DNA from: a virus | Reading direction: 5' to 3' (one strand) | IMG/VR virus record: IMGVR_UViG_3300034682_000221 | Location: 1-38,968 of that record | Length of the DNA: 38,968 nt | Shown here: positions 1 through 38,968 of the stretch, in pieces | Position numbering within the stretch: position 1 is the first letter of the stretch | How the letters are laid out: every line of letters starts with the position of its first letter | The notes under the pieces: generated by a model | What the model saw: only the letters and a program-made list of their open reading frames with translations | Told to the model about the DNA's origin: nothing | Database searches by the model: none | Made by a program: the position numbers and the translations under genes

Positions 1-127
1 AGCCCTGAACTGTATGACACCATGGAGACCGGCCAGGGGGCGCGAGAGCAGCCCATGATGCTGGTGATCAGCACGGCAGGGGTTAACCCGGCTGGCCCAT
101 GCAAACAGTTCTGGGATGAGTGCGTCA
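1..127. repeat. Terminal direct repeat, left copy
   Basis: Bases 1-127 are identical to 38842-38968. Both copies lie inside the terminase gene, and joining them restores one uninterrupted frame. A repeat of exactly 127 bases inside a coding gene is typical of k-mer overlap left by an assembler on a circular contig, not of a biological terminal repeat. This is an inference from its length and placement. Confidence 0.97.
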
Positions 128-1095
128 GAATGCTCAGTGGTGCCGAGCCGGACGAAGAGCTGTTCGCCCTGATCTACACCATTGACGATGATGACGACAT
201 CTTTGACCCGGCCAGTCTGCGCAAGGCAAACCCCAATTACGGGGTATCGGTGTTTGAGGATTACCTGCTTGCCCAGCTGATGAGAGCCAAGCGCAATGCG
301 CGGCACCTCACCAAGTACCTGATCAAGCACCTCAACAAATGGACGACTGCCAGCTCCACCTTCTTCAACTACGACCATTGGCGCAGTGCTGCCGATGCGA
401 GCTTGAAGATTGAGGACTTTATCGGTTGCCCCTGCTGGTTTGCGCTCGACCTCGCCAGCAAGCTGGACATCTGCTCACTGGCGATCTGCTTCTCTCGCTA
501 CGAGTCGGACGGCCTGCTCCATTACTACCTGTTCACCCGCCACTGGCTGCCGGAGGACACCACCAACTACCCGGACAACCGCAACATGGACAAGTACCAG
601 CAGTGGATCTCTACGGTCTGGCCCAACTCTGGCGGAATGGCACTGACCCCAACGGATGGGGCCGAAATTGATTTCGGCGAGATAGGCGAAGAGGTGGCGG
701 CGCTGGCCAGCACCTACTCGCCTCGCGAGATCCCGCACGACCCATGGAACAGCGCCCAGCTGGCCCAACAGCTGGCGAACGCTGGCTGGCTGCCGGTGGC
801 TATCCCGCAAACCACGGCGCACCTGTCGCCACCGATGAAGGAGATGGAGTCGGCGCTTGCGGCTGGCCGTCTGCACCATGACGACAACCCGGTGATGAAC
901 TGGATGGTCGGCAACGTCACTGCCCGCGAGGATGCCAACGAAAACGTGTTCCCTCGCAAGGAGGGTAAAGACAACAAGATAGACGGTGCGATGGCTGCCA
1001 TCATGGCAATCGGCCGCGCCATGCTCAACAAGGGCGCTTACAGCAGCCCCTACCTGGATGATGATTATGACCCAACGGACGCGATACTTGATTGA
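1..1095 (+). CDS. terL: Terminase large subunit, 3' part (join-spanning gene)
   Basis: This is the C-terminal part of the DNA-packaging motor, which translocates and cuts concatemeric DNA into proheads. The frame is open from base 1, and its first codon is residue 218 of the protein that starts at 38191; after circularisation the gene encodes 581 residues. This half carries the RNase H-like nuclease domain: an acidic residue in ALDLAS (about residue 364 of the joined protein) and a late aspartate in KIDGAMAAIMA match the usual metal-binding positions. The Walker motifs lie in the other half. The stop at 1093-1095 overlaps the start of the small membrane-protein gene. The identification as an HK97/P27-type terminase is secure; only the window edge splits it. 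Confidence 0.95.
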   Translation, partial: SPELYDTMETGQGAREQPMMLVISTAGVNPAGPCKQFWDECVRMLSGAEPDEELFALIYTIDDDDDIFDPASLRKANPNYGVSVFEDYLLAQLMRAKRNARHLTKYLIKHLNKWTTASSTFFNYDHWRSAADASLKIEDFIGCPCWFALDLASKLDICSLAICFSRYESDGLLHYYLFTRHWLPEDTTNYPDNRNMDKYQQWISTVWPNSGGMALTPTDGAEIDFGEIGEEVAALASTYSPREIPHDPWNSAQLAQQLANAGWLPVAIPQTTAHLSPPMKEMESALAAGRLHHDDNPVMNWMVGNVTAREDANENVFPRKEGKDNKIDGAMAAIMAIGRAMLNKGAYSSPYLDDDYDPTDAILD

Positions 1096-1276
1096 TGCGG
1101 CCCTGCTGCTCGGCGTCCTGCTGATGAGCGGCGGCACCTACATGATGTGGGGGCTTGGCCCTGCCATGTTGTTGGCGGGTGGGCTGCTGGTCGGTCTGGT
1201 TTTACTGACCGTCTTGATACTGGTAAAGCTCAAGCAACAAGGGGGCCGTGATGTTCAGTCTGCTGTTCGGGGCTGA
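1067..1276 (+). CDS. Small membrane protein between terminase and portal
   Basis: This encodes a 69-residue protein with two hydrophobic segments (about residues 6-24 and 27-50 from the chosen ATG) and a short basic tail, so it probably sits in the inner membrane. It overlaps the 3' end of terL by 29 bases and the portal start by 26 bases, so translation is probably coupled. Two in-frame ATGs lie 6 and 9 bases upstream, and the exact start is uncertain. Small membrane proteins are common at this position in HK97-type packaging modules, but I recognise no specific family or function. Confidence 0.6.
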   Translation: MTQRTRYLIDAALLLGVLLMSGGTYMMWGLGPAMLLAGGLLVGLVLLTVLILVKLKQQGGRDVQSAVRG

Positions 1277-2495
1277 GGCCCGCAGTGAAACCATCAGCTC
1301 ATCCGATCCTGGTCTCGCTGAATGGTTTGGCCTGGGGGCCACAACTGAGAGCGGGGTTTCGGTGACGCCTGCCAGCTCCATGAGGCTGGCGGCGGTGTAT
1401 TCCTGTATTCACCGGCTGGCCAGCAGCATGGCCCAGATGCCGCTCCATGTGCTGAAAAAGAGTGGTGATGACGTGGTGCCTGGCACCGACCATCCCGCCC
1501 ATTACCTGCTGTCTGCTTCCCCCAATATGTTCCAGAGCAGCTATGACTGGCGGGAGCAGTCGCAGCAAGTGGCGCTGGCCCATGGCAACGCCGTGACGCG
1601 GCTGATCCGGGATCGCCGAACGGGCCAGCTGACCGAGCTGGCATTGTTTGACCCCGAGCATATCGGCAAGCCGCAGCGCGGCCAGTCCGGTTGGTACTAC
1701 CCGGCATACGATGATCAGGAGCATCGCTGGTTTGCCCTGCCCATCTATGACGCGGTGCATATCAAGGGCTTTGGCGCCGACAAGCTGTGGGGCGCCAGCC
1801 CTATCCGCTATCACGCCGAGACCATTGGCCTGGGGCTGGCTACCAAGAAATATGGGAGCCAGTTCTTTGGTGGCGGCGGTCGCCCCTCCGGCATCCTGAT
1901 CGACAAGACGCCGAACATGGCGTCAGACCAAGGCAAGCAACATCGCGCCAACCTGAAAAGCTCATGGCGTGAAGGGGGCATCGGCAAGGGCAGCGGACGC
2001 ACCGCCTTGCTGACCGGCGATCTGGATTACAAGGCGATCACTATCCCGCCGGAAGAGGCGCAGTTTCTCGAAACTCAGAAGATGAACCGCAGCGAGATCG
2101 CGGGGATCTACAACGTACCGAGTCACATGATCAACGACCTGGACAAGGCCACCTTCTCCAACATCAGCGAGCAGGCGATCCACTTTGTCCGCCATAGCGT
2201 GATGCCCTGGGTGGTGCGCTGGGAGCAGGAGATCAACCGCAAGGTGTTCACCGAGGCAGAGCTGCGCGCCGGTTACTACGTCAAGTTCAACCTGGCGGGT
2301 CTGCTGCGCGGTACCGCCAAGGAGCGGGCCGAGTTCTACCACTACGCCATCACAGATGGCTGGATGAATCGCAACGAGGTCAGGGTGCTGGAGGATATGA
2401 ACCAGGTTGATGGGCTCAGTGAATTCCTGATCTCGGTCAACGCTGCCAACCAGCAGAACAACAATTCACAAGATGAGGTGACCAATGCCGAATGA
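1251..2495 (+). CDS. Portal protein, HK97 family
   Basis: This is the dodecameric portal at the capsid vertex through which DNA enters and leaves. The 414-residue length is normal for the HK97/lambda-type portal family. The segment SSMRLAAVYSCIHRLASSMA near residue 45 is the family's characteristic N-terminal core, and the stretch around EIAGIYNVPSHMIND (about residue 285) is its conserved wing/stem region. A GTG directly precedes the chosen ATG and could also be used. The gene overlaps the protease by 11 bases, as expected in this operon. Confidence 0.95.
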   Translation: MFSLLFGAEARSETISSSDPGLAEWFGLGATTESGVSVTPASSMRLAAVYSCIHRLASSMAQMPLHVLKKSGDDVVPGTDHPAHYLLSASPNMFQSSYDWREQSQQVALAHGNAVTRLIRDRRTGQLTELALFDPEHIGKPQRGQSGWYYPAYDDQEHRWFALPIYDAVHIKGFGADKLWGASPIRYHAETIGLGLATKKYGSQFFGGGGRPSGILIDKTPNMASDQGKQHRANLKSSWREGGIGKGSGRTALLTGDLDYKAITIPPEEAQFLETQKMNRSEIAGIYNVPSHMINDLDKATFSNISEQAIHFVRHSVMPWVVRWEQEINRKVFTEAELRAGYYVKFNLAGLLRGTAKERAEFYHYAITDGWMNRNEVRVLEDMNQVDGLSEFLISVNAANQQNNNSQDEVTNAE

Positions 2496-3081
2496 TAGCG
2501 AACGCCGCTTCTTTCGCTGTGAAGTGCGAGCCGACCCAGCTGCTGACGGGCAAGGCCCGAAGATTATCGGGTATGGTGCGGTGTTTAACCGCTTGAGTGA
2601 AAACCTCGGCGGCTTTCGTGAAATCATCAAGCCTGGCGCCTTCGATGGGGTGATGCAGGACGATGTACGCGGGCTGTTCAACCATGACCGGAACTTTGTG
2701 CTGGGCCGCACCAAGAGCGGCACCTTGCGCCTGTCGATCGATGATGAGGGGTTGCGCTACGAGATTGACGCACCGGAAACCCAGACGGTGAAAGATCTGG
2801 TGTTGGCCCCCATGCTGCGCGGCGACATCGATGCCAGCTCATTCCAGTTCAAAGTGGCTCACGATGGCGAACGCTGGTTTTACGATGACGATGGATTGCT
2901 GACGCGGGAGATCACCAAGTTTGCCCGCCTCTACGATGTGGGGCCGGTGGCCTTCCCTGCGTATCCTGACGCCTCTGCCGCCTCCCGCTCCATGCAGGAG
3001 TTCAAGAATAAAGAGAGCCGCGCCCAGGAAGATGAGGCCCGCGAGCGGCGCGAACGACATTTACAACTGATTGGCGCCTGA
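2485..3081 (+). CDS. Prohead maturation protease, HK97 type (U35)
   Basis: This serine protease cleaves the capsid protein's delta domain and then itself during prohead maturation. The 198-residue product has the expected pattern: IIGYGAVFNR near residue 28, a catalytic-type histidine in FNHDRNF (about residue 66), and a serine in DIDASSFQF (about residue 116). The C-terminal tail is rich in Glu and Arg and would be the scaffold-like end. It lies between portal and capsid, the invariant order for this module. A terminator-like hairpin follows directly. Confidence 0.93.
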   Translation: MPNDSERRFFRCEVRADPAADGQGPKIIGYGAVFNRLSENLGGFREIIKPGAFDGVMQDDVRGLFNHDRNFVLGRTKSGTLRLSIDDEGLRYEIDAPETQTVKDLVLAPMLRGDIDASSFQFKVAHDGERWFYDDDGLLTREITKFARLYDVGPVAFPAYPDASAASRSMQEFKNKESRAQEDEARERRERHLQLIGA

Positions 3082-3098
3082 TGGTGCTGTGAAACCTG

Positions 3099-3119
3099 AC
3101 CCGCTTCGGCGGGTTTTTT
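3099..3119 (+). terminator. Rho-independent terminator between protease and capsid genes
   Basis: A 6-bp stem (ACCCGC/GCGGGT) with a stable TTCG loop is followed by six T residues. It lies inside the late operon just ahead of the major capsid gene. It may limit transcription in the absence of an antiterminator, or end a leader transcript before the capsid gene. Confidence 0.8.
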
Positions 3120-3137
3120 ATTGCCATAACGGAGCAT

Positions 3138-4349
3138 ATGTCCATGAAATTGCACGAACTGAAGCAGAAGCGCAGCACCATCGCCGGTCAGATGCGCAAG
3201 CTGAACGATGACTACAGCGAGAAGCGCTGGGATGAGGCCGCCACCAAGCAGTGGGGTGACGCGCTCAAGGAGCTGGACGAGCTGGACGCCAAGATCGCCC
3301 GCGAAGAGCGCCTGCTCAACATGGACTCTGACAATGTCAACGACGAACCCGAGCGCCGCTCTGGGATTGACCTCGACACCAGTGTTGCAGAAGCGCGCCA
3401 GATGAAGGTGCTGGAAAGCATGTTGCGCGGTGGTTACGAGTCGCTCTCAAGCGAGGATCGCTCGCTGTTCAAAGAGATGCGCGCGCAGGCGACCAACGTA
3501 GACACCAAGGGGGGCTTTACCGTGCCCACTGAATTCCGCAACCGGGTTGTGGAAGCCATGAAGGCGTTCGGCGGGGTGGCTAATATCTCCACCGTATTCG
3601 AAACCGATAGCGGTAACCCAATCACCTGGGCTACCACTGATGGCACCTTGGATGAAGGCGTCATGATTGGCGAGACCGAAGAGGGTGGCGATAAGGATAT
3701 TGATTTTGGTCAAATCCAGATCGGAGCCAAGAAGATGACCTCCAAGACCATCAAGATCAGTGATGAGCTGCTGCAAGATTCCGGTGTGGATATCGTAGGC
3801 ATGATTGGTCGCCGAATCGGTTCCCGTCTCGGTCGTGGTGAAGCCAAGCAGCTGCTTAACGGTGATGGCCAGGGCAACAACATCAAGGGTCTGCTCATGC
3901 AGGTGAAGGGGGGCTCGAACTCTGCGGTGGTTGGCTCCATTGGTCACAGCGATCTGCTCAGACTCAAGCACTCGGTGGATCCGGCCTATCGTGCTGGCCG
4001 CGCCCATTGGTTGTTTAACGACAACACCCTGCTGGGCCTCAAGGAGCTCAAGGACAACACAGGTCGCCCGCTGTGGCTGCCTGACGTGGCCGGTGTTGCC
4101 CCGGCGACCATTGACGGCGATCAGTACCAGATTGATCAGGGTATGCCGGATGTAGCCGCTAGCAACAAAGCGGTGCTCTATGGCGACTTCAGCTACTTCC
4201 AGATCCGCCGCGTCAAAGGGATGGCCCTGCGCCGTCTGGATGAGAAGTATGCAGAGGCCGGTCTGGTTGGCTTCCTGATGTTCCACCGCTTCGATGCGCT
4301 GCTGGAAGATACCGCCGCCGTCAAGGCGCTGACAGTCAAGGCTGCCTAA
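3138..4349 (+). CDS. Major capsid protein, HK97 family
   Basis: This is the shell-forming capsid protein of 403 residues. The first 110 or so residues are charged and predicted coiled coil (MKLHELKQKRSTIAGQMRKL at the start), matching the delta domain that acts as internal scaffold and is removed by the protease. The mature part begins near the sequence FKEMRAQATNVDTKGGFTVP and contains typical HK97-fold landmarks such as the DGQGNNIKGLL segment. A good ribosome site (GGAG) precedes ATG 3138; a second in-frame ATG lies 6 bases later. No lysine/asparagine crosslink assignment is attempted. Confidence 0.96.
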   Translation: MSMKLHELKQKRSTIAGQMRKLNDDYSEKRWDEAATKQWGDALKELDELDAKIAREERLLNMDSDNVNDEPERRSGIDLDTSVAEARQMKVLESMLRGGYESLSSEDRSLFKEMRAQATNVDTKGGFTVPTEFRNRVVEAMKAFGGVANISTVFETDSGNPITWATTDGTLDEGVMIGETEEGGDKDIDFGQIQIGAKKMTSKTIKISDELLQDSGVDIVGMIGRRIGSRLGRGEAKQLLNGDGQGNNIKGLLMQVKGGSNSAVVGSIGHSDLLRLKHSVDPAYRAGRAHWLFNDNTLLGLKELKDNTGRPLWLPDVAGVAPATIDGDQYQIDQGMPDVAASNKAVLYGDFSYFQIRRVKGMALRRLDEKYAEAGLVGFLMFHRFDALLEDTAAVKALTVKAA

Positions 4350-4357
4350 TCAACCAC

Positions 4358-4378
4358 GCCGGGGGCCATGCCCCCGGC
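4358..4378. other. Strong GC hairpin after the capsid gene
   Basis: A perfect 9-bp inverted repeat, GCCGGGGGC and GCCCCCGGC, encloses a 3-base loop just after the capsid stop codon. There is no T-run, so it is probably not an intrinsic terminator. It could stabilise the 3' end of capsid mRNA or set relative expression of capsid and downstream genes. Confidence 0.6.
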
Positions 4379-4394
4379 TGGATGGAGAGAACCC

Positions 4395-4739
4395 ATGCAC
4401 GTAATTTTGCTCACCTCGCTGTTTGGTGAAAAGCGGGGCAACGTAGGCGATAAACTGCCGGTTGCCAGCCAGGAAGAGGCGGACGAACTGATATCGAAGG
4501 GCATCGCCCGCCCTGACACCGAGGCCGAACTCAAGCGCCAGCTGGCCGAGTATCAGGCCCGCGAGCAACGGCAGCAGGAAGAGGCTGATGCCCTGGTGGC
4601 AGCGCAAGCCAAGGCGGCAGAGGATGAAGCCGCCGCACAGGCCAAGGCTGCCGAAGATGAGGCTGCTGCAAAGGCCAAGGCTGCAGAGGCCGACCCGAAA
4701 CAGGTCAAGCAGGTCAAGGCCAAACCCGAGAAGGCGTAA
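4395..4739 (+). CDS. Head-associated protein with Ala/Lys/Glu repeats
   Basis: This encodes 114 residues. The N-terminal 45 residues form a compact domain (MHVILLTSLFGEKRGNVGDK at the start, then an EEADELISKGIARP segment) seen in small proteins encoded next to capsid genes. The rest is a charged helix with about three copies of an 11-residue unit resembling AQAKAAEDEAA, likely a coiled coil. The start is set by a good ribosome site (GGAGAG) before ATG 4395. Its place between capsid and connector suggests a structural or assembly role, but the precise function is unknown. Confidence 0.7.
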   Translation: MHVILLTSLFGEKRGNVGDKLPVASQEEADELISKGIARPDTEAELKRQLAEYQAREQRQQEEADALVAAQAKAAEDEAAAQAKAAEDEAAAKAKAAEADPKQVKQVKAKPEKA

Positions 4740-4743
4740 TCAG

Positions 4744-5094
4744 ATGGCACTGCTCAACATCTCGCTGCTGAAATTGCAGCTCAAGCTCGATGCTGGCATG
4801 CAGGATGAGGACGAGCTGCTTGAGCTCTACCTGGGGGCCGCCGAGGTGGCGGCCTCCAACTACATGGGCCGAACGCTCTACGCCTCTGATGCGGATATCC
4901 CCGATACCGACCACTATGGTATCAGCGTGAAGAATCCCGCCATCACCATGGCGATCCTGATGTCGGCGGCGCAGTTCTACGAGCACCGCGAGCCCATCAT
5001 CACCGGCACCATCGTGGCCGAGTTGCCGCTGGCCTATTCCCATGCGCTTGGGCCATACCGGATCTTGTTTCCCGAGTTGCCGCCCACGCCGTGA
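4744..5094 (+). CDS. Head-tail connector, gp6-like
   Basis: This 116-residue protein has the mostly helical pattern of gp6/gp15-type connectors that form a ring under the portal: LLKLQLKLDAGMQDEDELLE near the N-terminus followed by a helix AAEVAASNYMGR and a later FYEHREPI segment characteristic of this family. It starts four bases after the previous stop. Position after capsid and before the head-closure protein fits. Confidence 0.85.
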   Translation: MALLNISLLKLQLKLDAGMQDEDELLELYLGAAEVAASNYMGRTLYASDADIPDTDHYGISVKNPAITMAILMSAAQFYEHREPIITGTIVAELPLAYSHALGPYRILFPELPPTP

Positions 5095-5123
5095 TTGCTG
5101 GATCACGGCCCTGTTCGGATATA
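5095..5123 (+). promoter_or_regulatory. Candidate promoter for the zinc-ribbon membrane gene
   Basis: A TTGCTG -35-like element (5095-5100) is separated by 17 bases from a GATATA -10-like element (5118-5123). It lies directly after the connector stop codon, ahead of a gene that also has its own terminator. The boxes are moderate matches to the sigma-70 consensus, so this is a prediction. Confidence 0.4.
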
Positions 5124-5151
5124 CCCTACCGATATTGATACGGGAGGGACA

Positions 5152-5493
5152 ATGGCGCTTATCGAGTGTGGCGAATGTAACGGCAAGGTGTCTGACAAGG
5201 CGGCAAGCTGCCCCCATTGCGGGGCGCCGGTCATGCAACTGGCTGATGTGGTGGATACCGGCGACCGGCTGACAACCACGCAACAGACCTCAAAGCAGCT
5301 CAAGGAGCAGGTGCTCTGGGCCTATCTGGTGATGGCTATCGGCGTCGCCATGACGGTGTTCACCCCGCTCTGGCTCAACGCCAAGGGCATTGGCTGGACG
5401 CTCTCCAGCCTCTCTTATGGCGGCTGTGTCCTGCTTGGCGGTGTGCTCTGGCAGGTAGTCAACCAGATCAGGATTTGGTGGCACCACAGATAA
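5152..5493 (+). CDS. Zinc-ribbon membrane protein, moron-like insert in head genes
   Basis: The 113-residue product begins with a rubredoxin-like zinc ribbon (CGEC at residues 6-9 and CPHC near 19-22) followed by a linker and two hydrophobic segments (about 55-75 and 83-103), giving a cytoplasmic zinc domain anchored in the inner membrane. It is not a known head protein. A strong ribosome site (GGGAGGG) fixes the start at 5152. A promoter-like sequence precedes it and an intrinsic terminator follows it, so it can be expressed on its own. This is the layout of a moron, possibly a lysogenic conversion or superinfection-exclusion gene; that role is inferred from context only. Confidence 0.7.
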   Translation: MALIECGECNGKVSDKAASCPHCGAPVMQLADVVDTGDRLTTTQQTSKQLKEQVLWAYLVMAIGVAMTVFTPLWLNAKGIGWTLSSLSYGGCVLLGGVLWQVVNQIRIWWHHR

Positions 5494-5507
5494 CCGGTCA
5501 TCACAAC

Positions 5508-5532
5508 AAACCCCGCTTCGGCGGGGTTTTTT
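5508..5532 (+). terminator. Rho-independent terminator after the zinc-ribbon gene
   Basis: The stem CCCCGC/GCGGGG with a TTCG loop is followed by six T residues; flanking A and T extend the pairing. It ends the moron-like unit before the head-closure gene. Confidence 0.85.
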
Positions 5533-5544
5533 ATTGGAGGTTTT

Positions 5545-5865
5545 ATGGCAGCCGGTGAGCTACGAGATCGGGTCACTCTGCTGACCAGGGCGCCTGGCCG
5601 CGATGGAGCAGGGCAAGCCGTTGACCAGTGGCAACCCTCGCCGACCATCTGGGCCGATGTGAGGATGATCGGTGGCCGCGAGCAGCTGCGGGCAGGCAAG
5701 GAGATTGCCGCCGGTCAGTACACCATCAAGTTTCGCTATCGACCAGGGGTCACGACTGCCCAGCGCCTCTACCTGGTGCAAGACCAGCTGAGCCTCAATA
5801 TCAAACTGGTGCAGCCTGACGCCCGCCGTCAGTGGCTCATCCTGAACTGCGAGGTGGACTCATGA
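5545..5865 (+). CDS. Head closure / head-tail adaptor protein
   Basis: This 106-residue protein matches the SPP1 gp16-like head-closure family: it opens with the typical AGELRDRVTLL segment, then a TIWADVRMIGGRE strand pair, and ends with a beta-rich half (YTIKFRYRPGV). It forms a ring that seals the connector and accepts the tail. A GGAGG site sits 5 bases before ATG 5545. Its stop overlaps the next start as ATGA. Confidence 0.88.
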   Translation: MAAGELRDRVTLLTRAPGRDGAGQAVDQWQPSPTIWADVRMIGGREQLRAGKEIAAGQYTIKFRYRPGVTTAQRLYLVQDQLSLNIKLVQPDARRQWLILNCEVDS

Positions 5866-6422
5866 CAGCAACCTTCGAGGTGGATGGCTTCGCCGAGCTG
5901 GCCGACCAGCTGGCCCGCCTTGAACTCGCCGCCCAGAAACGGATCTTGCGGGAGGTGGCCAGAACCTCGGCCATGCCGGTGCTGGCCCGTACTCGCTCCC
6001 TCTATGAACAGAAATGGAACCACGACACCGGCCTGCTTGGTGAGTCGATCAAGCTGCGGGTGAGCATTCCGAAAAATCCGGGGTTCGCCGATGTGGTCGC
6101 CTCGATAGGGGTGTTCAAGTCCTACAAGGTGCAACAGGCGGCGGGCAAGTATGTTGAGGCCCCCGTCTATGCCTATTGGCTTGAGCATGGCACCCGCGAG
6201 CACAGCCTAGCCAGCGGGGCCAGCCTCAAGGGACACAAGGACACGGCAAAGGCCAACAAGCGGGCACACCTGCGCCGCACCCGCCCAGGGCAGGAGGCGA
6301 TGATCCACCCCGGTATTCCGGCGGGGCCATTCATTCGCCCCGGCCTGGATGAGAACGTTGAAAACTGCCTTGACCTGCAAAAGGAGCAGCTTGGCGCCGC
6401 AATCGACAAGGCACTCAGATGA
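5862..6422 (+). CDS. HK97 gp10-like neck/tail-connector protein
   Basis: The 186-residue product starts with the family's opening pattern (a glycine-linked helix in VDGFAELADQLARLE) and contains GLLGESIKLRVSI and a central VYAYWLEHGTREH block, followed by a conserved proline-rich PAGPFIRPGLDEN end. Members of this family act in head-tail joining or tail completion. It overlaps the gene before and the gene after by four bases each, implying coupled translation. Confidence 0.85.
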   Translation: MTATFEVDGFAELADQLARLELAAQKRILREVARTSAMPVLARTRSLYEQKWNHDTGLLGESIKLRVSIPKNPGFADVVASIGVFKSYKVQQAAGKYVEAPVYAYWLEHGTREHSLASGASLKGHKDTAKANKRAHLRRTRPGQEAMIHPGIPAGPFIRPGLDENVENCLDLQKEQLGAAIDKALR

Positions 6423-6790
6423 TAAAGCGAACCGCGATTTTTCAGCTGATAGAGGCGGCCAGCGGGGTGACCGCTTATCAAGATTTCATCCCGCAAGATG
6501 CGCCGCTCCCGGCGGTCTCTTACCTGCTGGTTAGCTCGCCAGATGGCGAGCGCACCATTGAGGGTGGCGTCACCCTGCAGCGCCACTTCTGGCAGATAGA
6601 GATCCTGGCTAATACCCGCCTTGAGGGGGATGCCATCGGTGAGAAGTTGCGTCAGCTCGATGGCGTGACTACCGATGATTTCCAGCGGATAGCCGTGTCA
6701 GAGCCCCGCGATTCACCGGCCACCCCTGACACGACTGCCCGCCAGTCCATCGTTGAAATTGAAACCACCAACAGAAGGAACAGAGCATGA
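6419..6790 (+). CDS. Tail completion / terminator protein (DUF3168-like)
   Basis: This 123-residue protein fits the tail-terminator family represented by lambda gpU and HK97 gp17-like proteins: an N-terminal helix (TAIFQLIEAAS), a conserved PAVSYLLVS strand, and the ARQSIVEIE C-terminal strand. It caps the tail tube and docks to the head. Four-base overlaps on both sides place it firmly in the operon. Confidence 0.82.
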   Translation: MIKRTAIFQLIEAASGVTAYQDFIPQDAPLPAVSYLLVSSPDGERTIEGGVTLQRHFWQIEILANTRLEGDAIGEKLRQLDGVTTDDFQRIAVSEPRDSPATPDTTARQSIVEIETTNRRNRA

Positions 6791-7242
6791 CCGCGAGTCG
6801 TTACGACTACACCCCGCAAGATGCGATTCTTGCAGCAGGCACCCAGACCCAGTTCAAGCTCAAGGGCGGCGCCGCATTCACCCCGTTGCCTGGCACCTTG
6901 GCGATTGGGCCGGTAGGTGAAAAGGCGCCCCTTGCCGACCAGACTACCCTGGAAGATACCGCCAAGCGCTCCATGGCTGGCCTCTTTGATGGCCCTGAGA
7001 AAGAGCTGAAATTCCAGTCCTATCCCGCTGATGAAGGGCAGCTGGCATTTATCTCGGCGGCTCGGGCGACTCAGATCGTGATCGTCCAGCATATCTGGCC
7101 GGATAACGTCACCGCCGAATATGAGGTGGTGTTGCTGGGTTATCTGCGCAACGAGACCCAGGGTGATAAACCCATCGACTTCGTGGTGCCGTGCAAACAG
7201 AACGGCAAGACCATCTGGGGCAAAGTAGGGGCGGCAGGATAA
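6787..7242 (+). CDS. Major tail tube protein
   Basis: The 151-residue product lies at the conserved position just upstream of the two tail chaperone frames. Its sequence is rich in beta strands (GAAFTPLPGTLAIG, VTAEYEVVLLGY) as expected for the tube-fold protein that polymerises into stacked hexamers around the tape measure. The stop codon overlaps the next start at 7242. The assignment rests mainly on length and order. Confidence 0.82.
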   Translation: MTASRYDYTPQDAILAAGTQTQFKLKGGAAFTPLPGTLAIGPVGEKAPLADQTTLEDTAKRSMAGLFDGPEKELKFQSYPADEGQLAFISAARATQIVIVQHIWPDNVTAEYEVVLLGYLRNETQGDKPIDFVVPCKQNGKTIWGKVGAAG

Positions 7243-7685
7243 TGGCAAAGGCAAAATCAAAATCAAATGCGGTAACGGCGCTGCAATTGCTCAACAAGAT
7301 GGCGTTCAAGCATGAGCGTATTGCCGTTCCTGAGCTTGGCGATGATGCCGAGATCATTGTGCGGGAAATGCCGGTCAGCAAGCTGCTGGAGTACCAGCTG
7401 AACAACTTTGACCAGACTACAGGTCAACCTCTGTCTGACAATATGTTTGAGTGGTCTGTCTCGCTACTGGTCGCCTGCATGGTGGATGAAGAGGGTAACC
7501 CGATCGCCACCCAGGACGATGTCCCTTTGTTACTTGACACTCTGCCAAAATCAGTCATTGACCGCCTGATGCCTGCTGTGATGCGCCTCAATAAGATGGG
7601 GCAGGATGCACTTGTCGAGGAAAAAAACGATAAGGGCCAGCCAGACCAAGCAGCTGGTGATCAGGTTAGCGATCGATCTGAGTAA
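7242..7685 (+). CDS. Tail assembly chaperone, upstream frame (gpG-like)
   Basis: This 147-residue protein is the unshifted product of the tail chaperone pair that coats the tape measure during tail assembly. It is largely alpha helical (TALQLLNKMAFKHERI, KLLEYQLNNFD). A run of seven A residues at 7621-7627 lies within codons GAA AAA AAC near its 3' end, where some ribosomes are expected to change frame into the T-like frame. Start codon and previous stop overlap by one base. Confidence 0.85.
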   Translation: MAKAKSKSNAVTALQLLNKMAFKHERIAVPELGDDAEIIVREMPVSKLLEYQLNNFDQTTGQPLSDNMFEWSVSLLVACMVDEEGNPIATQDDVPLLLDTLPKSVIDRLMPAVMRLNKMGQDALVEEKNDKGQPDQAAGDQVSDRSE

Positions 7686-7842
7686 GACGATCACCGAAAT
7701 CGAGGCACTGCCCGTTTCGGAACTGACCACCTGGCTGGCCCATTACTCGCTCGAACACGAGCGCCTGCACCCCCCTCCCCCTGACCCAGAATCTATTTCA
7801 CCAGAAGAGTCACGGCTTTCGCTGAGAGCTGTGCTGCTTTAA
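7624..7842 (+). CDS. Tail assembly chaperone, frameshift extension (gpT-like)
   Basis: This frame adds about 72 residues to the first 128 of the G-like protein, giving a GT-type fusion of about 200 residues. The ITEIEALPVSELTTWLAHY segment is the usual T-domain pattern. The downstream frame is +1 (equivalently -2) relative to gpG; the -1 frame hits a stop at 7631-7633, so the standard lambda-type -1 slip cannot be used. A -2 slip of lysine tRNA from 7623-7625 to 7621-7623 on the A-run keeps perfect pairing. No convincing independent ribosome site exists. The G-then-T order before the tape measure supports the call. Confidence 0.75.
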   Translation, partial: KTIRASQTKQLVIRLAIDLSKTITEIEALPVSELTTWLAHYSLEHERLHPPPPDPESISPEESRLSLRAVLL

Positions 7843-7859
7843 CTACCGAGAGGATTCCC

Positions 7860-10163
7860 ATGGCCGTATTGCGCAGCCTTGTTACCACGCTTGGCTTGAA
7901 TGCGGCCCAGTTCAGGGAAGAGCTGGCCCGCTCCCGTCAAGAATTCACCTCGTTCGGCGGTCATATTGTGGCCGGTGGCAAGGTGGTGGCTGGCGGGATC
8001 AAAACCGTTATCACGGAAGTGTTTTCCCTGCGCAGCGCCCTGATCGCCCTGGGCTCTGGCGCCGCGCTGGCGGGTATCAAGGCGGCCTATGACAACCTTG
8101 ATCAAACTGCCAACCTTGGCCGCAACGTAGGCATCGCCGCGCAGCAGTGGCATGCCTACGCCCAGGCCGCAGAGTGGGCGGGCACCAACGGCGAGCGCCT
8201 GGCTGATGTCGTCAAGGACTTGAACGTCCGCATCTCTGACGCGGCCAAAACCGGCGGTGGCCCGCTGGCTGACTTCTTCAAGCAGATTGGGCAGTCGGCG
8301 CAAGAGTGGGCGGCGATGGCGCCGGATCAGCAGTTCCGCCGCTTCTCGGAAGAGCTGCAAAAGATGAGCGCCGCCGATGCGCGCTTCTGGCTTGATGAGC
8401 TGAATGATGCCGCCGCCGAGCTGTTCGATACCCTCTACACCAACAAGGGGGAGCTGTTCCGCTTTGCCGATGAAATCAACGGTATGGGAATGGCGCTCTC
8501 CGGCGGCCAGTTCGCCGCCGTGCGGGAGGCGCGTCAGGAGATCCAGCGGCTGATGTCCGTCATGGGTGCGCTGTGGGAGCAGGTGAAGGCGAGCATGGCC
8601 CCGGCCATCGCCGAGGGATCCCGCCTGATGCGCCAGTGGATTGTCGATGCGGCCGAAACCAAGGGCGGCTTTGCCGAGCTGGGCAAGGGCATTGCGCTCT
8701 ATGTCATTGACGGGGTGCGCTCTGCCTCGCTGGCCCTTGAGCAGTTCATCCGCAACATCGACACCACCCTCGAAAAAGCCTCGCTGGTGTTCAATATCGG
8801 CACCGACTCGGAAACCCGCAACGGTTACCTGAAAGCGGCGGCGGCTTACTCTGCCGCCCGCATGGACTACAACGAGGCACTGAACGAATACCAGGACGCA
8901 GGAGAGCCAGACGCCATGCTGGGGCGGCTGGATGAGCTTGGCACCGCGATGCAGCTCGCCAAGGGCGACATGGAAGCCTTCTTGTCGCAATCCAGTTCTG
9001 AGGGGTGGGCAACCTACTTCCAGAACCTGGACACCTTGAAGCAGTCCATTCAGAACGCGGTGACCAGCGGCGGTGATGGCCCGACCCCGCTGCCGCCCCC
9101 TGGTAGTGCGCCACGCGGGGTGGTGGAGATCCCGGACGACCCCAAGACCAAAACCAAGAAGAAAGCCACCAACTGGGGGCCGGTCGATTCGTTCCGGCAG
9201 GAGAACAACGCCATCGCCATGGAGCTGGATAAACGGCTCCAGCTGCTGGACAACAGCAACAAGGCGATGGCAGGGGCTGACCAGCAATACTATGACGCCC
9301 GCAACGTGGCCCGCATCGAGCAGTATGGCGCCTCGGTCATTGAAGAGCAGAGCCGCTGGCAGCAGTCGCAGCAGCGCCTGCAGCAGCAGTATGCCCAGGC
9401 GTATGACGCGGCAGCCGGTCATAACGACCTGCAATTCCAGCTCCAGATGGAGTACCACGCCAGCCGCGAAATGCTGGAGCAGGATCACCAGTCCCGTCTC
9501 CTGCAGATCGAAAACGACCGGGTTAACAAGCAGCGGGAGTATCAGGCCAGCGTCAGCGCCGAGCTGCTGAGCTTCACCCAGCAGTCGATGAGCATTACCA
9601 CCTCGGCGCTGCAACAGGCGGGCCTTGAGCACTCCGGTGTTTACAAGGCGCTGTTTGCCATGCAGAAGGCCGCCGCCATTCCTTCGATCATCGTATCGAC
9701 CGAAGAGGCAGCGGCCAAGGCGCTGGCCGCCTTTCCGCCGCCCTACAGCATGCCGCTGGCGGCCAGTATCAAGACGATGGGTTACGCCTCTGCCGGTATC
9801 GTGGCAGGGCAGGCTATCGCCGGTCTGTTCGACAAGGGCGGCTATATCCCGGCAAACCAGTTCGGGATCGTCTCCGAGCTGGGTGACGAGTTCGTCAACG
9901 GCACCCTGGTTCGTGGCCCTGCCAATGTGACCAGCCGCCGCGAGTCCGCCGCCATTCTTGACCGTGCCGCCGGTCGCGGCCAGTCGGGTGATGGGGTGAC
10001 GATTATCCAGCACATCAGCGTCACCGGTTCCGGTGATGAGGCGCTGGCCAATGCGATGCGCTCGGCAGCAGAGCAAGGCGCCGAGGCTGGTGCCAAGCGG
10101 GCATATCAGATGGTGGTCGAGGATGTCTCGAACTACGGCCAAATTCGCAGAGTATTAGGGTGA
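7860..10163 (+). CDS. Tail tape measure protein
   Basis: This 767-residue protein sets tail length and is ejected at infection. It begins with the common VLRSLVTTLGLNAAQFREEL motif, has a hydrophobic stretch at about residues 55-75, and long helical and coiled segments; a second hydrophobic alanine/glycine-rich region lies near 605-655. Using the usual 0.15 nm per residue, the tail would be roughly 115 nm. A good ribosome site (GAGAGG) precedes ATG 7860. The long open frame on the opposite strand over the same interval is a codon-bias shadow. Confidence 0.92.
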   Translation: MAVLRSLVTTLGLNAAQFREELARSRQEFTSFGGHIVAGGKVVAGGIKTVITEVFSLRSALIALGSGAALAGIKAAYDNLDQTANLGRNVGIAAQQWHAYAQAAEWAGTNGERLADVVKDLNVRISDAAKTGGGPLADFFKQIGQSAQEWAAMAPDQQFRRFSEELQKMSAADARFWLDELNDAAAELFDTLYTNKGELFRFADEINGMGMALSGGQFAAVREARQEIQRLMSVMGALWEQVKASMAPAIAEGSRLMRQWIVDAAETKGGFAELGKGIALYVIDGVRSASLALEQFIRNIDTTLEKASLVFNIGTDSETRNGYLKAAAAYSAARMDYNEALNEYQDAGEPDAMLGRLDELGTAMQLAKGDMEAFLSQSSSEGWATYFQNLDTLKQSIQNAVTSGGDGPTPLPPPGSAPRGVVEIPDDPKTKTKKKATNWGPVDSFRQENNAIAMELDKRLQLLDNSNKAMAGADQQYYDARNVARIEQYGASVIEEQSRWQQSQQRLQQQYAQAYDAAAGHNDLQFQLQMEYHASREMLEQDHQSRLLQIENDRVNKQREYQASVSAELLSFTQQSMSITTSALQQAGLEHSGVYKALFAMQKAAAIPSIIVSTEEAAAKALAAFPPPYSMPLAASIKTMGYASAGIVAGQAIAGLFDKGGYIPANQFGIVSELGDEFVNGTLVRGPANVTSRRESAAILDRAAGRGQSGDGVTIIQHISVTGSGDEALANAMRSAAEQGAEAGAKRAYQMVVEDVSNYGQIRRVLG

Positions 10164-10170
10164 TATCGCT

Positions 10171-10785
10171 ATGTCAGAGGTAATTGATTGGCCGGTAGAC
10201 CTGATCCCGAGCGACATGGGGTTGGGTCTTGAGAGCATGACCAGGACGTTTGAATCCCCATGGACGGGGTCGGTGCAAACCGCCGACTCGCCGGGGTCGA
10301 AGGTGGTGATGCAGGTGACGTTCAGAAACCTGCCAGCCGACAAGGCCCGCCGTCTTGAGGCGCTGATCTTCTCGCTTGATGGTCAGCGCGGGCGGGTCAG
10401 GATGTGGGATTTCGCCGCCCGTCTGGTCGGCTCTCCCCAGCCGGTGCATGGCGCCCCGATCGTGACCGAGGCGCTGGCCATGCGAACCAGTTTGACCAGT
10501 CGCGGCTGGACGCCAAACACCCTGGTGCTGCGCCTTGGCGACTGGGTGCAGGTGGGGGATGAGTTAAAGCGGGTGATCGCAGATGTCACCTCTGATTTGA
10601 GCGGGGCCGCCCTGATCAGGGTGGCCCCCATGCTGCGGGCCAATCATCCATCCGGTACCCCGCTGGTTGTTGACCGGCCCTGTGGCGTGTTTCGCATCAA
10701 GGATGACAAGGCCGCCACCTTTAACCGGGTGCCCGGTGTATTCACCGATGTATCCCTCTCGTTCACGGAGGCATTCTATCCATGA
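10171..10785 (+). CDS. Distal tail protein, tip module
   Basis: This 204-residue protein follows the tape measure directly, where phages with lambda-like or N15-like tips encode the distal tail/hub component. It contains a beta-rich N-terminal half (VMQVTFRNLPADKARRLEAL) and an RGRVRMWDF motif seen in this family. It overlaps the next gene by four bases. Exact equivalence to lambda gpM is not claimed. Confidence 0.7.
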   Translation: MSEVIDWPVDLIPSDMGLGLESMTRTFESPWTGSVQTADSPGSKVVMQVTFRNLPADKARRLEALIFSLDGQRGRVRMWDFAARLVGSPQPVHGAPIVTEALAMRTSLTSRGWTPNTLVLRLGDWVQVGDELKRVIADVTSDLSGAALIRVAPMLRANHPSGTPLVVDRPCGVFRIKDDKAATFNRVPGVFTDVSLSFTEAFYP

Positions 10786-11366
10786 TTGTCGGCCTTGATC
10801 CCGAGGTGATGGCTGCCCTTAACCAGCCCCACGTGCAGGCGCTCTACGCGCTCAAGCTGGATCTGGTGAGCGGCATCAGCCGCATTCACTCTGGTCTCGG
10901 TGAGCTGGTGATCGGCGGCGAGACCTATTACGGCGTGGGCTCGATGGGGGCGGTCAGCCCCCAGAAAGAGCAGCTGTCCACTTCACCAACCAAGTTAAAC
11001 GTCAGCCTCTCCGGGCTCGATGACAGCATGCTGGCAGAGGTGATGCGCGAGCGCATCGTTGACCGGATGGCCTGGCTCTATCTGGTGGTGATCGGCCCCG
11101 CCGAGGTGCCGCTCAAAGCCTGCCTGCAGTTCAAGGGGCGCATCGCCCAGACCCCCGTCAAGGCGGGCAAGACCAACACCATTCAGCTCACCATCAGCAA
11201 CGTCTTTGAGGATTGGCAGAAGGGGCTGAACATGCGCAACACCGACGAGAGTCACCGCCGGTTGTACCCCAATGATCGCTTCTTTCGCTATCAGAACGAG
11301 ATGGCCGACCGCTCCATCTACTGGGGTAGCAAGAAAGACGCCCCAGGGTTTATTTACAAGGACTAA
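10782..11366 (+). CDS. Tail tip assembly protein (gpL/DUF2163-like)
   Basis: The 194-residue product has the pattern of tip proteins that bridge the distal tail ring and the J hub: a beta-rich domain with ISRIHSGLGELVIGGETYYG near residue 30 and a C-terminal end with NDRFFRYQNEMADRSIYWG. It lies between the distal tail gene and the peptidase-like gene, the same order as lambda M-L-K. A metal site as in lambda gpL is not evident. Confidence 0.7.
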   Translation: MIVGLDPEVMAALNQPHVQALYALKLDLVSGISRIHSGLGELVIGGETYYGVGSMGAVSPQKEQLSTSPTKLNVSLSGLDDSMLAEVMRERIVDRMAWLYLVVIGPAEVPLKACLQFKGRIAQTPVKAGKTNTIQLTISNVFEDWQKGLNMRNTDESHRRLYPNDRFFRYQNEMADRSIYWGSKKDAPGFIYKD

Positions 11367-11369
11367 TCC

Positions 11370-11771
11370 ATGCGCCATCCAGACTGGCAAATCCGCATCA
11401 TCCAGACCATTCAGGCCGCCAGCGAGCGGCCTTTTTGTTGGGGTGAAAATGATTGCTGCCTGTTCGTGGCGGATGTCTGTCTGGCGGCTTGTAACAAAGA
11501 TCCGGCGGCCGAGTATCGCGGCCGCTACCGCACCGAGATCGGCGCCAAGCGGGTGCTCGCCAAAACTCACGGCGATATCCCCGCCGCCCTCGATGCGCTG
11601 TTTGCGCGGATCCCGGTGGCGATGGCCCAGCGCGGTGATGCCCTGGTGTTTGACGGCCCGCAGGGCCAGACCGCCGCCGTGATGTGGGCCGGTCAGGTGT
11701 GGGCCATGACCGAGCAGGGCGCTCGCCCGATTCCTGACGCTGTTCCCCTGTTTGCCTGGAGAGTCGAGTAA
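11370..11771 (+). CDS. Tail tip cysteine-peptidase-like protein (DUF6950-like)
   Basis: This 133-residue protein carries a CWGENDCCLFVADV segment near residue 23, resembling the catalytic-cysteine region of NlpC/P60-type folds, then EYRGRYRTEIGAKRVL, which is characteristic of the DUF6950 tail family. It probably corresponds to the hydrolase half of lambda gpK and may act on cell wall during entry or in tip assembly. The stop codon overlaps the J start at 11771. Catalysis is not demonstrated by the sequence. Confidence 0.75.
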   Translation: MRHPDWQIRIIQTIQAASERPFCWGENDCCLFVADVCLAACNKDPAAEYRGRYRTEIGAKRVLAKTHGDIPAALDALFARIPVAMAQRGDALVFDGPQGQTAAVMWAGQVWAMTEQGARPIPDAVPLFAWRVE

Positions 11772-14700
11772 TGCCTGCTGCGTTTATTCCTGTCATCGCT
11801 GGTGCCGCCGCTGGCTTGGGCTCGGCCCTGGTTGTCTCAACGGCGACTGCGATCGCCATCGGTTCGGCAGTGATGAGCGCCACCATGATGCTCACCATGA
11901 AAAAACCGAGCCTCGGCGACTACCGCAGCGCCAGCGAGCGCAGTCAGGTTATGAGGGCGGCAGCCAGTGACAAGGTCTGTATCTATGGTCGGGTGATCTC
12001 TTCCGGCTTGCTGAGCATAGCGGCAGAGGAGGCGGGCGAGCAGGACGAGGGCGAATTGCTGCACCTTGCCCTGGTGCTGGCGGGCACCAAATTAAGCCGC
12101 ATCGGTGATATCTGGCTCGGCGATGATCTGGTCGGCACCTATGGCGATCTAGTCAGCTGGGAGCTGCATGCCGACCGCCAGACCTGTGACCCCTATATGC
12201 TGGAGAAGTGTGCCGACTGGAAGGAGGACATGATCGGCAAGGGCATCACCTGGTTGCGCCTCTCGCTCAAGTTTAACGCCGAGAAGTTCCCCGCCGGTCT
12301 GCCCAATATCAAGGTCGAGAAGTTTGGCAAGGAGGTCTGGGATCCCCGCGATGGCCAGTGGAAGTGGAGCGACAACAGCGCCCTGGTGATCCTCGATTAC
12401 TATCGCAGCTGGCTCAAGGTGCCCGATGACGAAATCCGCATGGACGAGTTTATCGTTGCCGCCAATATCTGTGACGAGATAGTCACGGTCGCCGATGGCA
12501 AGGTGGAGCCGCGCTATACCACCAATGTGGAATTCGACCTGACCGAGCCCCGTGCCAAGGTGCTGGAAGCCCTGCACATGGCATGCTGCGGCCAACCGAC
12601 CTATATCGGCGGCAAGTTCGGCATCCTTGCCGGGGCCTACTATGGCCCCGCCAGTGACGAGCTGCGCCCCCATCAGTTGGTCGGCGATCTGGAGTTGCTG
12701 CCGGAGCCATCGAGCAGCGACAAAATCAACCAGGTGGCGGGCACCTTCGTTGACCCGATCACCTTTAAAAAGACCGACTTCCCGGCGGTCATCGTGCCGG
12801 AGTGGGTGGAGGAGGATGGCGGCGTCCCGCTGCTGGAAGATCTGGATTTGCGCTGTGTCACCAGCGAGTACCAGGCCCAGCGCATCGCCAACATCATCCT
12901 GCGCCAGCGCCGCGCTGCCCGCACCATCACATGCTCGGTCAATCTCTCTGGCTGGCGCTATCGCCCCGGCCAGACCATCCGGTTTTATCTGCCTGCCCTT
13001 GGCATCAATGGCCCCGAGTTTCGTGTAAGCGATTGGGCATTCAGCCTGAACGGCGGGGTGGATCTCACCCTGCGCGAGGATTCGCCGCTGTTTTGGGCTG
13101 ATGCCATCGGCAAGCCGATGGAGCGCCCGGAGATCACCGAACTGCCTACCGGCGGTGTGGCGATGCCGGATCAGCTGCGCTATGACGTTGAGACGGTCGG
13201 CGAGGTGGTGCAGGGGGTGCTCACCTGGCGCAACAGTGGCACCGTCAATTACAACCAGGTGATCGTGCAGCGCATCGAGCCAGGCAAGGCGCCGGTCACT
13301 GTGCTGACCGCCCAGGTGCCGGGGCAGTCATGCCGGGTCAATGGTCTGGCCGCTGGCAACTATACCGCCATGGTCAGGGCGCTGGCGCTGACCGGCGCCG
13401 CCTCACCGATTGCTGCGGTTAACTTCGTCATCGCCGCGCCTGCCACCCCGATCGGGGTGGAGGTGGAGGCTGGCAACTGGACGCTGGCGTTTCGCCCCAA
13501 GTTTGCGGGCGGCGATGGCTATGGGGTGCTCTGTGAGTGGTGGGTCTCGACCATCAATCTGCCGATCGGCGAGGTGATGGAGAAGGCCCGCGCCGCTGGC
13601 ATGGGCACCTATATGCAGTTTGGCCAGCTCAAGCCTGACACCACCTATTATGTCTGGCTGCGGGCGGTCAACGCCTACGGCAAGTCGGCCCTGCTGGCAG
13701 CCAGTGGCAAGACCACTTATGACGCCTCATCCATTCTCGACATCATTGACGGGGAGATCGGCGCCGAGCACCTTCGCGAAGAGCTGCGCAAACCCATCGA
13801 GCTGATCCCCGGCATCAGCGAGGGGCTGACTGATCTCGACAAGGTGGTGCAAGAGATCAAGCCGATCGCCGATCGGGTGCCGGAGCTGGATGGCAAGCTG
13901 GTCGGGCTGGGTGATGCGCTGGCTGCGCTCGATGACCGCTCGCAAAAAACCGAAGATCTGCTGCGCGATGAGCAGGACAATCTCGGCGAGATGGGCATCA
14001 ACAACGCCCTGCAGCAAGACAAGATCCACAGCAAGATTGACCGGGTGCAGGCCGAAATGGGCGACCTGCGTGATGCCCTTTTTACCGTTGACCCCGAAAC
14101 AGGGCACATCGAGATGGATGCCGTGCGCGCCCTGCGCGATGAGACTCACGCCAGCTTTACCCAGGTAAATATGGGGCTGGATGCGGTCAAGGGAACCGTT
14201 GCTCTCAAGGCTGACCATGCTGTAGTTGATGCCCAGGGTGAGCGGCTGACCGAGGCCGAGCAGGTGATCGATGGCATCAACGCCAGGCTGGCGCAGACCG
14301 TCACCAAGTCGGAGTTCACGGACGAGCAGGAGCGACTGACCGAGGTCAGCAACTCGCTGGATGCCACCAAGGGCGAGCTGGCCCAGAAGGCCGCCCAGTC
14401 TACCGTGACCGCCCAGGGTGAGCGGCTGGCCGCTGCCGAGCAGAAGATCACCGCCAACAGCGATGCCACCTCTGCCCTGGCGCAGCGCGTGGAGGGGCTC
14501 AAGGCGGAGGTCGAGCAGGGTGACGAGTTGCTGCAAGCGATCATCACCGAAGTGGCGCGGGTCAGTGCCGAGGCAAACCAGGTGACCGCCGAGCGGGTCA
14601 GCGGGCTGGCAACCCGCACCGAGACCGCCGAGGGCAAGATCCAGGCCCTGGAGCAGATTATCGAGGATGACGGCGGCATCACCGCCGGTCGCTTTGACGA

Positions 14701-17002
14701 GATCACTGCAGCCCTTGACCTGACCGCTGCTGCCGCTGAACAGGCAGGGCTGGCCGGTATCAATAATGCGCTGGCCGGTGAGGGTGGCGAGCAACGCGCC
14801 CGTCAGGCAGAGGCATCGATCCGCCGCGATCAAAAGGTGCAGCTCGACATGCACCAGGCGCTCGCCAGCGAAGTGACCGAACTCAAGGCCAGCTTTGAGG
14901 GGGAGCAGGCCAGCACCAAGGCGCAGTTTACCGAGGTGCGCGAAGTGGTGGCTGGGGTAGAGCAATCGACCGCCCAGCAGTTGAGCCAGATCAAAACCGA
15001 GTTTGAAGAGGGGGATCGCAAGACCAACGCCGCCCTGCAGGAGACCAGCAAGGCGCTCAGCGATGCCGACAAGGCGCTCGCCGAGCGTGACGAGCTGCTG
15101 CAAGCGGCCATTACCGAGGGGGATGAAACCCTTAGTGCCGCGATTCAGGAGACCAACCGCGCTCAGGTCGAGGGCGATCAGGCGCTGGCCGAGCAGATCG
15201 GCCAGATCAAGACCGAGACCGGCGAGCAAGGGGCGGCCATCACTACCCTGGCCAAAGTGGTCAGCGACAACCAGCAGGCGAGCGCCGAAGCGCTTGAGCA
15301 GCTGGAGGTCAAGACTGACCAGACCAACGCCACGGTGGGCAGCCTCTCCGAAGTGGTGGCCGAGCAGGGCAAGGCGCTGGCAGCCAAGCAGGACGAACTG
15401 TCATCAGAAGTTGACCTGACAGCGCTGGCCAATATCGGCAATGCCCTGGCTGATGAGGCTGGCGAGCAACGCGCCCGCACTGCCCGCGCCGCCATCGTTC
15501 ACCGGCAGGAGACGATGGCAGACGAGCAGCAGGCGATGGCCAAGGAGCTGACCCAGCTCACCGCCGAGTTTGCAGGGGAGCAGGCCAGCACCAAGGCGCA
15601 GTTTACCGAGGTGCGCGAAGTGGTAGCGGGGGTCGAGCAATCGACCGCCCAGCAGTTGAGCCAGATCAAAACCGAGTTTGAAGAGGGGGATCGCAAGACC
15701 AACGCGGCCCTGCAGGAGACTAGCAAGGCGCTCAGCGATGCCGACAAGGCGCTCGCCGAGCGTGACGAGCTGCTGCAGGCGGCCATCACCGAGGGTGACA
15801 ACGCCCTGGGGGCGGCCATTCAGGAGACCAACCGCGCCCAAGCGGAAGGCGATCAGGCGCTGGCTGAACAGCTATCGACCCTGAAAGCCGAGGTAACGAA
15901 GGGTGACAGCGCCCTGAGTGCCGCGATCTCTGAAAGCAACCAAGCGCGGGTTGACGGCGACAAGGCCAACGCCGAGAAGATTGACCAGGTGCAGGCCGTG
16001 GTTGATGACACGTCGGCAGCGGTGCAGACCGTGGCCTCCGCCGTGGCGGATCTGGAGGGGGATGTCGAGGCTGGCTGGTACACCAAGGCGCAGATCAACG
16101 GCGAGGGCGGCGGCTTCGGCCTGTCGGTCAAGCTCAACCCTGACGGCTCGGTGCTGACCAGTTTCCTGCTTGATGCCGATGTGTTTGCCGTGATGTCGCG
16201 GGCAACGGGGGTATCGTCAAAGGTTCACCCGCTGGTCGTCAAAAACGGCAGCGTCTACATGAACCACGCGCTGATGGACACGGCCGAGATCGGCAACGTG
16301 ATCGCCAAGTACATCAACGTGCAGCACCTGAAAGGCACCCTGATCGAGGGCGGCTCTTTCCGGGGTGGTGACCTCTGGTTGGGCGAGAATGCCAACGGCC
16401 AGTTCGGTGCCTACGGCAAGCGCTGGAATGCGGGCATTGATTCCAATGGCCGCTTCTATGGCAGCGATGTCTATTTCTCAAGCGGGACATTCCAGGGCAA
16501 CGTGCTGGCCAACTCCGGCACCTTCCAGAATGTCACCATCAGGGAGAACTGTCAGATCCTGGCTCAGCTGTCAGCGTCTCGAATCGTGGGTGATATCACT
16601 AAGGTTCGAGTGTTCGACCTGCCCGCAAAGAGCGGTGTCATTATCCAGCCTGGTACGGCTGTAACTATGGTTCAGTGTTATTTCGATGCGTCCCCCTACG
16701 ATCAGGAACTGACGATGGAGGAGTTAGCGGTCAGGATAACCCCGTATGACGAGGGGGCGACCACTGCGCGAATTTACGCGCAAGCGGCGGGTGCTGCTGC
16801 GGTTCTTATTGCAGCAGCCACGACCAACTCAAGCCAATTGCCGATATTCGAAAAGATCCCGGCTTGCACCATCTCCATTCCTGCAGGGTCATCGTCGCTG
16901 GTCATCTATTACGTGGCCGAGCGCCGTTCAAACTGGTATTTCTACGCGCAGAGAAAGACGTTTTTCATCAACAAAAAGGGCGGCGGATTTTCCGTCGGCT
17001 AA
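11771..17002 (+). CDS. Host specificity / tail tip protein, J-like, with internal repeats
   Basis: The 1743-residue product is the central tail-tip hub that contacts the host receptor. The first 45 residues are hydrophobic (a gpI-like or tip-plug segment), followed by the hub domains to about residue 450, fibronectin-type modules (about 480-650, with a TYYVWLRAVNAYGKSA motif), and a very long charged coiled-coil region (about 650-1420). A beta-rich C-terminus (about 1430-1743) probably binds the receptor. Two tandem units of about 225 residues (starting near residues 996 and 1221) share a block of more than 70 identical residues. It is larger than lambda J (1132 residues) mainly because of the coiled-coil expansion. 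Confidence 0.92.
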   Translation: MPAAFIPVIAGAAAGLGSALVVSTATAIAIGSAVMSATMMLTMKKPSLGDYRSASERSQVMRAAASDKVCIYGRVISSGLLSIAAEEAGEQDEGELLHLALVLAGTKLSRIGDIWLGDDLVGTYGDLVSWELHADRQTCDPYMLEKCADWKEDMIGKGITWLRLSLKFNAEKFPAGLPNIKVEKFGKEVWDPRDGQWKWSDNSALVILDYYRSWLKVPDDEIRMDEFIVAANICDEIVTVADGKVEPRYTTNVEFDLTEPRAKVLEALHMACCGQPTYIGGKFGILAGAYYGPASDELRPHQLVGDLELLPEPSSSDKINQVAGTFVDPITFKKTDFPAVIVPEWVEEDGGVPLLEDLDLRCVTSEYQAQRIANIILRQRRAARTITCSVNLSGWRYRPGQTIRFYLPALGINGPEFRVSDWAFSLNGGVDLTLREDSPLFWADAIGKPMERPEITELPTGGVAMPDQLRYDVETVGEVVQGVLTWRNSGTVNYNQVIVQRIEPGKAPVTVLTAQVPGQSCRVNGLAAGNYTAMVRALALTGAASPIAAVNFVIAAPATPIGVEVEAGNWTLAFRPKFAGGDGYGVLCEWWVSTINLPIGEVMEKARAAGMGTYMQFGQLKPDTTYYVWLRAVNAYGKSALLAASGKTTYDASSILDIIDGEIGAEHLREELRKPIELIPGISEGLTDLDKVVQEIKPIADRVPELDGKLVGLGDALAALDDRSQKTEDLLRDEQDNLGEMGINNALQQDKIHSKIDRVQAEMGDLRDALFTVDPETGHIEMDAVRALRDETHASFTQVNMGLDAVKGTVALKADHAVVDAQGERLTEAEQVIDGINARLAQTVTKSEFTDEQERLTEVSNSLDATKGELAQKAAQSTVTAQGERLAAAEQKITANSDATSALAQRVEGLKAEVEQGDELLQAIITEVARVSAEANQVTAERVSGLATRTETAEGKIQALEQIIEDDGGITAGRFDEITAALDLTAAAAEQAGLAGINNALAGEGGEQRARQAEASIRRDQKVQLDMHQALASEVTELKASFEGEQASTKAQFTEVREVVAGVEQSTAQQLSQIKTEFEEGDRKTNAALQETSKALSDADKALAERDELLQAAITEGDETLSAAIQETNRAQVEGDQALAEQIGQIKTETGEQGAAITTLAKVVSDNQQASAEALEQLEVKTDQTNATVGSLSEVVAEQGKALAAKQDELSSEVDLTALANIGNALADEAGEQRARTARAAIVHRQETMADEQQAMAKELTQLTAEFAGEQASTKAQFTEVREVVAGVEQSTAQQLSQIKTEFEEGDRKTNAALQETSKALSDADKALAERDELLQAAITEGDNALGAAIQETNRAQAEGDQALAEQLSTLKAEVTKGDSALSAAISESNQARVDGDKANAEKIDQVQAVVDDTSAAVQTVASAVADLEGDVEAGWYTKAQINGEGGGFGLSVKLNPDGSVLTSFLLDADVFAVMSRATGVSSKVHPLVVKNGSVYMNHALMDTAEIGNVIAKYINVQHLKGTLIEGGSFRGGDLWLGENANGQFGAYGKRWNAGIDSNGRFYGSDVYFSSGTFQGNVLANSGTFQNVTIRENCQILAQLSASRIVGDITKVRVFDLPAKSGVIIQPGTAVTMVQCYFDASPYDQELTMEELAVRITPYDEGATTARIYAQAAGAAAVLIAAATTNSSQLPIFEKIPACTISIPAGSSSLVIYYVAERRSNWYFYAQRKTFFINKKGGGFSVG
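14900..15120 (+). repeat. Tandem duplication inside the J-like gene, copy 1
   Basis: This block of about 221 bases recurs 675 bases downstream at 15575-15795 with seven differences, all at third codon positions. Weaker similarity extends on both sides to cover a whole 675-base (225-residue) unit. Confidence 0.95.
15575..15795 (+). repeat. Tandem duplication inside the J-like gene, copy 2
   Basis: This is the second copy of the block at 14900-15120. The encoded residues are identical although seven bases differ, so the protein sequence has been conserved since duplication or homogenised by gene conversion. Confidence 0.95.
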
Positions 17003-17011
17003 CACAACCAC

Positions 17012-17040
17012 ACCCGGCCCTGCGCCGGGTTTCTTTTTTT
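17012..17040 (+). terminator. Rho-independent terminator after the J-like gene
   Basis: The stem ACCCGGC/GCCGGGT with a 5-base loop is followed by a T-rich tract of eleven bases. It separates the J-like gene from the tail fibre gene, which therefore depends on readthrough or its own promoter. Confidence 0.85.
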
Positions 17041-17059
17041 CAGTCTCAGGAGCCCAGCA

Positions 17060-18733
17060 ATGGCAGGACTTTGGCAGCGCACCGGCAACGTGACGGTGAC
17101 GAATGGCAGCCGTACCGTCACCGGTTTTGGCACCAAGTGGAAAACGGGCACCCTTCCCATCCAGAAGGGTCATGCCTTCTATGGCCCCGATGGGGCGGCG
17201 AACGAAGTGGATACCGTGGTCAGCGATACCGAGATCCTGCTAGTCGAGGCATATCGCGGCGGGACGCTGGCCAATCAGCCCTACAAGATCGACATCACCC
17301 GCACATCGACCATCAGCCAGTTCTCTGCCGAGCTGTCGGCCCTGGTGGGCAAGTACCGCACCTGGTTTGATTCCATGATGACCTGGCTGACCGGCTCGGG
17401 TGATGTGGGCATTCTTAACCCGGACACCGGCGCCACCGTCACCATCCCCAGCTGGAAGAAGGTTGCCAGCGAAGGCGAGGGCCAGGCGGCCCGCGCCAAG
17501 GTCGAGGCTGACCGCTCCAAGACCGAAGCCGATCGCTCTGGCACAGAGGCCGACCGGGCGGCGGGGATTGTGGCCCTAGCGGCCCTGCCCATGCCTGATG
17601 TGTGGGCGCCTCTGACCGACTCGCTGCGACTGTTTGTTGGCAATGGCCGAGAGGTCAAAGTGGGGGATGATGTGATCGCTCGGATGCTGACATTCACCCG
17701 CAGCACCACCAAGACCTATACCAACCGTGACGGGGTTCTCACCACCGCCGCAGTGAATGAACCCACGTTTGACCAGTGGGGGTGTTCGCTGGATGGTGCA
17801 GTGACTAACTACATCCAGGTATCTGAAGGACTTAACCAGTTAGCACCGGAGGCGGGCGCAGCCGTTGTGACCGAGAGTGGCTATAAGCTGGTTCAGTATG
17901 CGGGGACGGGGGCTATTGCCAAAGACTGTATAGCGCCAGCTAATACGGTATTAACCTTCTCATTCTTTGTAAAACTCGGTGCGACAGACGTTGTATTAGA
18001 TTTCCAGACACGGGACGGTAGTCTTGGGGTTAGATCTGCGCGATTTAGAGTTAAGCCTACAGGGGAGCTAGTTGTTACAAACGCACAGAGTCTGCTCTCA
18101 TCGTGGTCGGTAGTTAAAATTAGCCCCACTCTCGTTCGCGTTATCGGGACAACAATCTCATCTGATAGCACTACCTACCGGACTTTCAGGGGGGAGCCGG
18201 TTGCCAATGAGACGTTTGGCTCATTCCAGCTGGAAAACAACTTCTCAGCCAGCGCCTACATCCCAACGAGTGGCGCGGCAGCCACACGCTCCGCTGACCT
18301 TCTTACGCTGCAAAACCCGCTCAACATCCCAGTCGGAGCGGGAGATATGACCGTTGCTGTTGAGGTTAGGCGAAACCCATTGGCGCCATCAACAACCTTC
18401 CCGCGCATCTTTCATATTGGTACCTACACCTGGCTGGTCGGTGACAGTGTGCGGTTTGCGATGAGGGGTGGCACGGCAGATCAGGGGCAGGCACTGAAGA
18501 ATGCGCCCGGCACGATGGAGACGGTGGTTTATCGCATCAAGGGCGATCAGATCACCGTGCGGTGCGGCGGCGCTGTTGCAACCGTGAATCGTTCAGGCGC
18601 TATCACCGGCAACAACATGGTTACCAATATCGGCTCTGACGCGACAGGGATTCAGAACCTGTTCGGCCATGTTCGCAATCTGCGCGTATGGCGCCGAGCC
18701 TTGACTGACGATCAAATGAAGGCTATCGCATGA
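17060..18733 (+). CDS. Tail fibre / receptor-binding protein with lectin-like C-terminus
   Basis: This 557-residue protein starts with a small beta domain (GLWQRTGNVTVTNGSRTVTG) typical of tail-fibre N-termini in lambda-like tails, followed by a helical stretch with a KVEADRSKTEADRSGTEADR repeat near residues 150-170 and then a beta-rich region. The last 200 residues, ending in FGHVRNLRVWRRALTDDQM, are characteristic of a LamG/concanavalin-like domain that binds sugars. The middle part (about 17,900-18,180) is visibly less GC-rich than its surroundings, suggesting modular exchange of receptor-binding segments. It overlaps the next gene by four bases. Confidence 0.8.
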   Translation: MAGLWQRTGNVTVTNGSRTVTGFGTKWKTGTLPIQKGHAFYGPDGAANEVDTVVSDTEILLVEAYRGGTLANQPYKIDITRTSTISQFSAELSALVGKYRTWFDSMMTWLTGSGDVGILNPDTGATVTIPSWKKVASEGEGQAARAKVEADRSKTEADRSGTEADRAAGIVALAALPMPDVWAPLTDSLRLFVGNGREVKVGDDVIARMLTFTRSTTKTYTNRDGVLTTAAVNEPTFDQWGCSLDGAVTNYIQVSEGLNQLAPEAGAAVVTESGYKLVQYAGTGAIAKDCIAPANTVLTFSFFVKLGATDVVLDFQTRDGSLGVRSARFRVKPTGELVVTNAQSLLSSWSVVKISPTLVRVIGTTISSDSTTYRTFRGEPVANETFGSFQLENNFSASAYIPTSGAAATRSADLLTLQNPLNIPVGAGDMTVAVEVRRNPLAPSTTFPRIFHIGTYTWLVGDSVRFAMRGGTADQGQALKNAPGTMETVVYRIKGDQITVRCGGAVATVNRSGAITGNNMVTNIGSDATGIQNLFGHVRNLRVWRRALTDDQMKAIA

Positions 18734-19062
18734 CCGACTTTATCGACCTCAACTTAAAGGCGGCCACTCAGGCCGCTATGACCAAGGCCCTGCTGGTCGC
18801 GGGCTTTATCAAGGACAGCGAGACAGGCACCCTCTATCACCCCACCGCCAGCCTGCAGCTATTACCGCCTGGCATGGTTACCCGCCCAAGCGGCGAGGTG
18901 ACCGTTGTCGATGGGGTGGAGATTGCATTGCGCGAGCCCGTCCCCGGCTATCACGCCAACGTCAGAACCCAAGACCCTGAGCTGGCCGCCGCGCTGGCGC
19001 CGGTGACTGTCATCGTCGATACACCCCAGTATGTCTGGGCATCTAAACTGGAGGCTTCATGA
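18730..19062 (+). CDS. Putative tail fibre-associated protein
   Basis: The 110-residue product starts at ATGA overlapping the fibre gene's stop. It contains FIDLNLKAATQAAMTKALLVAGF and a glycine/proline-rich middle (GTLYHPTASLQLLPPG). No family is recognised with confidence; location right behind the fibre gene suggests a fibre chaperone or minor tail component. Confidence 0.65.
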   Translation: MTDFIDLNLKAATQAAMTKALLVAGFIKDSETGTLYHPTASLQLLPPGMVTRPSGEVTVVDGVEIALREPVPGYHANVRTQDPELAAALAPVTVIVDTPQYVWASKLEAS

Positions 19063-19223
19063 TCGTTCGTCTCGAACCTATCACGGCGATCGTTGTCGCC
19101 GTGCTGCTGGGCTGGGCCTGGAATACCGCCACGGCCCCCGGGCCGGTGTGCCAAGTGCAGGAGGTTCACCAGGGAAAAACCATCCTGGTGCCGCGCCCCT
19201 GTGCCGATGTGTTGCCAAAGTAG
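19059..19223 (+). CDS. Small membrane-anchored or exported protein, end of late operon
   Basis: This 54-residue gene overlaps the previous stop as ATGA. It has a single hydrophobic helix at residues 8-20 (ITAIVVAVLLGWAWN region) followed by a short hydrophilic tail with two cysteines (VCQVQEV and RPCADV). It could be a small periplasmic membrane protein of the lysis or exclusion type. An intrinsic terminator follows 11 bases after the stop, marking the end of the late transcript. Confidence 0.65.
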   Translation: MIVRLEPITAIVVAVLLGWAWNTATAPGPVCQVQEVHQGKTILVPRPCADVLPK

Positions 19224-19233
19224 TGTCAAACCC

Positions 19234-19265
19234 GCCCCGGCCATGTGCCGGGGCTTTTCTTTTTT
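19234..19265 (+). terminator. Terminator at the end of the late operon
   Basis: The stem GCCCCGG/CCGGGGC with a 7-base loop is followed by a tract of ten T residues broken once by C. It separates the late genes from the LexA-box unit. Confidence 0.88.
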
Positions 19266-19301
19266 CGGCTTGCCCAGCAGGGCGGTCGGTGCCAAAATTG
19301 C

Positions 19302-19317
19302 CTGTATAAAAATACAG
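19302..19317. promoter_or_regulatory. LexA (SOS) box
   Basis: The sequence CTGTATAAAAATACAG matches the gammaproteobacterial LexA operator CTGT-N8-ACAG perfectly, with an AT-rich spacer as in strong sites. It lies 22 bases upstream of the start codon of the following small gene and overlaps a TATAAA that could serve as the -10 element, so LexA binding should repress this gene until DNA damage. Confidence 0.85.
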
Positions 19318-19338
19318 TGCCAGCCGGGAGGGTTGCAG

Positions 19339-19536
19339 ATGAGTGGAGATAATGTGATGGGTGATCACGATGATCAGGTGATCGCTTCATCTGGATCATA
19401 TACGATAGGCCGACTCGCTCAGCGTTTGGCCAGCTTGCTGCCGTTACTCGGCCCGGATGTGTGTGATGCGGTGATCACCAAAGAGATCACCATCGCCGCC
19501 CAGGAGGCGGCCATATTGGCAGCAGCAGAAAGCTGA
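19339..19536 (+). CDS. Small SOS-controlled protein, candidate antirepressor
   Basis: This gene of 65 codons has a strong ribosome site (GGGAGGG, 7 bases ahead of ATG 19339) and sits as a single-gene unit between the late-operon terminator and the replication control region, directly behind a perfect LexA box. The product is acidic at the N-terminus and has an amphipathic helix YTIGRLAQRLASLLPLLG near residues 21-38; no transmembrane segment or known domain is seen. Known SOS-controlled small phage genes of this layout (Tum of phage 186, antirepressors of Gifsy and N15-type phages) inactivate repressors that cannot cleave themselves. That role here is inferred from layout and from the repressor's missing lysine. 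Confidence 0.75.
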   Translation: MSGDNVMGDHDDQVIASSGSYTIGRLAQRLASLLPLLGPDVCDAVITKEITIAAQEAAILAAAES

Positions 19537-19558
19537 TCTTATAGTGAGATATGACCTT

Positions 19559-19586
19559 TTGAACTTATCACATTTTGTGCTAGAGT
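19559..19586 (+). promoter_or_regulatory. Predicted promoter of the rep mRNA
   Basis: A TTGAAC -35 element (19559-19564) and a TAGAGT -10 element (19581-19586) are 16 bases apart, with an extended -10 TG upstream. Transcription would begin near 19592, giving a leader of about 190 bases before repA that contains the antisense target hairpin and the pseudoknot elements. Confidence 0.6.
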
Positions 19587-19644
19587 TGTGGTCATAGGGT
19601 CTCGGAGCGTCCGAGGCGGAAGATTAAATCTGGCAGGATTCCTA

Positions 19645-19685
19645 AATGACGAAAGCCCGCCTTGGCGGGCGGGCTTTCTGATTCG
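19645..19685 (-). ncRNA. Predicted antisense copy-control RNA (Inc/CopA-like), core
   Basis: The opposite strand of the rep leader hairpin would form the mirror hairpin with loop CGCCAA, able to kiss the UUGGCG loop in the rep mRNA. This is how CopA and Inc RNAs control IncFII and IncI-alpha replication. Transcript ends and promoter are not resolved from the sequence; only the core is given. Confidence 0.45.
19651..19678 (+). promoter_or_regulatory. Antisense-target hairpin with UUGGCG loop in the rep leader
   Basis: A perfect 11-bp stem (GAAAGCCCGCC/GGCGGGCTTTC) presents a six-base loop TTGGCG. The UUGGCG loop is the conserved U-turn motif of structure I in IncI-alpha/IncB/IncFII family rep mRNAs, used both for antisense RNA recognition and for pseudoknot formation. 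Confidence 0.85.
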
Positions 19686-19742
19686 GTTGCACCACAAAAG
19701 GGGTGAACACGACTTATCGCACAGTCAGTTTACTCATGGTGC

Positions 19743-19748
19743 CGCCAA
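19743..19748 (+). promoter_or_regulatory. Pseudoknot partner CGCCAA upstream of repA
   Basis: This hexamer is exactly complementary to the UUGGCG loop at 19662-19667 and lies about 37 bases ahead of the repA start. In ColIb-P9 the equivalent long-range pairing switches on RepZ synthesis. Immediately downstream a hairpin CCGCC/GGCGG (19760-19778) would hide the repA ribosome site AGGCGG unless a leader ribosome opens it. Confidence 0.7.
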
Positions 19749-19784
19749 TTGGCAACCTTGCCGCCACTTTTTTAGGCGGAAAAC

Positions 19785-20507
19785 ATGACATTCTCACCGG
19801 CCCATGATGGGCTGAATGTGGGTTCAGGCAACAGATGTGGCCACAACCCAAACAAACCGAAATTCCTCGTGCGCCCTCACGCACACAAAGCGCCTAAGTT
19901 CATTGCCAGGGCCAGAGAGCTGGTCGAGCTTTACTATTCCCGCCTGAAAGAGCTCACGGCGCTGGATGCGCTCAACCCGCACCGCAAAAAACGCTCTGAG
20001 CGCAGAGAAGCCACAATCCAGGTGCTAAAGGCGCTGATAAAGTACCTGGACCTGGTGACCCTTACCGTTGGGATCCCCACCAAGGATGGGCAAGTTGGCC
20101 TGACGTTGCTCAGGTTGCACAAGGAGACATCGATCAGCTGGTCTCGATTCAAGCGGGCTATCGCCGATCTGCGCGAGGCTGGTTTCCTTACTATCAGTCA
20201 GCCAAGAATGACGAACTCAGCGGGTCAGGTGCGTGGCCTGGTGGGTATCAAAGCGATCTCCCCTCGCCTGTTCGAGGCGCTCAAGATCGATTTCTGGTTG
20301 CGCCGAGAGCGCGACAGGGCATCGAAACGCCAACGCGCCAAAGCCAACGAGGCCGGCGTGACTCAGCGCAGTTTCTACCAGCGCTCTAAACCTCTGCGCC
20401 CCGCAATGGCTGCAGGCCACAATTTGCAGACAGCCCAAGGTGTTGGCCAGCCTCCCAGCTGGGCGCAGTTTAAGGCAAGCACAGCGGCCCGCCAGCCGCT
20501 CTCTTAA
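19785..20507 (+). CDS. repA: Plasmid replication initiator, IncFII RepA-like
   Basis: This 240-residue basic protein should bind the origin just downstream and recruit host DnaA and DnaB. Residues 73-160 look like the winged-helix core of IncFII RepA: a helix EATIQVLKALIKYLDL, the LTLLRLHKETSISWSRFKRA recognition-helix region and ADLREAGFLTISQP leading into the wing, followed by a basic linker (WLRRERDRASKRQRAK). R1 RepA is about 285 residues, so this one is somewhat short at the C-terminus. The start is fixed by the AGGCGG ribosome site and by the ATGA overlap with a leader frame. The antisense hairpin and DnaA-box origin around it independently support this call. Confidence 0.8.
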   Translation: MTFSPAHDGLNVGSGNRCGHNPNKPKFLVRPHAHKAPKFIARARELVELYYSRLKELTALDALNPHRKKRSERREATIQVLKALIKYLDLVTLTVGIPTKDGQVGLTLLRLHKETSISWSRFKRAIADLREAGFLTISQPRMTNSAGQVRGLVGIKAISPRLFEALKIDFWLRRERDRASKRQRAKANEAGVTQRSFYQRSKPLRPAMAAGHNLQTAQGVGQPPSWAQFKASTAARQPLS

Positions 20508-20800
20508 CCATCCACGCCACAACCCCCACCCCATAACCCAGCCTTTGCGCTGGGCGCTTCCGCTTGCCCTTCATTAGCCACCTCAGCATTGATCACCTTG
20601 GCCAGCATCAAAGCCACAAAGCGCCAGCCTCGAATGTAACCTATCACGTTGAGTTATCCACAGATTCAGCCCGCCAGGCACCCTTCCTCCCCTTATAGAT
20701 AAACCGTATGTGTACCCAAGCCCTGTGGGTATCCAAAATTAAGTGTTCCTCATTATTTCAGGGGTATAAATACATATATTCAGATCATCCTGGCTCGCAA
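20508..20800 (+). other. Predicted replication origin (CIS-oriR-like)
   Basis: No gene is apparent here. From left to right it holds a GC hairpin (CCCAGC/GCTGGG near 20538-20554), a perfect DnaA box at 20654-20662 and an AT-rich stretch at about 20735-20790 that could be the unwinding region. A DnaA box about 150 bases behind the repA stop matches the CIS-oriR arrangement of IncFII plasmids, where RepA acts in cis on the downstream origin. Confidence 0.65.
20654..20662 (+). promoter_or_regulatory. DnaA box
   Basis: TTATCCACA is the perfect consensus DnaA-binding site. It is the only one noticed in the presumed origin. Confidence 0.85.
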
Positions 20801-21341
20801 GCTCCCCAGGGAGAATGCCTGGCTATGCAGGCCAGCAAGCTGGCCGCCGCCAGAGCAAGGTCAACTGCAAGAATGCCTGACCTTGCAGGGCGCAAGCGCC
20901 CGCCGGTCAGCAGGTAACCCCCATTCGTGGGGGCAAGCCCCCACACCCCAGCCCCAAAACCACAGCTCGAACCTGTCATGCCCCATAAAGGGGCCGATCA
21001 CCTTCATGGGGGCGTCAGGCTGTTGTGGCCTTAAAGATAAAAGACGCTCAGCAGGGAGGGGGGTCGCTGTCGCTGTGATACCGCAGTCATTCCTCAACAC
21101 CGGCGACGCAGTGAGCATTAAAAAGAAAAGCCATGCCGCGGCATGGGCAAGGTGTGAGATTGCGTAAAACGAGGCTCAGGCGCGTTAAAGAGGGGAAAGG
21201 CCAGATAATGAAACCGGCCATCGAAATACAACAGAGATGCAACATTTTTAAGGTAGGAGTTCACAGGGTGGCACCTCCCCTTTGTTGTCAGTTTTGGGCC
21301 GTTCGTGGCCAGGCGCAGGCCAACGCCGCCCGCGAACCTGC
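20801..21341. other. Non-coding region with GC hairpins between origin and Xer site
   Basis: No convincing gene is seen. Two imperfect direct repeats share GAATGCCTG, then a TGCAGG core and a hairpin (20815-20853 and 20872-20907), and another hairpin lies at about 20921-20943. A 54-codon frame starting at 21208 has a poor ribosome site and no recognisable features. The part next to the Xer site could hold accessory-protein sites for recombination, but no ArgR or ArcA box was identified. Confidence 0.5.
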
Positions 21342-21369
21342 ATTAAACATAATGTACGTTATGCGCACA
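21342..21369 (-). other. dif-like XerCD recombination site
   Basis: Read on the minus strand, the 28 bases comprise a XerC-type arm TGTGCGCATAA, a 6-base centre CGTACA and a XerD-type arm TTATGTTTAAT. Compared with the E. coli dif site (arms GGTGCGCATAA and TTATGTTAAAT, centre TGTATA, from memory) 24 of 28 positions agree. On a plasmid such a site resolves multimers; on phages such as CTXphi it permits integration at the chromosomal dif. It lies 13 bases beyond the end of the XRE regulator gene. Confidence 0.85.
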
Positions 21370-21382
21370 TGATTTTTTGCAA

Positions 21383-21793
21383 TTATGGCGGGTCGCCCTG
21401 GTCGTCACTGCCGGATGCTCTTAGCTGGATGGGGGCGCCCAGGGCGTCAGCCATGACCATCAGCTGGTCGATCACGGTGTCGGCCAGGCGAGGTGGGAGG
21501 CGCAGGAAGATACGCAGCGATCTGTCCAGGTGGCGCTGGCGTCCGATAGGCAGCAGCAGGTCGCCGATCTCTATGCCTAGGTAGGTGCAGATGCGGCGGG
21601 CCGCAGGAAGGGGCATGAACCCGCTGTGGCGCACGTTGAGCCACCGCCTGATGGATGTGGTGGGGATGCCCGTCTCGAATGACAGGTCATCGACTGAGAC
21701 GCCGTGACGCTGCATCAGCTGCGCCAGGTGCTTTTTGGTAGCGATTACATATTCCCGATCATCATCGGTCAGATAGGCATAGGCGGGTTTCAT
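21383..21793 (-). CDS. XRE-type helix-turn-helix regulator
   Basis: The 136-residue protein has an N-terminal helix-turn-helix of the Xre/Cro type, centred on HGVSVDDLSFETGIPTTSIR (about residues 30-49), followed by ARRICTYLGIEIGDLLLP, a typical end of this fold. The C-terminal 50 residues may mediate dimers. The start at 21793 is favoured by an AAGGAG ribosome site 7 bases upstream; a longer frame exists but lacks one. It is transcribed away from a region with two lux-box-like palindromes, so it may be a quorum-responsive regulator or the repressor of the small divergent gene. Confidence 0.8.
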   Translation of the reverse strand: MKPAYAYLTDDDREYVIATKKHLAQLMQRHGVSVDDLSFETGIPTTSIRRWLNVRHSGFMPLPAARRICTYLGIEIGDLLLPIGRQRHLDRSLRIFLRLPPRLADTVIDQLMVMADALGAPIQLRASGSDDQGDPP

Positions 21794-21848
21794 GTCACAC
21801 TCCTTGTGAGCTCCCGCGCTCGCCGTGATCTGTCGTTCGTCTGCCGTT

Positions 21849-21864
21849 ATGTCAGATCTGACAA
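21849..21864. promoter_or_regulatory. lux-box-like palindrome, site 2
   Basis: The sequence ATGTCAGATCTGACAA contains a perfect 14-base palindrome and agrees with the LuxR/RhlR-type consensus CTGNCAGATNTGNCAG except for its first and last bases. It is centred 44 bases from site 1 and about 63 bases upstream of the XRE gene's start codon. Confidence 0.6.
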
Positions 21865-21892
21865 CCACATTTGATAGTAATGATAGAGCCAG

Positions 21893-21908
21893 CAACCAGA
21901 TCTGGCAG
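21893..21908. promoter_or_regulatory. lux-box-like palindrome, site 1
   Basis: The sequence CAACCAGATCTGGCAG contains a perfect palindrome CCAGATCTGG and a perfect right half of the consensus CTGNCAGATNTGNCAG. The 15 bases ACCAGATCTGGCAGG (21895-21909) are the same as those in the Pseudomonas rhlI promoter box as I remember it. A TATAGG -10-like element on the + strand (21933-21938) places the site centre near -44, the usual LuxR activation position, with no competing -35 box. Confidence 0.65.
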
Positions 21909-21985
21909 GCGCTCGCCATCTGGTCGGAGTAGTATAGGAATGGTTCAATTAATCACTGATTCATCAATTGCGGTATAAGATAAAA

Positions 21986-22174
21986 ATGAAATCAAAACTA
22001 CGGGATATCATGAAACAAATGCTTGAGCTGGCTGGCCCTGACAACTGTTCTGCCGAGCTGGTTGAGTTGATGAAAGAGGGGCTGGCGATCACCCAAAATG
22101 AAACAGCCCCCTGGGTGGGGGCTGCTCTCTTAAATCAGGCCGGACTTCCTCGCCCTGGTAATCACCCAGGGTGA
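21986..22174 (+). CDS. Small open frame downstream of the lux-box-like promoter
   Basis: This encodes a 62-residue protein whose first 35 residues form amphipathic helices (KLRDIMKQMLELAG and AELVELMKEGLAI). No family is recognised. Its support is contextual: a lux-box-like site plus TATAGG upstream and an intrinsic terminator for the same strand at 22294-22338. Against it, the ribosome site is weak (AAGATAA) and its 3' end overlaps, tail to tail, a minus-strand gene with a far better ribosome site. If real, it is placed to be a quorum-induced small protein like Qtip of phage VP882. Confidence 0.4.
   Translation: MKSKLRDIMKQMLELAGPDNCSAELVELMKEGLAITQNETAPWVGAALLNQAGLPRPGNHPG
22094..22124 (-). 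terminator. Terminator of the par operon
   Basis: On the minus strand an 8-bp stem (CAGCCCCC/GGGGGCTG) with a 5-base loop is followed by TTTCATTTT. It lies just behind the 45-codon gene and ends leftward transcription from parA. Confidence 0.7.
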
Positions 22175-22267
22175 CATCATTTCAAGCAATGCTCTGCGCT
22201 GGGTCAGCGGCATAGCCAAAAAGTCTATAATGCGGTGGCCCGCTCTGGTATTATTGTTCTGTTGCAT
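22130..22267 (-). CDS. Small basic protein, third gene of the par operon
   Basis: This 45-residue gene was found by eye. It has a strong ribosome site (GGAGG, 7 bases before the start codon) and encodes a basic protein with a central hydrophobic stretch RIIDFLAMPLTQRRALLEMM. It follows parA and the ribbon-helix-helix gene in the same direction and is followed by a terminator. No homologue is recognised; it might modulate partition or copy number. Confidence 0.6.
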   Translation of the reverse strand: MQQNNNTRAGHRIIDFLAMPLTQRRALLEMMSPWVITRARKSGLI

Positions 22268-22293
22268 AGTGTCCCTCCAAGGTGCTTGCAACT

Positions 22294-22338
22294 ACAGGCC
22301 GACTCTCTCACAGTCGGCCTGTGTCGTTTTATTTTTTC
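22294..22338 (+). terminator. Rightward terminator facing the par operon
   Basis: A perfect 11-bp stem (ACAGGCCGACT/AGTCGGCCTGT) with a 7-base loop is followed on the + strand by TTTTATTTTTT. It would end a rightward transcript coming from the lux-box-like promoter near 21940. On the minus strand it sits between parB and the next gene and could attenuate the latter. Confidence 0.75.
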
Positions 22339-22577
22339 CATTTGTCTCGTTCTAGCTTCTCCCTTAGCGCCTCGATGATGTATTGGCTATATAGAAGCGA
22401 TGTTATTCCCTCAGCCCTAAGCGCCTTGTAGCGTTCTTCAAACGCGACTGGCAGGTTTGTCAGCAGCTTGCTCTTGGTTGCTGCCGCCGGTGCAGCTGGT
22501 TCTGCCTCTTTCTCGATGAGTCGTGCCGAGCTGCCTGCCCCGCTCAACATGCTCATATCAACACTCTTCTTTGCCAT
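22329..22577 (-). CDS. parB: Partition protein, ribbon-helix-helix centromere binder (ParB/ParG-like)
   Basis: The 82-residue product has a flexible alanine-rich N-terminus and a C-terminal ribbon-helix-helix: strand SKLLTNLP (about residues 36-43), helix VAFEERYKALRAEG, helix LLYSQYIIEALREKLERD. Such proteins are the DNA-binding partners of short ParA ATPases in type Ib systems (ParF-ParG). The flexible N-terminus would stimulate the ATPase. It lies immediately downstream of parA in the same direction with a good ribosome site (AGAGGTGAG). The AT-rich palindromes flanking parA are its likely binding sites. Confidence 0.8.
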   Translation of the reverse strand: MAKKSVDMSMLSGAGSSARLIEKEAEPAAPAAATKSKLLTNLPVAFEERYKALRAEGITSLLYSQYIIEALREKLERDKWKK

Positions 22578-22600
22578 TTCTCACCTCTAAAACCACAAAG

Positions 22601-22617
22601 CATATAACTATCATATG
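22601..22617. promoter_or_regulatory. AT-rich palindromic site A (parA-parB gap)
   Basis: CATATAACTATCATATG lies within AGCATAT-N7-ATATGCT in the short gap between parA and parB. Its reverse complement fits the consensus CATATNANNNTTATATR shared with sites B (23309-23325) and C (28514-28530). It is a candidate ParB-binding site or internal operator. Confidence 0.55.
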
Positions 22618-22640
22618 CTTTTTATATGTTAAGTATATAT

Positions 22641-23279
22641 TTATTTCTGTTCCAGGATGGACAGGACTTCTTTGCCGAATGCCCGAACCTCTTTGCCTGC
22701 CTCGCTGCTGGCGGTGGCCACGCGCTCGGTGACGCCAAGGCCCACATCCATCATCACCCCGAAGTCGGCCCGCCGGCTGAGCTTGCTTGTCATCATGGTC
22801 AGGTTATTCAGGCCGGATACCGCGTCAGTCAGGCGGCTGACATCGCGGCGGCTCGGGTGGGTTCTGGTCATCAGTACGTGGCCGATCAACGGGGTGGGCA
22901 GTTTGAAATCCTGCTCGATGCTGGCCAGGGTTTCGTTGAAGGCGACCAGGCCGCGCAGTTCGGTGATGTCATCGTTTGCCGGGCAGATGATGATGTCTGA
23001 ATAGGCGATGGCAAAGCGGGTCAGGTTACTGTCATAACCGCCGCAGTCGATCAGCAGGTCGAGATCCGATTCGATGAGTGCCGCCAGTTGCGGGCCGGTG
23101 ACATCGCCGTGAACATCCCACTTCATATCGTCAGGGCGCAGCCGGTTGAGTGTCGCCAGGCAGAGGTGGCGATCGAGGTCTACCAGCGTCTTGATGCCCA
23201 GCTCTCCGGCCAGCTGCAGGGCCGTTGTGGTCTTGCCGGTTCCGCCCTTGCTGTGCGCTACCGTGATGATCTTTCCCAT
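22641..23279 (-). CDS. parA: Partition ATPase, type Ib ParA
   Basis: This 212-residue ATPase moves plasmid copies over the nucleoid. It begins with the deviant Walker A motif KGGTGKTT (residues 10-17), including the signature lysine at residue 10, has a Walker A' aspartate in LVDLDRH (about residue 34) and a Walker B segment LDLLIDCGG (about residue 75). It lacks the N-terminal helix-turn-helix of P1-type ParA, so autoregulation must come from the small partner. A GGAGG ribosome site precedes ATG 23279. Together with the RepA replicon this is the clearest sign of a plasmid lifestyle. Confidence 0.95.
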   Translation of the reverse strand: MGKIITVAHSKGGTGKTTTALQLAGELGIKTLVDLDRHLCLATLNRLRPDDMKWDVHGDVTGPQLAALIESDLDLLIDCGGYDSNLTRFAIAYSDIIICPANDDITELRGLVAFNETLASIEQDFKLPTPLIGHVLMTRTHPSRRDVSRLTDAVSGLNNLTMMTSKLSRRADFGVMMDVGLGVTERVATASSEAGKEVRAFGKEVLSILEQK

Positions 23280-23308
23280 GTTTCCTCCAAGGTGATTTGT
23301 ATAAGTTA

Positions 23309-23325
23309 CATATCAATATTATATG
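23309..23325. promoter_or_regulatory. AT-rich palindromic site B (upstream of parA)
   Basis: CATATCAATATTATATG is in the promoter region of parA, 30 bases upstream of its start codon, within a 45-base AT-only stretch. It matches site A at 13 of 17 positions (reverse complement) and is a likely operator and part of the centromere. Confidence 0.55.
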
Positions 23326-23352
23326 TTTATTATATAAAAGCAAACGAACAGG

Positions 23353-23380
23353 CAAAAAAAGACCCCGCTCAATGGCGGGG
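23353..23380 (-). terminator. Terminator of the leftward repressor-side operon
   Basis: On the minus strand the stem CCCCGC/GCGGGG with a 6-base loop is followed by TC and seven T residues. It ends transcription of the two genes at 23426-24089 before the par promoter. Confidence 0.88.
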
Positions 23381-23425
23381 CTGTCTCTTCGGTCACGCTG
23401 CTTGCGTTCTTTTATGTCACGCCAG

Positions 23426-23794
23426 TCACGCCCAGATATTGCGGCCTGCGGTCTTGATCCTGACGATGACGGTGCCGGGGCGCCCGCTCTTGATGGGGCT
23501 GCGGTTTTTGAGTCCGTGGTCGTAGTCGGCGGCGGCGATGGCCAGCAACAGGCACAGGGTTCGGCTGGCCAGTACGCCGAGCTGAAACGCCCGGCTGATC
23601 ATGTGGGTCTGGGTCTTGGCGCCCAGCTTGGCGCGGATCCCCTTCTCGGCCATGTGCAGGCTGGCCTGGTCGAGGCCGCTCGCCTGCTGGATGTAACAGC
23701 TGGTTTCCCCCTCGCCATGCAACAGCAGGATGGCGAGTTCCGATTCGGTCAGGCCACATCCCGGTGTGGCGATGATCTCATTGCCGATGATCAT
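23426..23794 (-). CDS. Stand-alone LuxR/GerE-type helix-turn-helix protein
   Basis: The 122-residue product carries a LuxR-family C-terminal DNA-binding domain near its N-terminus: LTESELAILLLHGEGETSCY (about residues 14-33), then the recognition-helix region and a conserved IRAKLGAKTQTHMISRAFQLGVL end (about 54-76). There is no autoinducer or receiver domain; the C-terminal 45 residues are of unknown role. The start at 23794 is chosen for the AAGGA ribosome site and full domain. It overlaps the previous gene by 17 bases. Such free HTH proteins often act as activators or modulators of another regulator. Confidence 0.75.
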   Translation of the reverse strand: MIIGNEIIATPGCGLTESELAILLLHGEGETSCYIQQASGLDQASLHMAEKGIRAKLGAKTQTHMISRAFQLGVLASRTLCLLLAIAAADYDHGLKNRSPIKSGRPGTVIVRIKTAGRNIWA

Positions 23795-24089
23795 ATTGCT
23801 TGTCCTTGAGCAGGGCCTGGTGTGTCCGCAGGTGGTGACCAATGTCCATTTTGATTTCGTGCAGTTCGCCATTGCTGACGGCCAGGGTGTTGAGGGTGCG
23901 CTGGGTGGCCAGCACACAGGCATCGATCATGCGTTCCAGCTGCCGTGCGGCTTGCCCTTCAATCCCCTCGGCAATGGTGCTGGCTGCCAGCAGGGTCTGG
24001 TGCAGCAGCACGGTGTCGCTTTCGTGCTGTCGTGAGGCGGTGGTCAATGCCTCGAAAATTACCATGATATTGTTATCTTTGTTTTGCAT
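23778..24089 (-). CDS. Helical protein of unknown function next to the repressor
   Basis: This protein of about 103 residues is largely helical and probably coiled coil (EALTTASRQHESDTVLLHQT, then TLNTLAVSNGELHEIKMDIG). The start is uncertain: GTG 24110, ATG 24089 and ATG 24065 are possible and none has a strong ribosome site. It overlaps the LuxR-type HTH gene, so the two are probably translated together. It lies between that gene and the repressor, all leftward; function unknown. Confidence 0.6.
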   Translation of the reverse strand: MQNKDNNIMVIFEALTTASRQHESDTVLLHQTLLAASTIAEGIEGQAARQLERMIDACVLATQRTLNTLAVSNGELHEIKMDIGHHLRTHQALLKDKQYDHRQ

Positions 24090-24133
24090 ATTAGAGTCCG
24101 AAATTGTCACAAAAACAGATATCTGAAGGCGCG

Positions 24134-24157
24134 AAAAAACACACGGCTTATCGTGCG
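24134..24157 (-). terminator. Weak terminator after the repressor gene
   Basis: On the minus strand a short hairpin (CGCACG/CGTGTG) is followed by six T residues. It could separate repressor transcripts from the two genes downstream. Confidence 0.4.
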
Positions 24158-24163
24158 TTTCTT

Positions 24164-24784
24164 TTATTTGGTAATTCTAAAGAGGTATTTTCCCTTCACG
24201 TTGAGCAGGGCAAGCGCCTGGTCATCGAGACTCTCCAGGGTGCCGCTGGCGTCCTTTATATGCCATCCGCCCACGGCGCTCGGGACAACCCAGCGCGCCA
24301 GTGTCTCGCCGTTCGGATACTCGATGGCGTAGATCCCGCCCTGTGAGACGGTGTCCGCCTTTTCAAACACCGCGATGTCGCCACTGCCCAGGTTGGGCGC
24401 CATGGATTCATCGCTGATGCCCAGCTGGAGCACGTCATCGCTGTTCTTTATATGCGGCGCGATCTTGCTCAGCAGCCAGACCGGCGCCTCCTGGCGCGGC
24501 TCTGCCGGGGTCAGCCCCAGTAAATAGCTGGCGTCTACGCCGAATCGCGGCGCGAACACTTTGTTGATGGCAATCAGCCACCATGCCAGCACCTGCTGAC
24601 GCTGCCCGTTCTCATATGACAGATAGGTCGATTGCCCAATGCCGAGATCCTTGCTGGCCTGCAGGGCGCTGGCATACCTGCCTTTGCGCGCCTGTGCCAG
24701 AGCATGGCCCAGGATGGCTTTTTGTTCTTCGACCATTTCCTCGGTGATGTCACCGATCGTGCGGAGGCTTTGAGGTGTGTTCAT
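24164..24784 (-). CDS. CI-type phage repressor with degenerate S24 peptidase domain
   Basis: This 206-residue protein is the likely prophage repressor. The N-terminal half has a helix-turn-helix (ALQASKDLGIGQSTYLSYEN, about residues 40-59) and the C-terminal half a LexA/CI-like S24 domain: GISDESMAPNLGSGDIAVF places the nucleophile-type serine at residue 127. The usual catalytic lysine (VKR pattern) is replaced: the sequence is GETLARWV, with alanine 163 at the lysine position, and the hinge shows no Ala-Gly cleavage site. It is therefore unlikely to self-cleave and would need an antirepressor. It is transcribed divergently from the Cro-like gene, the classic immunity layout. Confidence 0.85.
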   Translation of the reverse strand: MNTPQSLRTIGDITEEMVEEQKAILGHALAQARKGRYASALQASKDLGIGQSTYLSYENGQRQQVLAWWLIAINKVFAPRFGVDASYLLGLTPAEPRQEAPVWLLSKIAPHIKNSDDVLQLGISDESMAPNLGSGDIAVFEKADTVSQGGIYAIEYPNGETLARWVVPSAVGGWHIKDASGTLESLDDQALALLNVKGKYLFRITK

Positions 24785-24875
24785 GTTTCGTTTGGCCCTT
24801 TTGATCTAGAAAAAAAGATAGCACAAAACGTGATATTTAACAGTGGTGATGATGTATTTATGTGCTGTTGGTGTT

Positions 24876-24901
24876 ACAGTTATCTGGTTAGCAGATACTG
24901 T
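24876..24901. promoter_or_regulatory. Operator-like inverted repeat upstream of the Cro-like gene
   Basis: ACAGTTATCTG and CAGATACTGT form an imperfect inverted repeat around a 5-base spacer, ending two bases before the AGGA ribosome site of the Cro-like gene. It lies in the CI-Cro intergenic region and is a plausible repressor operator. Confidence 0.55.
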
Positions 24902-24912
24902 CAGGATTGCAT

Positions 24913-25149
24913 ATGTGCGTATCAGATTTCTTTGCCGCCGAGATGCCGACCGCCACTCAGCAAGAGCGCGCTCAGGCCGTGGCCGACAAGGTCGGCGTCA
25001 AGGCTGGCACGGTGCAGAAGTATTTTCAGCTCGACCGCTACCCGACCCCCAAGACCCTGGATGTGTTTTGCCGCGCCTGGCCTGCGCTCGATGTGCATGC
25101 GTGGCGTAAGCAGTATTTGAAGGCCCGCCAGAAAAAGGGGGTGTCATGA
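24913..25149 (+). CDS. Cro-like regulator
   Basis: The 78-residue protein has a helix-turn-helix (AQAVADKVGVKAGTVQKYFQ, about residues 19-38). It is the first gene of the rightward early operon, divergent from the repressor, which together with its size argues for a Cro role. ATG 24913 follows an AGGA ribosome site by 6 bases; a TTG six bases upstream is less likely. The stop overlaps the next start as ATGA. Confidence 0.8.
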   Translation: MCVSDFFAAEMPTATQQERAQAVADKVGVKAGTVQKYFQLDRYPTPKTLDVFCRAWPALDVHAWRKQYLKARQKKGVS

Positions 25150-25559
25150 TTGTCGCGCTCGTTGGTGCCGTGCCTGATGAGGTCGAGGCGGTGATCGGTG
25201 TGGTGATGGATGAGCGCGCCAAGGTGCAGCGCTTCTCTGTCTCTCATCGTCCGCTGAATGCCCGTGCCTTTGCCCTGCGTTCCGCCCTGGAGCGCGATCG
25301 CTTCAATGCCGACTGGCTCACCATCGTTCCGGTGTCGCACCCCGAAGAGGTGGCCACTATCCGGGCCATCGGCGGCCGTGTCGCCCATCTCTATTCGATG
25401 TGCGCGCACCCCTCCATTTTGATCGACCCGGTTGATCTGATGGTTGCCGTTCCGGGTGGTCGCCGTGGCGCCCATGTGGTGCAGGCAGCCGATCTCTATT
25501 CCCAGCTGCGCTCCATCACCCTGGCGTCACGGGAGCGGCCAGCCAAAAAGCGGGCCTGA
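25146..25559 (+). CDS. Hypothetical early protein
   Basis: This 137-residue protein is translationally coupled (ATGA) to the Cro-like gene. It is compact and alpha/beta in pattern: it starts with a hydrophobic strand MIVALVGAVPDEVEAVIGVV, has a central ATIRAIGGRVAHLYSM segment and ends in a basic tail ERPAKKRA. The opening recalls nucleotide-binding folds, but no P-loop is present. I do not recognise the family. In lambda the equivalent position is held by cII, but no helix-turn-helix is seen here. Confidence 0.65.
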   Translation: MIVALVGAVPDEVEAVIGVVMDERAKVQRFSVSHRPLNARAFALRSALERDRFNADWLTIVPVSHPEEVATIRAIGGRVAHLYSMCAHPSILIDPVDLMVAVPGGRRGAHVVQAADLYSQLRSITLASRERPAKKRA

Positions 25560-25564
25560 GTGCC

Positions 25565-25828
25565 ATGACGTACAACATCGCCGCCCAGTCACAGGAGATC
25601 CAGCAGCAGTTCGAGCTGCAAAAGAAAGCCTCGCTCTGGGTCTATTGGGTCAACACCGGCAAGCCGGGATGGACGCGGGAGCGGGTTCGGGTCGAGCTGG
25701 CGCAGATTGCGGACGATGCAGAGCGCGAGGGTCTACGCGGCTGGCTTCGCCATTACGACAACATCGCCAATGGCGGCCAAGCCAGCCAGCAAACCCACAA
25801 ACAAGAAGGGATTTCGTCATGCAGCTAG
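25565..25828 (+). CDS. Hypothetical early protein
   Basis: The 87-residue product is helical, with a tryptophan-rich centre (KKASLWVYWVNTGKPGWTRE) and a charged helix VRVELAQIADDAEREGLR. The ribosome site is weak, so translation is probably coupled to the gene before. It overlaps the next gene by 10 bases. No family is recognised. Confidence 0.55.
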   Translation: MTYNIAAQSQEIQQQFELQKKASLWVYWVNTGKPGWTRERVRVELAQIADDAEREGLRGWLRHYDNIANGGQASQQTHKQEGISSCS

Positions 25829-26238
25829 ATGATGCCCTGGAGCGTTGGGCGCGATGGTGTCATCAGGGGCAAATCGTGCCAACCCAGACCAGCAGCCAGA
25901 CCGCCTTGCTGATGGAGATCCTGGCAACAGGTATCACAGGGCCAGGCAATAACGGAGGCGGCAAGGGGCCGATTCTTGATGGTATCGAGCCGCGCATCGA
26001 GGCGGCGCTGATGGCCATGGCTGCCTCGGGTGACGTTGGTCATCGCCGCGCCCTGGTGCTGCGCACCGAGTACCTGGTGCCGGTGCTGGAAAGCAGCCGT
26101 GCTCAGGAGGTCAGGGCGATCCGCCTCGGCTTGCCGCTGACCAAGTACCGAAAAGATTTGATGAATGCCCGTAGGGCGCTCGCCTCGGCCTTGGAGGGGC
26201 CGATCGGGCGCAGAACATCAACTAACCGCCAATCGTGA
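25819..26238 (+). CDS. Putative late antiterminator (Q-like)
   Basis: This 139-residue protein opens with QLDDALERWARWCHQGQ, the pattern that opens many Q-type antitermination proteins, and ends in a helix-turn-helix-like segment (REIRLGLPLTKYRKDL-type, residues about 100-125). Its place behind the repressor-Cro pair matches N15- and VP882-type phages, where Q follows Cro. It would allow polymerase to read through terminators in the late operon (35385, 3099, 5508, 17012). An AAGAAGGG ribosome site precedes ATG 25819. The family call is from pattern only; another early regulator is possible. Confidence 0.5.
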   Translation: MQLDDALERWARWCHQGQIVPTQTSSQTALLMEILATGITGPGNNGGGKGPILDGIEPRIEAALMAMAASGDVGHRRALVLRTEYLVPVLESSRAQEVRAIRLGLPLTKYRKDLMNARRALASALEGPIGRRTSTNRQS

Positions 26239-26248
26239 GAGGATTGAC

Positions 26249-26392
26249 ATGACCACTACATTTCGCCCCAGAACCTACAACAAAGACCTCGCCGCCCGCG
26301 CTGCGCTCAAACGCCGCCAGGAGAAGCGAGATCTGATAGAGCAGCGCGCCATGCTCCGGTCGCTTGGGCTGAGCCCCAAGGAGGTGCTATGA
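26249..26392 (+). CDS. Small basic hypothetical protein
   Basis: This 47-residue gene has a GAGAGGA ribosome site and overlaps the next start as ATGA. The product is strongly basic and helical (LAARAALKRRQEKRDLIEQR) and ends LGLSPKEVL. It may be an RNA- or DNA-binding adaptor; function unknown. Confidence 0.6.
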   Translation: MTTTFRPRTYNKDLAARAALKRRQEKRDLIEQRAMLRSLGLSPKEVL

Positions 26393-26817
26393 GCTCCCTT
26401 GAGGATCTTGCCAAGCGAAAGAAGCCAGGCAAGCAGCCAACCGAGGCGCAATTGCAGGCCAAGCGAGACAAGGCGGCCGAGCGCAAGCGCAACCAGCGGG
26501 CGCGTGAGAAGGCCCGCGAGCATGCCTTTGTGCCGGGCCAGCCCTGCTCCATCACCATCAAGCTCACGGCGGACGAGTCCGCCTATCTCGGCAAGGCGAT
26601 GAAGCTGCGCGCCCTCTGGTCAACCAGCAATTACGACATGCAGGAGTACCTCAGCACCCTGATCTTGCTGGACGGGCAGAAGCTCGACAAGCAAATAGCC
26701 GAGATCCCGCCCTGCAAAAACTGCGGCGCCGTCTTCCCCGATAACTGCAACCGGGCTTTTTATGGAGAGTCAGATTGCAACCTGAGTTCACTGGCAAAAG
26801 GACTGAAATTACTATGA
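26389..26817 (+). CDS. Hypothetical protein with basic N-terminus and cysteine cluster
   Basis: The 142-residue product begins with a highly basic helix (residues 10-45, with KRDKAAERKRNQRAREKARE), has a small central domain with an ITIKLTADESAYLGKAMKLR ribbon-helix-like stretch, and ends with cysteines in CKNCGAVFPDNCNR plus one more, which could bind zinc. The arrangement suggests a nucleic-acid-binding regulator. It overlaps its neighbours by four bases on each side. Confidence 0.6.
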   Translation: MSSLEDLAKRKKPGKQPTEAQLQAKRDKAAERKRNQRAREKAREHAFVPGQPCSITIKLTADESAYLGKAMKLRALWSTSNYDMQEYLSTLILLDGQKLDKQIAEIPPCKNCGAVFPDNCNRAFYGESDCNLSSLAKGLKLL

Positions 26818-27311
26818 GACTGAGCCATAAAAAGAAGCTGGCCCATAAGCGGTCGGGGGCGGCCAAGGGGTGGGCGTTTGTGTTGCTGGCCCGTAAATGG
26901 CGGCGTGATGGGGTCACCATCGCCATCAAGAGCCCTCATGTTCTCGATGGGGTCACTATCACCATCAAGAAGCCTTGCTCTGTTGTGGGGGAGGTTGCAT
27001 CAAACCACGATGAGGCAAGTCCCGCCGCGAGTGATGACTACATAGCGATGGGGTTCACCACTTCGGAACCCTGCGTGATCGTTGGCGAGGTCGCATCAAG
27101 CCCCGCATCAGCAGCGCCAGCTTCGGTTGATGATGCCAATGCTCCTTGTATTGATGCTGATGTGGCTGCCGCCATGCAGGAGGTTGCGCGTTCGGCAGCG
27201 CACACTGGCGGCCTGATGACCAAGCTGGTTGGCGCGGTGTCATCCACCTTCCGCCGTCTGCGCGAGGCTGGCGCAGCCCAGGCCGATATCATCCGGGGGC
27301 GTATCGGGTGA
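26814..27311 (+). CDS. Hypothetical protein with internal repeats
   Basis: This protein of 165 residues starts with a basic stretch (MRLSHKKKLAHKRSGAAKG) and then shows internal repetition: DGVTIAIKSP and DGVTITIKKP, and CSVVGEVASN and CVIVGEVASS. A C-terminal helix STFRRLREAGAAQADIIRG follows. ATG 26814 is preferred because it overlaps the previous stop as ATGA. The GTGA overlap with the integrase means both are translated together. The repeats suggest a young gene assembled by duplication; function unknown. Confidence 0.55.
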   Translation: MRLSHKKKLAHKRSGAAKGWAFVLLARKWRRDGVTIAIKSPHVLDGVTITIKKPCSVVGEVASNHDEASPAASDDYIAMGFTTSEPCVIVGEVASSPASAAPASVDDANAPCIDADVAAAMQEVARSAAHTGGLMTKLVGAVSSTFRRLREAGAAQADIIRGRIG

Positions 27312-28486
27312 TCCTGACCGCCTCCATCACAGATGCCGCCATCCGGCGGCACTCTGCCAATCCCGAGATCCACGAGCTGCGCGACCCGCGCCACCCCATC
27401 CGGTTTCGTTGGGCCAAGTGCCGCCAGCGCGGCTCCGTGCATCTGGTGCTGCATATCAGGGGCGAGGCCCGCTGGCGCAAAATCGCCCCATGGCCGTCCG
27501 TGCCTGCCGCGACCGTGGTCGCAGACCTGCCCCGCATGATCTCATCGCTGATCGCCGACCCCGCCGCCGCCGTGGCCATGAGCGAGCTGGTCACCTTTGC
27601 CGACCTGCTGCGCTGGCATGGTGATCGGGTGGCAAAATCCCGCACTTTGTCAAAGTCCCGCCGCGCCGCCGTGGCATCCCAGATCAAGCGCCAGCTGTTG
27701 CCGCTGTTCGGCGAGTTGTCCCTGCACTCATCGAGAGACGATCTCGATCGGGTGGTGCAGCAGTATCAGCAGCACTACGTGATCGATACCGTTCGCGCCG
27801 GATGGGGGGTGTTAAAGCAGGCCGCCAAGCAGGCGCGCAAGGTGGCGCTGTTGCATCACGACCCGCTGGCCGGTCTGGCATTCGGTGATCTGGTTACCCA
27901 CAAGCCGGTGCAGCGCCCGGGCCGCCTGCGCCCATCACAGGCCCAGTCGGTGCTGGCCGAGCTGTCCGGCCCGCTCACTGCTTCCACCATGCTCTGCCTG
28001 CTGGCCTTGCTGCATGGCACCCGCATCGGCGAGACCAGGCTGGCCGAGTGGCGCGAGTTCGATCTGGTGCCGGGTGGCTGCTGGTACCTGCCGCCCGCTC
28101 ACACCAAGTCCCGCCGCGAGCATGTGCTGCCGCTAACGCCAATGGCCCTGGAGCTGCTGCTGCGCTATCGCGCCAGCCAGCAGGCCGCCGGATATCGCGG
28201 GGTCTACCTGTTCCCCGCTGACACTCGCCCCGGCCCCATCGGTGCCCGCGATGCGACCCGCGCCGTGGCGGCCGTCTCGGGTGGCCGCTGGTGTGCCCAT
28301 GACCTGCGCAAGCTGGCCCGCACCCGCTTTACCGACCAGGGCACCGACCATCTGGTCGGCGAGGTGTTGATCAATCACGCCATGGGCAAGCTGGCGGGCA
28401 TCTATATCAACTCATCCATGCGCGACCAGATGCGTGAGGCACTGTCGCTCTATCACGACTGGCTGGCCGAGCAGGGCAAACAGTAA
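27308..28486 (+). CDS. int: Tyrosine integrase
   Basis: This 392-residue recombinase has an N-terminal arm-binding region, a core-binding domain (about residues 95-180) and the catalytic domain with all active-site residues visible: Arg239 (HGTRIGE), Lys267 (HTKSRRE), His331 and Arg334 (HDLRK), His357 (INHAMG) and the nucleophile Tyr366 (GIYINSS). It could integrate the phage DNA or resolve multimers. It starts with GTG overlapping the previous stop. Being last in the early operon, it is expressed together with the Cro-like gene. No attP was identified. Confidence 0.93.
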   Translation: MILTASITDAAIRRHSANPEIHELRDPRHPIRFRWAKCRQRGSVHLVLHIRGEARWRKIAPWPSVPAATVVADLPRMISSLIADPAAAVAMSELVTFADLLRWHGDRVAKSRTLSKSRRAAVASQIKRQLLPLFGELSLHSSRDDLDRVVQQYQQHYVIDTVRAGWGVLKQAAKQARKVALLHHDPLAGLAFGDLVTHKPVQRPGRLRPSQAQSVLAELSGPLTASTMLCLLALLHGTRIGETRLAEWREFDLVPGGCWYLPPAHTKSRREHVLPLTPMALELLLRYRASQQAAGYRGVYLFPADTRPGPIGARDATRAVAAVSGGRWCAHDLRKLARTRFTDQGTDHLVGEVLINHAMGKLAGIYINSSMRDQMREALSLYHDWLAEQGKQ

Positions 28487-28513
28487 ATATTTATATAGAT
28501 AATGTATGCTTTT

Positions 28514-28530
28514 CATATAAAAGTTATATA
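28514..28530. promoter_or_regulatory. AT-rich palindromic site C (behind the integrase)
   Basis: CATATAAAAGTTATATA matches the reverse complement of site A at 14 of 17 positions and lies in a 45-base AT-rich stretch that stands out from the GC-rich surroundings. It is 5.2 kb from the par genes. Confidence 0.5.
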
Positions 28531-28541
28531 TTATGATTGTG

Positions 28542-28560
28542 GTTAGGTATGTCACCTAAT
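28542..28560. promoter_or_regulatory. Inverted repeat upstream of the coiled-coil gene
   Basis: GGTTAGGT and ACCTAATC enclose a 5-base spacer; seven of eight pairs match. It lies between the integrase and the next gene and may be an operator. A GC hairpin (CCCCG/CGGGG) follows at about 28566-28581. Confidence 0.45.
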
Positions 28561-28607
28561 CAGTGCCCCGGTCATGCGGGGTCAGGTAATAACGAGAGAG
28601 TACGCAA

Positions 28608-29474
28608 ATGAACACGACTAATCGCACCGTCGGAACCATTGAAGAAGCCCTGATGCTGGCCCAGCCCAGTGAGCTGCTGGCCGCCTTTGTCCCGAGTTTT
28701 AACGACCTCACCGGCCAGCTGGATGAGGTATCCCAGGAGCGTGACGAGCTGTCTATTCAGACCGCCGCCCAGCAGACCCAGATCCTCGACCTGCAGGCCC
28801 GTATCGCCGACCTTGAGAAGGAGAACGCCGGTTGCCGCGAGGTGGCCCGTAAGGCTGAAAAAATAGGCAATGACTCTATCGCCCTGCAGACAGAGAAAGC
28901 CCGCCTGCAGGAGCAGCTTGCCCAGTTGCAGAAGGTGATCGCCTCCTATGGTGGCGTGAACGGCATCGACAAGCTCAAGGAGCAAAACAAGCGGCTTAAG
29001 AGTGGCAGTGCCGATAAGGATGCGCGCATCGGCCAGCTGGAGCGTGAAAACGGGCAGTACCGCCACGACCTCACGGCCACTCAGCGCCAGACGATCGAGG
29101 CTCACACCAAGATAGACGAGCTGCAGCGCCAGCTTGCCCACGACACCGGCAGCGGCCTTTATCACAACGGTGAGCATCACCTGATCATCTGGCCGCAAAA
29201 AACCAAGCTGCAGCGCGAAGATGGCAGCACCTTCGAGGGTCGCTCGCTGCTCTATATGCACCAGTCCGGCCGTGCCGCGCTGTTCTACTACAACGAGCAG
29301 GATGGCACCGTGCTGGCCCAGTCACCAAAAGGCGGACTGAAACCGAGTGCGGCCACCCAGGAGTTCGCCCATAACTGGCTGTTCAAGGTCAACAGCCTGC
29401 AGGATGGCGTTGTGCACGAGTCCGATATGGTGCCGGTGGATTTCAACGGCTATTCAAGCCAGCCAGCGGCGTGA
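28608..29474 (+). CDS. Coiled-coil protein of unknown function
   Basis: The 288-residue product has a long coiled coil from about residue 35 to 180 (heptads in IADLEKENAGCREVARKAEK and ARLQEQLAQLQKVIASYGG) followed by a globular C-terminal domain of about 100 residues rich in beta strands (LIIWPQKTKLQREDGSTF). The start has a GAGAG ribosome site. It begins the second rightward operon, behind the AT-rich site C and an inverted repeat. The shape resembles KfrA-like plasmid proteins, but it lacks their N-terminal DNA-binding domain, so that link is weak. Confidence 0.75.
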   Translation: MNTTNRTVGTIEEALMLAQPSELLAAFVPSFNDLTGQLDEVSQERDELSIQTAAQQTQILDLQARIADLEKENAGCREVARKAEKIGNDSIALQTEKARLQEQLAQLQKVIASYGGVNGIDKLKEQNKRLKSGSADKDARIGQLERENGQYRHDLTATQRQTIEAHTKIDELQRQLAHDTGSGLYHNGEHHLIIWPQKTKLQREDGSTFEGRSLLYMHQSGRAALFYYNEQDGTVLAQSPKGGLKPSAATQEFAHNWLFKVNSLQDGVVHESDMVPVDFNGYSSQPAA

Positions 29475-29486
29475 TGGGGGTGTGAG

Positions 29487-30023
29487 ATGAGTTCAACAAC
29501 TGGCGACAAAATCGAGCGTGACAACTACCCGACTCCGGTCGATGTGATCAACGCCATGCTGGCCAAGATGGGCTGGCGCCCCGGTGATACCTTCCTTGAA
29601 CCGTGCCGGGGTGATGAGAGCCGTATTTATGACCGGGTGCCGTTACCTGAATCACAAAAGGACTGGGCTGAGATCTCGATGGGCCGCGATTACCTGGCCC
29701 ACGACTTCGGCCGTAAGTTCGATGTGATCATCACCAACCCACCGTTCAGCCTGACCGAGGAGTTTCTGGAAAAGAGCCTGGCCGAGCTGAAACCAGATGG
29801 CACCTTGATTTACCTGCAGCGGGTCAACTTCCTTGGCTCCATCAAGCGGGTTCCGTTCTTTGCCCGGATTGGCTTTCCGAACAAGACGCCGGTCATCATC
29901 CCGCGCCCACGCTTTGCCAAGGGCGGCACCGACTCTTGCGAATACGCCTGGATGGTCTGGGATCGCGGCGGCCGCTTCAATGTGCCGAACGGCATCAGCC
30001 ACCTGCTCACCCGCGCCGGTTGA
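29487..30023 (+). CDS. Adenine-specific DNA methyltransferase, phage type
   Basis: This 178-residue enzyme has the N6-adenine methyltransferase motif IV NPPF at residues 84-87 and a motif I region written as FLEPCRGDES (residues 37-46) instead of the usual DPFxGxG form. The N-terminus (NYPTPVDVINAML) is shared with phage Dam-type enzymes. It probably protects phage DNA from host restriction or marks it. Length is close to other minimal phage methyltransferases; a separate target-recognition domain is absent. It belongs with the Lar-like gene that follows. Confidence 0.78.
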   Translation: MSSTTGDKIERDNYPTPVDVINAMLAKMGWRPGDTFLEPCRGDESRIYDRVPLPESQKDWAEISMGRDYLAHDFGRKFDVIITNPPFSLTEEFLEKSLAELKPDGTLIYLQRVNFLGSIKRVPFFARIGFPNKTPVIIPRPRFAKGGTDSCEYAWMVWDRGGRFNVPNGISHLLTRAG

Positions 30024-30037
30024 TAGAGGAAATCACG

Positions 30038-30262
30038 ATGCACACACAAAAGGCATTCTCTCGGCAGCTTAATCGCTGCCCATTATGCGGCGAGCGCCCG
30101 CAACTCCAATGGTGTGATAGCTACAGGGTTATCTCGAAGTGTGGACTGGAGTTCAAACCCCGTCCCTTATTCGACACGGAAGGCCATGCCACCGTTGACA
30201 TGTGGAACGACATGACGGCAGGCGTGACCAGACCACAACGCCTTGATGATCCAGAAAGGTAA
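30038..30262 (+). CDS. Lar-like restriction alleviation protein
   Basis: The 74-residue protein has a zinc-ribbon start (RCPLCGERPQLQW) and the typical Lar ending with a tryptophan and asparagine (ATVDMWNDM). Lar-family proteins reduce host type I restriction. The second cysteine pair is incomplete (only SKCGLE), so zinc binding may be weakened. Start chosen at ATG 30038 behind AGAGGA. It sits next to a methyltransferase, consistent with an anti-restriction cluster. Confidence 0.65.
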   Translation: MHTQKAFSRQLNRCPLCGERPQLQWCDSYRVISKCGLEFKPRPLFDTEGHATVDMWNDMTAGVTRPQRLDDPER

Positions 30263-30273
30263 GGGGAACCACG

Positions 30274-30474
30274 ATGCCGACCATGACTGTATCCACAACA
30301 ACCTTTTCCTGCTCAAGCTGCGGTGATGAAGATTGCTCCCTGGTGAAGGACAAGGAATGGGGCTGGGTCTGCGATGACTGCAAGCAGAGTCTGGACAAGG
30401 TAGACCGCGAGACTGATTGGGATAGCTGGGAACAAGACCGCCGCGAGCGGATAGCTGAACAGAATGAGTATTAA
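30274..30474 (+). CDS. Small zinc-ribbon protein
   Basis: This acidic protein of 66 residues has two CxxC pairs (CSSCGD near residue 13 and CDDC near 33), forming a zinc ribbon, and a charged C-terminal helix (DSWEQDRRERIAEQNEY). A strong ribosome site (AAGGGGA) sets the start. Possibly another host-takeover or anti-restriction factor; function unknown. Confidence 0.65.
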   Translation: MPTMTVSTTTFSCSSCGDEDCSLVKDKEWGWVCDDCKQSLDKVDRETDWDSWEQDRRERIAEQNEY

Positions 30475-30487
30475 GGGGGACCACGAC

Positions 30488-30805
30488 ATGACACAGCAAA
30501 CCAAGATTACCGCCGTTCCAGTCGAGCGTGACGAGTTCGGATTCTGGACCCACCCCGCCATAGCCCCTTGTGATGATGAGCGAACAGATGAGCAGTTCAG
30601 GGCGTACCTGGCCACGCTGGGCATCACCGAGCTCGATTGGTCGATGATGTATGACGAAGGCCCTCTCGAAGTGGTCGAGGCGTACATGGAGGCCAATGAG
30701 GGGGATTGCACCGCCTGGCGCCCCGAGCCGCCTTTGGGGCAGGGGTGGATCACCCTGTCTATCCATGACACCGAAGAGGGGCCGGTGTGCCTATGGGGGA
30801 GGTAG
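30488..30805 (+). CDS. Hypothetical acidic protein
   Basis: The 105-residue product is acidic and has no recognised domain. It contains TLGITELDWSMMYDEGPLEV in the middle and ends in TEEGPVCLWGR. The AGGGGGA ribosome site supports ATG 30488 over the ATG 24 bases upstream. Confidence 0.6.
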   Translation: MTQQTKITAVPVERDEFGFWTHPAIAPCDDERTDEQFRAYLATLGITELDWSMMYDEGPLEVVEAYMEANEGDCTAWRPEPPLGQGWITLSIHDTEEGPVCLWGR

Positions 30806-30810
30806 TCACG

Positions 30811-31107
30811 ATGGCCGCCGATAAGGTCATCCAGGTGGTGGAGCGGTTCGCCCGTAACTGCCAGCACAACAAGTTTATCCTTGATGAGCAGCTTGGGTAT
30901 GTGAAGTGCGGTATCTGTGGTGAGCAGCTGAATCCGATGTGGGTGATCCAGCGTTTCTCCGACAGTGAGCACCGCCTGTTTCGCCACCTTGAGCAGCTGC
31001 GCAACCTGGTTGAGGTCACCAAGAACAAAACCCGCTGCAAGTGCGAGCACTGCGGCAAGGTGACCCGTATTGCCACCGAGCGCGAGGTCAACAAGGCGTT
31101 CGTCTAA
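30811..31107 (+). CDS. Protein with two zinc-binding CxxC pairs
   Basis: This 98-residue protein has CGIC (about residue 35) and, near the C-terminus, CKCEHCGK, so one or two zinc sites are likely. ATG 30811 follows a GGGGAGG ribosome site by 8 bases. No family is recognised. Confidence 0.6.
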   Translation: MAADKVIQVVERFARNCQHNKFILDEQLGYVKCGICGEQLNPMWVIQRFSDSEHRLFRHLEQLRNLVEVTKNKTRCKCEHCGKVTRIATEREVNKAFV

Positions 31108-31165
31108 CTTTCCGTGAACACCATGGCGGCCCTGCTGGTATGATCACCAGGAGGCCCGCCCTTCA

Positions 31166-31208
31166 CTCTCTCGATACCCTGCCGGATTCCGGCACTAAAC
31201 AGAGAGAG
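31166..31208. repeat. Nested inverted repeat ahead of the minimal recombinase
   Basis: Outer arms CTCTCTC and GAGAGAG, 7-base unpaired spacers, and inner arms TGCCGGA and TCCGGCA are arranged symmetrically around the single base 31187. The right outer arm contains the ribosome site of the recombinase gene. Confidence 0.75.
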
Positions 31209-31212
31209 CCCC

Positions 31213-31902
31213 ATGCACTACCATCCAAAACCCGCCGCCAGTCATGCCGCCTCCCTTCGCCCTGGACAGCTTCGCCATGTGATCCGTGTTGCCTCGATAA
31301 CAGGCCGCCAGCACATCCGTGACGTGATGTTGCTATGGCTCACCCATTCAACCGGTGTGCGCGTCACCGAGTTGGCCAGCATCGAGATCCGCGACCTACT
31401 GCACCCATCCGGCCAGATGCGCGAGGAGGTATATCTGCGGGCCGCTATCACGAAGCACAGCCGCCCCCGTACCATCTATCTGACCCATCCCAAGACCATC
31501 ACAGCCATTGAGGCGTGGCTCGCTTACCGCCGCGAACGTGGCTGGGGTATGTCATCAGATCCCGAGTACCGAGGCTTTCGCCCTGATGAGCGCCTTGTGC
31601 TGACCCATAAGGGCCGCGCCTTCGAGCTGGCCCGCAAGGTTCGCCAGCTACAGGGCGGGCCGGTCGAGTACCGGTGCTGTGATGCGCTCCAGCAGCTGAT
31701 GAGCAGGCTTTACCGGCAGGCTGGTATCAAGGGCGGATCCAGCCACTCAGGCCGCCGCACGTTGGCGGCCAAGGTGCTGGCCAATACTGGCAAAATTGAG
31801 TTGGTGCAGATGTTGCTCGGTCATGCCGAGCCTGATCACGTCTGGCCATACCTGGACGTGAGGAAGGAGGAGATCAGGAGGGCGTTTGCTCTGGCTCTGT
31901 AA
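31213..31902 (+). CDS. Minimal tyrosine recombinase
   Basis: This 229-residue protein consists almost entirely of a catalytic domain of the tyrosine recombinase family: Arg50 (STGVRVTEL), Lys81 (ITKHSRPR), His178 and Arg181 (SSHSGRR), His204 (LLGHAEPD) and Tyr213 (WPYLDV). The usual core-binding domain is missing, so it may need a partner or act on an unusual site. The nested inverted repeat right before the gene could be its substrate or a translational control hairpin. It is the second tyrosine recombinase of this element and could be devoted to multimer resolution or inversion. Its 3' end overlaps the minus-strand regulator gene by 29 bases. Confidence 0.85.
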   Translation: MHYHPKPAASHAASLRPGQLRHVIRVASITGRQHIRDVMLLWLTHSTGVRVTELASIEIRDLLHPSGQMREEVYLRAAITKHSRPRTIYLTHPKTITAIEAWLAYRRERGWGMSSDPEYRGFRPDERLVLTHKGRAFELARKVRQLQGGPVEYRCCDALQQLMSRLYRQAGIKGGSSHSGRRTLAAKVLANTGKIELVQMLLGHAEPDHVWPYLDVRKEEIRRAFALAL

Positions 31903-32179
31903 GGCCGAAGAACTCAGCCATCTGTCGCTGCTGCAGGGGTGGCATTTTTGAGACGCACAGGCCCAAGAAGTCGGCCCCAGGGTTGCCACGGTTCAAGCGG
32001 TTGCGGAGAGTCTGCACCTCAGAGCCGATAGGCTCACGCTCATAGAGCAGCACAAACAACCCACCTACTTGGAGGCCCATTTCATCCATGGCGGCCTTGA
32101 TGGCCGCTCTTGCCTGCTCTGCAAAGCCGGTTTCTTCGTTGTTCTTTATTGGCACGGTTCGTTCTGTCGTTGGTGTCAT
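31874..32179 (-). CDS. Putative small repressor (DUF6471-like)
   Basis: The 101-residue protein contains EVQTLRNRLNRGNPGADFLG (about residues 54-73), a pattern resembling helix-turn-helix proteins of the DUF6471 type. It is the only leftward gene in this neighbourhood, divergent from the small-gene operon, with four 16-bp palindromes in between. That layout argues that it represses both directions. The start at 32179 has an AGGA ribosome site 11 bases upstream. Function is inferred from layout. Confidence 0.65.
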   Translation of the reverse strand: MTPTTERTVPIKNNEETGFAEQARAAIKAAMDEMGLQVGGLFVLLYEREPIGSEVQTLRNRLNRGNPGADFLGLCVSKMPPLQQRQMAEFFGLTEPEQTPS

Positions 32180-32197
32180 ATGGTCGTCATCCTACAC

Positions 32198-32213
32198 AAA
32201 TCATAAATGATTT
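32198..32213. promoter_or_regulatory. Operator-like palindrome 1
   Basis: AAATCATAAATGATTT fits the consensus AANTCA-N4-TGANTT shared by four sites in this intergenic region. Confidence 0.75.
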
Positions 32214-32229
32214 TCCTCCTTCAAAGAAT

Positions 32230-32245
32230 AACTCAAAGATGAGTT
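32230..32245. promoter_or_regulatory. Operator-like palindrome 2
   Basis: AACTCAAAGATGAGTT fits the consensus AANTCA-N4-TGANTT. It begins 32 bases after site 1. Confidence 0.75.
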
Positions 32246-32247
32246 GC

Positions 32248-32263
32248 AAATCAAAGTTGATTT
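32248..32263. promoter_or_regulatory. Operator-like palindrome 3
   Basis: AAATCAAAGTTGATTT fits the consensus AANTCA-N4-TGANTT and is only two bases from site 2, so adjacent dimers could contact each other. Confidence 0.75.
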
Positions 32264-32272
32264 GGTAATATC

Positions 32273-32288
32273 AACTCATAAATGATTT
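32273..32288. promoter_or_regulatory. Operator-like palindrome 4
   Basis: AACTCATAAATGATTT fits the consensus AANTCA-N4-TGANTT. It begins 25 bases after site 3 and lies close to the start of the rightward gene. Confidence 0.75.
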
Positions 32289-32314
32289 ATCTTGATTGGT
32301 GGAGGTTATCCGGT

Positions 32315-32548
32315 ATGGGAGCATATTGCCGAGCAGCTATCCGTGACGCTGCCGCAGAACGTCAGGTTCGCCTTAACGAGCAGCGAGCCAAAATCGCTGG
32401 GATTGAGTCAACGATAGATGAACTTGTGCAGTTGCAAATTGACATGGTTGAGGATGGAATGACCCATGCTGCCGCAGCCATTGGTAGTGACCTGGTGGCA
32501 TTCCGCGCCGAGTTGCAGTCTGAGCAAAACGCCTTGCGGGCGATGTAA
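32315..32548 (+). CDS. Small coiled-coil protein, first gene of the operator-controlled operon
   Basis: This 77-residue protein is helical (RLNEQRAKIAGIESTIDELV and VAFRAELQSEQNALRAM). The start at 32315 follows GGAGG by 10 bases; an ATG 33 bases upstream falls next to operator 4 and is less likely. It is probably controlled by the divergent repressor. Function unknown. Confidence 0.6.
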   Translation: MGAYCRAAIRDAAAERQVRLNEQRAKIAGIESTIDELVQLQIDMVEDGMTHAAAAIGSDLVAFRAELQSEQNALRAM

Positions 32549-32561
32549 TAGGAAAAACGGG

Positions 32562-32966
32562 ATGAGAATTGAACGGGTAATGGTTGTAATGGATAGGGAT
32601 GAACTACCACCCCACTCGGATGAAGATTTTGATGGCTGGATAAAAGCCCAAATCGAGGGGTGGGGGATCGACAGTGAAAACCCTCTCTGCGACAGAGAGT
32701 TGTCAGAAATTTCTCATATCTCAGATAAATCCCCGCGTGGCCGCGGCTTGATAACTTTGAGCGGAAAAGATCTGGTGGAACTGCTGGATTTCATCAGCCA
32801 TGACCGAGGTAGCGACAAAGAGCAGCTGGATACCGAGGTAACCGTTATGAGCATGACCAATACGTTTGCCTCTGGCGAGGGGGATATCAGGCCGCCTGGC
32901 GTGTACGCCTACCTGACAGAGTACCCAGACGAGCGGCTTTATGGCCCACTCGGTTCAGCCGAATAG
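32562..32966 (+). CDS. Hypothetical protein, paralogue of the 33452 gene
   Basis: The 134-residue protein begins MRIERVMVVMDRDELPPHSD, closely matching the start of the 54-residue gene at 33452, then continues with a separate acidic domain (LITLSGKDLVELLDFISHD). An AGGA ribosome site sets the start. It is one of several small genes in this stretch preceded by near-identical AGAGGAAAA-type ribosome sites. Confidence 0.65.
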   Translation: MRIERVMVVMDRDELPPHSDEDFDGWIKAQIEGWGIDSENPLCDRELSEISHISDKSPRGRGLITLSGKDLVELLDFISHDRGSDKEQLDTEVTVMSMTNTFASGEGDIRPPGVYAYLTEYPDERLYGPLGSAE

Positions 32967-32981
32967 TTAGAGGAAAAACGG

Positions 32982-33173
32982 ATGGCTTTTGCAACGAAGA
33001 AGGATGCCCAGCAGTGGGCCGCTGACTACCTTACAGCCGCCGAGAACCCCGGCGAGTACACCGACCCTATCCACGGCGGGCAGGTTGACATCATCAAGCG
33101 CGGCAAGGTCTGGACCTTCCCTGGTGGGGATGACTGGATCGATGAAGTGGAAGCCCTGGCCCCTGCGGCCTAA
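32982..33173 (+). CDS. Small hypothetical protein
   Basis: The 63-residue product (opening MAFATKKDAQQWAADYL) has a short helix followed by beta strands (QVDIIKRGKVWTFPGG) and may form a compact alpha/beta fold. The ribosome site is AGAGGAAAA. No family is recognised. Confidence 0.6.
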   Translation: MAFATKKDAQQWAADYLTAAENPGEYTDPIHGGQVDIIKRGKVWTFPGGDDWIDEVEALAPAA

Positions 33174-33190
33174 GTCAGAGGAAAAAAATC

Positions 33191-33445
33191 ATGTGCAACT
33201 GTCAGACGATGGCCCGCGACCTGTCCGAAACGCAAGATGGCCGCTTCCCTCCAAGTCTCCACGCCCCACGCTGCGAGGACTTCAAACAGATCGAGTTCGC
33301 CCGCATAACGTGCGACATGGGGTGCTTCATCGTCCCTGCAGATGAGCAGGGCGGTGTATGTGAGAACCTTGATGAGCCATATCAGGTTGAAACCGTGATG
33401 CTCACTCAAGACCAGTTCGATAAATTGCCGGAATATGAGGGTTGA
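33191..33445 (+). CDS. Small cysteine-containing hypothetical protein
   Basis: This 84-residue protein has cysteines at residues 2 and 4 and three more (RCEDF, TCDMGC) that could bind metal. Its ribosome site is AGAGGAAAA, as for its neighbours. Function unknown. Confidence 0.6.
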   Translation: MCNCQTMARDLSETQDGRFPPSLHAPRCEDFKQIEFARITCDMGCFIVPADEQGGVCENLDEPYQVETVMLTQDQFDKLPEYEG

Positions 33446-33451
33446 TGTGAC

Positions 33452-33616
33452 ATGGAACGGGTAACGATTGAGATAGACAGGGACGACCTGCCGACCCATA
33501 CGGATGATGAGTTTGAAGAGTGGGTGCGGTTTTGTGTCGGCTATCAGGCCGATATTGATAGTACCAATCCGCTCTCGGATATGGACATGACCGCCCAGGC
33601 TGTAATGGTCGGCTGA
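33452..33616 (+). CDS. Small paralogue of the 32562 protein
   Basis: This 54-residue gene begins MERVTIEIDRDDLPTHTDDE and aligns along its whole length with the N-terminal domain of the 32562 gene product (shared pattern: ERV, then D-R-D-L-P, then W and S-NPL). It appears to be a stand-alone copy of that domain, probably from a local duplication that also copied the ribosome site region. Function unknown. Confidence 0.65.
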   Translation: MERVTIEIDRDDLPTHTDDEFEEWVRFCVGYQADIDSTNPLSDMDMTAQAVMVG

Positions 33617-33634
33617 TTGATAGAGGAAAAGGAT

Positions 33635-34090
33635 ATGCGTACTTACAAGATTGAGTCAGCACATAGCAGTCAACCCAGTGGTCTTGTTGGATGGTCTGTC
33701 ACGCTGTTTAAGGATGGCGAGCCCGTCAAGAAAGAGGCGTTCTTCAACGATCCTGATGAAGAGGGTGATGAGGCTTTTGAGGAGTGCGTCTGCGTTGGTG
33801 AGACGTGGTGGGATGACGGCGATGAGCGTCAGGCTCCGCAGGAGGTTGTAGGTGGCCGCTGGCCATGGATTTTTAGAGTCGGAAATCTGTATTCTGCCGA
33901 GCTTCTTTCACACGTTGCGCCTCATGAAAACGGGGTCATACAACCGCAGCCGTGGGAAGTGCTGGAGCCCGTTCTGCAAGCCTGGACGACAGAGGAAAAT
34001 AGAGGCTGGATTGCATTTAATCGTGAGTCAGCCGACCTAAAATACGCTCGATTCTCGACATTGCCGAAGTGGCCCGCCCAGCGTTGTTAA
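33635..34090 (+). CDS. Hypothetical protein, last of the small-gene operon
   Basis: The 151-residue product is acidic and has beta-rich N-terminal residues (TYKIESAHSSQPSGLVGWSV) followed by an EGDEAFEECVCVGETWWDDG segment. ATG 33635 is preceded by AGAGGAAAAGG. The gene's last part is less GC-rich than its neighbours. A terminator follows directly after the stop. Function unknown. Confidence 0.6.
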   Translation: MRTYKIESAHSSQPSGLVGWSVTLFKDGEPVKKEAFFNDPDEEGDEAFEECVCVGETWWDDGDERQAPQEVVGGRWPWIFRVGNLYSAELLSHVAPHENGVIQPQPWEVLEPVLQAWTTEENRGWIAFNRESADLKYARFSTLPKWPAQRC

Positions 34091-34112
34091 GCCCGCATCA
34101 GCGGGCTTTTTG
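34090..34112 (+). terminator. Terminator of the small-gene operon
   Basis: The stem AGCCCGC/GCGGGCT with an ATCA loop is followed by TTTTT. It starts right at the stop codon of the previous gene. Confidence 0.85.
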
Positions 34113-34156
34113 ATACCCGACTATCATCACAGCATGGCCAATGATGGAGTATTGCC

Positions 34157-34324
34157 ATGTGCCCGATCCAGGCGTCTGATCTCGGTCTGCCCCCAGATCA
34201 CCCCCTCACGTTGACGAATGCCGAGTTGGCGGCCCGCCTGCTTGATCTGCTGCCTGCTCTCCCTCCCCTTTACACTCCCCTGGTGCAGGAGGCGGCCCAG
34301 CGTCTGCTTGATCTGGGTGATTAG
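34157..34324 (+). CDS. Small leucine-rich protein antisense to the luxR 3' end
   Basis: This gene encodes 55 residues with a leucine-rich helical part (ELAARLLDLLPALPPLYTPL and VQEAAQRLLDLGD). GGAG lies 9 bases before the ATG. Its last 119 bases overlap, in antisense, the 3' end of the LuxR-type gene, and that overlap corresponds to the LuxR protein's unusual C-terminal tail. It might be an independent regulator or simply a gene that the luxR frame has grown into. Confidence 0.55.
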   Translation: MCPIQASDLGLPPDHPLTLTNAELAARLLDLLPALPPLYTPLVQEAAQRLLDLGD

Positions 34325-35054
34325 CGTGGTCGATCACCTTTGCCCGGTCGAGGGTGATATCCAGCTCCCTGCTGCGCAGCGCCCGCGCCACGGCGTTGTA
34401 ACGATTGGCCGCCCCTAGCTTGCGCCCCGCCGAGTTGAGGTGATGGGTAACGGTGCGCTCAGGGATGCCCATGATGATGCTGATCTCGGCGCTGGTTTTG
34501 CCCTCGCTGACCCAGAACAGGCAATCGGACTCCACGATGGTTAGTGGTCGTGAGCTGGTCGGCCTGCATGCCCGCAATACCGCATCGAGCACATAGGGAA
34601 CAACCAGTGCCAGGGTCGGGGCCGCTTCGATATAAAGCCCAGGCCGGAACTGCTCGGTGATAAAGCTCATCACCCCCGACTCGCCCTTTGGGCCGTGCAG
34701 GGGATACGAGACCCCACAGCGCAACCCGCATTTGGCCGCTTCAACCATCACATCCATCTGCTCATCGTTGCCGCGCAGCTCTTCCCATCTGATTGGCCTG
34801 GTCTGTGAGCGCGCCGCCGCGATAACCGGATCTCTGGCAATCATGCCGTGGCGGTTGTAGTGCTCGATCCACTCGTTCGGGCATGAGTTGAGAATGCGAA
34901 TAATGGGCCGCTGGTTGCTGACCGGGATGATGATGGCGAGTCGGTAATAGTCAAAGCCGAGGCCGTTGATCAGCTGCTCGATGGCGGCGGTCAACTCATC
35001 GGGATCGGTGATGCAGTCGAGTTCGGTCAGGCGCTCAAGCAGGCCATTTTTCAT
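34206..35054 (-). CDS. luxR: LuxR-type quorum-sensing receptor encoded by the phage
   Basis: This 282-residue protein has a full autoinducer-binding domain (about residues 15-165) and a GerE-type DNA-binding domain (about 171-232). All four residues that contact homoserine lactone in TraR are present with identical spacing: Trp62, Tyr66, Asp75 and Trp90. The domain continues with CGLRCGVSYPLHGPKGESG, close to Aeromonas AhyR as I remember it, and the HTH has CLFWVSEGKTSAEI. There is no luxI gene in the window, so it is a solo receptor that should sense the host's signal, by analogy C4-homoserine lactone. About 50 residues extend beyond the HTH, overlapping an opposite-strand gene. Phage-encoded LuxR receptors in Aeromonas phages were reported by Silpe and Bassler (2019). 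Confidence 0.93.
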   Translation of the reverse strand: MKNGLLERLTELDCITDPDELTAAIEQLINGLGFDYYRLAIIIPVSNQRPIIRILNSCPNEWIEHYNRHGMIARDPVIAAARSQTRPIRWEELRGNDEQMDVMVEAAKCGLRCGVSYPLHGPKGESGVMSFITEQFRPGLYIEAAPTLALVVPYVLDAVLRACRPTSSRPLTIVESDCLFWVSEGKTSAEISIIMGIPERTVTHHLNSAGRKLGAANRYNAVARALRSRELDITLDRAKVIDHANHPDQADAGPPPAPGECKGEGEQAADQAGGPPTRHSST

Positions 35055-35117
35055 GATGTGCCCCCAGCAGGCAAAAAACGAGGCGCGTCACCTAGACAGT
35101 GCCAAGATCCATTGTTT

Positions 35118-35136
35118 CTTGACACTCCATGTCAGG
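35118..35136. promoter_or_regulatory. Palindrome upstream of luxR
   Basis: CTTGACA and TGTCAGG flank a 5-base centre (one mismatch). The halves resemble lux-box halves but the spacing is one base longer than in sites 1 and 2. It may allow LuxR autoregulation. Confidence 0.4.
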
Positions 35137-35384
35137 CCAACGCTGGCGCAGGATAGAGACATTTTCATGCCTTCACCAGACAAGAGCAGGCAAACCCCAT
35201 TTTAAGCGTGACAATTCGCTTTTTCGTTCAAGGTGTCACAGTGATATGTGTCACAGTTATCACACGGCAAGATAAATTATCTGATTTTGTGTTGATTGAA
35301 CCGGAATGCCGGTGTACCTTTCTGGCTATGGTGGTCAAGGTTGCAAGCGCTGCCATCGTTCTCCAGATTTCATCCCATGCTTTT
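35137..35384. other. Regulatory region between luxR and the lysis genes
   Basis: No credible gene is seen in this stretch. It holds TGTCAC-type repeats (GTGTCACAGT at 35233-35242 and 35248-35257, plus GTGACA at 35209-35214), a short palindrome GATAAATTATC near 35271, an inverted repeat CCGGAATGCCGG near 35301, and a strong terminator at its right end. It probably contains the late promoter (pR'-like); exact boxes could not be assigned. Confidence 0.5.
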
Positions 35385-35415
35385 GGGCTCATCCTCACCG
35401 ATGAGCCCTTTTTTT
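35385..35415 (+). terminator. Terminator just ahead of the lysis genes (tR'-like)
   Basis: A perfect 9-bp stem (GGGCTCATC/GATGAGCCC) with a 6-base loop is followed by seven T residues. It lies ten bases ahead of the holin-like gene, the position of lambda tR', which is overcome by the Q antiterminator. Confidence 0.88.
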
Positions 35416-35425
35416 ATGGTGCCTT

Positions 35426-35665
35426 ATGCTCGAATTACTCCGCCGTCACACAGGCCAGTGCATCGCCTACGGCGGTGGATTCATCCTAAGCATCTGGTCT
35501 GGCCTTGTTCAGGCCGCCGAGAAAGTCCTTTCTGTTCAACTCCCAGAGCCGAACGCCATCAATGCCTTTGTAGGTGTTGGCGGCTTGGTGGCCATCTTTG
35601 GTCGCCTGTTCTTCGACATCTACGTCTATTTCGATAAGCGCCGTCGGCGCAAAGAGGAGGAATGA
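35426..35665 (+). CDS. Holin-like membrane protein
   Basis: The 79-residue protein has two transmembrane segments (about residues 14-33 and 45-68) and a highly charged C-terminus (DKRRRRKEEE), the features of a class II holin that opens the inner membrane to the lysozyme. It is first of the lysis cassette and overlaps the next gene as ATGA. The ribosome site is weak and lies just behind a terminator, so timing may be set at the transcription level. Confidence 0.72.
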   Translation: MLELLRRHTGQCIAYGGGFILSIWSGLVQAAEKVLSVQLPEPNAINAFVGVGGLVAIFGRLFFDIYVYFDKRRRRKEEE

Positions 35666-36111
35666 TGGCCAAGCTGTTTCATCAGCTGCGCGGCCTGCGC
35701 AATAACAACCCCGGCAATATCGACTATCACCCTTCCAATCAGTGGCAAGGGTTGGACAAGGACAAGCCGTCTGATGGCCGATTCTGCCGGTTCGTCAGCC
35801 CAGAGTACGGCATTCGGGCGATGGCTCGCCTGATCCTGAACTACACCAAGCGGGATGGTCTGCCTGGTGTCGGCGGTCACGGCATTGACACGGTAGAGGA
35901 AATCATCAATCGCTGGGCGCCGCCCACTGAGAACGTGACCTCTGCTTATGTCGAGCAGGTGGCCAAGGCGTTGGGCGTCAAGCCTGACACTCCCATCAAC
36001 ATCGCCGACAGGGCGGTGATGCTCTTGCTTGTCGAGTCCATCATCAAGCACGAGAACGGCATTCAGCCGTATAGTGCCGAGCTGCTCCTGACCGGCATTG
36101 ATATGGCGTGA
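35662..36111 (+). CDS. Endolysin-type muramidase/transglycosylase
   Basis: This 149-residue protein starts with a conserved LRGLRNNNPGNIDYH motif and has FCRFVSPEYGIRAMARLILNY, both typical of the structural P5/lysozyme-like family found in phage lysis cassettes. No signal peptide is visible, so export through the holin is expected. It overlaps the holin-like gene by four bases. Confidence 0.78.
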   Translation: MMAKLFHQLRGLRNNNPGNIDYHPSNQWQGLDKDKPSDGRFCRFVSPEYGIRAMARLILNYTKRDGLPGVGGHGIDTVEEIINRWAPPTENVTSAYVEQVAKALGVKPDTPINIADRAVMLLLVESIIKHENGIQPYSAELLLTGIDMA

Positions 36112-36118
36112 GGTAAGC

Positions 36119-36391
36119 ATGGGTGAATTGAATATTGCTGAGCTGCTGCACCAGGTGTTTGGCCCCGGTGCGTTGCAGTGGATTGCTGTTGTTGGTGTCT
36201 GTTTAGTGGTGTGGTCGCAACTGCGTGCCGCCATCCCGCAGGCGTTCTGGGAGAAGCTGCCCCGTCCGGTGCTCGCCGTGCTGGATGTGCTCGCGGCGAA
36301 CTGGGGGAGTGCGAAGAATGGATCCGGTACTGACCAGCGCAGTGACCCGGCTCGCCCTGCTGGTAGCCGAGCAAATCCAAAGCTCCCGTGA
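36119..36391 (+). CDS. Small membrane protein of the lysis cassette
   Basis: The 90-residue product has one transmembrane helix near residues 17-36 (ALQWIAVVGVCLVVWSQL) and a C-terminal tail rich in Ser, Gly, Pro and Arg. It could be a second holin, antiholin or an inner-membrane spanin subunit, though the coiled coil expected of the last is not visible. It overlaps the next gene by 74 bases. Confidence 0.55.
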   Translation: MGELNIAELLHQVFGPGALQWIAVVGVCLVVWSQLRAAIPQAFWEKLPRPVLAVLDVLAANWGSAKNGSGTDQRSDPARPAGSRANPKLP

Positions 36392-36563
36392 GGCGGCCTA
36401 TTATGCCGAGCGAGACACCAAGCGGGAGCAGGCAACAGCGGCTCCCGCTGCTGCTTTTGCTGGCATGTTCGGCCCTGCTGCCGGGGTGTACGTATCCGGC
36501 GCCAGCGCCGAAGGCCAGCTGCTACACCACGCCACCGAGGCTGGTGTGGATGGTCAGCCCTGA
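36318..36563 (+). CDS. Lysis-cassette protein overlapping the Rz1-like gene
   Basis: This 81-residue frame starts MDPVLTSAVTRLALLVAEQI, is helical, and ends in a glycine/alanine-rich stretch (FAGMFGPAAGVYVSGAS). It encloses the start of the Rz1-like frame in another register, which is the common Rz/Rz1 layout. It lacks a clear transmembrane helix, so its identity as an inner-membrane spanin is doubtful. Confidence 0.5.
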   Translation: MDPVLTSAVTRLALLVAEQIQSSREAAYYAERDTKREQATAAPAAAFAGMFGPAAGVYVSGASAEGQLLHHATEAGVDGQP

Positions 36564-36645
36564 TGGGTGGGTGCATCTGCCACCTGATGCTCAGGCCGAG
36601 CTGACCAACTGGATTACCGATGTGCGTGAGTGCATCAAGCAATGA
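36403..36645 (+). CDS. Rz1-like outer-membrane spanin lipoprotein
   Basis: The 80-residue product has a signal peptide ending in a lipobox (LLACSALLPGC), with the cysteine at about residue 29 followed by a proline-rich stretch (TYPAPAP). This is the pattern of o-spanins that join with an inner-membrane partner to disrupt the outer membrane. The gene overlaps the 36318 frame by 161 bases in another register, as Rz1 does with Rz. Confidence 0.72.
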   Translation: MPSETPSGSRQQRLPLLLLLACSALLPGCTYPAPAPKASCYTTPPRLVWMVSPDGWVHLPPDAQAELTNWITDVRECIKQ

Positions 36646-36820
36646 GTACCGAGGCGCCGACACCGGCGACAAATCAGCATCAGACATAGTTGACCCGTTG
36701 GGCTCGACCTGCTGCCGGTGCCTCACCTAACACAAAGTCATGGGCTTCTTAACCTCAACGGACAGCGAGGGAGGGGAACCAACCTGGTGAAGTCCATGCC
36801 TTTGTGAAAGGAGTCATGCC

Positions 36821-37033
36821 ATGTTAACCGGCGCCATTCTGTTGCTTTCGCTTTGCCTGAACGTTTATGCGCTGCTCAAGCTGCGAAGAGCCACGCGAAC
36901 ACTGGATGCGAGCCATGCTGCGTTGAAGGCTGCTATCCGCAGGCTTGGCCCAGAGGTTCATGTAGGCGTGGTGCAGCGCTTTGACGTTGCCCCCGCCTCG
37001 TTGCTTGATACCGGCAACATTCGCAGACATTGA
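36821..37033 (+). CDS. Small membrane protein ahead of the HNH gene
   Basis: This 70-residue protein begins with a hydrophobic helix (LTGAILLLSLCLNVYALLKL, residues 2-21), which could be a membrane anchor, followed by a basic helix RRATRTLDASHAALKAAIRR. An AAAGGAG ribosome site lies upstream. It could be the inner-membrane spanin partner or a late exclusion protein; neither is supported further. Between 36646 and 36820 no gene is seen. Confidence 0.55.
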   Translation: MLTGAILLLSLCLNVYALLKLRRATRTLDASHAALKAAIRRLGPEVHVGVVQRFDVAPASLLDTGNIRRH

Positions 37034-37110
37034 TTTACCTTGCCGCCCAATGCTAGCGCCCTGCAGCAATGCCCATAGCAGCAGCGGGCGGACATTATTG
37101 TGGAGTGACC

Positions 37111-37470
37111 ATGCCGCCAAGACGGATGAAGCCATGCCGCCATCCTGGCGGTTGCAGTGCCCTGACCAATGACAAGTCCGGCCTGTGCGAGGCTCACCGA
37201 GTTTCTGGGTGGGAGCGATATCAGGCTGGGTTGTCCAGGCATCAGCGCGGGTATGGGTCGGCATGGGATAAGCTGCGGGAAACTATCTTGCAGCGTGATG
37301 GATACCTTTGCCTGACCTGCTTGGGCGAGGGGACATACACACCCGCGAACATTGTTGACCATGTGGTGCCAAAGGCGCACGGCGGCACGGATGACCCGAG
37401 CAACTTGGCGTCCATTTGTAGCGCTCACCATAAGGTTAAGACGGCGAACGAGCGGCTTAACCGGCGGTGA
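37111..37470 (+). CDS. HNH endonuclease of the packaging module
   Basis: The 119-residue protein has a zinc-bound HNH nuclease fold: CLTCLGEG near residue 70, the metal-binding DHVVPKAHGG, the SNLAS asparagine and a final CSAHHKVKT. HNH proteins encoded next to terminase act with it in cos cutting in HK97-type phages. ATG 37111 is preceded by GGAG. It lies ahead of the small terminase with a 283-base gap between. Confidence 0.88.
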   Translation: MPPRRMKPCRHPGGCSALTNDKSGLCEAHRVSGWERYQAGLSRHQRGYGSAWDKLRETILQRDGYLCLTCLGEGTYTPANIVDHVVPKAHGGTDDPSNLASICSAHHKVKTANERLNRR

Positions 37471-37753
37471 ACTGGCGTGAAACTGAACGCCAACCCAGAA
37501 AACCGACCTCCCCTGCCACCCTTTCGGTTAGATCCTCAAGAGATCCAAAAATGCCACCGAGATCCAGTCGCGGCGCGGGTCAGGCGGGGCGGGGGTGGTC
37601 AAATCCCTACCGCATCAGGCCCCTTAGTACCGCCGCCCAAGAACATTTACGCGAGCGAGAAATAAGGAAAATTTCCTGAAATTGGGATCCTTTTGGTGTG
37701 ACTGGCGTGACATTCGTCATCGCTGTCACGGTTTAATGATTGGAGTGTTGAAC
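37471..37753 (+). other. Probable cos / packaging region
   Basis: The 283-base gap between HNH and small terminase is not convincingly coding: two overlapping short frames (37467-37679 and 37477-37665) have low complexity and no homology clues. In HNH-containing HK97-type phages the cos site lies at this position. The GC-rich run around 37565-37640 could contain it, but the cut points cannot be identified by eye. The repeats TGAACTGGCGTGAAAC (37468) and GTGACTGGCGTGACAT (37698) could be terminase contacts. Confidence 0.45.
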
Positions 37754-38191
37754 ATGGCAAGAGCCGCCGGGGGTGGCCGCAAGGGAGGCGGTGACCTCCC
37801 CGCCGCGCCATCCAATCAAGTTATCAAGCGGGCGCCTCCCGTCCCGCCAGAGTTGCACTATGACGAGGCTCGCCTGCTGTGGCGCAGCACGGTCAAAACC
37901 TTGATCGGTCGTCAGCAGCTTACCGAAGATCATCTGCCGCTGGTGCTGGCGTACTGCAACTCGTTCGGTCTGTATCTCACGGCCGAGAAGATGGTGCTGG
38001 ATGACGGCATCACAGCCGCCACCTCTGAGGGCATCAAGAAACATCCCGCCGTTGCTGTCCGCCAAGATGCGATCTCTTCGATGGTCAGGATCGGATCGCT
38101 GCTTGGTCTTGACCCAACCAGCTATCGCCGCCTGATGGGTGGCGGTGGCGGGTCTGGCGATGATGGCGGAAATGAGTTCAAGGATTTCTGA
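37754..38191 (+). CDS. terS: Terminase small subunit, P27 family
   Basis: This 145-residue DNA-recognition subunit starts with a glycine/lysine-rich N-terminus ([12 protein letters not shown]) and has the P27 family pattern: [38 protein letters not shown], then a C-terminal [14 protein letters not shown] end. It directs terminase to the packaging site. Its stop overlaps the terL start by one base (ATG 38191). Confidence 0.93.
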
Positions 38192-38968
38192 TGGCCAAGA
38201 ACCCGAACGTCAACGCCGCGAACAAGTACGCCCGCGACGTGGTGTCGGGTCGGGTCATCGCCTGCAAGTATGTTCAGCAGGCATGTCAGCGCCACCTGGA
38301 CGATCTGGATAAGTCCAAAGAGAAGGACTACCCCTACCGGTTCGATGCCGCCAAGGCAGAACGGGCCTGCAAGTTCCTGCAACTGCTGCCGCACACCAAG
38401 GGAAAATGGCGGCGCCTGCCGCTGGACAAGCGCCGGATAACGCTGGAGCCCTGGCAGCTGTTCTTTCATGTGTGTGTGTACGGCTGGATCCGCAAGAAGG
38501 ACGGGCTGCGCCGGTTCCGGCGTGCGGCCCTGTTCGTGCCGCGCAAGAATGGCAAATCCATCGTGGCGGCGGGCAATGGCATCTACATGTTTGCGGCGGA
38601 CGATGAGCCAGGCGCGGAGGTGTACTGCGGGGCCACCACAGAAAAACAGGCGTGGGAGGTATTCAAACCCGCGATGCAGATCGCGGCCCAGCTGCCCAAC
38701 CTGCGCCGCACGTTTGGCATTCAGGTCTGCGCCAAGAAGATGCTGCGTCAGGATGGCTCGGTGTTTGAGCCGGTGATCGGTAATCCCGGCGATGGCTCAA
38801 GCCCACACCTGGCGATTGTCGATGAGTACCACGAACACGACAGCCCTGAACTGTATGACACCATGGAGACCGGCCAGGGGGCGCGAGAGCAGCCCATGAT
38901 GCTGGTGATCAGCACGGCAGGGGTTAACCCGGCTGGCCCATGCAAACAGTTCTGGGATGAGTGCGTCA
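38191..38968 (+). CDS. terL: Terminase large subunit, 5' part (join-spanning gene)
   Basis: This is the N-terminal ATPase half of the packaging motor. The Walker A motif VPRKNGKS lies at residues 116-123 and Walker B LAIVDEY at 207-213, with glutamate 212 as the catalytic residue. The frame runs off the window at base 38968 and continues from base 1 (after removing the 127-base repeat) to give 581 residues. The adenine-binding Q-motif region is [10 protein letters not shown], near residue 83. It is a typical HK97-type large terminase. Confidence 0.95.
38842..38968. repeat. Terminal direct repeat, right copy
   Basis: This is identical to bases 1-127. It marks the end of the circle at 38,841 bp. 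Confidence 0.97.

Follow-up and report, generated by a model that had tools for sequence, protein, structure and literature searches.

A small gene behind a predicted LexA box, adjoining rep in Aeromonas-type phage-plasmids, as a probable SOS-induced antirepressor gene

Small antirepressors under direct LexA control have been proven in the Gifsy prophages of Salmonella, where they are encoded outside the immunity region and act on a repressor that stays uncleaved (Lemire et al. 2011, PMC3121763). LexA-controlled antirepressors are also described for two other temperate phages—N15, for which AntC represents the SOS input (Mardanov and Ravin 2007; PMC10432266, PMC11652158), and coliphage 186, with its protein Tum (PMC3121763; Shearwin 1998, PMC10432266). 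In linear phage-plasmids from Vibrio and Aeromonas, the small proteins of the TF-smORF modules likewise put CI out of action with no need for proteolysis (Silpe et al. 2023, PMC10432266); these modules, however, are switched on independently of SOS by a transcription factor encoded next to them, and the CI on which they act is SOS-cleavable.

The DNA analysed here (hereafter the window) is a virus record of 38,968 bases and belongs to a phage-plasmid of the Aeromonas type. Its nearest relatives are Aeromonas phage-plasmids of 38–39 kb—pASaBE4 from A. salmonicida, the plasmid of A. caviae W3 and a plasmid from A. veronii—the gene content of which covers structural genes, ParA, an XRE-type regulator, rep and a CI-like repressor. 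The gene of interest, coding for 65 residues (Table 1), resembles those of the Gifsy antirepressors GftA, GfoA and GfhA in being small, in its place outside the immunity region, in its predicted direct control by LexA and in the terminator located upstream; the cognate Gifsy repressor is not self-cleaving and the window repressor, judged by its sequence, is not either. The Gifsy repressors are nevertheless short (136 residues in the LT2 one), whereas the repressor here has the S24 fold in full length and a dead active site, and the Gifsy antirepressor gene lies near dinI, while the small gene adjoins rep in circular phage-plasmids; no sequence similarity was found between the Gifsy antirepressors and the small protein. 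N15 is likewise a phage-plasmid with a LexA-controlled antirepressor, its genome yielding the box CTGTGTTTATATACAG in our scan, and its repressor CB also lacks the Ser/Lys pair, the alignment placing Gln at both positions. It is, however, linear, with AntC in a separate anti-immunity locus under a processed RNA, unlike the small gene, which gave no match to the N15 sequence. Tum and the small gene would have LexA control in common; a search of the phage collection gave no match in sequence. In contrast to the TF-smORF modules, the small gene has its own SOS box and is accompanied by a peptidase-dead CI, the locus exhibiting a single LexA box at the promoter and no adjacent transcription-factor gene.

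Table 1 Positions of the small gene, its flanking elements, rep and the repressor gene in the window
Feature	Position	Strand	Remark
Intrinsic terminator of the preceding tail operon	19234-19254	+	GCCCCGGCCATGTGCCGGGGC then TTTTCTTTTT; kept in relatives
Likely promoter of the small gene	19270-19298	+	TTGCCC (at 19270), 17 nt, CAAAAT (-10, 19293-19298), TG before -10; read from sequence
Predicted LexA box	19302-19317	+	CTGTATAAAAATACAG; perfect CTGTAT-N4-ATACAG palindrome; probably over the transcription start
Shine-Dalgarno GGGAGGG	19326-19332	+	within the 15-nt leader block CAGCCGGGAGGGTTG
Small gene, proposed SOS-induced antirepressor	19339-19536	+	65 aa; near-invariant N-terminus, variable core
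Likely rep promoter	19559-19586	+	TTGAAC, 16 nt, TAGAGT; read from sequence; partly conserved
rep leader	19590-19784	+	highly conserved, strongly structured (structure z -3.7)
rep, plasmid replication initiator	19785-20507	+	same-place genes in relatives annotated RepA
CI-like prophage repressor, degenerate S24 domain	24164-24784	-	Ser kept (DESMAP), catalytic Lys replaced by Arg (TLARWV)

The preliminary description of this DNA had claimed a perfect LexA box and, behind it, a start codon with a strong ribosome site, and both claims were borne out. The exact palindrome occurs once in the window, the four other matches each having three mismatches, and a first-order simulation expects 0.00 exact boxes and 0.055 of the looser form (CTGTW-N6-WACAG) per 39 kb; it is the sole good box in the window. 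The Shine-Dalgarno sequence ends 6 bases before the ATG, which lies 21 bases behind the box, and the leader block is identical in seven of the eight Aeromonas-type loci (the window, L001, L002, L003, L005, L006, L007 and L034), with one base changed in L005. The putative promoter, which a sigma-70 consensus scan of the window did not list, is kept in all eight of these loci, and those from Vibrio exhibit TTGCCA, 17 nt and TCTAAT at the matching place, with the box positioned likewise. Since the box begins 3 nt past the presumed -10 element, LexA would sit on the transcription start.

The claim that the one-gene unit is bounded by a terminator and the rep promoter held in part: the terminator is present upstream, whereas no terminator-like site separates the small gene from the rep promoter, so that the unit may not be strictly monocistronic. 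The next terminator-like site is an attenuator-like hairpin with a T-run at 19750-19763 in the rep leader, shortly before rep, and an SOS transcript could therefore run into that leader, which likely serves replication control; that such a transcript would raise replication is speculative. It should be mentioned here that a non-coding block of about 250 bp (20812-21064), folding better than its shuffled versions (z -2.8), is found elsewhere in the window. It shares 78–86% identity with sequences from the IncN plasmid pLH87-a-B, an IncX6 plasmid from Citrobacter, Aeromonas plasmids and other phage-plasmids, often adjoining a gene annotated ParM. Homology to this block was dropped as a marker of phage relatives because several of its carriers are conjugative or resistance-type plasmids. 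No Rfam family scored above its gathering threshold between positions 17,000 and 26,000 of the window.

The protein itself has no recognisable domain, as already claimed: no family of Pfam, PHROG or NCBIfam covers the small proteins, and tblastn of the window protein against 50,697 phage records gave no match, so that these searches revealed no homology to a known antirepressor family. It contains nine acidic and three basic residues and was modelled as two helices (pLDDT 74); the model had no significant match in BFVD, where two-helix hairpins match by chance. Codons 1–15 are near-invariant and the variable part (the core) starts at residue 16. In five of the six measurable homologous pairs, dN/dS of the core is 0.17–0.42 and the core thus evolves as a coding sequence; the value of 1.05 in the remaining close pair comes from only nine differences. 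The DNA of the near-invariant part is rich in GATC, with four sites in the first 20 codons (19363-19397) that are kept in the relatives with almost no synonymous change, which may reflect a DNA or RNA constraint or simply recent recombination. The clustering of GATC is conserved, yet its density within one genome does not exceed chance, and it was dropped as evidence.

The arrangement of a LexA box, an ORF of 60–81 residues and rep was found in 24 phage-plasmid records, covering Aeromonas, Vibrio, Aliivibrio, Edwardsiella and metagenomes. The Vibrio phage-plasmids with a like arrangement were reached by tblastn with a distant repressor, and a Vibrio small protein used as a query led to further Vibrio records, an Aliivibrio phage and metagenomic contigs; the unit is also carried by a plasmid from Edwardsiella and by a second type from A. 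veronii. A LexA-like box precedes the small ORF in all 24 records, being the sole good box in most of them, and this conservation is well beyond chance. Five records (L101-L105) were found through protein similarity alone and each has the box, as predicted, that of L105 being the exact consensus CTGTATATATATACAG. The site would place the small gene among the antirepressor genes under direct LexA control. Within the Aeromonas-type loci, rep was confirmed to adjoin the small ORF in seven of eight, no rep match being found in the partial record L006.

A weak signature, approximately L..LLR.L....(E/D)xCDPGL...L..A, is common to the small proteins. In profile comparison, the group L073-L075 was linked to both the Aeromonas group (E 2e-5) and the Vibrio group (E 4e-11), the direct link between the latter two being weaker (E 0.003). 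A scan of genome contigs yielded no relatives for the Aeromonas profile and, for the L073-L075 profile, nothing beyond the Vibrio HDW18 plasmid already known. For the Edwardsiella gene and that of L067, the probable homology to the other small genes is based on their position, their box and a short stretch of similarity. These two (L066 from Edwardsiella ictaluri, 5385-5677; L067 from A. veronii, 35085-35377) are contractile-tail phage-plasmids, in which the distance from box to start codon is about 68 nt, compared with about 20 in the others. A second LexA-like box follows the first at a distance of about 1.6 kb in the Aliivibrio-type phage-plasmids L075 (6731-6746, CTGTGTATTTATACAG) and L104 (7605-7620, CTGTGTATTTACACAG), and the V. 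campbellii phage-plasmid L074 possesses a umuD gene (15868-16295) with its own LexA box, CTGTATTTATAAACAG.

Catalysis of repressor cleavage by Lys and Ser is established (PMC3121763). The active site was placed in the linked repressors by alignment with lambda, VP882, ARM81ld and UmuD, since the structure model of the repressor (pLDDT 62) was too poor for that. In the column of lambda K192, all 24 repressors linked to the small gene have Arg; in that of lambda S149, 10 retain Ser and the other 14 have Ala, Gly or Pro. Ser/Arg is the pair in the window repressor, the linker of which lacks an AG or CG cleavage site, setting it apart from the self-cleaving S24 type with the Ser/Lys dyad and an AG/CG site; no AG or CG is aligned with the lambda cleavage site among the 16 linked repressors aligned. 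By analogy with other S24 proteins, Arg would be unable to replace Lys here, and the linked repressors, predicted to be incapable of self-cleavage, were counted as such. The repressors of lambda, VP882, ARM81ld and L057—the last an integrated A. caviae prophage with structural genes in common with the window—have Ser/Lys and an AG site, and these phages are without the unit of box and small ORF; no LexA box with up to three mismatches was present in the examined stretches of VP882, ARM81ld and L057.

The variable core follows the repressor. A Mantel comparison of identity matrices from the eight Aeromonas genomes gave r=0.94 (p=0.0002) for the core and CI, but r=-0.25 (p=0.83; seven genomes) for the core and the neighbouring rep. 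Located between rep and CI and linked to the latter, xre, parA and orfA co-vary with CI, and their correlations with the core (xre 0.63, parA 0.79, orfA 0.88) vanish or reverse once CI is held constant, whereas the partial correlation of core and CI remains 0.74 with orfA held constant; orfA, which adjoins CI, is thus a less likely candidate for the partner of the core. Two natural mosaics have changed the types of core and repressor and left rep unchanged. The rep of L034 is 98% identical to that of L002, while its core is 28% identical to that of L002 and 71–73% to those of L003 and L007, and its CI 30% versus 82%, respectively. The DNA of L034 and L002 is 91–100% identical through the box and the first codons and 86–100% from the rep leader through rep; the drop is confined to about +38 to +287 of the gene, where L034 is L003/L007-like. 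The second mosaic, L007, has a rep 97% identical to that of L005 together with a core (88%) and a CI (96%) that are both of the L003 type. The pairing is not always tight—the small proteins of the metagenomic L101-L103 are 97% identical, yet their repressors only 73%—and specificity may therefore be broad within a type. That the core follows CI and not the neighbouring rep fits a physical partnership of core and CI.

The same data bear on what else the small gene could do. It might be an SOS-induced regulator acting on rep or its product, so that copy number would rise and lysis would follow from titration of the repressor. Its constant position directly upstream of rep and the missing terminator before the rep promoter fit such a role, but adjacency has not produced any co-variation with rep, and reps 97–98% identical are paired with cores only 28–30% identical, which makes this explanation improbable. 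A marginally poorer candidate is a modulator of a host target, i.e. of RecA or LexA in the manner of DinI or PsiB, or of cell division in that of SulA. A small, acidic and LexA-controlled product would be reminiscent of DinI and SulA; Pfam and NCBIfam, however, gave no match to the DinI, PsiB or SulA families, a conserved target does not account for the hypervariability of the core or for its change of type along with the phage repressor, and the phage with its peptidase-dead repressor would be left without an SOS input. The least probable of the three is that the repressor is still cleaved, either by itself through a Ser-Arg pair or by another protease, the LexA-controlled gene being an accessory. 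The Ser retained in the window repressor and the basic nature of Arg speak for it, but that Ser is gone from more than half of the linked repressors and the cleavage dipeptide is missing from both the window linker and, in the 16 repressors aligned, the position of the lambda cleavage site.

We thus regard it as highly probable that the 65-residue protein is an SOS-induced antirepressor of the CI-like repressor of the phage. In the lysogen, host LexA bound to the box would keep the small gene off; upon DNA damage, activated RecA would promote self-cleavage of LexA and the small protein would be made. Its two-helix core is proposed to bind the CI-like repressor and strip it from its operators, allowing the lytic genes to start; the binding of LexA, the contact with CI and the induction are all predictions. 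The phage would need an antirepressor because its S24-fold repressor lacks the Ser/Lys machinery for self-cleavage. The N-terminus and the leader would then represent a shared cassette and the core would provide repressor specificity, the core being swapped together with the repressor, as the natural mosaics show. The preliminary description had taken the gene for the SOS input of the induction switch and its product possibly for a new antirepressor family. This view is supported by the box kept before related small proteins in the 24 phage-plasmids, by the loss of the catalytic Lys from every linked repressor and by the exchange of the core along with the repressor but without regard to the neighbouring rep; a known domain was not found.

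The mechanism is already known from Gifsy, N15 and 186, and the protein family, as far as tested without sequence membership in any of these, is a new one within a known functional kind; searches of the open-access literature did not reveal any description of LexA-controlled antirepressors for these phage-plasmids of Aeromonas and Vibrio. It also seems rather likely, if with less assurance than for the single protein, that a new and widespread family of small SOS-induced antirepressors constitutes the standard induction input of circular phage-plasmids from Aeromonadales, Vibrionales and Edwardsiella, combining a fixed cassette of LexA box, leader and N-terminus with a swappable core that recombines jointly with the peptidase-dead repressor.

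The window also encodes a LuxR-type receptor (34206-35054, minus strand) that combines an autoinducer-binding domain with a GerE domain, its gene pointing away from the lysis region formed by the ORFs 35426-35665 and 35662-36111; a LuxR gene is found near the matching position in the relatives L001, L003 and L056. Through this receptor, lysis may also be subject to quorum sensing in phages bearing the proposed SOS antirepressor.

The probable DNA-damage input is thus named for a large set of phage-plasmids with repressors that would not cleave themselves, and the small protein becomes a candidate for inducing them by its expression. The joint exchange of core and repressor offers a natural map of specificity, i.e. 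of which core fits which repressor, bearing on whether phage-plasmids in one cell could trigger each other as the Gifsy antirepressors do. With the LuxR receptor present in several of these elements, one could compare how quorum signals and DNA damage feed into a single switch. If the proposed family is real, an exchange of about 250 bp would keep induction matched to a new immunity type.

Follow-up and report, generated by a model that had tools for sequence, protein, structure and literature searches.

The window analyzed here is a viral DNA sequence of 38,968 nucleotides (IMG/VR record IMGVR_UViG_3300034682_000221), and a 28-bp stretch of it at positions 21342 to 21369 resembles dif, the site where bacteria un-join doubled chromosomes. 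The stretch is noncoding and lies between an IncFII-like rep/origin module on one side and the 3′ end of a repressor gene on the other, about 1.3 kb from parA. The features of the locus and of the element that carries it are as follows.

1 to 127 and 38842 to 38968: direct terminal repeat of 127 bp (identical ends)
19785 to 20507, plus strand: replication initiator gene (rep); weak match to IncFII RepA, 69 to 91% identical in six relatives
20654 to 20662, plus strand: DnaA box TTATCCACA on the origin side, conserved in four aligned elements
20812 to 21064, plus strand: segment of ∼250 bp downstream of rep, common to 56 plasmid records of several types
21342 to 21369, minus strand: Xer recombination core site with 11-6-11 layout, TGTGCGCATAA CGTACA TTATGTTTAAT
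21342 to 21352, minus strand: predicted XerD-binding arm TTATGTTTAAT, 10/11 versus host dif TTATGTTAAAT
21353 to 21358, minus strand: central hexamer CGTACA, 4/6 versus host dif TGTATA
21359 to 21369, minus strand: predicted XerC-binding arm TGTGCGCATAA, 10/11 versus E. coli dif
21383 to 21919, minus strand: helix-turn-helix (Cro/C1-type) transcriptional repressor, stop codon 13 bp from the site
22329 to 22577, minus strand: small protein adjoining parA, ParB-like judging by its position
22641 to 23279, minus strand: ParA-family partition ATPase
27308 to 28486, plus strand: large tyrosine recombinase (integrase) of 392 amino acids, homologs in all relatives
31213 to 31902, plus strand: small Xer-like tyrosine recombinase of 229 amino acids, catalytic R, H..R, H, and Y intact

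The carrier element and its relatives

The 127-bp terminal direct repeat indicates that the record is circular or circularly permuted. Its head genes are HK97-type by match to phages, and repressors of both the S24 and the Cro/C1 types are encoded. The description in the earlier note of an HK97-type phage-plasmid with its own integrase is borne out by the head genes, the ParA-like gene, rep, the 127-bp repeat, and two tyrosine recombinases. A DNA search of public plasmids recovered three relatives from Aeromonas, all of them complete, circular, and about 38 to 39 kb long, namely, pASaBE4 (L001) and the elements of A. caviae W3 (L002) and A. veronii Yor 16989 (L003), and further relatives were found among viral contigs (L006, L007, L008, and L022). 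The three complete plasmids and four viral contigs together define a family of Aeromonas phage-plasmids, from which we infer that the window's own host is also Aeromonas. A search of genome contigs with the rep alignment returned no relatives. The window encodes a LuxR-type receptor with an autoinducer-binding domain (34206 to 35054), which is also found in L001 to L003 and may be compared with the phage receptor of Aeromonas phage ARM81ld.

The ∼250-bp segment at 20812 to 21064 also follows repA in several unrelated plasmids, and its position after repA suggests that it is likely the replication origin. Among its carriers are a Klebsiella IncN plasmid and P2-like-tailed phage-plasmids of Edwardsiella and Aeromonas (84 to 86% identity). 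Distant phage-plasmids that share this segment but have no Xer site encode a serine recombinase instead. No RNA above noise was found with Rfam in the interval from 20400 to 22700, which includes the segment. On the other side of the site, comparison with the relatives places the true start of the repressor gene probably near 21796.

The 28-bp site and its conservation

The site reads ATTAAACATAATGTACGTTATGCGCACA on the plus strand and has the Xer (dif/xrs) layout, with two 11-bp arms that fit the XerC/XerD consensus and a 6-bp center. It shares 24 of its 28 positions with Escherichia coli dif (XerC arm, 10/11; center, 4/6; XerD arm, 10/11), and the chance expectation for matches of at least 24/28 is 2.2e-7, given the base composition of the window and both strands. 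The recount agrees with the earlier note, which had reported the same match, nearly intact arms, and the altered center CGTACA. A tolerant dif pattern had no matches in 100 dinucleotide shuffles of the window, and a second dif site is absent from the window, where every other position departs from E. coli dif by more than 11 mismatches. The inner motif ATAA-CGTACA-TTAT is intact, as would fit an active site. In Acinetobacter, the inner motif of ATAA, center, and TTAT governs XerCD binding and cutting (PMC11705084). A second phage with this very type of site was sought by an exact search of viral contigs with the inner 22 bp, which returned no matches.

All seven relatives carry a Xer-like site at the corresponding position, with the form AC[CT]GCGTCTAA TCNNNN ATATGTTAAA[TC], and the window and every complete relative carry one site each. 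Invariant columns among the relatives amount to 20 of 22 in the arms versus 8 of 30 in the flanks (Fisher p 3e-6, indicative only, as the rows are related sequences), while four bases of the center vary. Conserved arms around a free center form the pattern that would be expected of a site-specific recombination core. The window site is nearer to dif than the sites of its relatives are, and their inner motif is CTAA/ATAT versus ATAA/TTAT in the window. Deviation from the inner motif accompanied poor recognition in Acinetobacter (PMC11705084). Use by XerCD is less sure in the relatives because of this motif, and their sites may be weaker or in need of helpers. In the outer bases of the XerC arm, the relatives have ACC or ACT, as do most Aeromonas dif sites. 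A tie between these bases and the host species was considered and dropped, since the dif of an A. caviae record has ACT and the A. caviae element L002 has ACC.

Candidate recombinases and the chromosomal dif

The proteins that act on the site could be those of the host or those of the phage. That a phage-encoded tyrosine recombinase acts on it, in a Cre/lox-like resolution of its own and not through host XerCD, is unlikely in our assessment, although it survives better than the other alternatives. The element encodes two such enzymes, and the small one is most like XerD/XerC and keeps its catalytic residues in an alignment to XerD/XerA. The window also departs from its relatives in both the site and the small recombinase, and the large integrase, found in every member, could in principle resolve multimers. 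Against this, the small recombinase and the site are dissociated in both directions. Its counterparts in L001, L002, L006, L007, and L008 are 95 to 99% identical to one another and 37 to 39% identical to the window protein, and they have lost the catalytic residues as read from the alignment (R to K, H to Q, H to M, and Y to L); the site is kept in all five of these relatives. Conversely, a 52-kb Mu-like contig (L087/G042) encodes an intact small recombinase with 96% identity to that of the window, and no Xer-like site was found in it. With a dead enzyme where the site is present and an intact enzyme where it is absent, the two are independent, and the small recombinase of the phage appears unlikely to be the user of the site. 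Copies of the large integrase with 39% identity occur in L005 and L024, where there is no such site. In addition, the recombinase genes lie 6 to 10 kb from the site, and the arms are too close to host dif and to enterobacterial plasmid Xer sites for an unrelated enzyme. Two records were left out of this evidence: L003, in which the recombinases are broken and many genes are split, with possible sequencing errors, and G041, an incomplete contig without the small recombinase. Host XerC/XerD is the simplest user of the site.

The counterparts of the small recombinase lie at 27997 to 28659 in L001 and at 29979 to 30641 in L002. A protein that is dead yet conserved at 95 to 99% is perhaps a DNA-binding or Xer-modulating protein. 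Positions 1 to 967 of L087 hold the small recombinase (96%) together with a neighboring 101-amino-acid protein that is almost unchanged from the window, and this similarity points to a module that passed recently between phages of different kinds.

When 37 Aeromonas genomes were scanned with a dif pattern, 34 had a single match and three had none. The Aeromonas dif is mostly AC[CT]GCGCATAA TGTATA TTATGTTAAAT, with a few variants in the center and outer bases, and the published A. hydrophila dif agrees with the scanned sites (PMC2731167). Relative to Aeromonas dif, the XerC arm of the window is changed only in its outer 2 to 3 bases, which are more enterobacterial than Aeromonas-like. The center CGTACA differs from TGTATA at the first base, on the XerC side (C for T), and at the fifth.

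The earlier note had offered two uses for the site, multimer resolution and CTXphi-like integration at dif; the former fits everything found, and the latter is not supported. The site would in that case be an attP through which XerCD inserts the phage into the host dif, as in the IMEX phages CTXphi, VGJphi, and TLCphi, which likewise carry a dif-like site. The window is indeed a temperate phage bearing a dif-like sequence, with 10/11 of the XerD arm and 4/6 of the center in common with host dif. However, the comparison of centers that the note had suggested reveals a mismatch at the exchanged first base as well as the fifth, which speaks against CTXphi-type compatibility. A further suggestion of the note, a look for chromosomal copies, yielded no integrated copy in the 37 genomes, a comparison with low power for a rare event in a sample that, with no close rep relative, holds few if any family members. 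Each complete relative is a circular plasmid that encodes rep and par, whereas CTXphi, VGJphi, and TLCphi integrate at dif without an integrase; the window is unlike these classical IMEX in that its plasmid prophage is circular and encodes rep, par, and two tyrosine recombinases. Given a single dif in the genomes scanned, the absence of close rep relatives from them, and the free circular state of the complete relatives, we regard integration at dif as unsupported and improbable. The least probable reading, a protein-binding operator or a decayed captured dif without present-day recombination, could draw on the repressor stop codon 13 bp away and on the relatives' arms being off the inner consensus, but the arms are near-invariant and the center variable in seven relatives, contrary to decay, the match to host dif spans both arms with correct spacing, and the site is at the 3′ end of the neighboring gene, which is no promoter position.

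Proposed multimer resolution and relation to known Xer systems

We propose that the 28-bp sequence is probably a plasmid-type Xer multimer-resolution site used by host XerC/XerD. Multimer resolution is favored because the relatives are circular, the site is located with the replication and partition genes, it is conserved in 7/7 relatives, it is dissociated from the small recombinase, and its arms are plasmid-like. As for plasmid-type sites in general, the window holds a single site on a circular element with its own replication (rep and ParA genes). Homologous recombination between circular copies in the lysogen would give rise to dimers carrying two directly repeated sites. XerC would bind positions 21359 to 21369 and XerD positions 21342 to 21352, strand exchange would occur within the hexamer CGTACA, and the dimer would be converted to monomers that are then partitioned by the ParA system. 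The predicted XerCD binding, recombination, and control build on the observed sequence, uniqueness, and conserved place of the site, the circularity, and the host dif. Points that speak against the proposal are the altered inner motif in the relatives, the large integrase encoded by every member, the enterobacterial character of the outer XerC-arm bases, and the negative outcome of a simple scan for an ArgR box or canonical accessory DNA.

With regard to control, a dif-like FtsK-activated reaction seems somewhat more likely than a psi/cer-like one with accessory proteins, given the intact arms, the intact ATAA/TTAT motif, and the 6-bp spacer. The psi site of pSC101 and the cer site of ColE1 have the same proposed function, one plasmid-borne site, and host XerCD. 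In contrast to these, no PepA/ArgR/ArcA accessory sequences are recognized beside the XerC arm of the window, both arms are close to dif, and the center is 6 bp, compared with 8 bp in cer. The simple scan beside the XerC arm recognized no ArgR box and no canonical accessory DNA, and this side of the site is the poorly conserved 3′ end of a coding gene. KOPS counts in the window were too low to reveal polarity.

Xer sites are common on plasmids, and the present one is of a known kind on a less usual carrier. Plasmid records matching the window site numbered 1,122 and those matching dif 2,446, both counts being at the limits of the search and inclusive of weak E-values. The earlier note's view that either use would be notable holds mildly for the phage-plasmid carrier and loses force with more than 1,100 matching plasmid records. 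IncF plasmids of E. roggenkampii (L081, IncFII) and K. pneumoniae (L082 and L083, IncFIB/IncFII) have sites with the same 11-6-11 layout. L081 and L082 share the exact XerC arm of the window, and the full site is TGTGCGCATAA CAAAGA TTATGTTAAAT. The arms of the Enterobacter and Klebsiella IncF sites match the window at 21/22 positions (XerD arm, 10/11), the first center base C and the last A are shared, and the carriers are large and circular. The centers differ (CAAAGA versus CGTACA), and the IncF site is beside a GNAT/DUF1778 toxin-antitoxin pair, whereas that of the window is beside rep/origin and a repressor on a tailed-phage plasmid. The dif-like site lies just downstream of the toxin-antitoxin-like pair in L081 (3001 to 3855) and L082 (3001 to 3838).

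Chromosomal dif sites of Aeromonas and E. coli have near-identical arms, a 6-bp center, and the ATAA/TTAT inner motif, as in the window; compared with the Aeromonas dif, the window site lies off the chromosome terminus and has TGT as its outer XerC-arm bases and two differences in the center. The dif modules (xrs) of Acinetobacter Rep_3 plasmids likewise have variable centers and mosaicism that changes at the sites. However, at least two sites flank a cassette in those modules, while the window and its complete relatives have one site and no flanked cassette. As proposed for the window, phage-plasmid P1 resolves multimers of a plasmid prophage with a tyrosine recombinase, through Cre/lox. P1, the textbook case, supplies its own recombinase, whereas the use of host enzymes is predicted for the window. 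Collectively, this Aeromonas tailed-phage plasmid family retains a Xer site at a constant position near the origin, and stable lysogeny there probably relies on the host's chromosome-dimer enzymes. The system lends itself to testing how plasmid prophages escape loss. Within the partial open-access literature searched, no paper dealt with phage-plasmids and dimer resolution, or with phage-plasmids, multimer resolution, and Xer, and a Xer site on a tailed-phage plasmid family appears to be undescribed there.

A sequence switch in the relatives suggests that Xer sites are perhaps also seams for module trade, as proposed for Acinetobacter plasmids. Between L002 and L008, an alignment at 96% identity spans the 1.7 kb ahead of the site and breaks off 2 bp beyond it, and similarity resumes only 2 kb farther on, at 74%. 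The reverse is seen between L002 and L022, with 72 to 84% identity before the site (nearest 300 bp) and 93 to 96% after it (nearest 200 bp). Since both pairs have further breakpoints, chance or recombination at gene boundaries is possible. We consider only tentatively, as an attractive but rather doubtful second role, that the site doubles as a crossover point between phage-plasmids, at which XerCD would form cointegrates that are resolved later and so swap modules. Resolution of such a cointegrate would join the replication half of one element to the repressor/partition half of another. Module exchange at Xer sites has been shown between Acinetobacter plasmids (PMC11705084). If this holds for the phage-plasmids, immunity would be swapped between them in one step.

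Sites of this type also occur on phages of another lifestyle. In dozens of records of large lytic rV5-like phages (Vequintavirinae), the sequence GGTGCGCATAA[CG]GTGTATTATGTTAAAT matches E. coli dif almost perfectly (26/28), and no role of dif in lytic phages is known to us. Examples are found in Cronobacter phage GAP31 (L085, 1201 to 1229) and Erwinia phage Hena1 (L084, 289 to 317), and the site of Hena1 lies inside a direct terminal repeat of 519 bp.

Follow-up and report, generated by a model that had tools for sequence, protein, structure and literature searches.

The window, i.e. the whole stretch of 38,968 nucleotides that was analysed (IMG/VR record IMGVR_UViG_3300034682_000221), carries a luxR gene at the junction of the early and the late genes, on the strand opposite to both regions. 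The gene is divergent from the holin-like gene, the lysis genes, the terminase and the structural genes, and this placement is found in all eight genomes of the family, the window included. The genes and features at the locus are the following (positions in the window):

34091..34111, plus strand: terminator hairpin ending the early operon ahead of the smORF, seen in the sequence; the A. salmonicida copy is also called, and the hairpin is kept in seven genomes
34157..34324, plus strand: smORF of 55 aa, convergent with luxR, candidate antirepressor; present in seven of the eight genomes and missing in L031
34206..35054, minus strand: luxR, encoding a LuxR-type regulator of 282 aa with an ATG start, predicted to bind AHLs from profile matches and pocket residues
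about 34386-34547, minus strand: GerE part of luxR (Pfam)
about 34581-35003, minus strand: Autoind_bind part of luxR (Pfam)
35426..35665, plus strand: holin-like small protein, first gene of the lysis/late operon (PHROG 27892, no function given)
35662..36111, plus strand: endolysin (PHROG 873)

The order of luxR, 370 bp, a terminator and the holin-like gene is kept in all eight members, although endolysins and whole head modules are swapped among them. The slot of luxR has thus survived module exchange.

The LuxR receptor and its probable signal

LuxR of the window matches Autoind_bind (PF03472) over residues 18-157 (1.3e-27, 96.6 bits) and GerE (PF00196) over residues 170-223 (1.6e-10, 40.9 bits), and both matches are above the curated Pfam cut-offs of 23 and 23.5 bits, respectively. 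The residues W62, Y66, D75, P76, and W90 are all found, and the steps of +4, +9, and +15 between W62, Y66, D75, and W90 equal those of the TraR numbering 57/61/70/85. An ungapped HMMER alignment to LasR chains agrees with this register of the pocket residues, and W62, Y66, D75, and W90 are unchanged across all phage LuxRs aligned. With domain matches far above chance, the open reading frame is confirmed as a complete LuxR-type receptor, which is predicted to bind AHLs. The original prediction of a complete receptor with an intact GerE HTH and with Trp62, Tyr66, Asp75, and Trp90 at TraR spacing was thus borne out in both parts. The nearest solved relatives by sequence are RhlR and LasR, and an AlphaFold model (pLDDT 77) has QscR, RhlR, SdiA, and LasR as top PDB matches by fold. 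Judged by dN/dS, which is about 0.06-0.33 where defined, with many dS values near saturation, luxR is under purifying selection across the eight genomes.

Residues 244-282 form a 39-aa tail that is missing from all seven relatives, the luxR genes of which end with VIDH or VIDY, or at most three residues further on. Since the window has GC ahead of the TAA seen in the A. salmonicida relative (GACCACGCTAA versus GACCACTAA), the usual end of luxR lies at about 34326, and the tail, which is peculiar to the window lineage, stems either from a sequencing error or from a frameshift of recent date. The tail is read from DNA antisense to the small convergent gene, and it has a pLDDT below 50 in the AlphaFold model.

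No luxI gene (PF00765) is present in the window or in the relatives, as had been predicted, and the same search gave a match in an A. caviae chromosome as positive control. The window LuxR is a LuxR solo with no cognate LuxI on its replicon. As there is no synthase on the element, LuxR should sense a signal that others produce, and an intact receptor on a phage-plasmid without a cognate synthase agrees with the earlier idea of a receptor for a host-made signal. One A. caviae chromosome has a gene for an AhyR-like protein and, convergent to it, one for LuxI. Out of 25 LasR-pocket positions, the window LuxR has 16-19 in common with the LuxRs of the ARM81ld type and 17 with this AhyR-like protein, compared with nine for LasR and 11 for a RhlR variant. 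The pocket is thus closer to the C4-HSL receptors of the genus than to LasR or RhlR, and because of these higher counts the ligand is likely to be a short-chain AHL, for which C4-HSL is plausible. The Apop receptor accepts C6 and C8 besides C4-HSL (PMC6456758).

A family of circular phage-plasmids

An exact terminal repeat of 127 bp shows that the window is a complete circular genome with a unit length of 38,841 bp. It has phage structural genes together with plasmid partition and replication genes on one circular replicon, among them:

19785..20507, plus strand: candidate for a replication initiator of the plasmid type, with about 42% identity to plasmid proteins, one of which is annotated RepA
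22641..23279, minus strand: ParA partition ATPase, from sequence matches
24164..24784, minus strand: lysogeny repressor of the S24 type (HTH and weak Peptidase_S24)
38191..38841, plus strand: 5' part of the large terminase subunit gene (terL), which continues at 1..1095 over the circular join

A protelomerase was not found in the window family by a search that detected one in ARM81ld as positive control, and therefore the family does not belong to the linear plasmid phages of the ARM81ld kind. The designation as a phage-plasmid, which the original prediction had given, is supported by ParA, the initiator candidate and the structural genes, and has to be corrected to the circular kind in view of the 127-bp repeat and the lack of a protelomerase. 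Positions 20812-21064 comprise about 250 bp of non-coding DNA with 78-86% identity to plasmids from Klebsiella, Citrobacter, Edwardsiella, and Aeromonas; among these plasmids, one is typed IncN. In two inspected cases the counterparts lie upstream of a ParM-annotated gene, and the segment may be borrowed plasmid maintenance or origin DNA.

Three relatives were deposited as complete circular plasmids, pASaBE4 of A. salmonicida, W3 of A. caviae, and Yor 16989 of A. veronii, and four more are IMG/VR contigs, which gives eight genomes with the window. Their LuxRs are 62-75% identical to that of the window. From kinship, e.g., 7 kb shared at 93% with the A. veronii plasmid, we infer that the host is Aeromonas. 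The sample of members is partly biased, since they were first found by LuxR queries. Among the records that were found via Rep, ParA, or the holin-like protein, luxR is present in all of the three closest Aeromonas plasmids and absent from the three Vibrio plasmids; one 27-kb contig with related modules, which is incomplete, also shows no luxR. In the plasmid collection NZ_AP026896.1 (4.94 Mb), labelled as plasmid pKAM479_3, resembles a chromosome, with an AhyR/LuxI pair and an integrated prophage, and therefore the collection has at least one mislabelled record. LuxR on Aeromonas phages was already known from phiARM81ld and Apop. The window adds another LuxR clade, distinct from theirs, in a family of circular phage-plasmids that is unrelated to these phages and occurs in at least three Aeromonas species; no paper on this family was found in the literature searched, a coverage outside which most subscription papers fall.

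The region between luxR and the late genes

The features that we assign to the control of the late genes and to the repressor are the following:

24108..24121, plus strand: second operator-like site CACAAAAACAGATA downstream of the repressor gene, from a motif match
24822, in the early promoter: third, weaker operator-like site CACAAAACGTGATA, from a motif match
35168..35192, no strand: inverted repeat IR1, TGCCTTC-N11-GCAGGCA, centred at -147 from the putative late start in all eight genomes
35240..35255, no strand: CRP-like palindrome AGTGA-N6-TCACA, centred at -79.5 from the putative late start in all eight genomes, degenerate in two
35278..35291, minus strand: probable repressor operator CACAAAATCAGATA abutting the late -35, from motif position and co-variation
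35292..35320, plus strand: putative late promoter TTGATT-N17-TACCTT, aligned with TTGAAA-N17-TATGTT of the Vibrio sisters; predicted late start near 35327
35385..35415, plus strand: predicted intrinsic terminator between the late promoter and the holin-like gene

The region of about 370 bp between luxR and the holin-like gene is 60-92% identical among diverged members, compared with 30-53% at the fourfold sites of luxR, and for some pairs recent exchange may add to this identity. The centres of IR1 and of the CRP-like site keep their exact distance to the late -10 in every genome, while the leader varies by 17 bp (99-116 bp), and a strong terminator follows 81-95 bp behind the putative late start. 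In the relatives IR1 reads TGCCTGC/GCAGGCA or TGCCTTC/GAAGGCA, so that its two arms differ in a matched way from one subgroup to the other (family pattern TGCCTKC-N11-GMAGGCA), and its type co-varies with the type of the repressor and also of LuxR. It overlaps the expected position of the luxR -35. A canonical lux box (CTG-N10-CAG) is found neither in the luxR/late region nor near the smORF, and the spacing of IR1, CTG-N13-CAG, is unusual for LuxR proteins; IR1 is therefore listed here as a candidate LuxR site of atypical spacing. With the pattern GTGA-N6-TCAC, the CRP-like site is the single such site in the window and in most genomes. Rfam gave no match.

Several other assignments were rejected. 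IR1 is not an intrinsic terminator, as it has no T-run and lies in the non-coding stretch that separates divergent genes; a leader open reading frame starting from the conserved ATGGTGGTG (about 35330) has a stop at the fourth codon in A. veronii and is thus not conserved; and a decayed late -35 (GTGTTG) was abandoned since the Vibrio alignment puts TTGNNN in register. The only strong CTG-N10-CAG of the family, at 19300, reads better as a LexA box than as a lux box in view of its LexA core and its place directly ahead of a ribosome site. This LexA-type box, GCCTGTATAAAAATACAGTG at 19300-19319, is located 20 nt before an open reading frame of 65 aa (19339-19536) and is conserved in five relatives; the product is a probable SOS-controlled antirepressor by analogy to the logic of N15.

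Operator-like motifs track the type of the repressor. Five genomes each have two copies of CACAAAATCAGATA with at most one mismatch, of which one always follows the repressor gene and the other adjoins the -35 of the late promoter, and a weaker variant of it is present in the early promoter. The two genomes with the other repressor type (33% identity) have the motif GCTACAGTTAGTAG instead, both at the early promoter and in the late region, and a near copy of it follows the repressor gene. In V. cyclitrophicus a 14-mer, CATTTTGTGGTAAT, is common to the repressor and the late regions, where it lies by the -35 of TTGAAA-N17-TATGTT. From position and co-variation, CACAAAATCAGATA, GCTACAGTTAGTAG, and CATTTTGTGGTAAT are probable repressor operators. 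A plain k-mer search for a shared operator was not significant in the window or in A. salmonicida alone; only the positions of motifs across genomes made it clear.

An integrated prophage of A. caviae has a homologous late module with 80.6% DNA identity over the aligned part, and there the antiterminator Q (PF03589, PHROG 127) is encoded just before the lysis genes. No Q of PF03589 was found in the circular phage-plasmid family. LuxR thus resembles the lambdoid Q in its slot directly ahead of the lysis cassette, but Q is a protein unrelated to LuxR, and luxR of the window is on the opposite strand to the late genes.

Possible targets of LuxR and comparison with known systems

With a confidence just short of an even chance, we propose that LuxR with its AHL regulates its own promoter as well as that of the late/lysis genes, and that late output after loss of the repressor would depend on the LuxR/AHL state. 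LuxR would take up a host-made AHL, in all likelihood one with a short chain (C4-HSL, for example), and its dimer would act in the luxR/late intergenic region on its own gene and on the promoter of the late genes (lysis, packaging, structural). In the lysogen, the S24 repressor on the operator abutting the late -35 would keep the late genes off, and once SOS or an antirepressor has removed the repressor, the LuxR/AHL state would be a further determinant of late output, which amounts to a quorum check on lysis. A stricter form, in which the late/lysis promoter is directly under LuxR-AHL and lysis needs both repressor loss and host quorum, as a two-input gate and not through a quorum-driven antirepressor, is possible but rather doubtful. 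AHL binding, binding of LuxR in the luxR/late region, and activation over repression are all inferred here. What argues for this regulation of the late promoter is the intact and selected receptor, its fixed slot, the constrained control region with its exact geometry, the motif that tracks the repressor, and the position that Q occupies elsewhere. The main weakness is the lack of a canonical lux box together with the atypical spacing of IR1. Moreover, the region may be conserved solely for the sake of the repressor, of CRP, or of RNA polymerase, a regulator beside a promoter need not control that promoter, and the PHROG 536 protein at 26389, an early regulator, could be the late regulator instead. 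A further point against it is that the Vibrio sisters manage to express their late genes without LuxR. On the other side, these sisters keep promoter, terminator, and holin-like gene, so that luxR was added to, or lost from, a late-control region.

Among the alternatives, an unlikely one that nevertheless survives best is that LuxR-AHL activates the convergent 55-aa smORF (34157-34324) as antirepressor of the S24 repressor, i.e., the ARM81ld/Apop logic in a rearranged layout. This logic has a published precedent (PMC10432266), as XRE, LuxR, and C4-HSL switch on a divergent smORF that inactivates CI (PMC10432266, PMC9894119); the original statement that the target genes of phage LuxRs are not known holds for the 2019 paper, but is out of date since this target has been shown. 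The smORF is kept in seven of the eight members with its own conserved upstream stretch, and the types of smORF, repressor, and LuxR co-vary between the two subgroups. It also has a weak similarity to the open reading frame behind the LexA box at 19339 (hhalign E 0.0014, probability 17.6; shuffles give p of about 0.002-0.02 in one subgroup and no support in the other), which is too weak to claim a kinship. On the other hand, smORF and luxR are oriented 3' to 3', with about 0.9 kb between their promoters, L031 without the smORF keeps luxR and the late region, and upstream of the smORF no LuxR-type palindrome was found besides terminator-like sequence.

More unlikely still is the same set of targets with the opposite sign, in which AHL-free LuxR represses the late or its own promoter like EsaR and AHL relieves the repression. 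IR1 covering the expected luxR -35 would fit, and the late -35 is usable in several members (TTGAAA in two), so that an activator is not strictly needed; yet many LuxR receptors, and both phage LuxRs that were tested, require AHL to fold (PMC6456758). That the chief effect of LuxR in the lysogen is to rewire quorum-controlled genes of the host, and that it matters little to the phage cycle, is improbable. Here the A. salmonicida plasmid pO23AP3 is a point in favour, as it bears a LuxR without a phage context, but the fixed late-region position in all members and the retention through module exchange favour a phage target, and overall the window LuxR is merely 43% identical to AhyR. Finally, it is hardly credible that luxR is a passenger, a decaying acquired gene without function in the window element. 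The 39-aa frameshifted tail of the window copy would fit, but this tail lies beyond the HTH, seven relatives have intact genes, and purifying selection is seen.

If LuxR-AHL does regulate the late promoter, it is the carrying out of lysis and not induction that would come under quorum sensing, and an induced prophage could burst its cell or not depending on the host signal. So far, Aeromonas phage LuxRs have been studied in the linear phages ARM81ld and Apop, in which they trigger induction by way of a small antirepressor and in which their response to C4-HSL was described in 2019 (PMC6456758). Window family and ARM81ld/Apop share an AHL-binding type of LuxR with a conserved pocket and without luxI on an Aeromonas phage-plasmid. 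However, ARM81ld (KT898133) and Apop are linear 47-kb phages with a protelomerase, whereas the window family is circular. In ARM81ld/Apop, luxR is part of an xre-luxR operon beside parAB, divergent from the smORF antirepressor, whereas in the window it stands alone without an xre partner at the lysis/late border, divergent from the holin-like gene; the HTH gene at 21383 is about 13 kb away. As an adjacent xre and a divergent smORF are missing, the ARM81ld/Apop circuit is not simply transferable. The window LuxR is 36% identical to that of ARM81ld and 36-43% to LuxRs of this type. In a LuxR tree with midpoint root and some long branches, a branch with support 86/87 sets the window family apart from the linear-phage LuxRs (99/99). 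The latter group with AhyR, to which they are about 47-52% identical, compared with about 39-44% for the window family. The LuxR of pO23AP3 (NZ_CP021657), a TrfA plasmid of A. salmonicida, falls inside the linear-phage group (L036 5965-6735).

The phages of the ARM81ld type differ also in having a canonical lux-box-like sequence upstream, the near-perfect palindrome ACCTGTAATTAATTACAGGC or a one-base variant (L007 8225, L008 7560, L012 9548, L015 9554), which in the two annotated records separates the smORF from xre and is a likely XRE/LuxR site of the published circuit. A CRP-like TGTGA-N6-TCAC is located upstream of xre-luxR as well (L007 about 8280, L008 about 7600), as it is upstream of the luxR unit in the window family, and cAMP-CRP may therefore tune phage luxR in both families. 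AhyR of Aeromonas and RhlR of P. aeruginosa are likewise two-domain AHL receptors with a pocket likely of the C4-HSL type, but they are chromosomal and paired with a LuxI enzyme, and the window LuxR is 43% identical to the AhyR-like protein of A. caviae. VP882 also has a quorum receptor on a phage-plasmid, which there serves lysis control: its VqmA, of a receptor family different from LuxR, binds DPO, and Qtip is the antirepressor (PMC12324486). The Vibrio plasmids p-ED287, p1 (E110), and p114-2 share with the window family the circular form, the general gene order, and a related holin-like protein with promoter and terminator ahead of it, and in p-ED287 a repressor operator is read at the late promoter as in the window. 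They differ in having no LuxR, which makes these three sisters a natural comparison.
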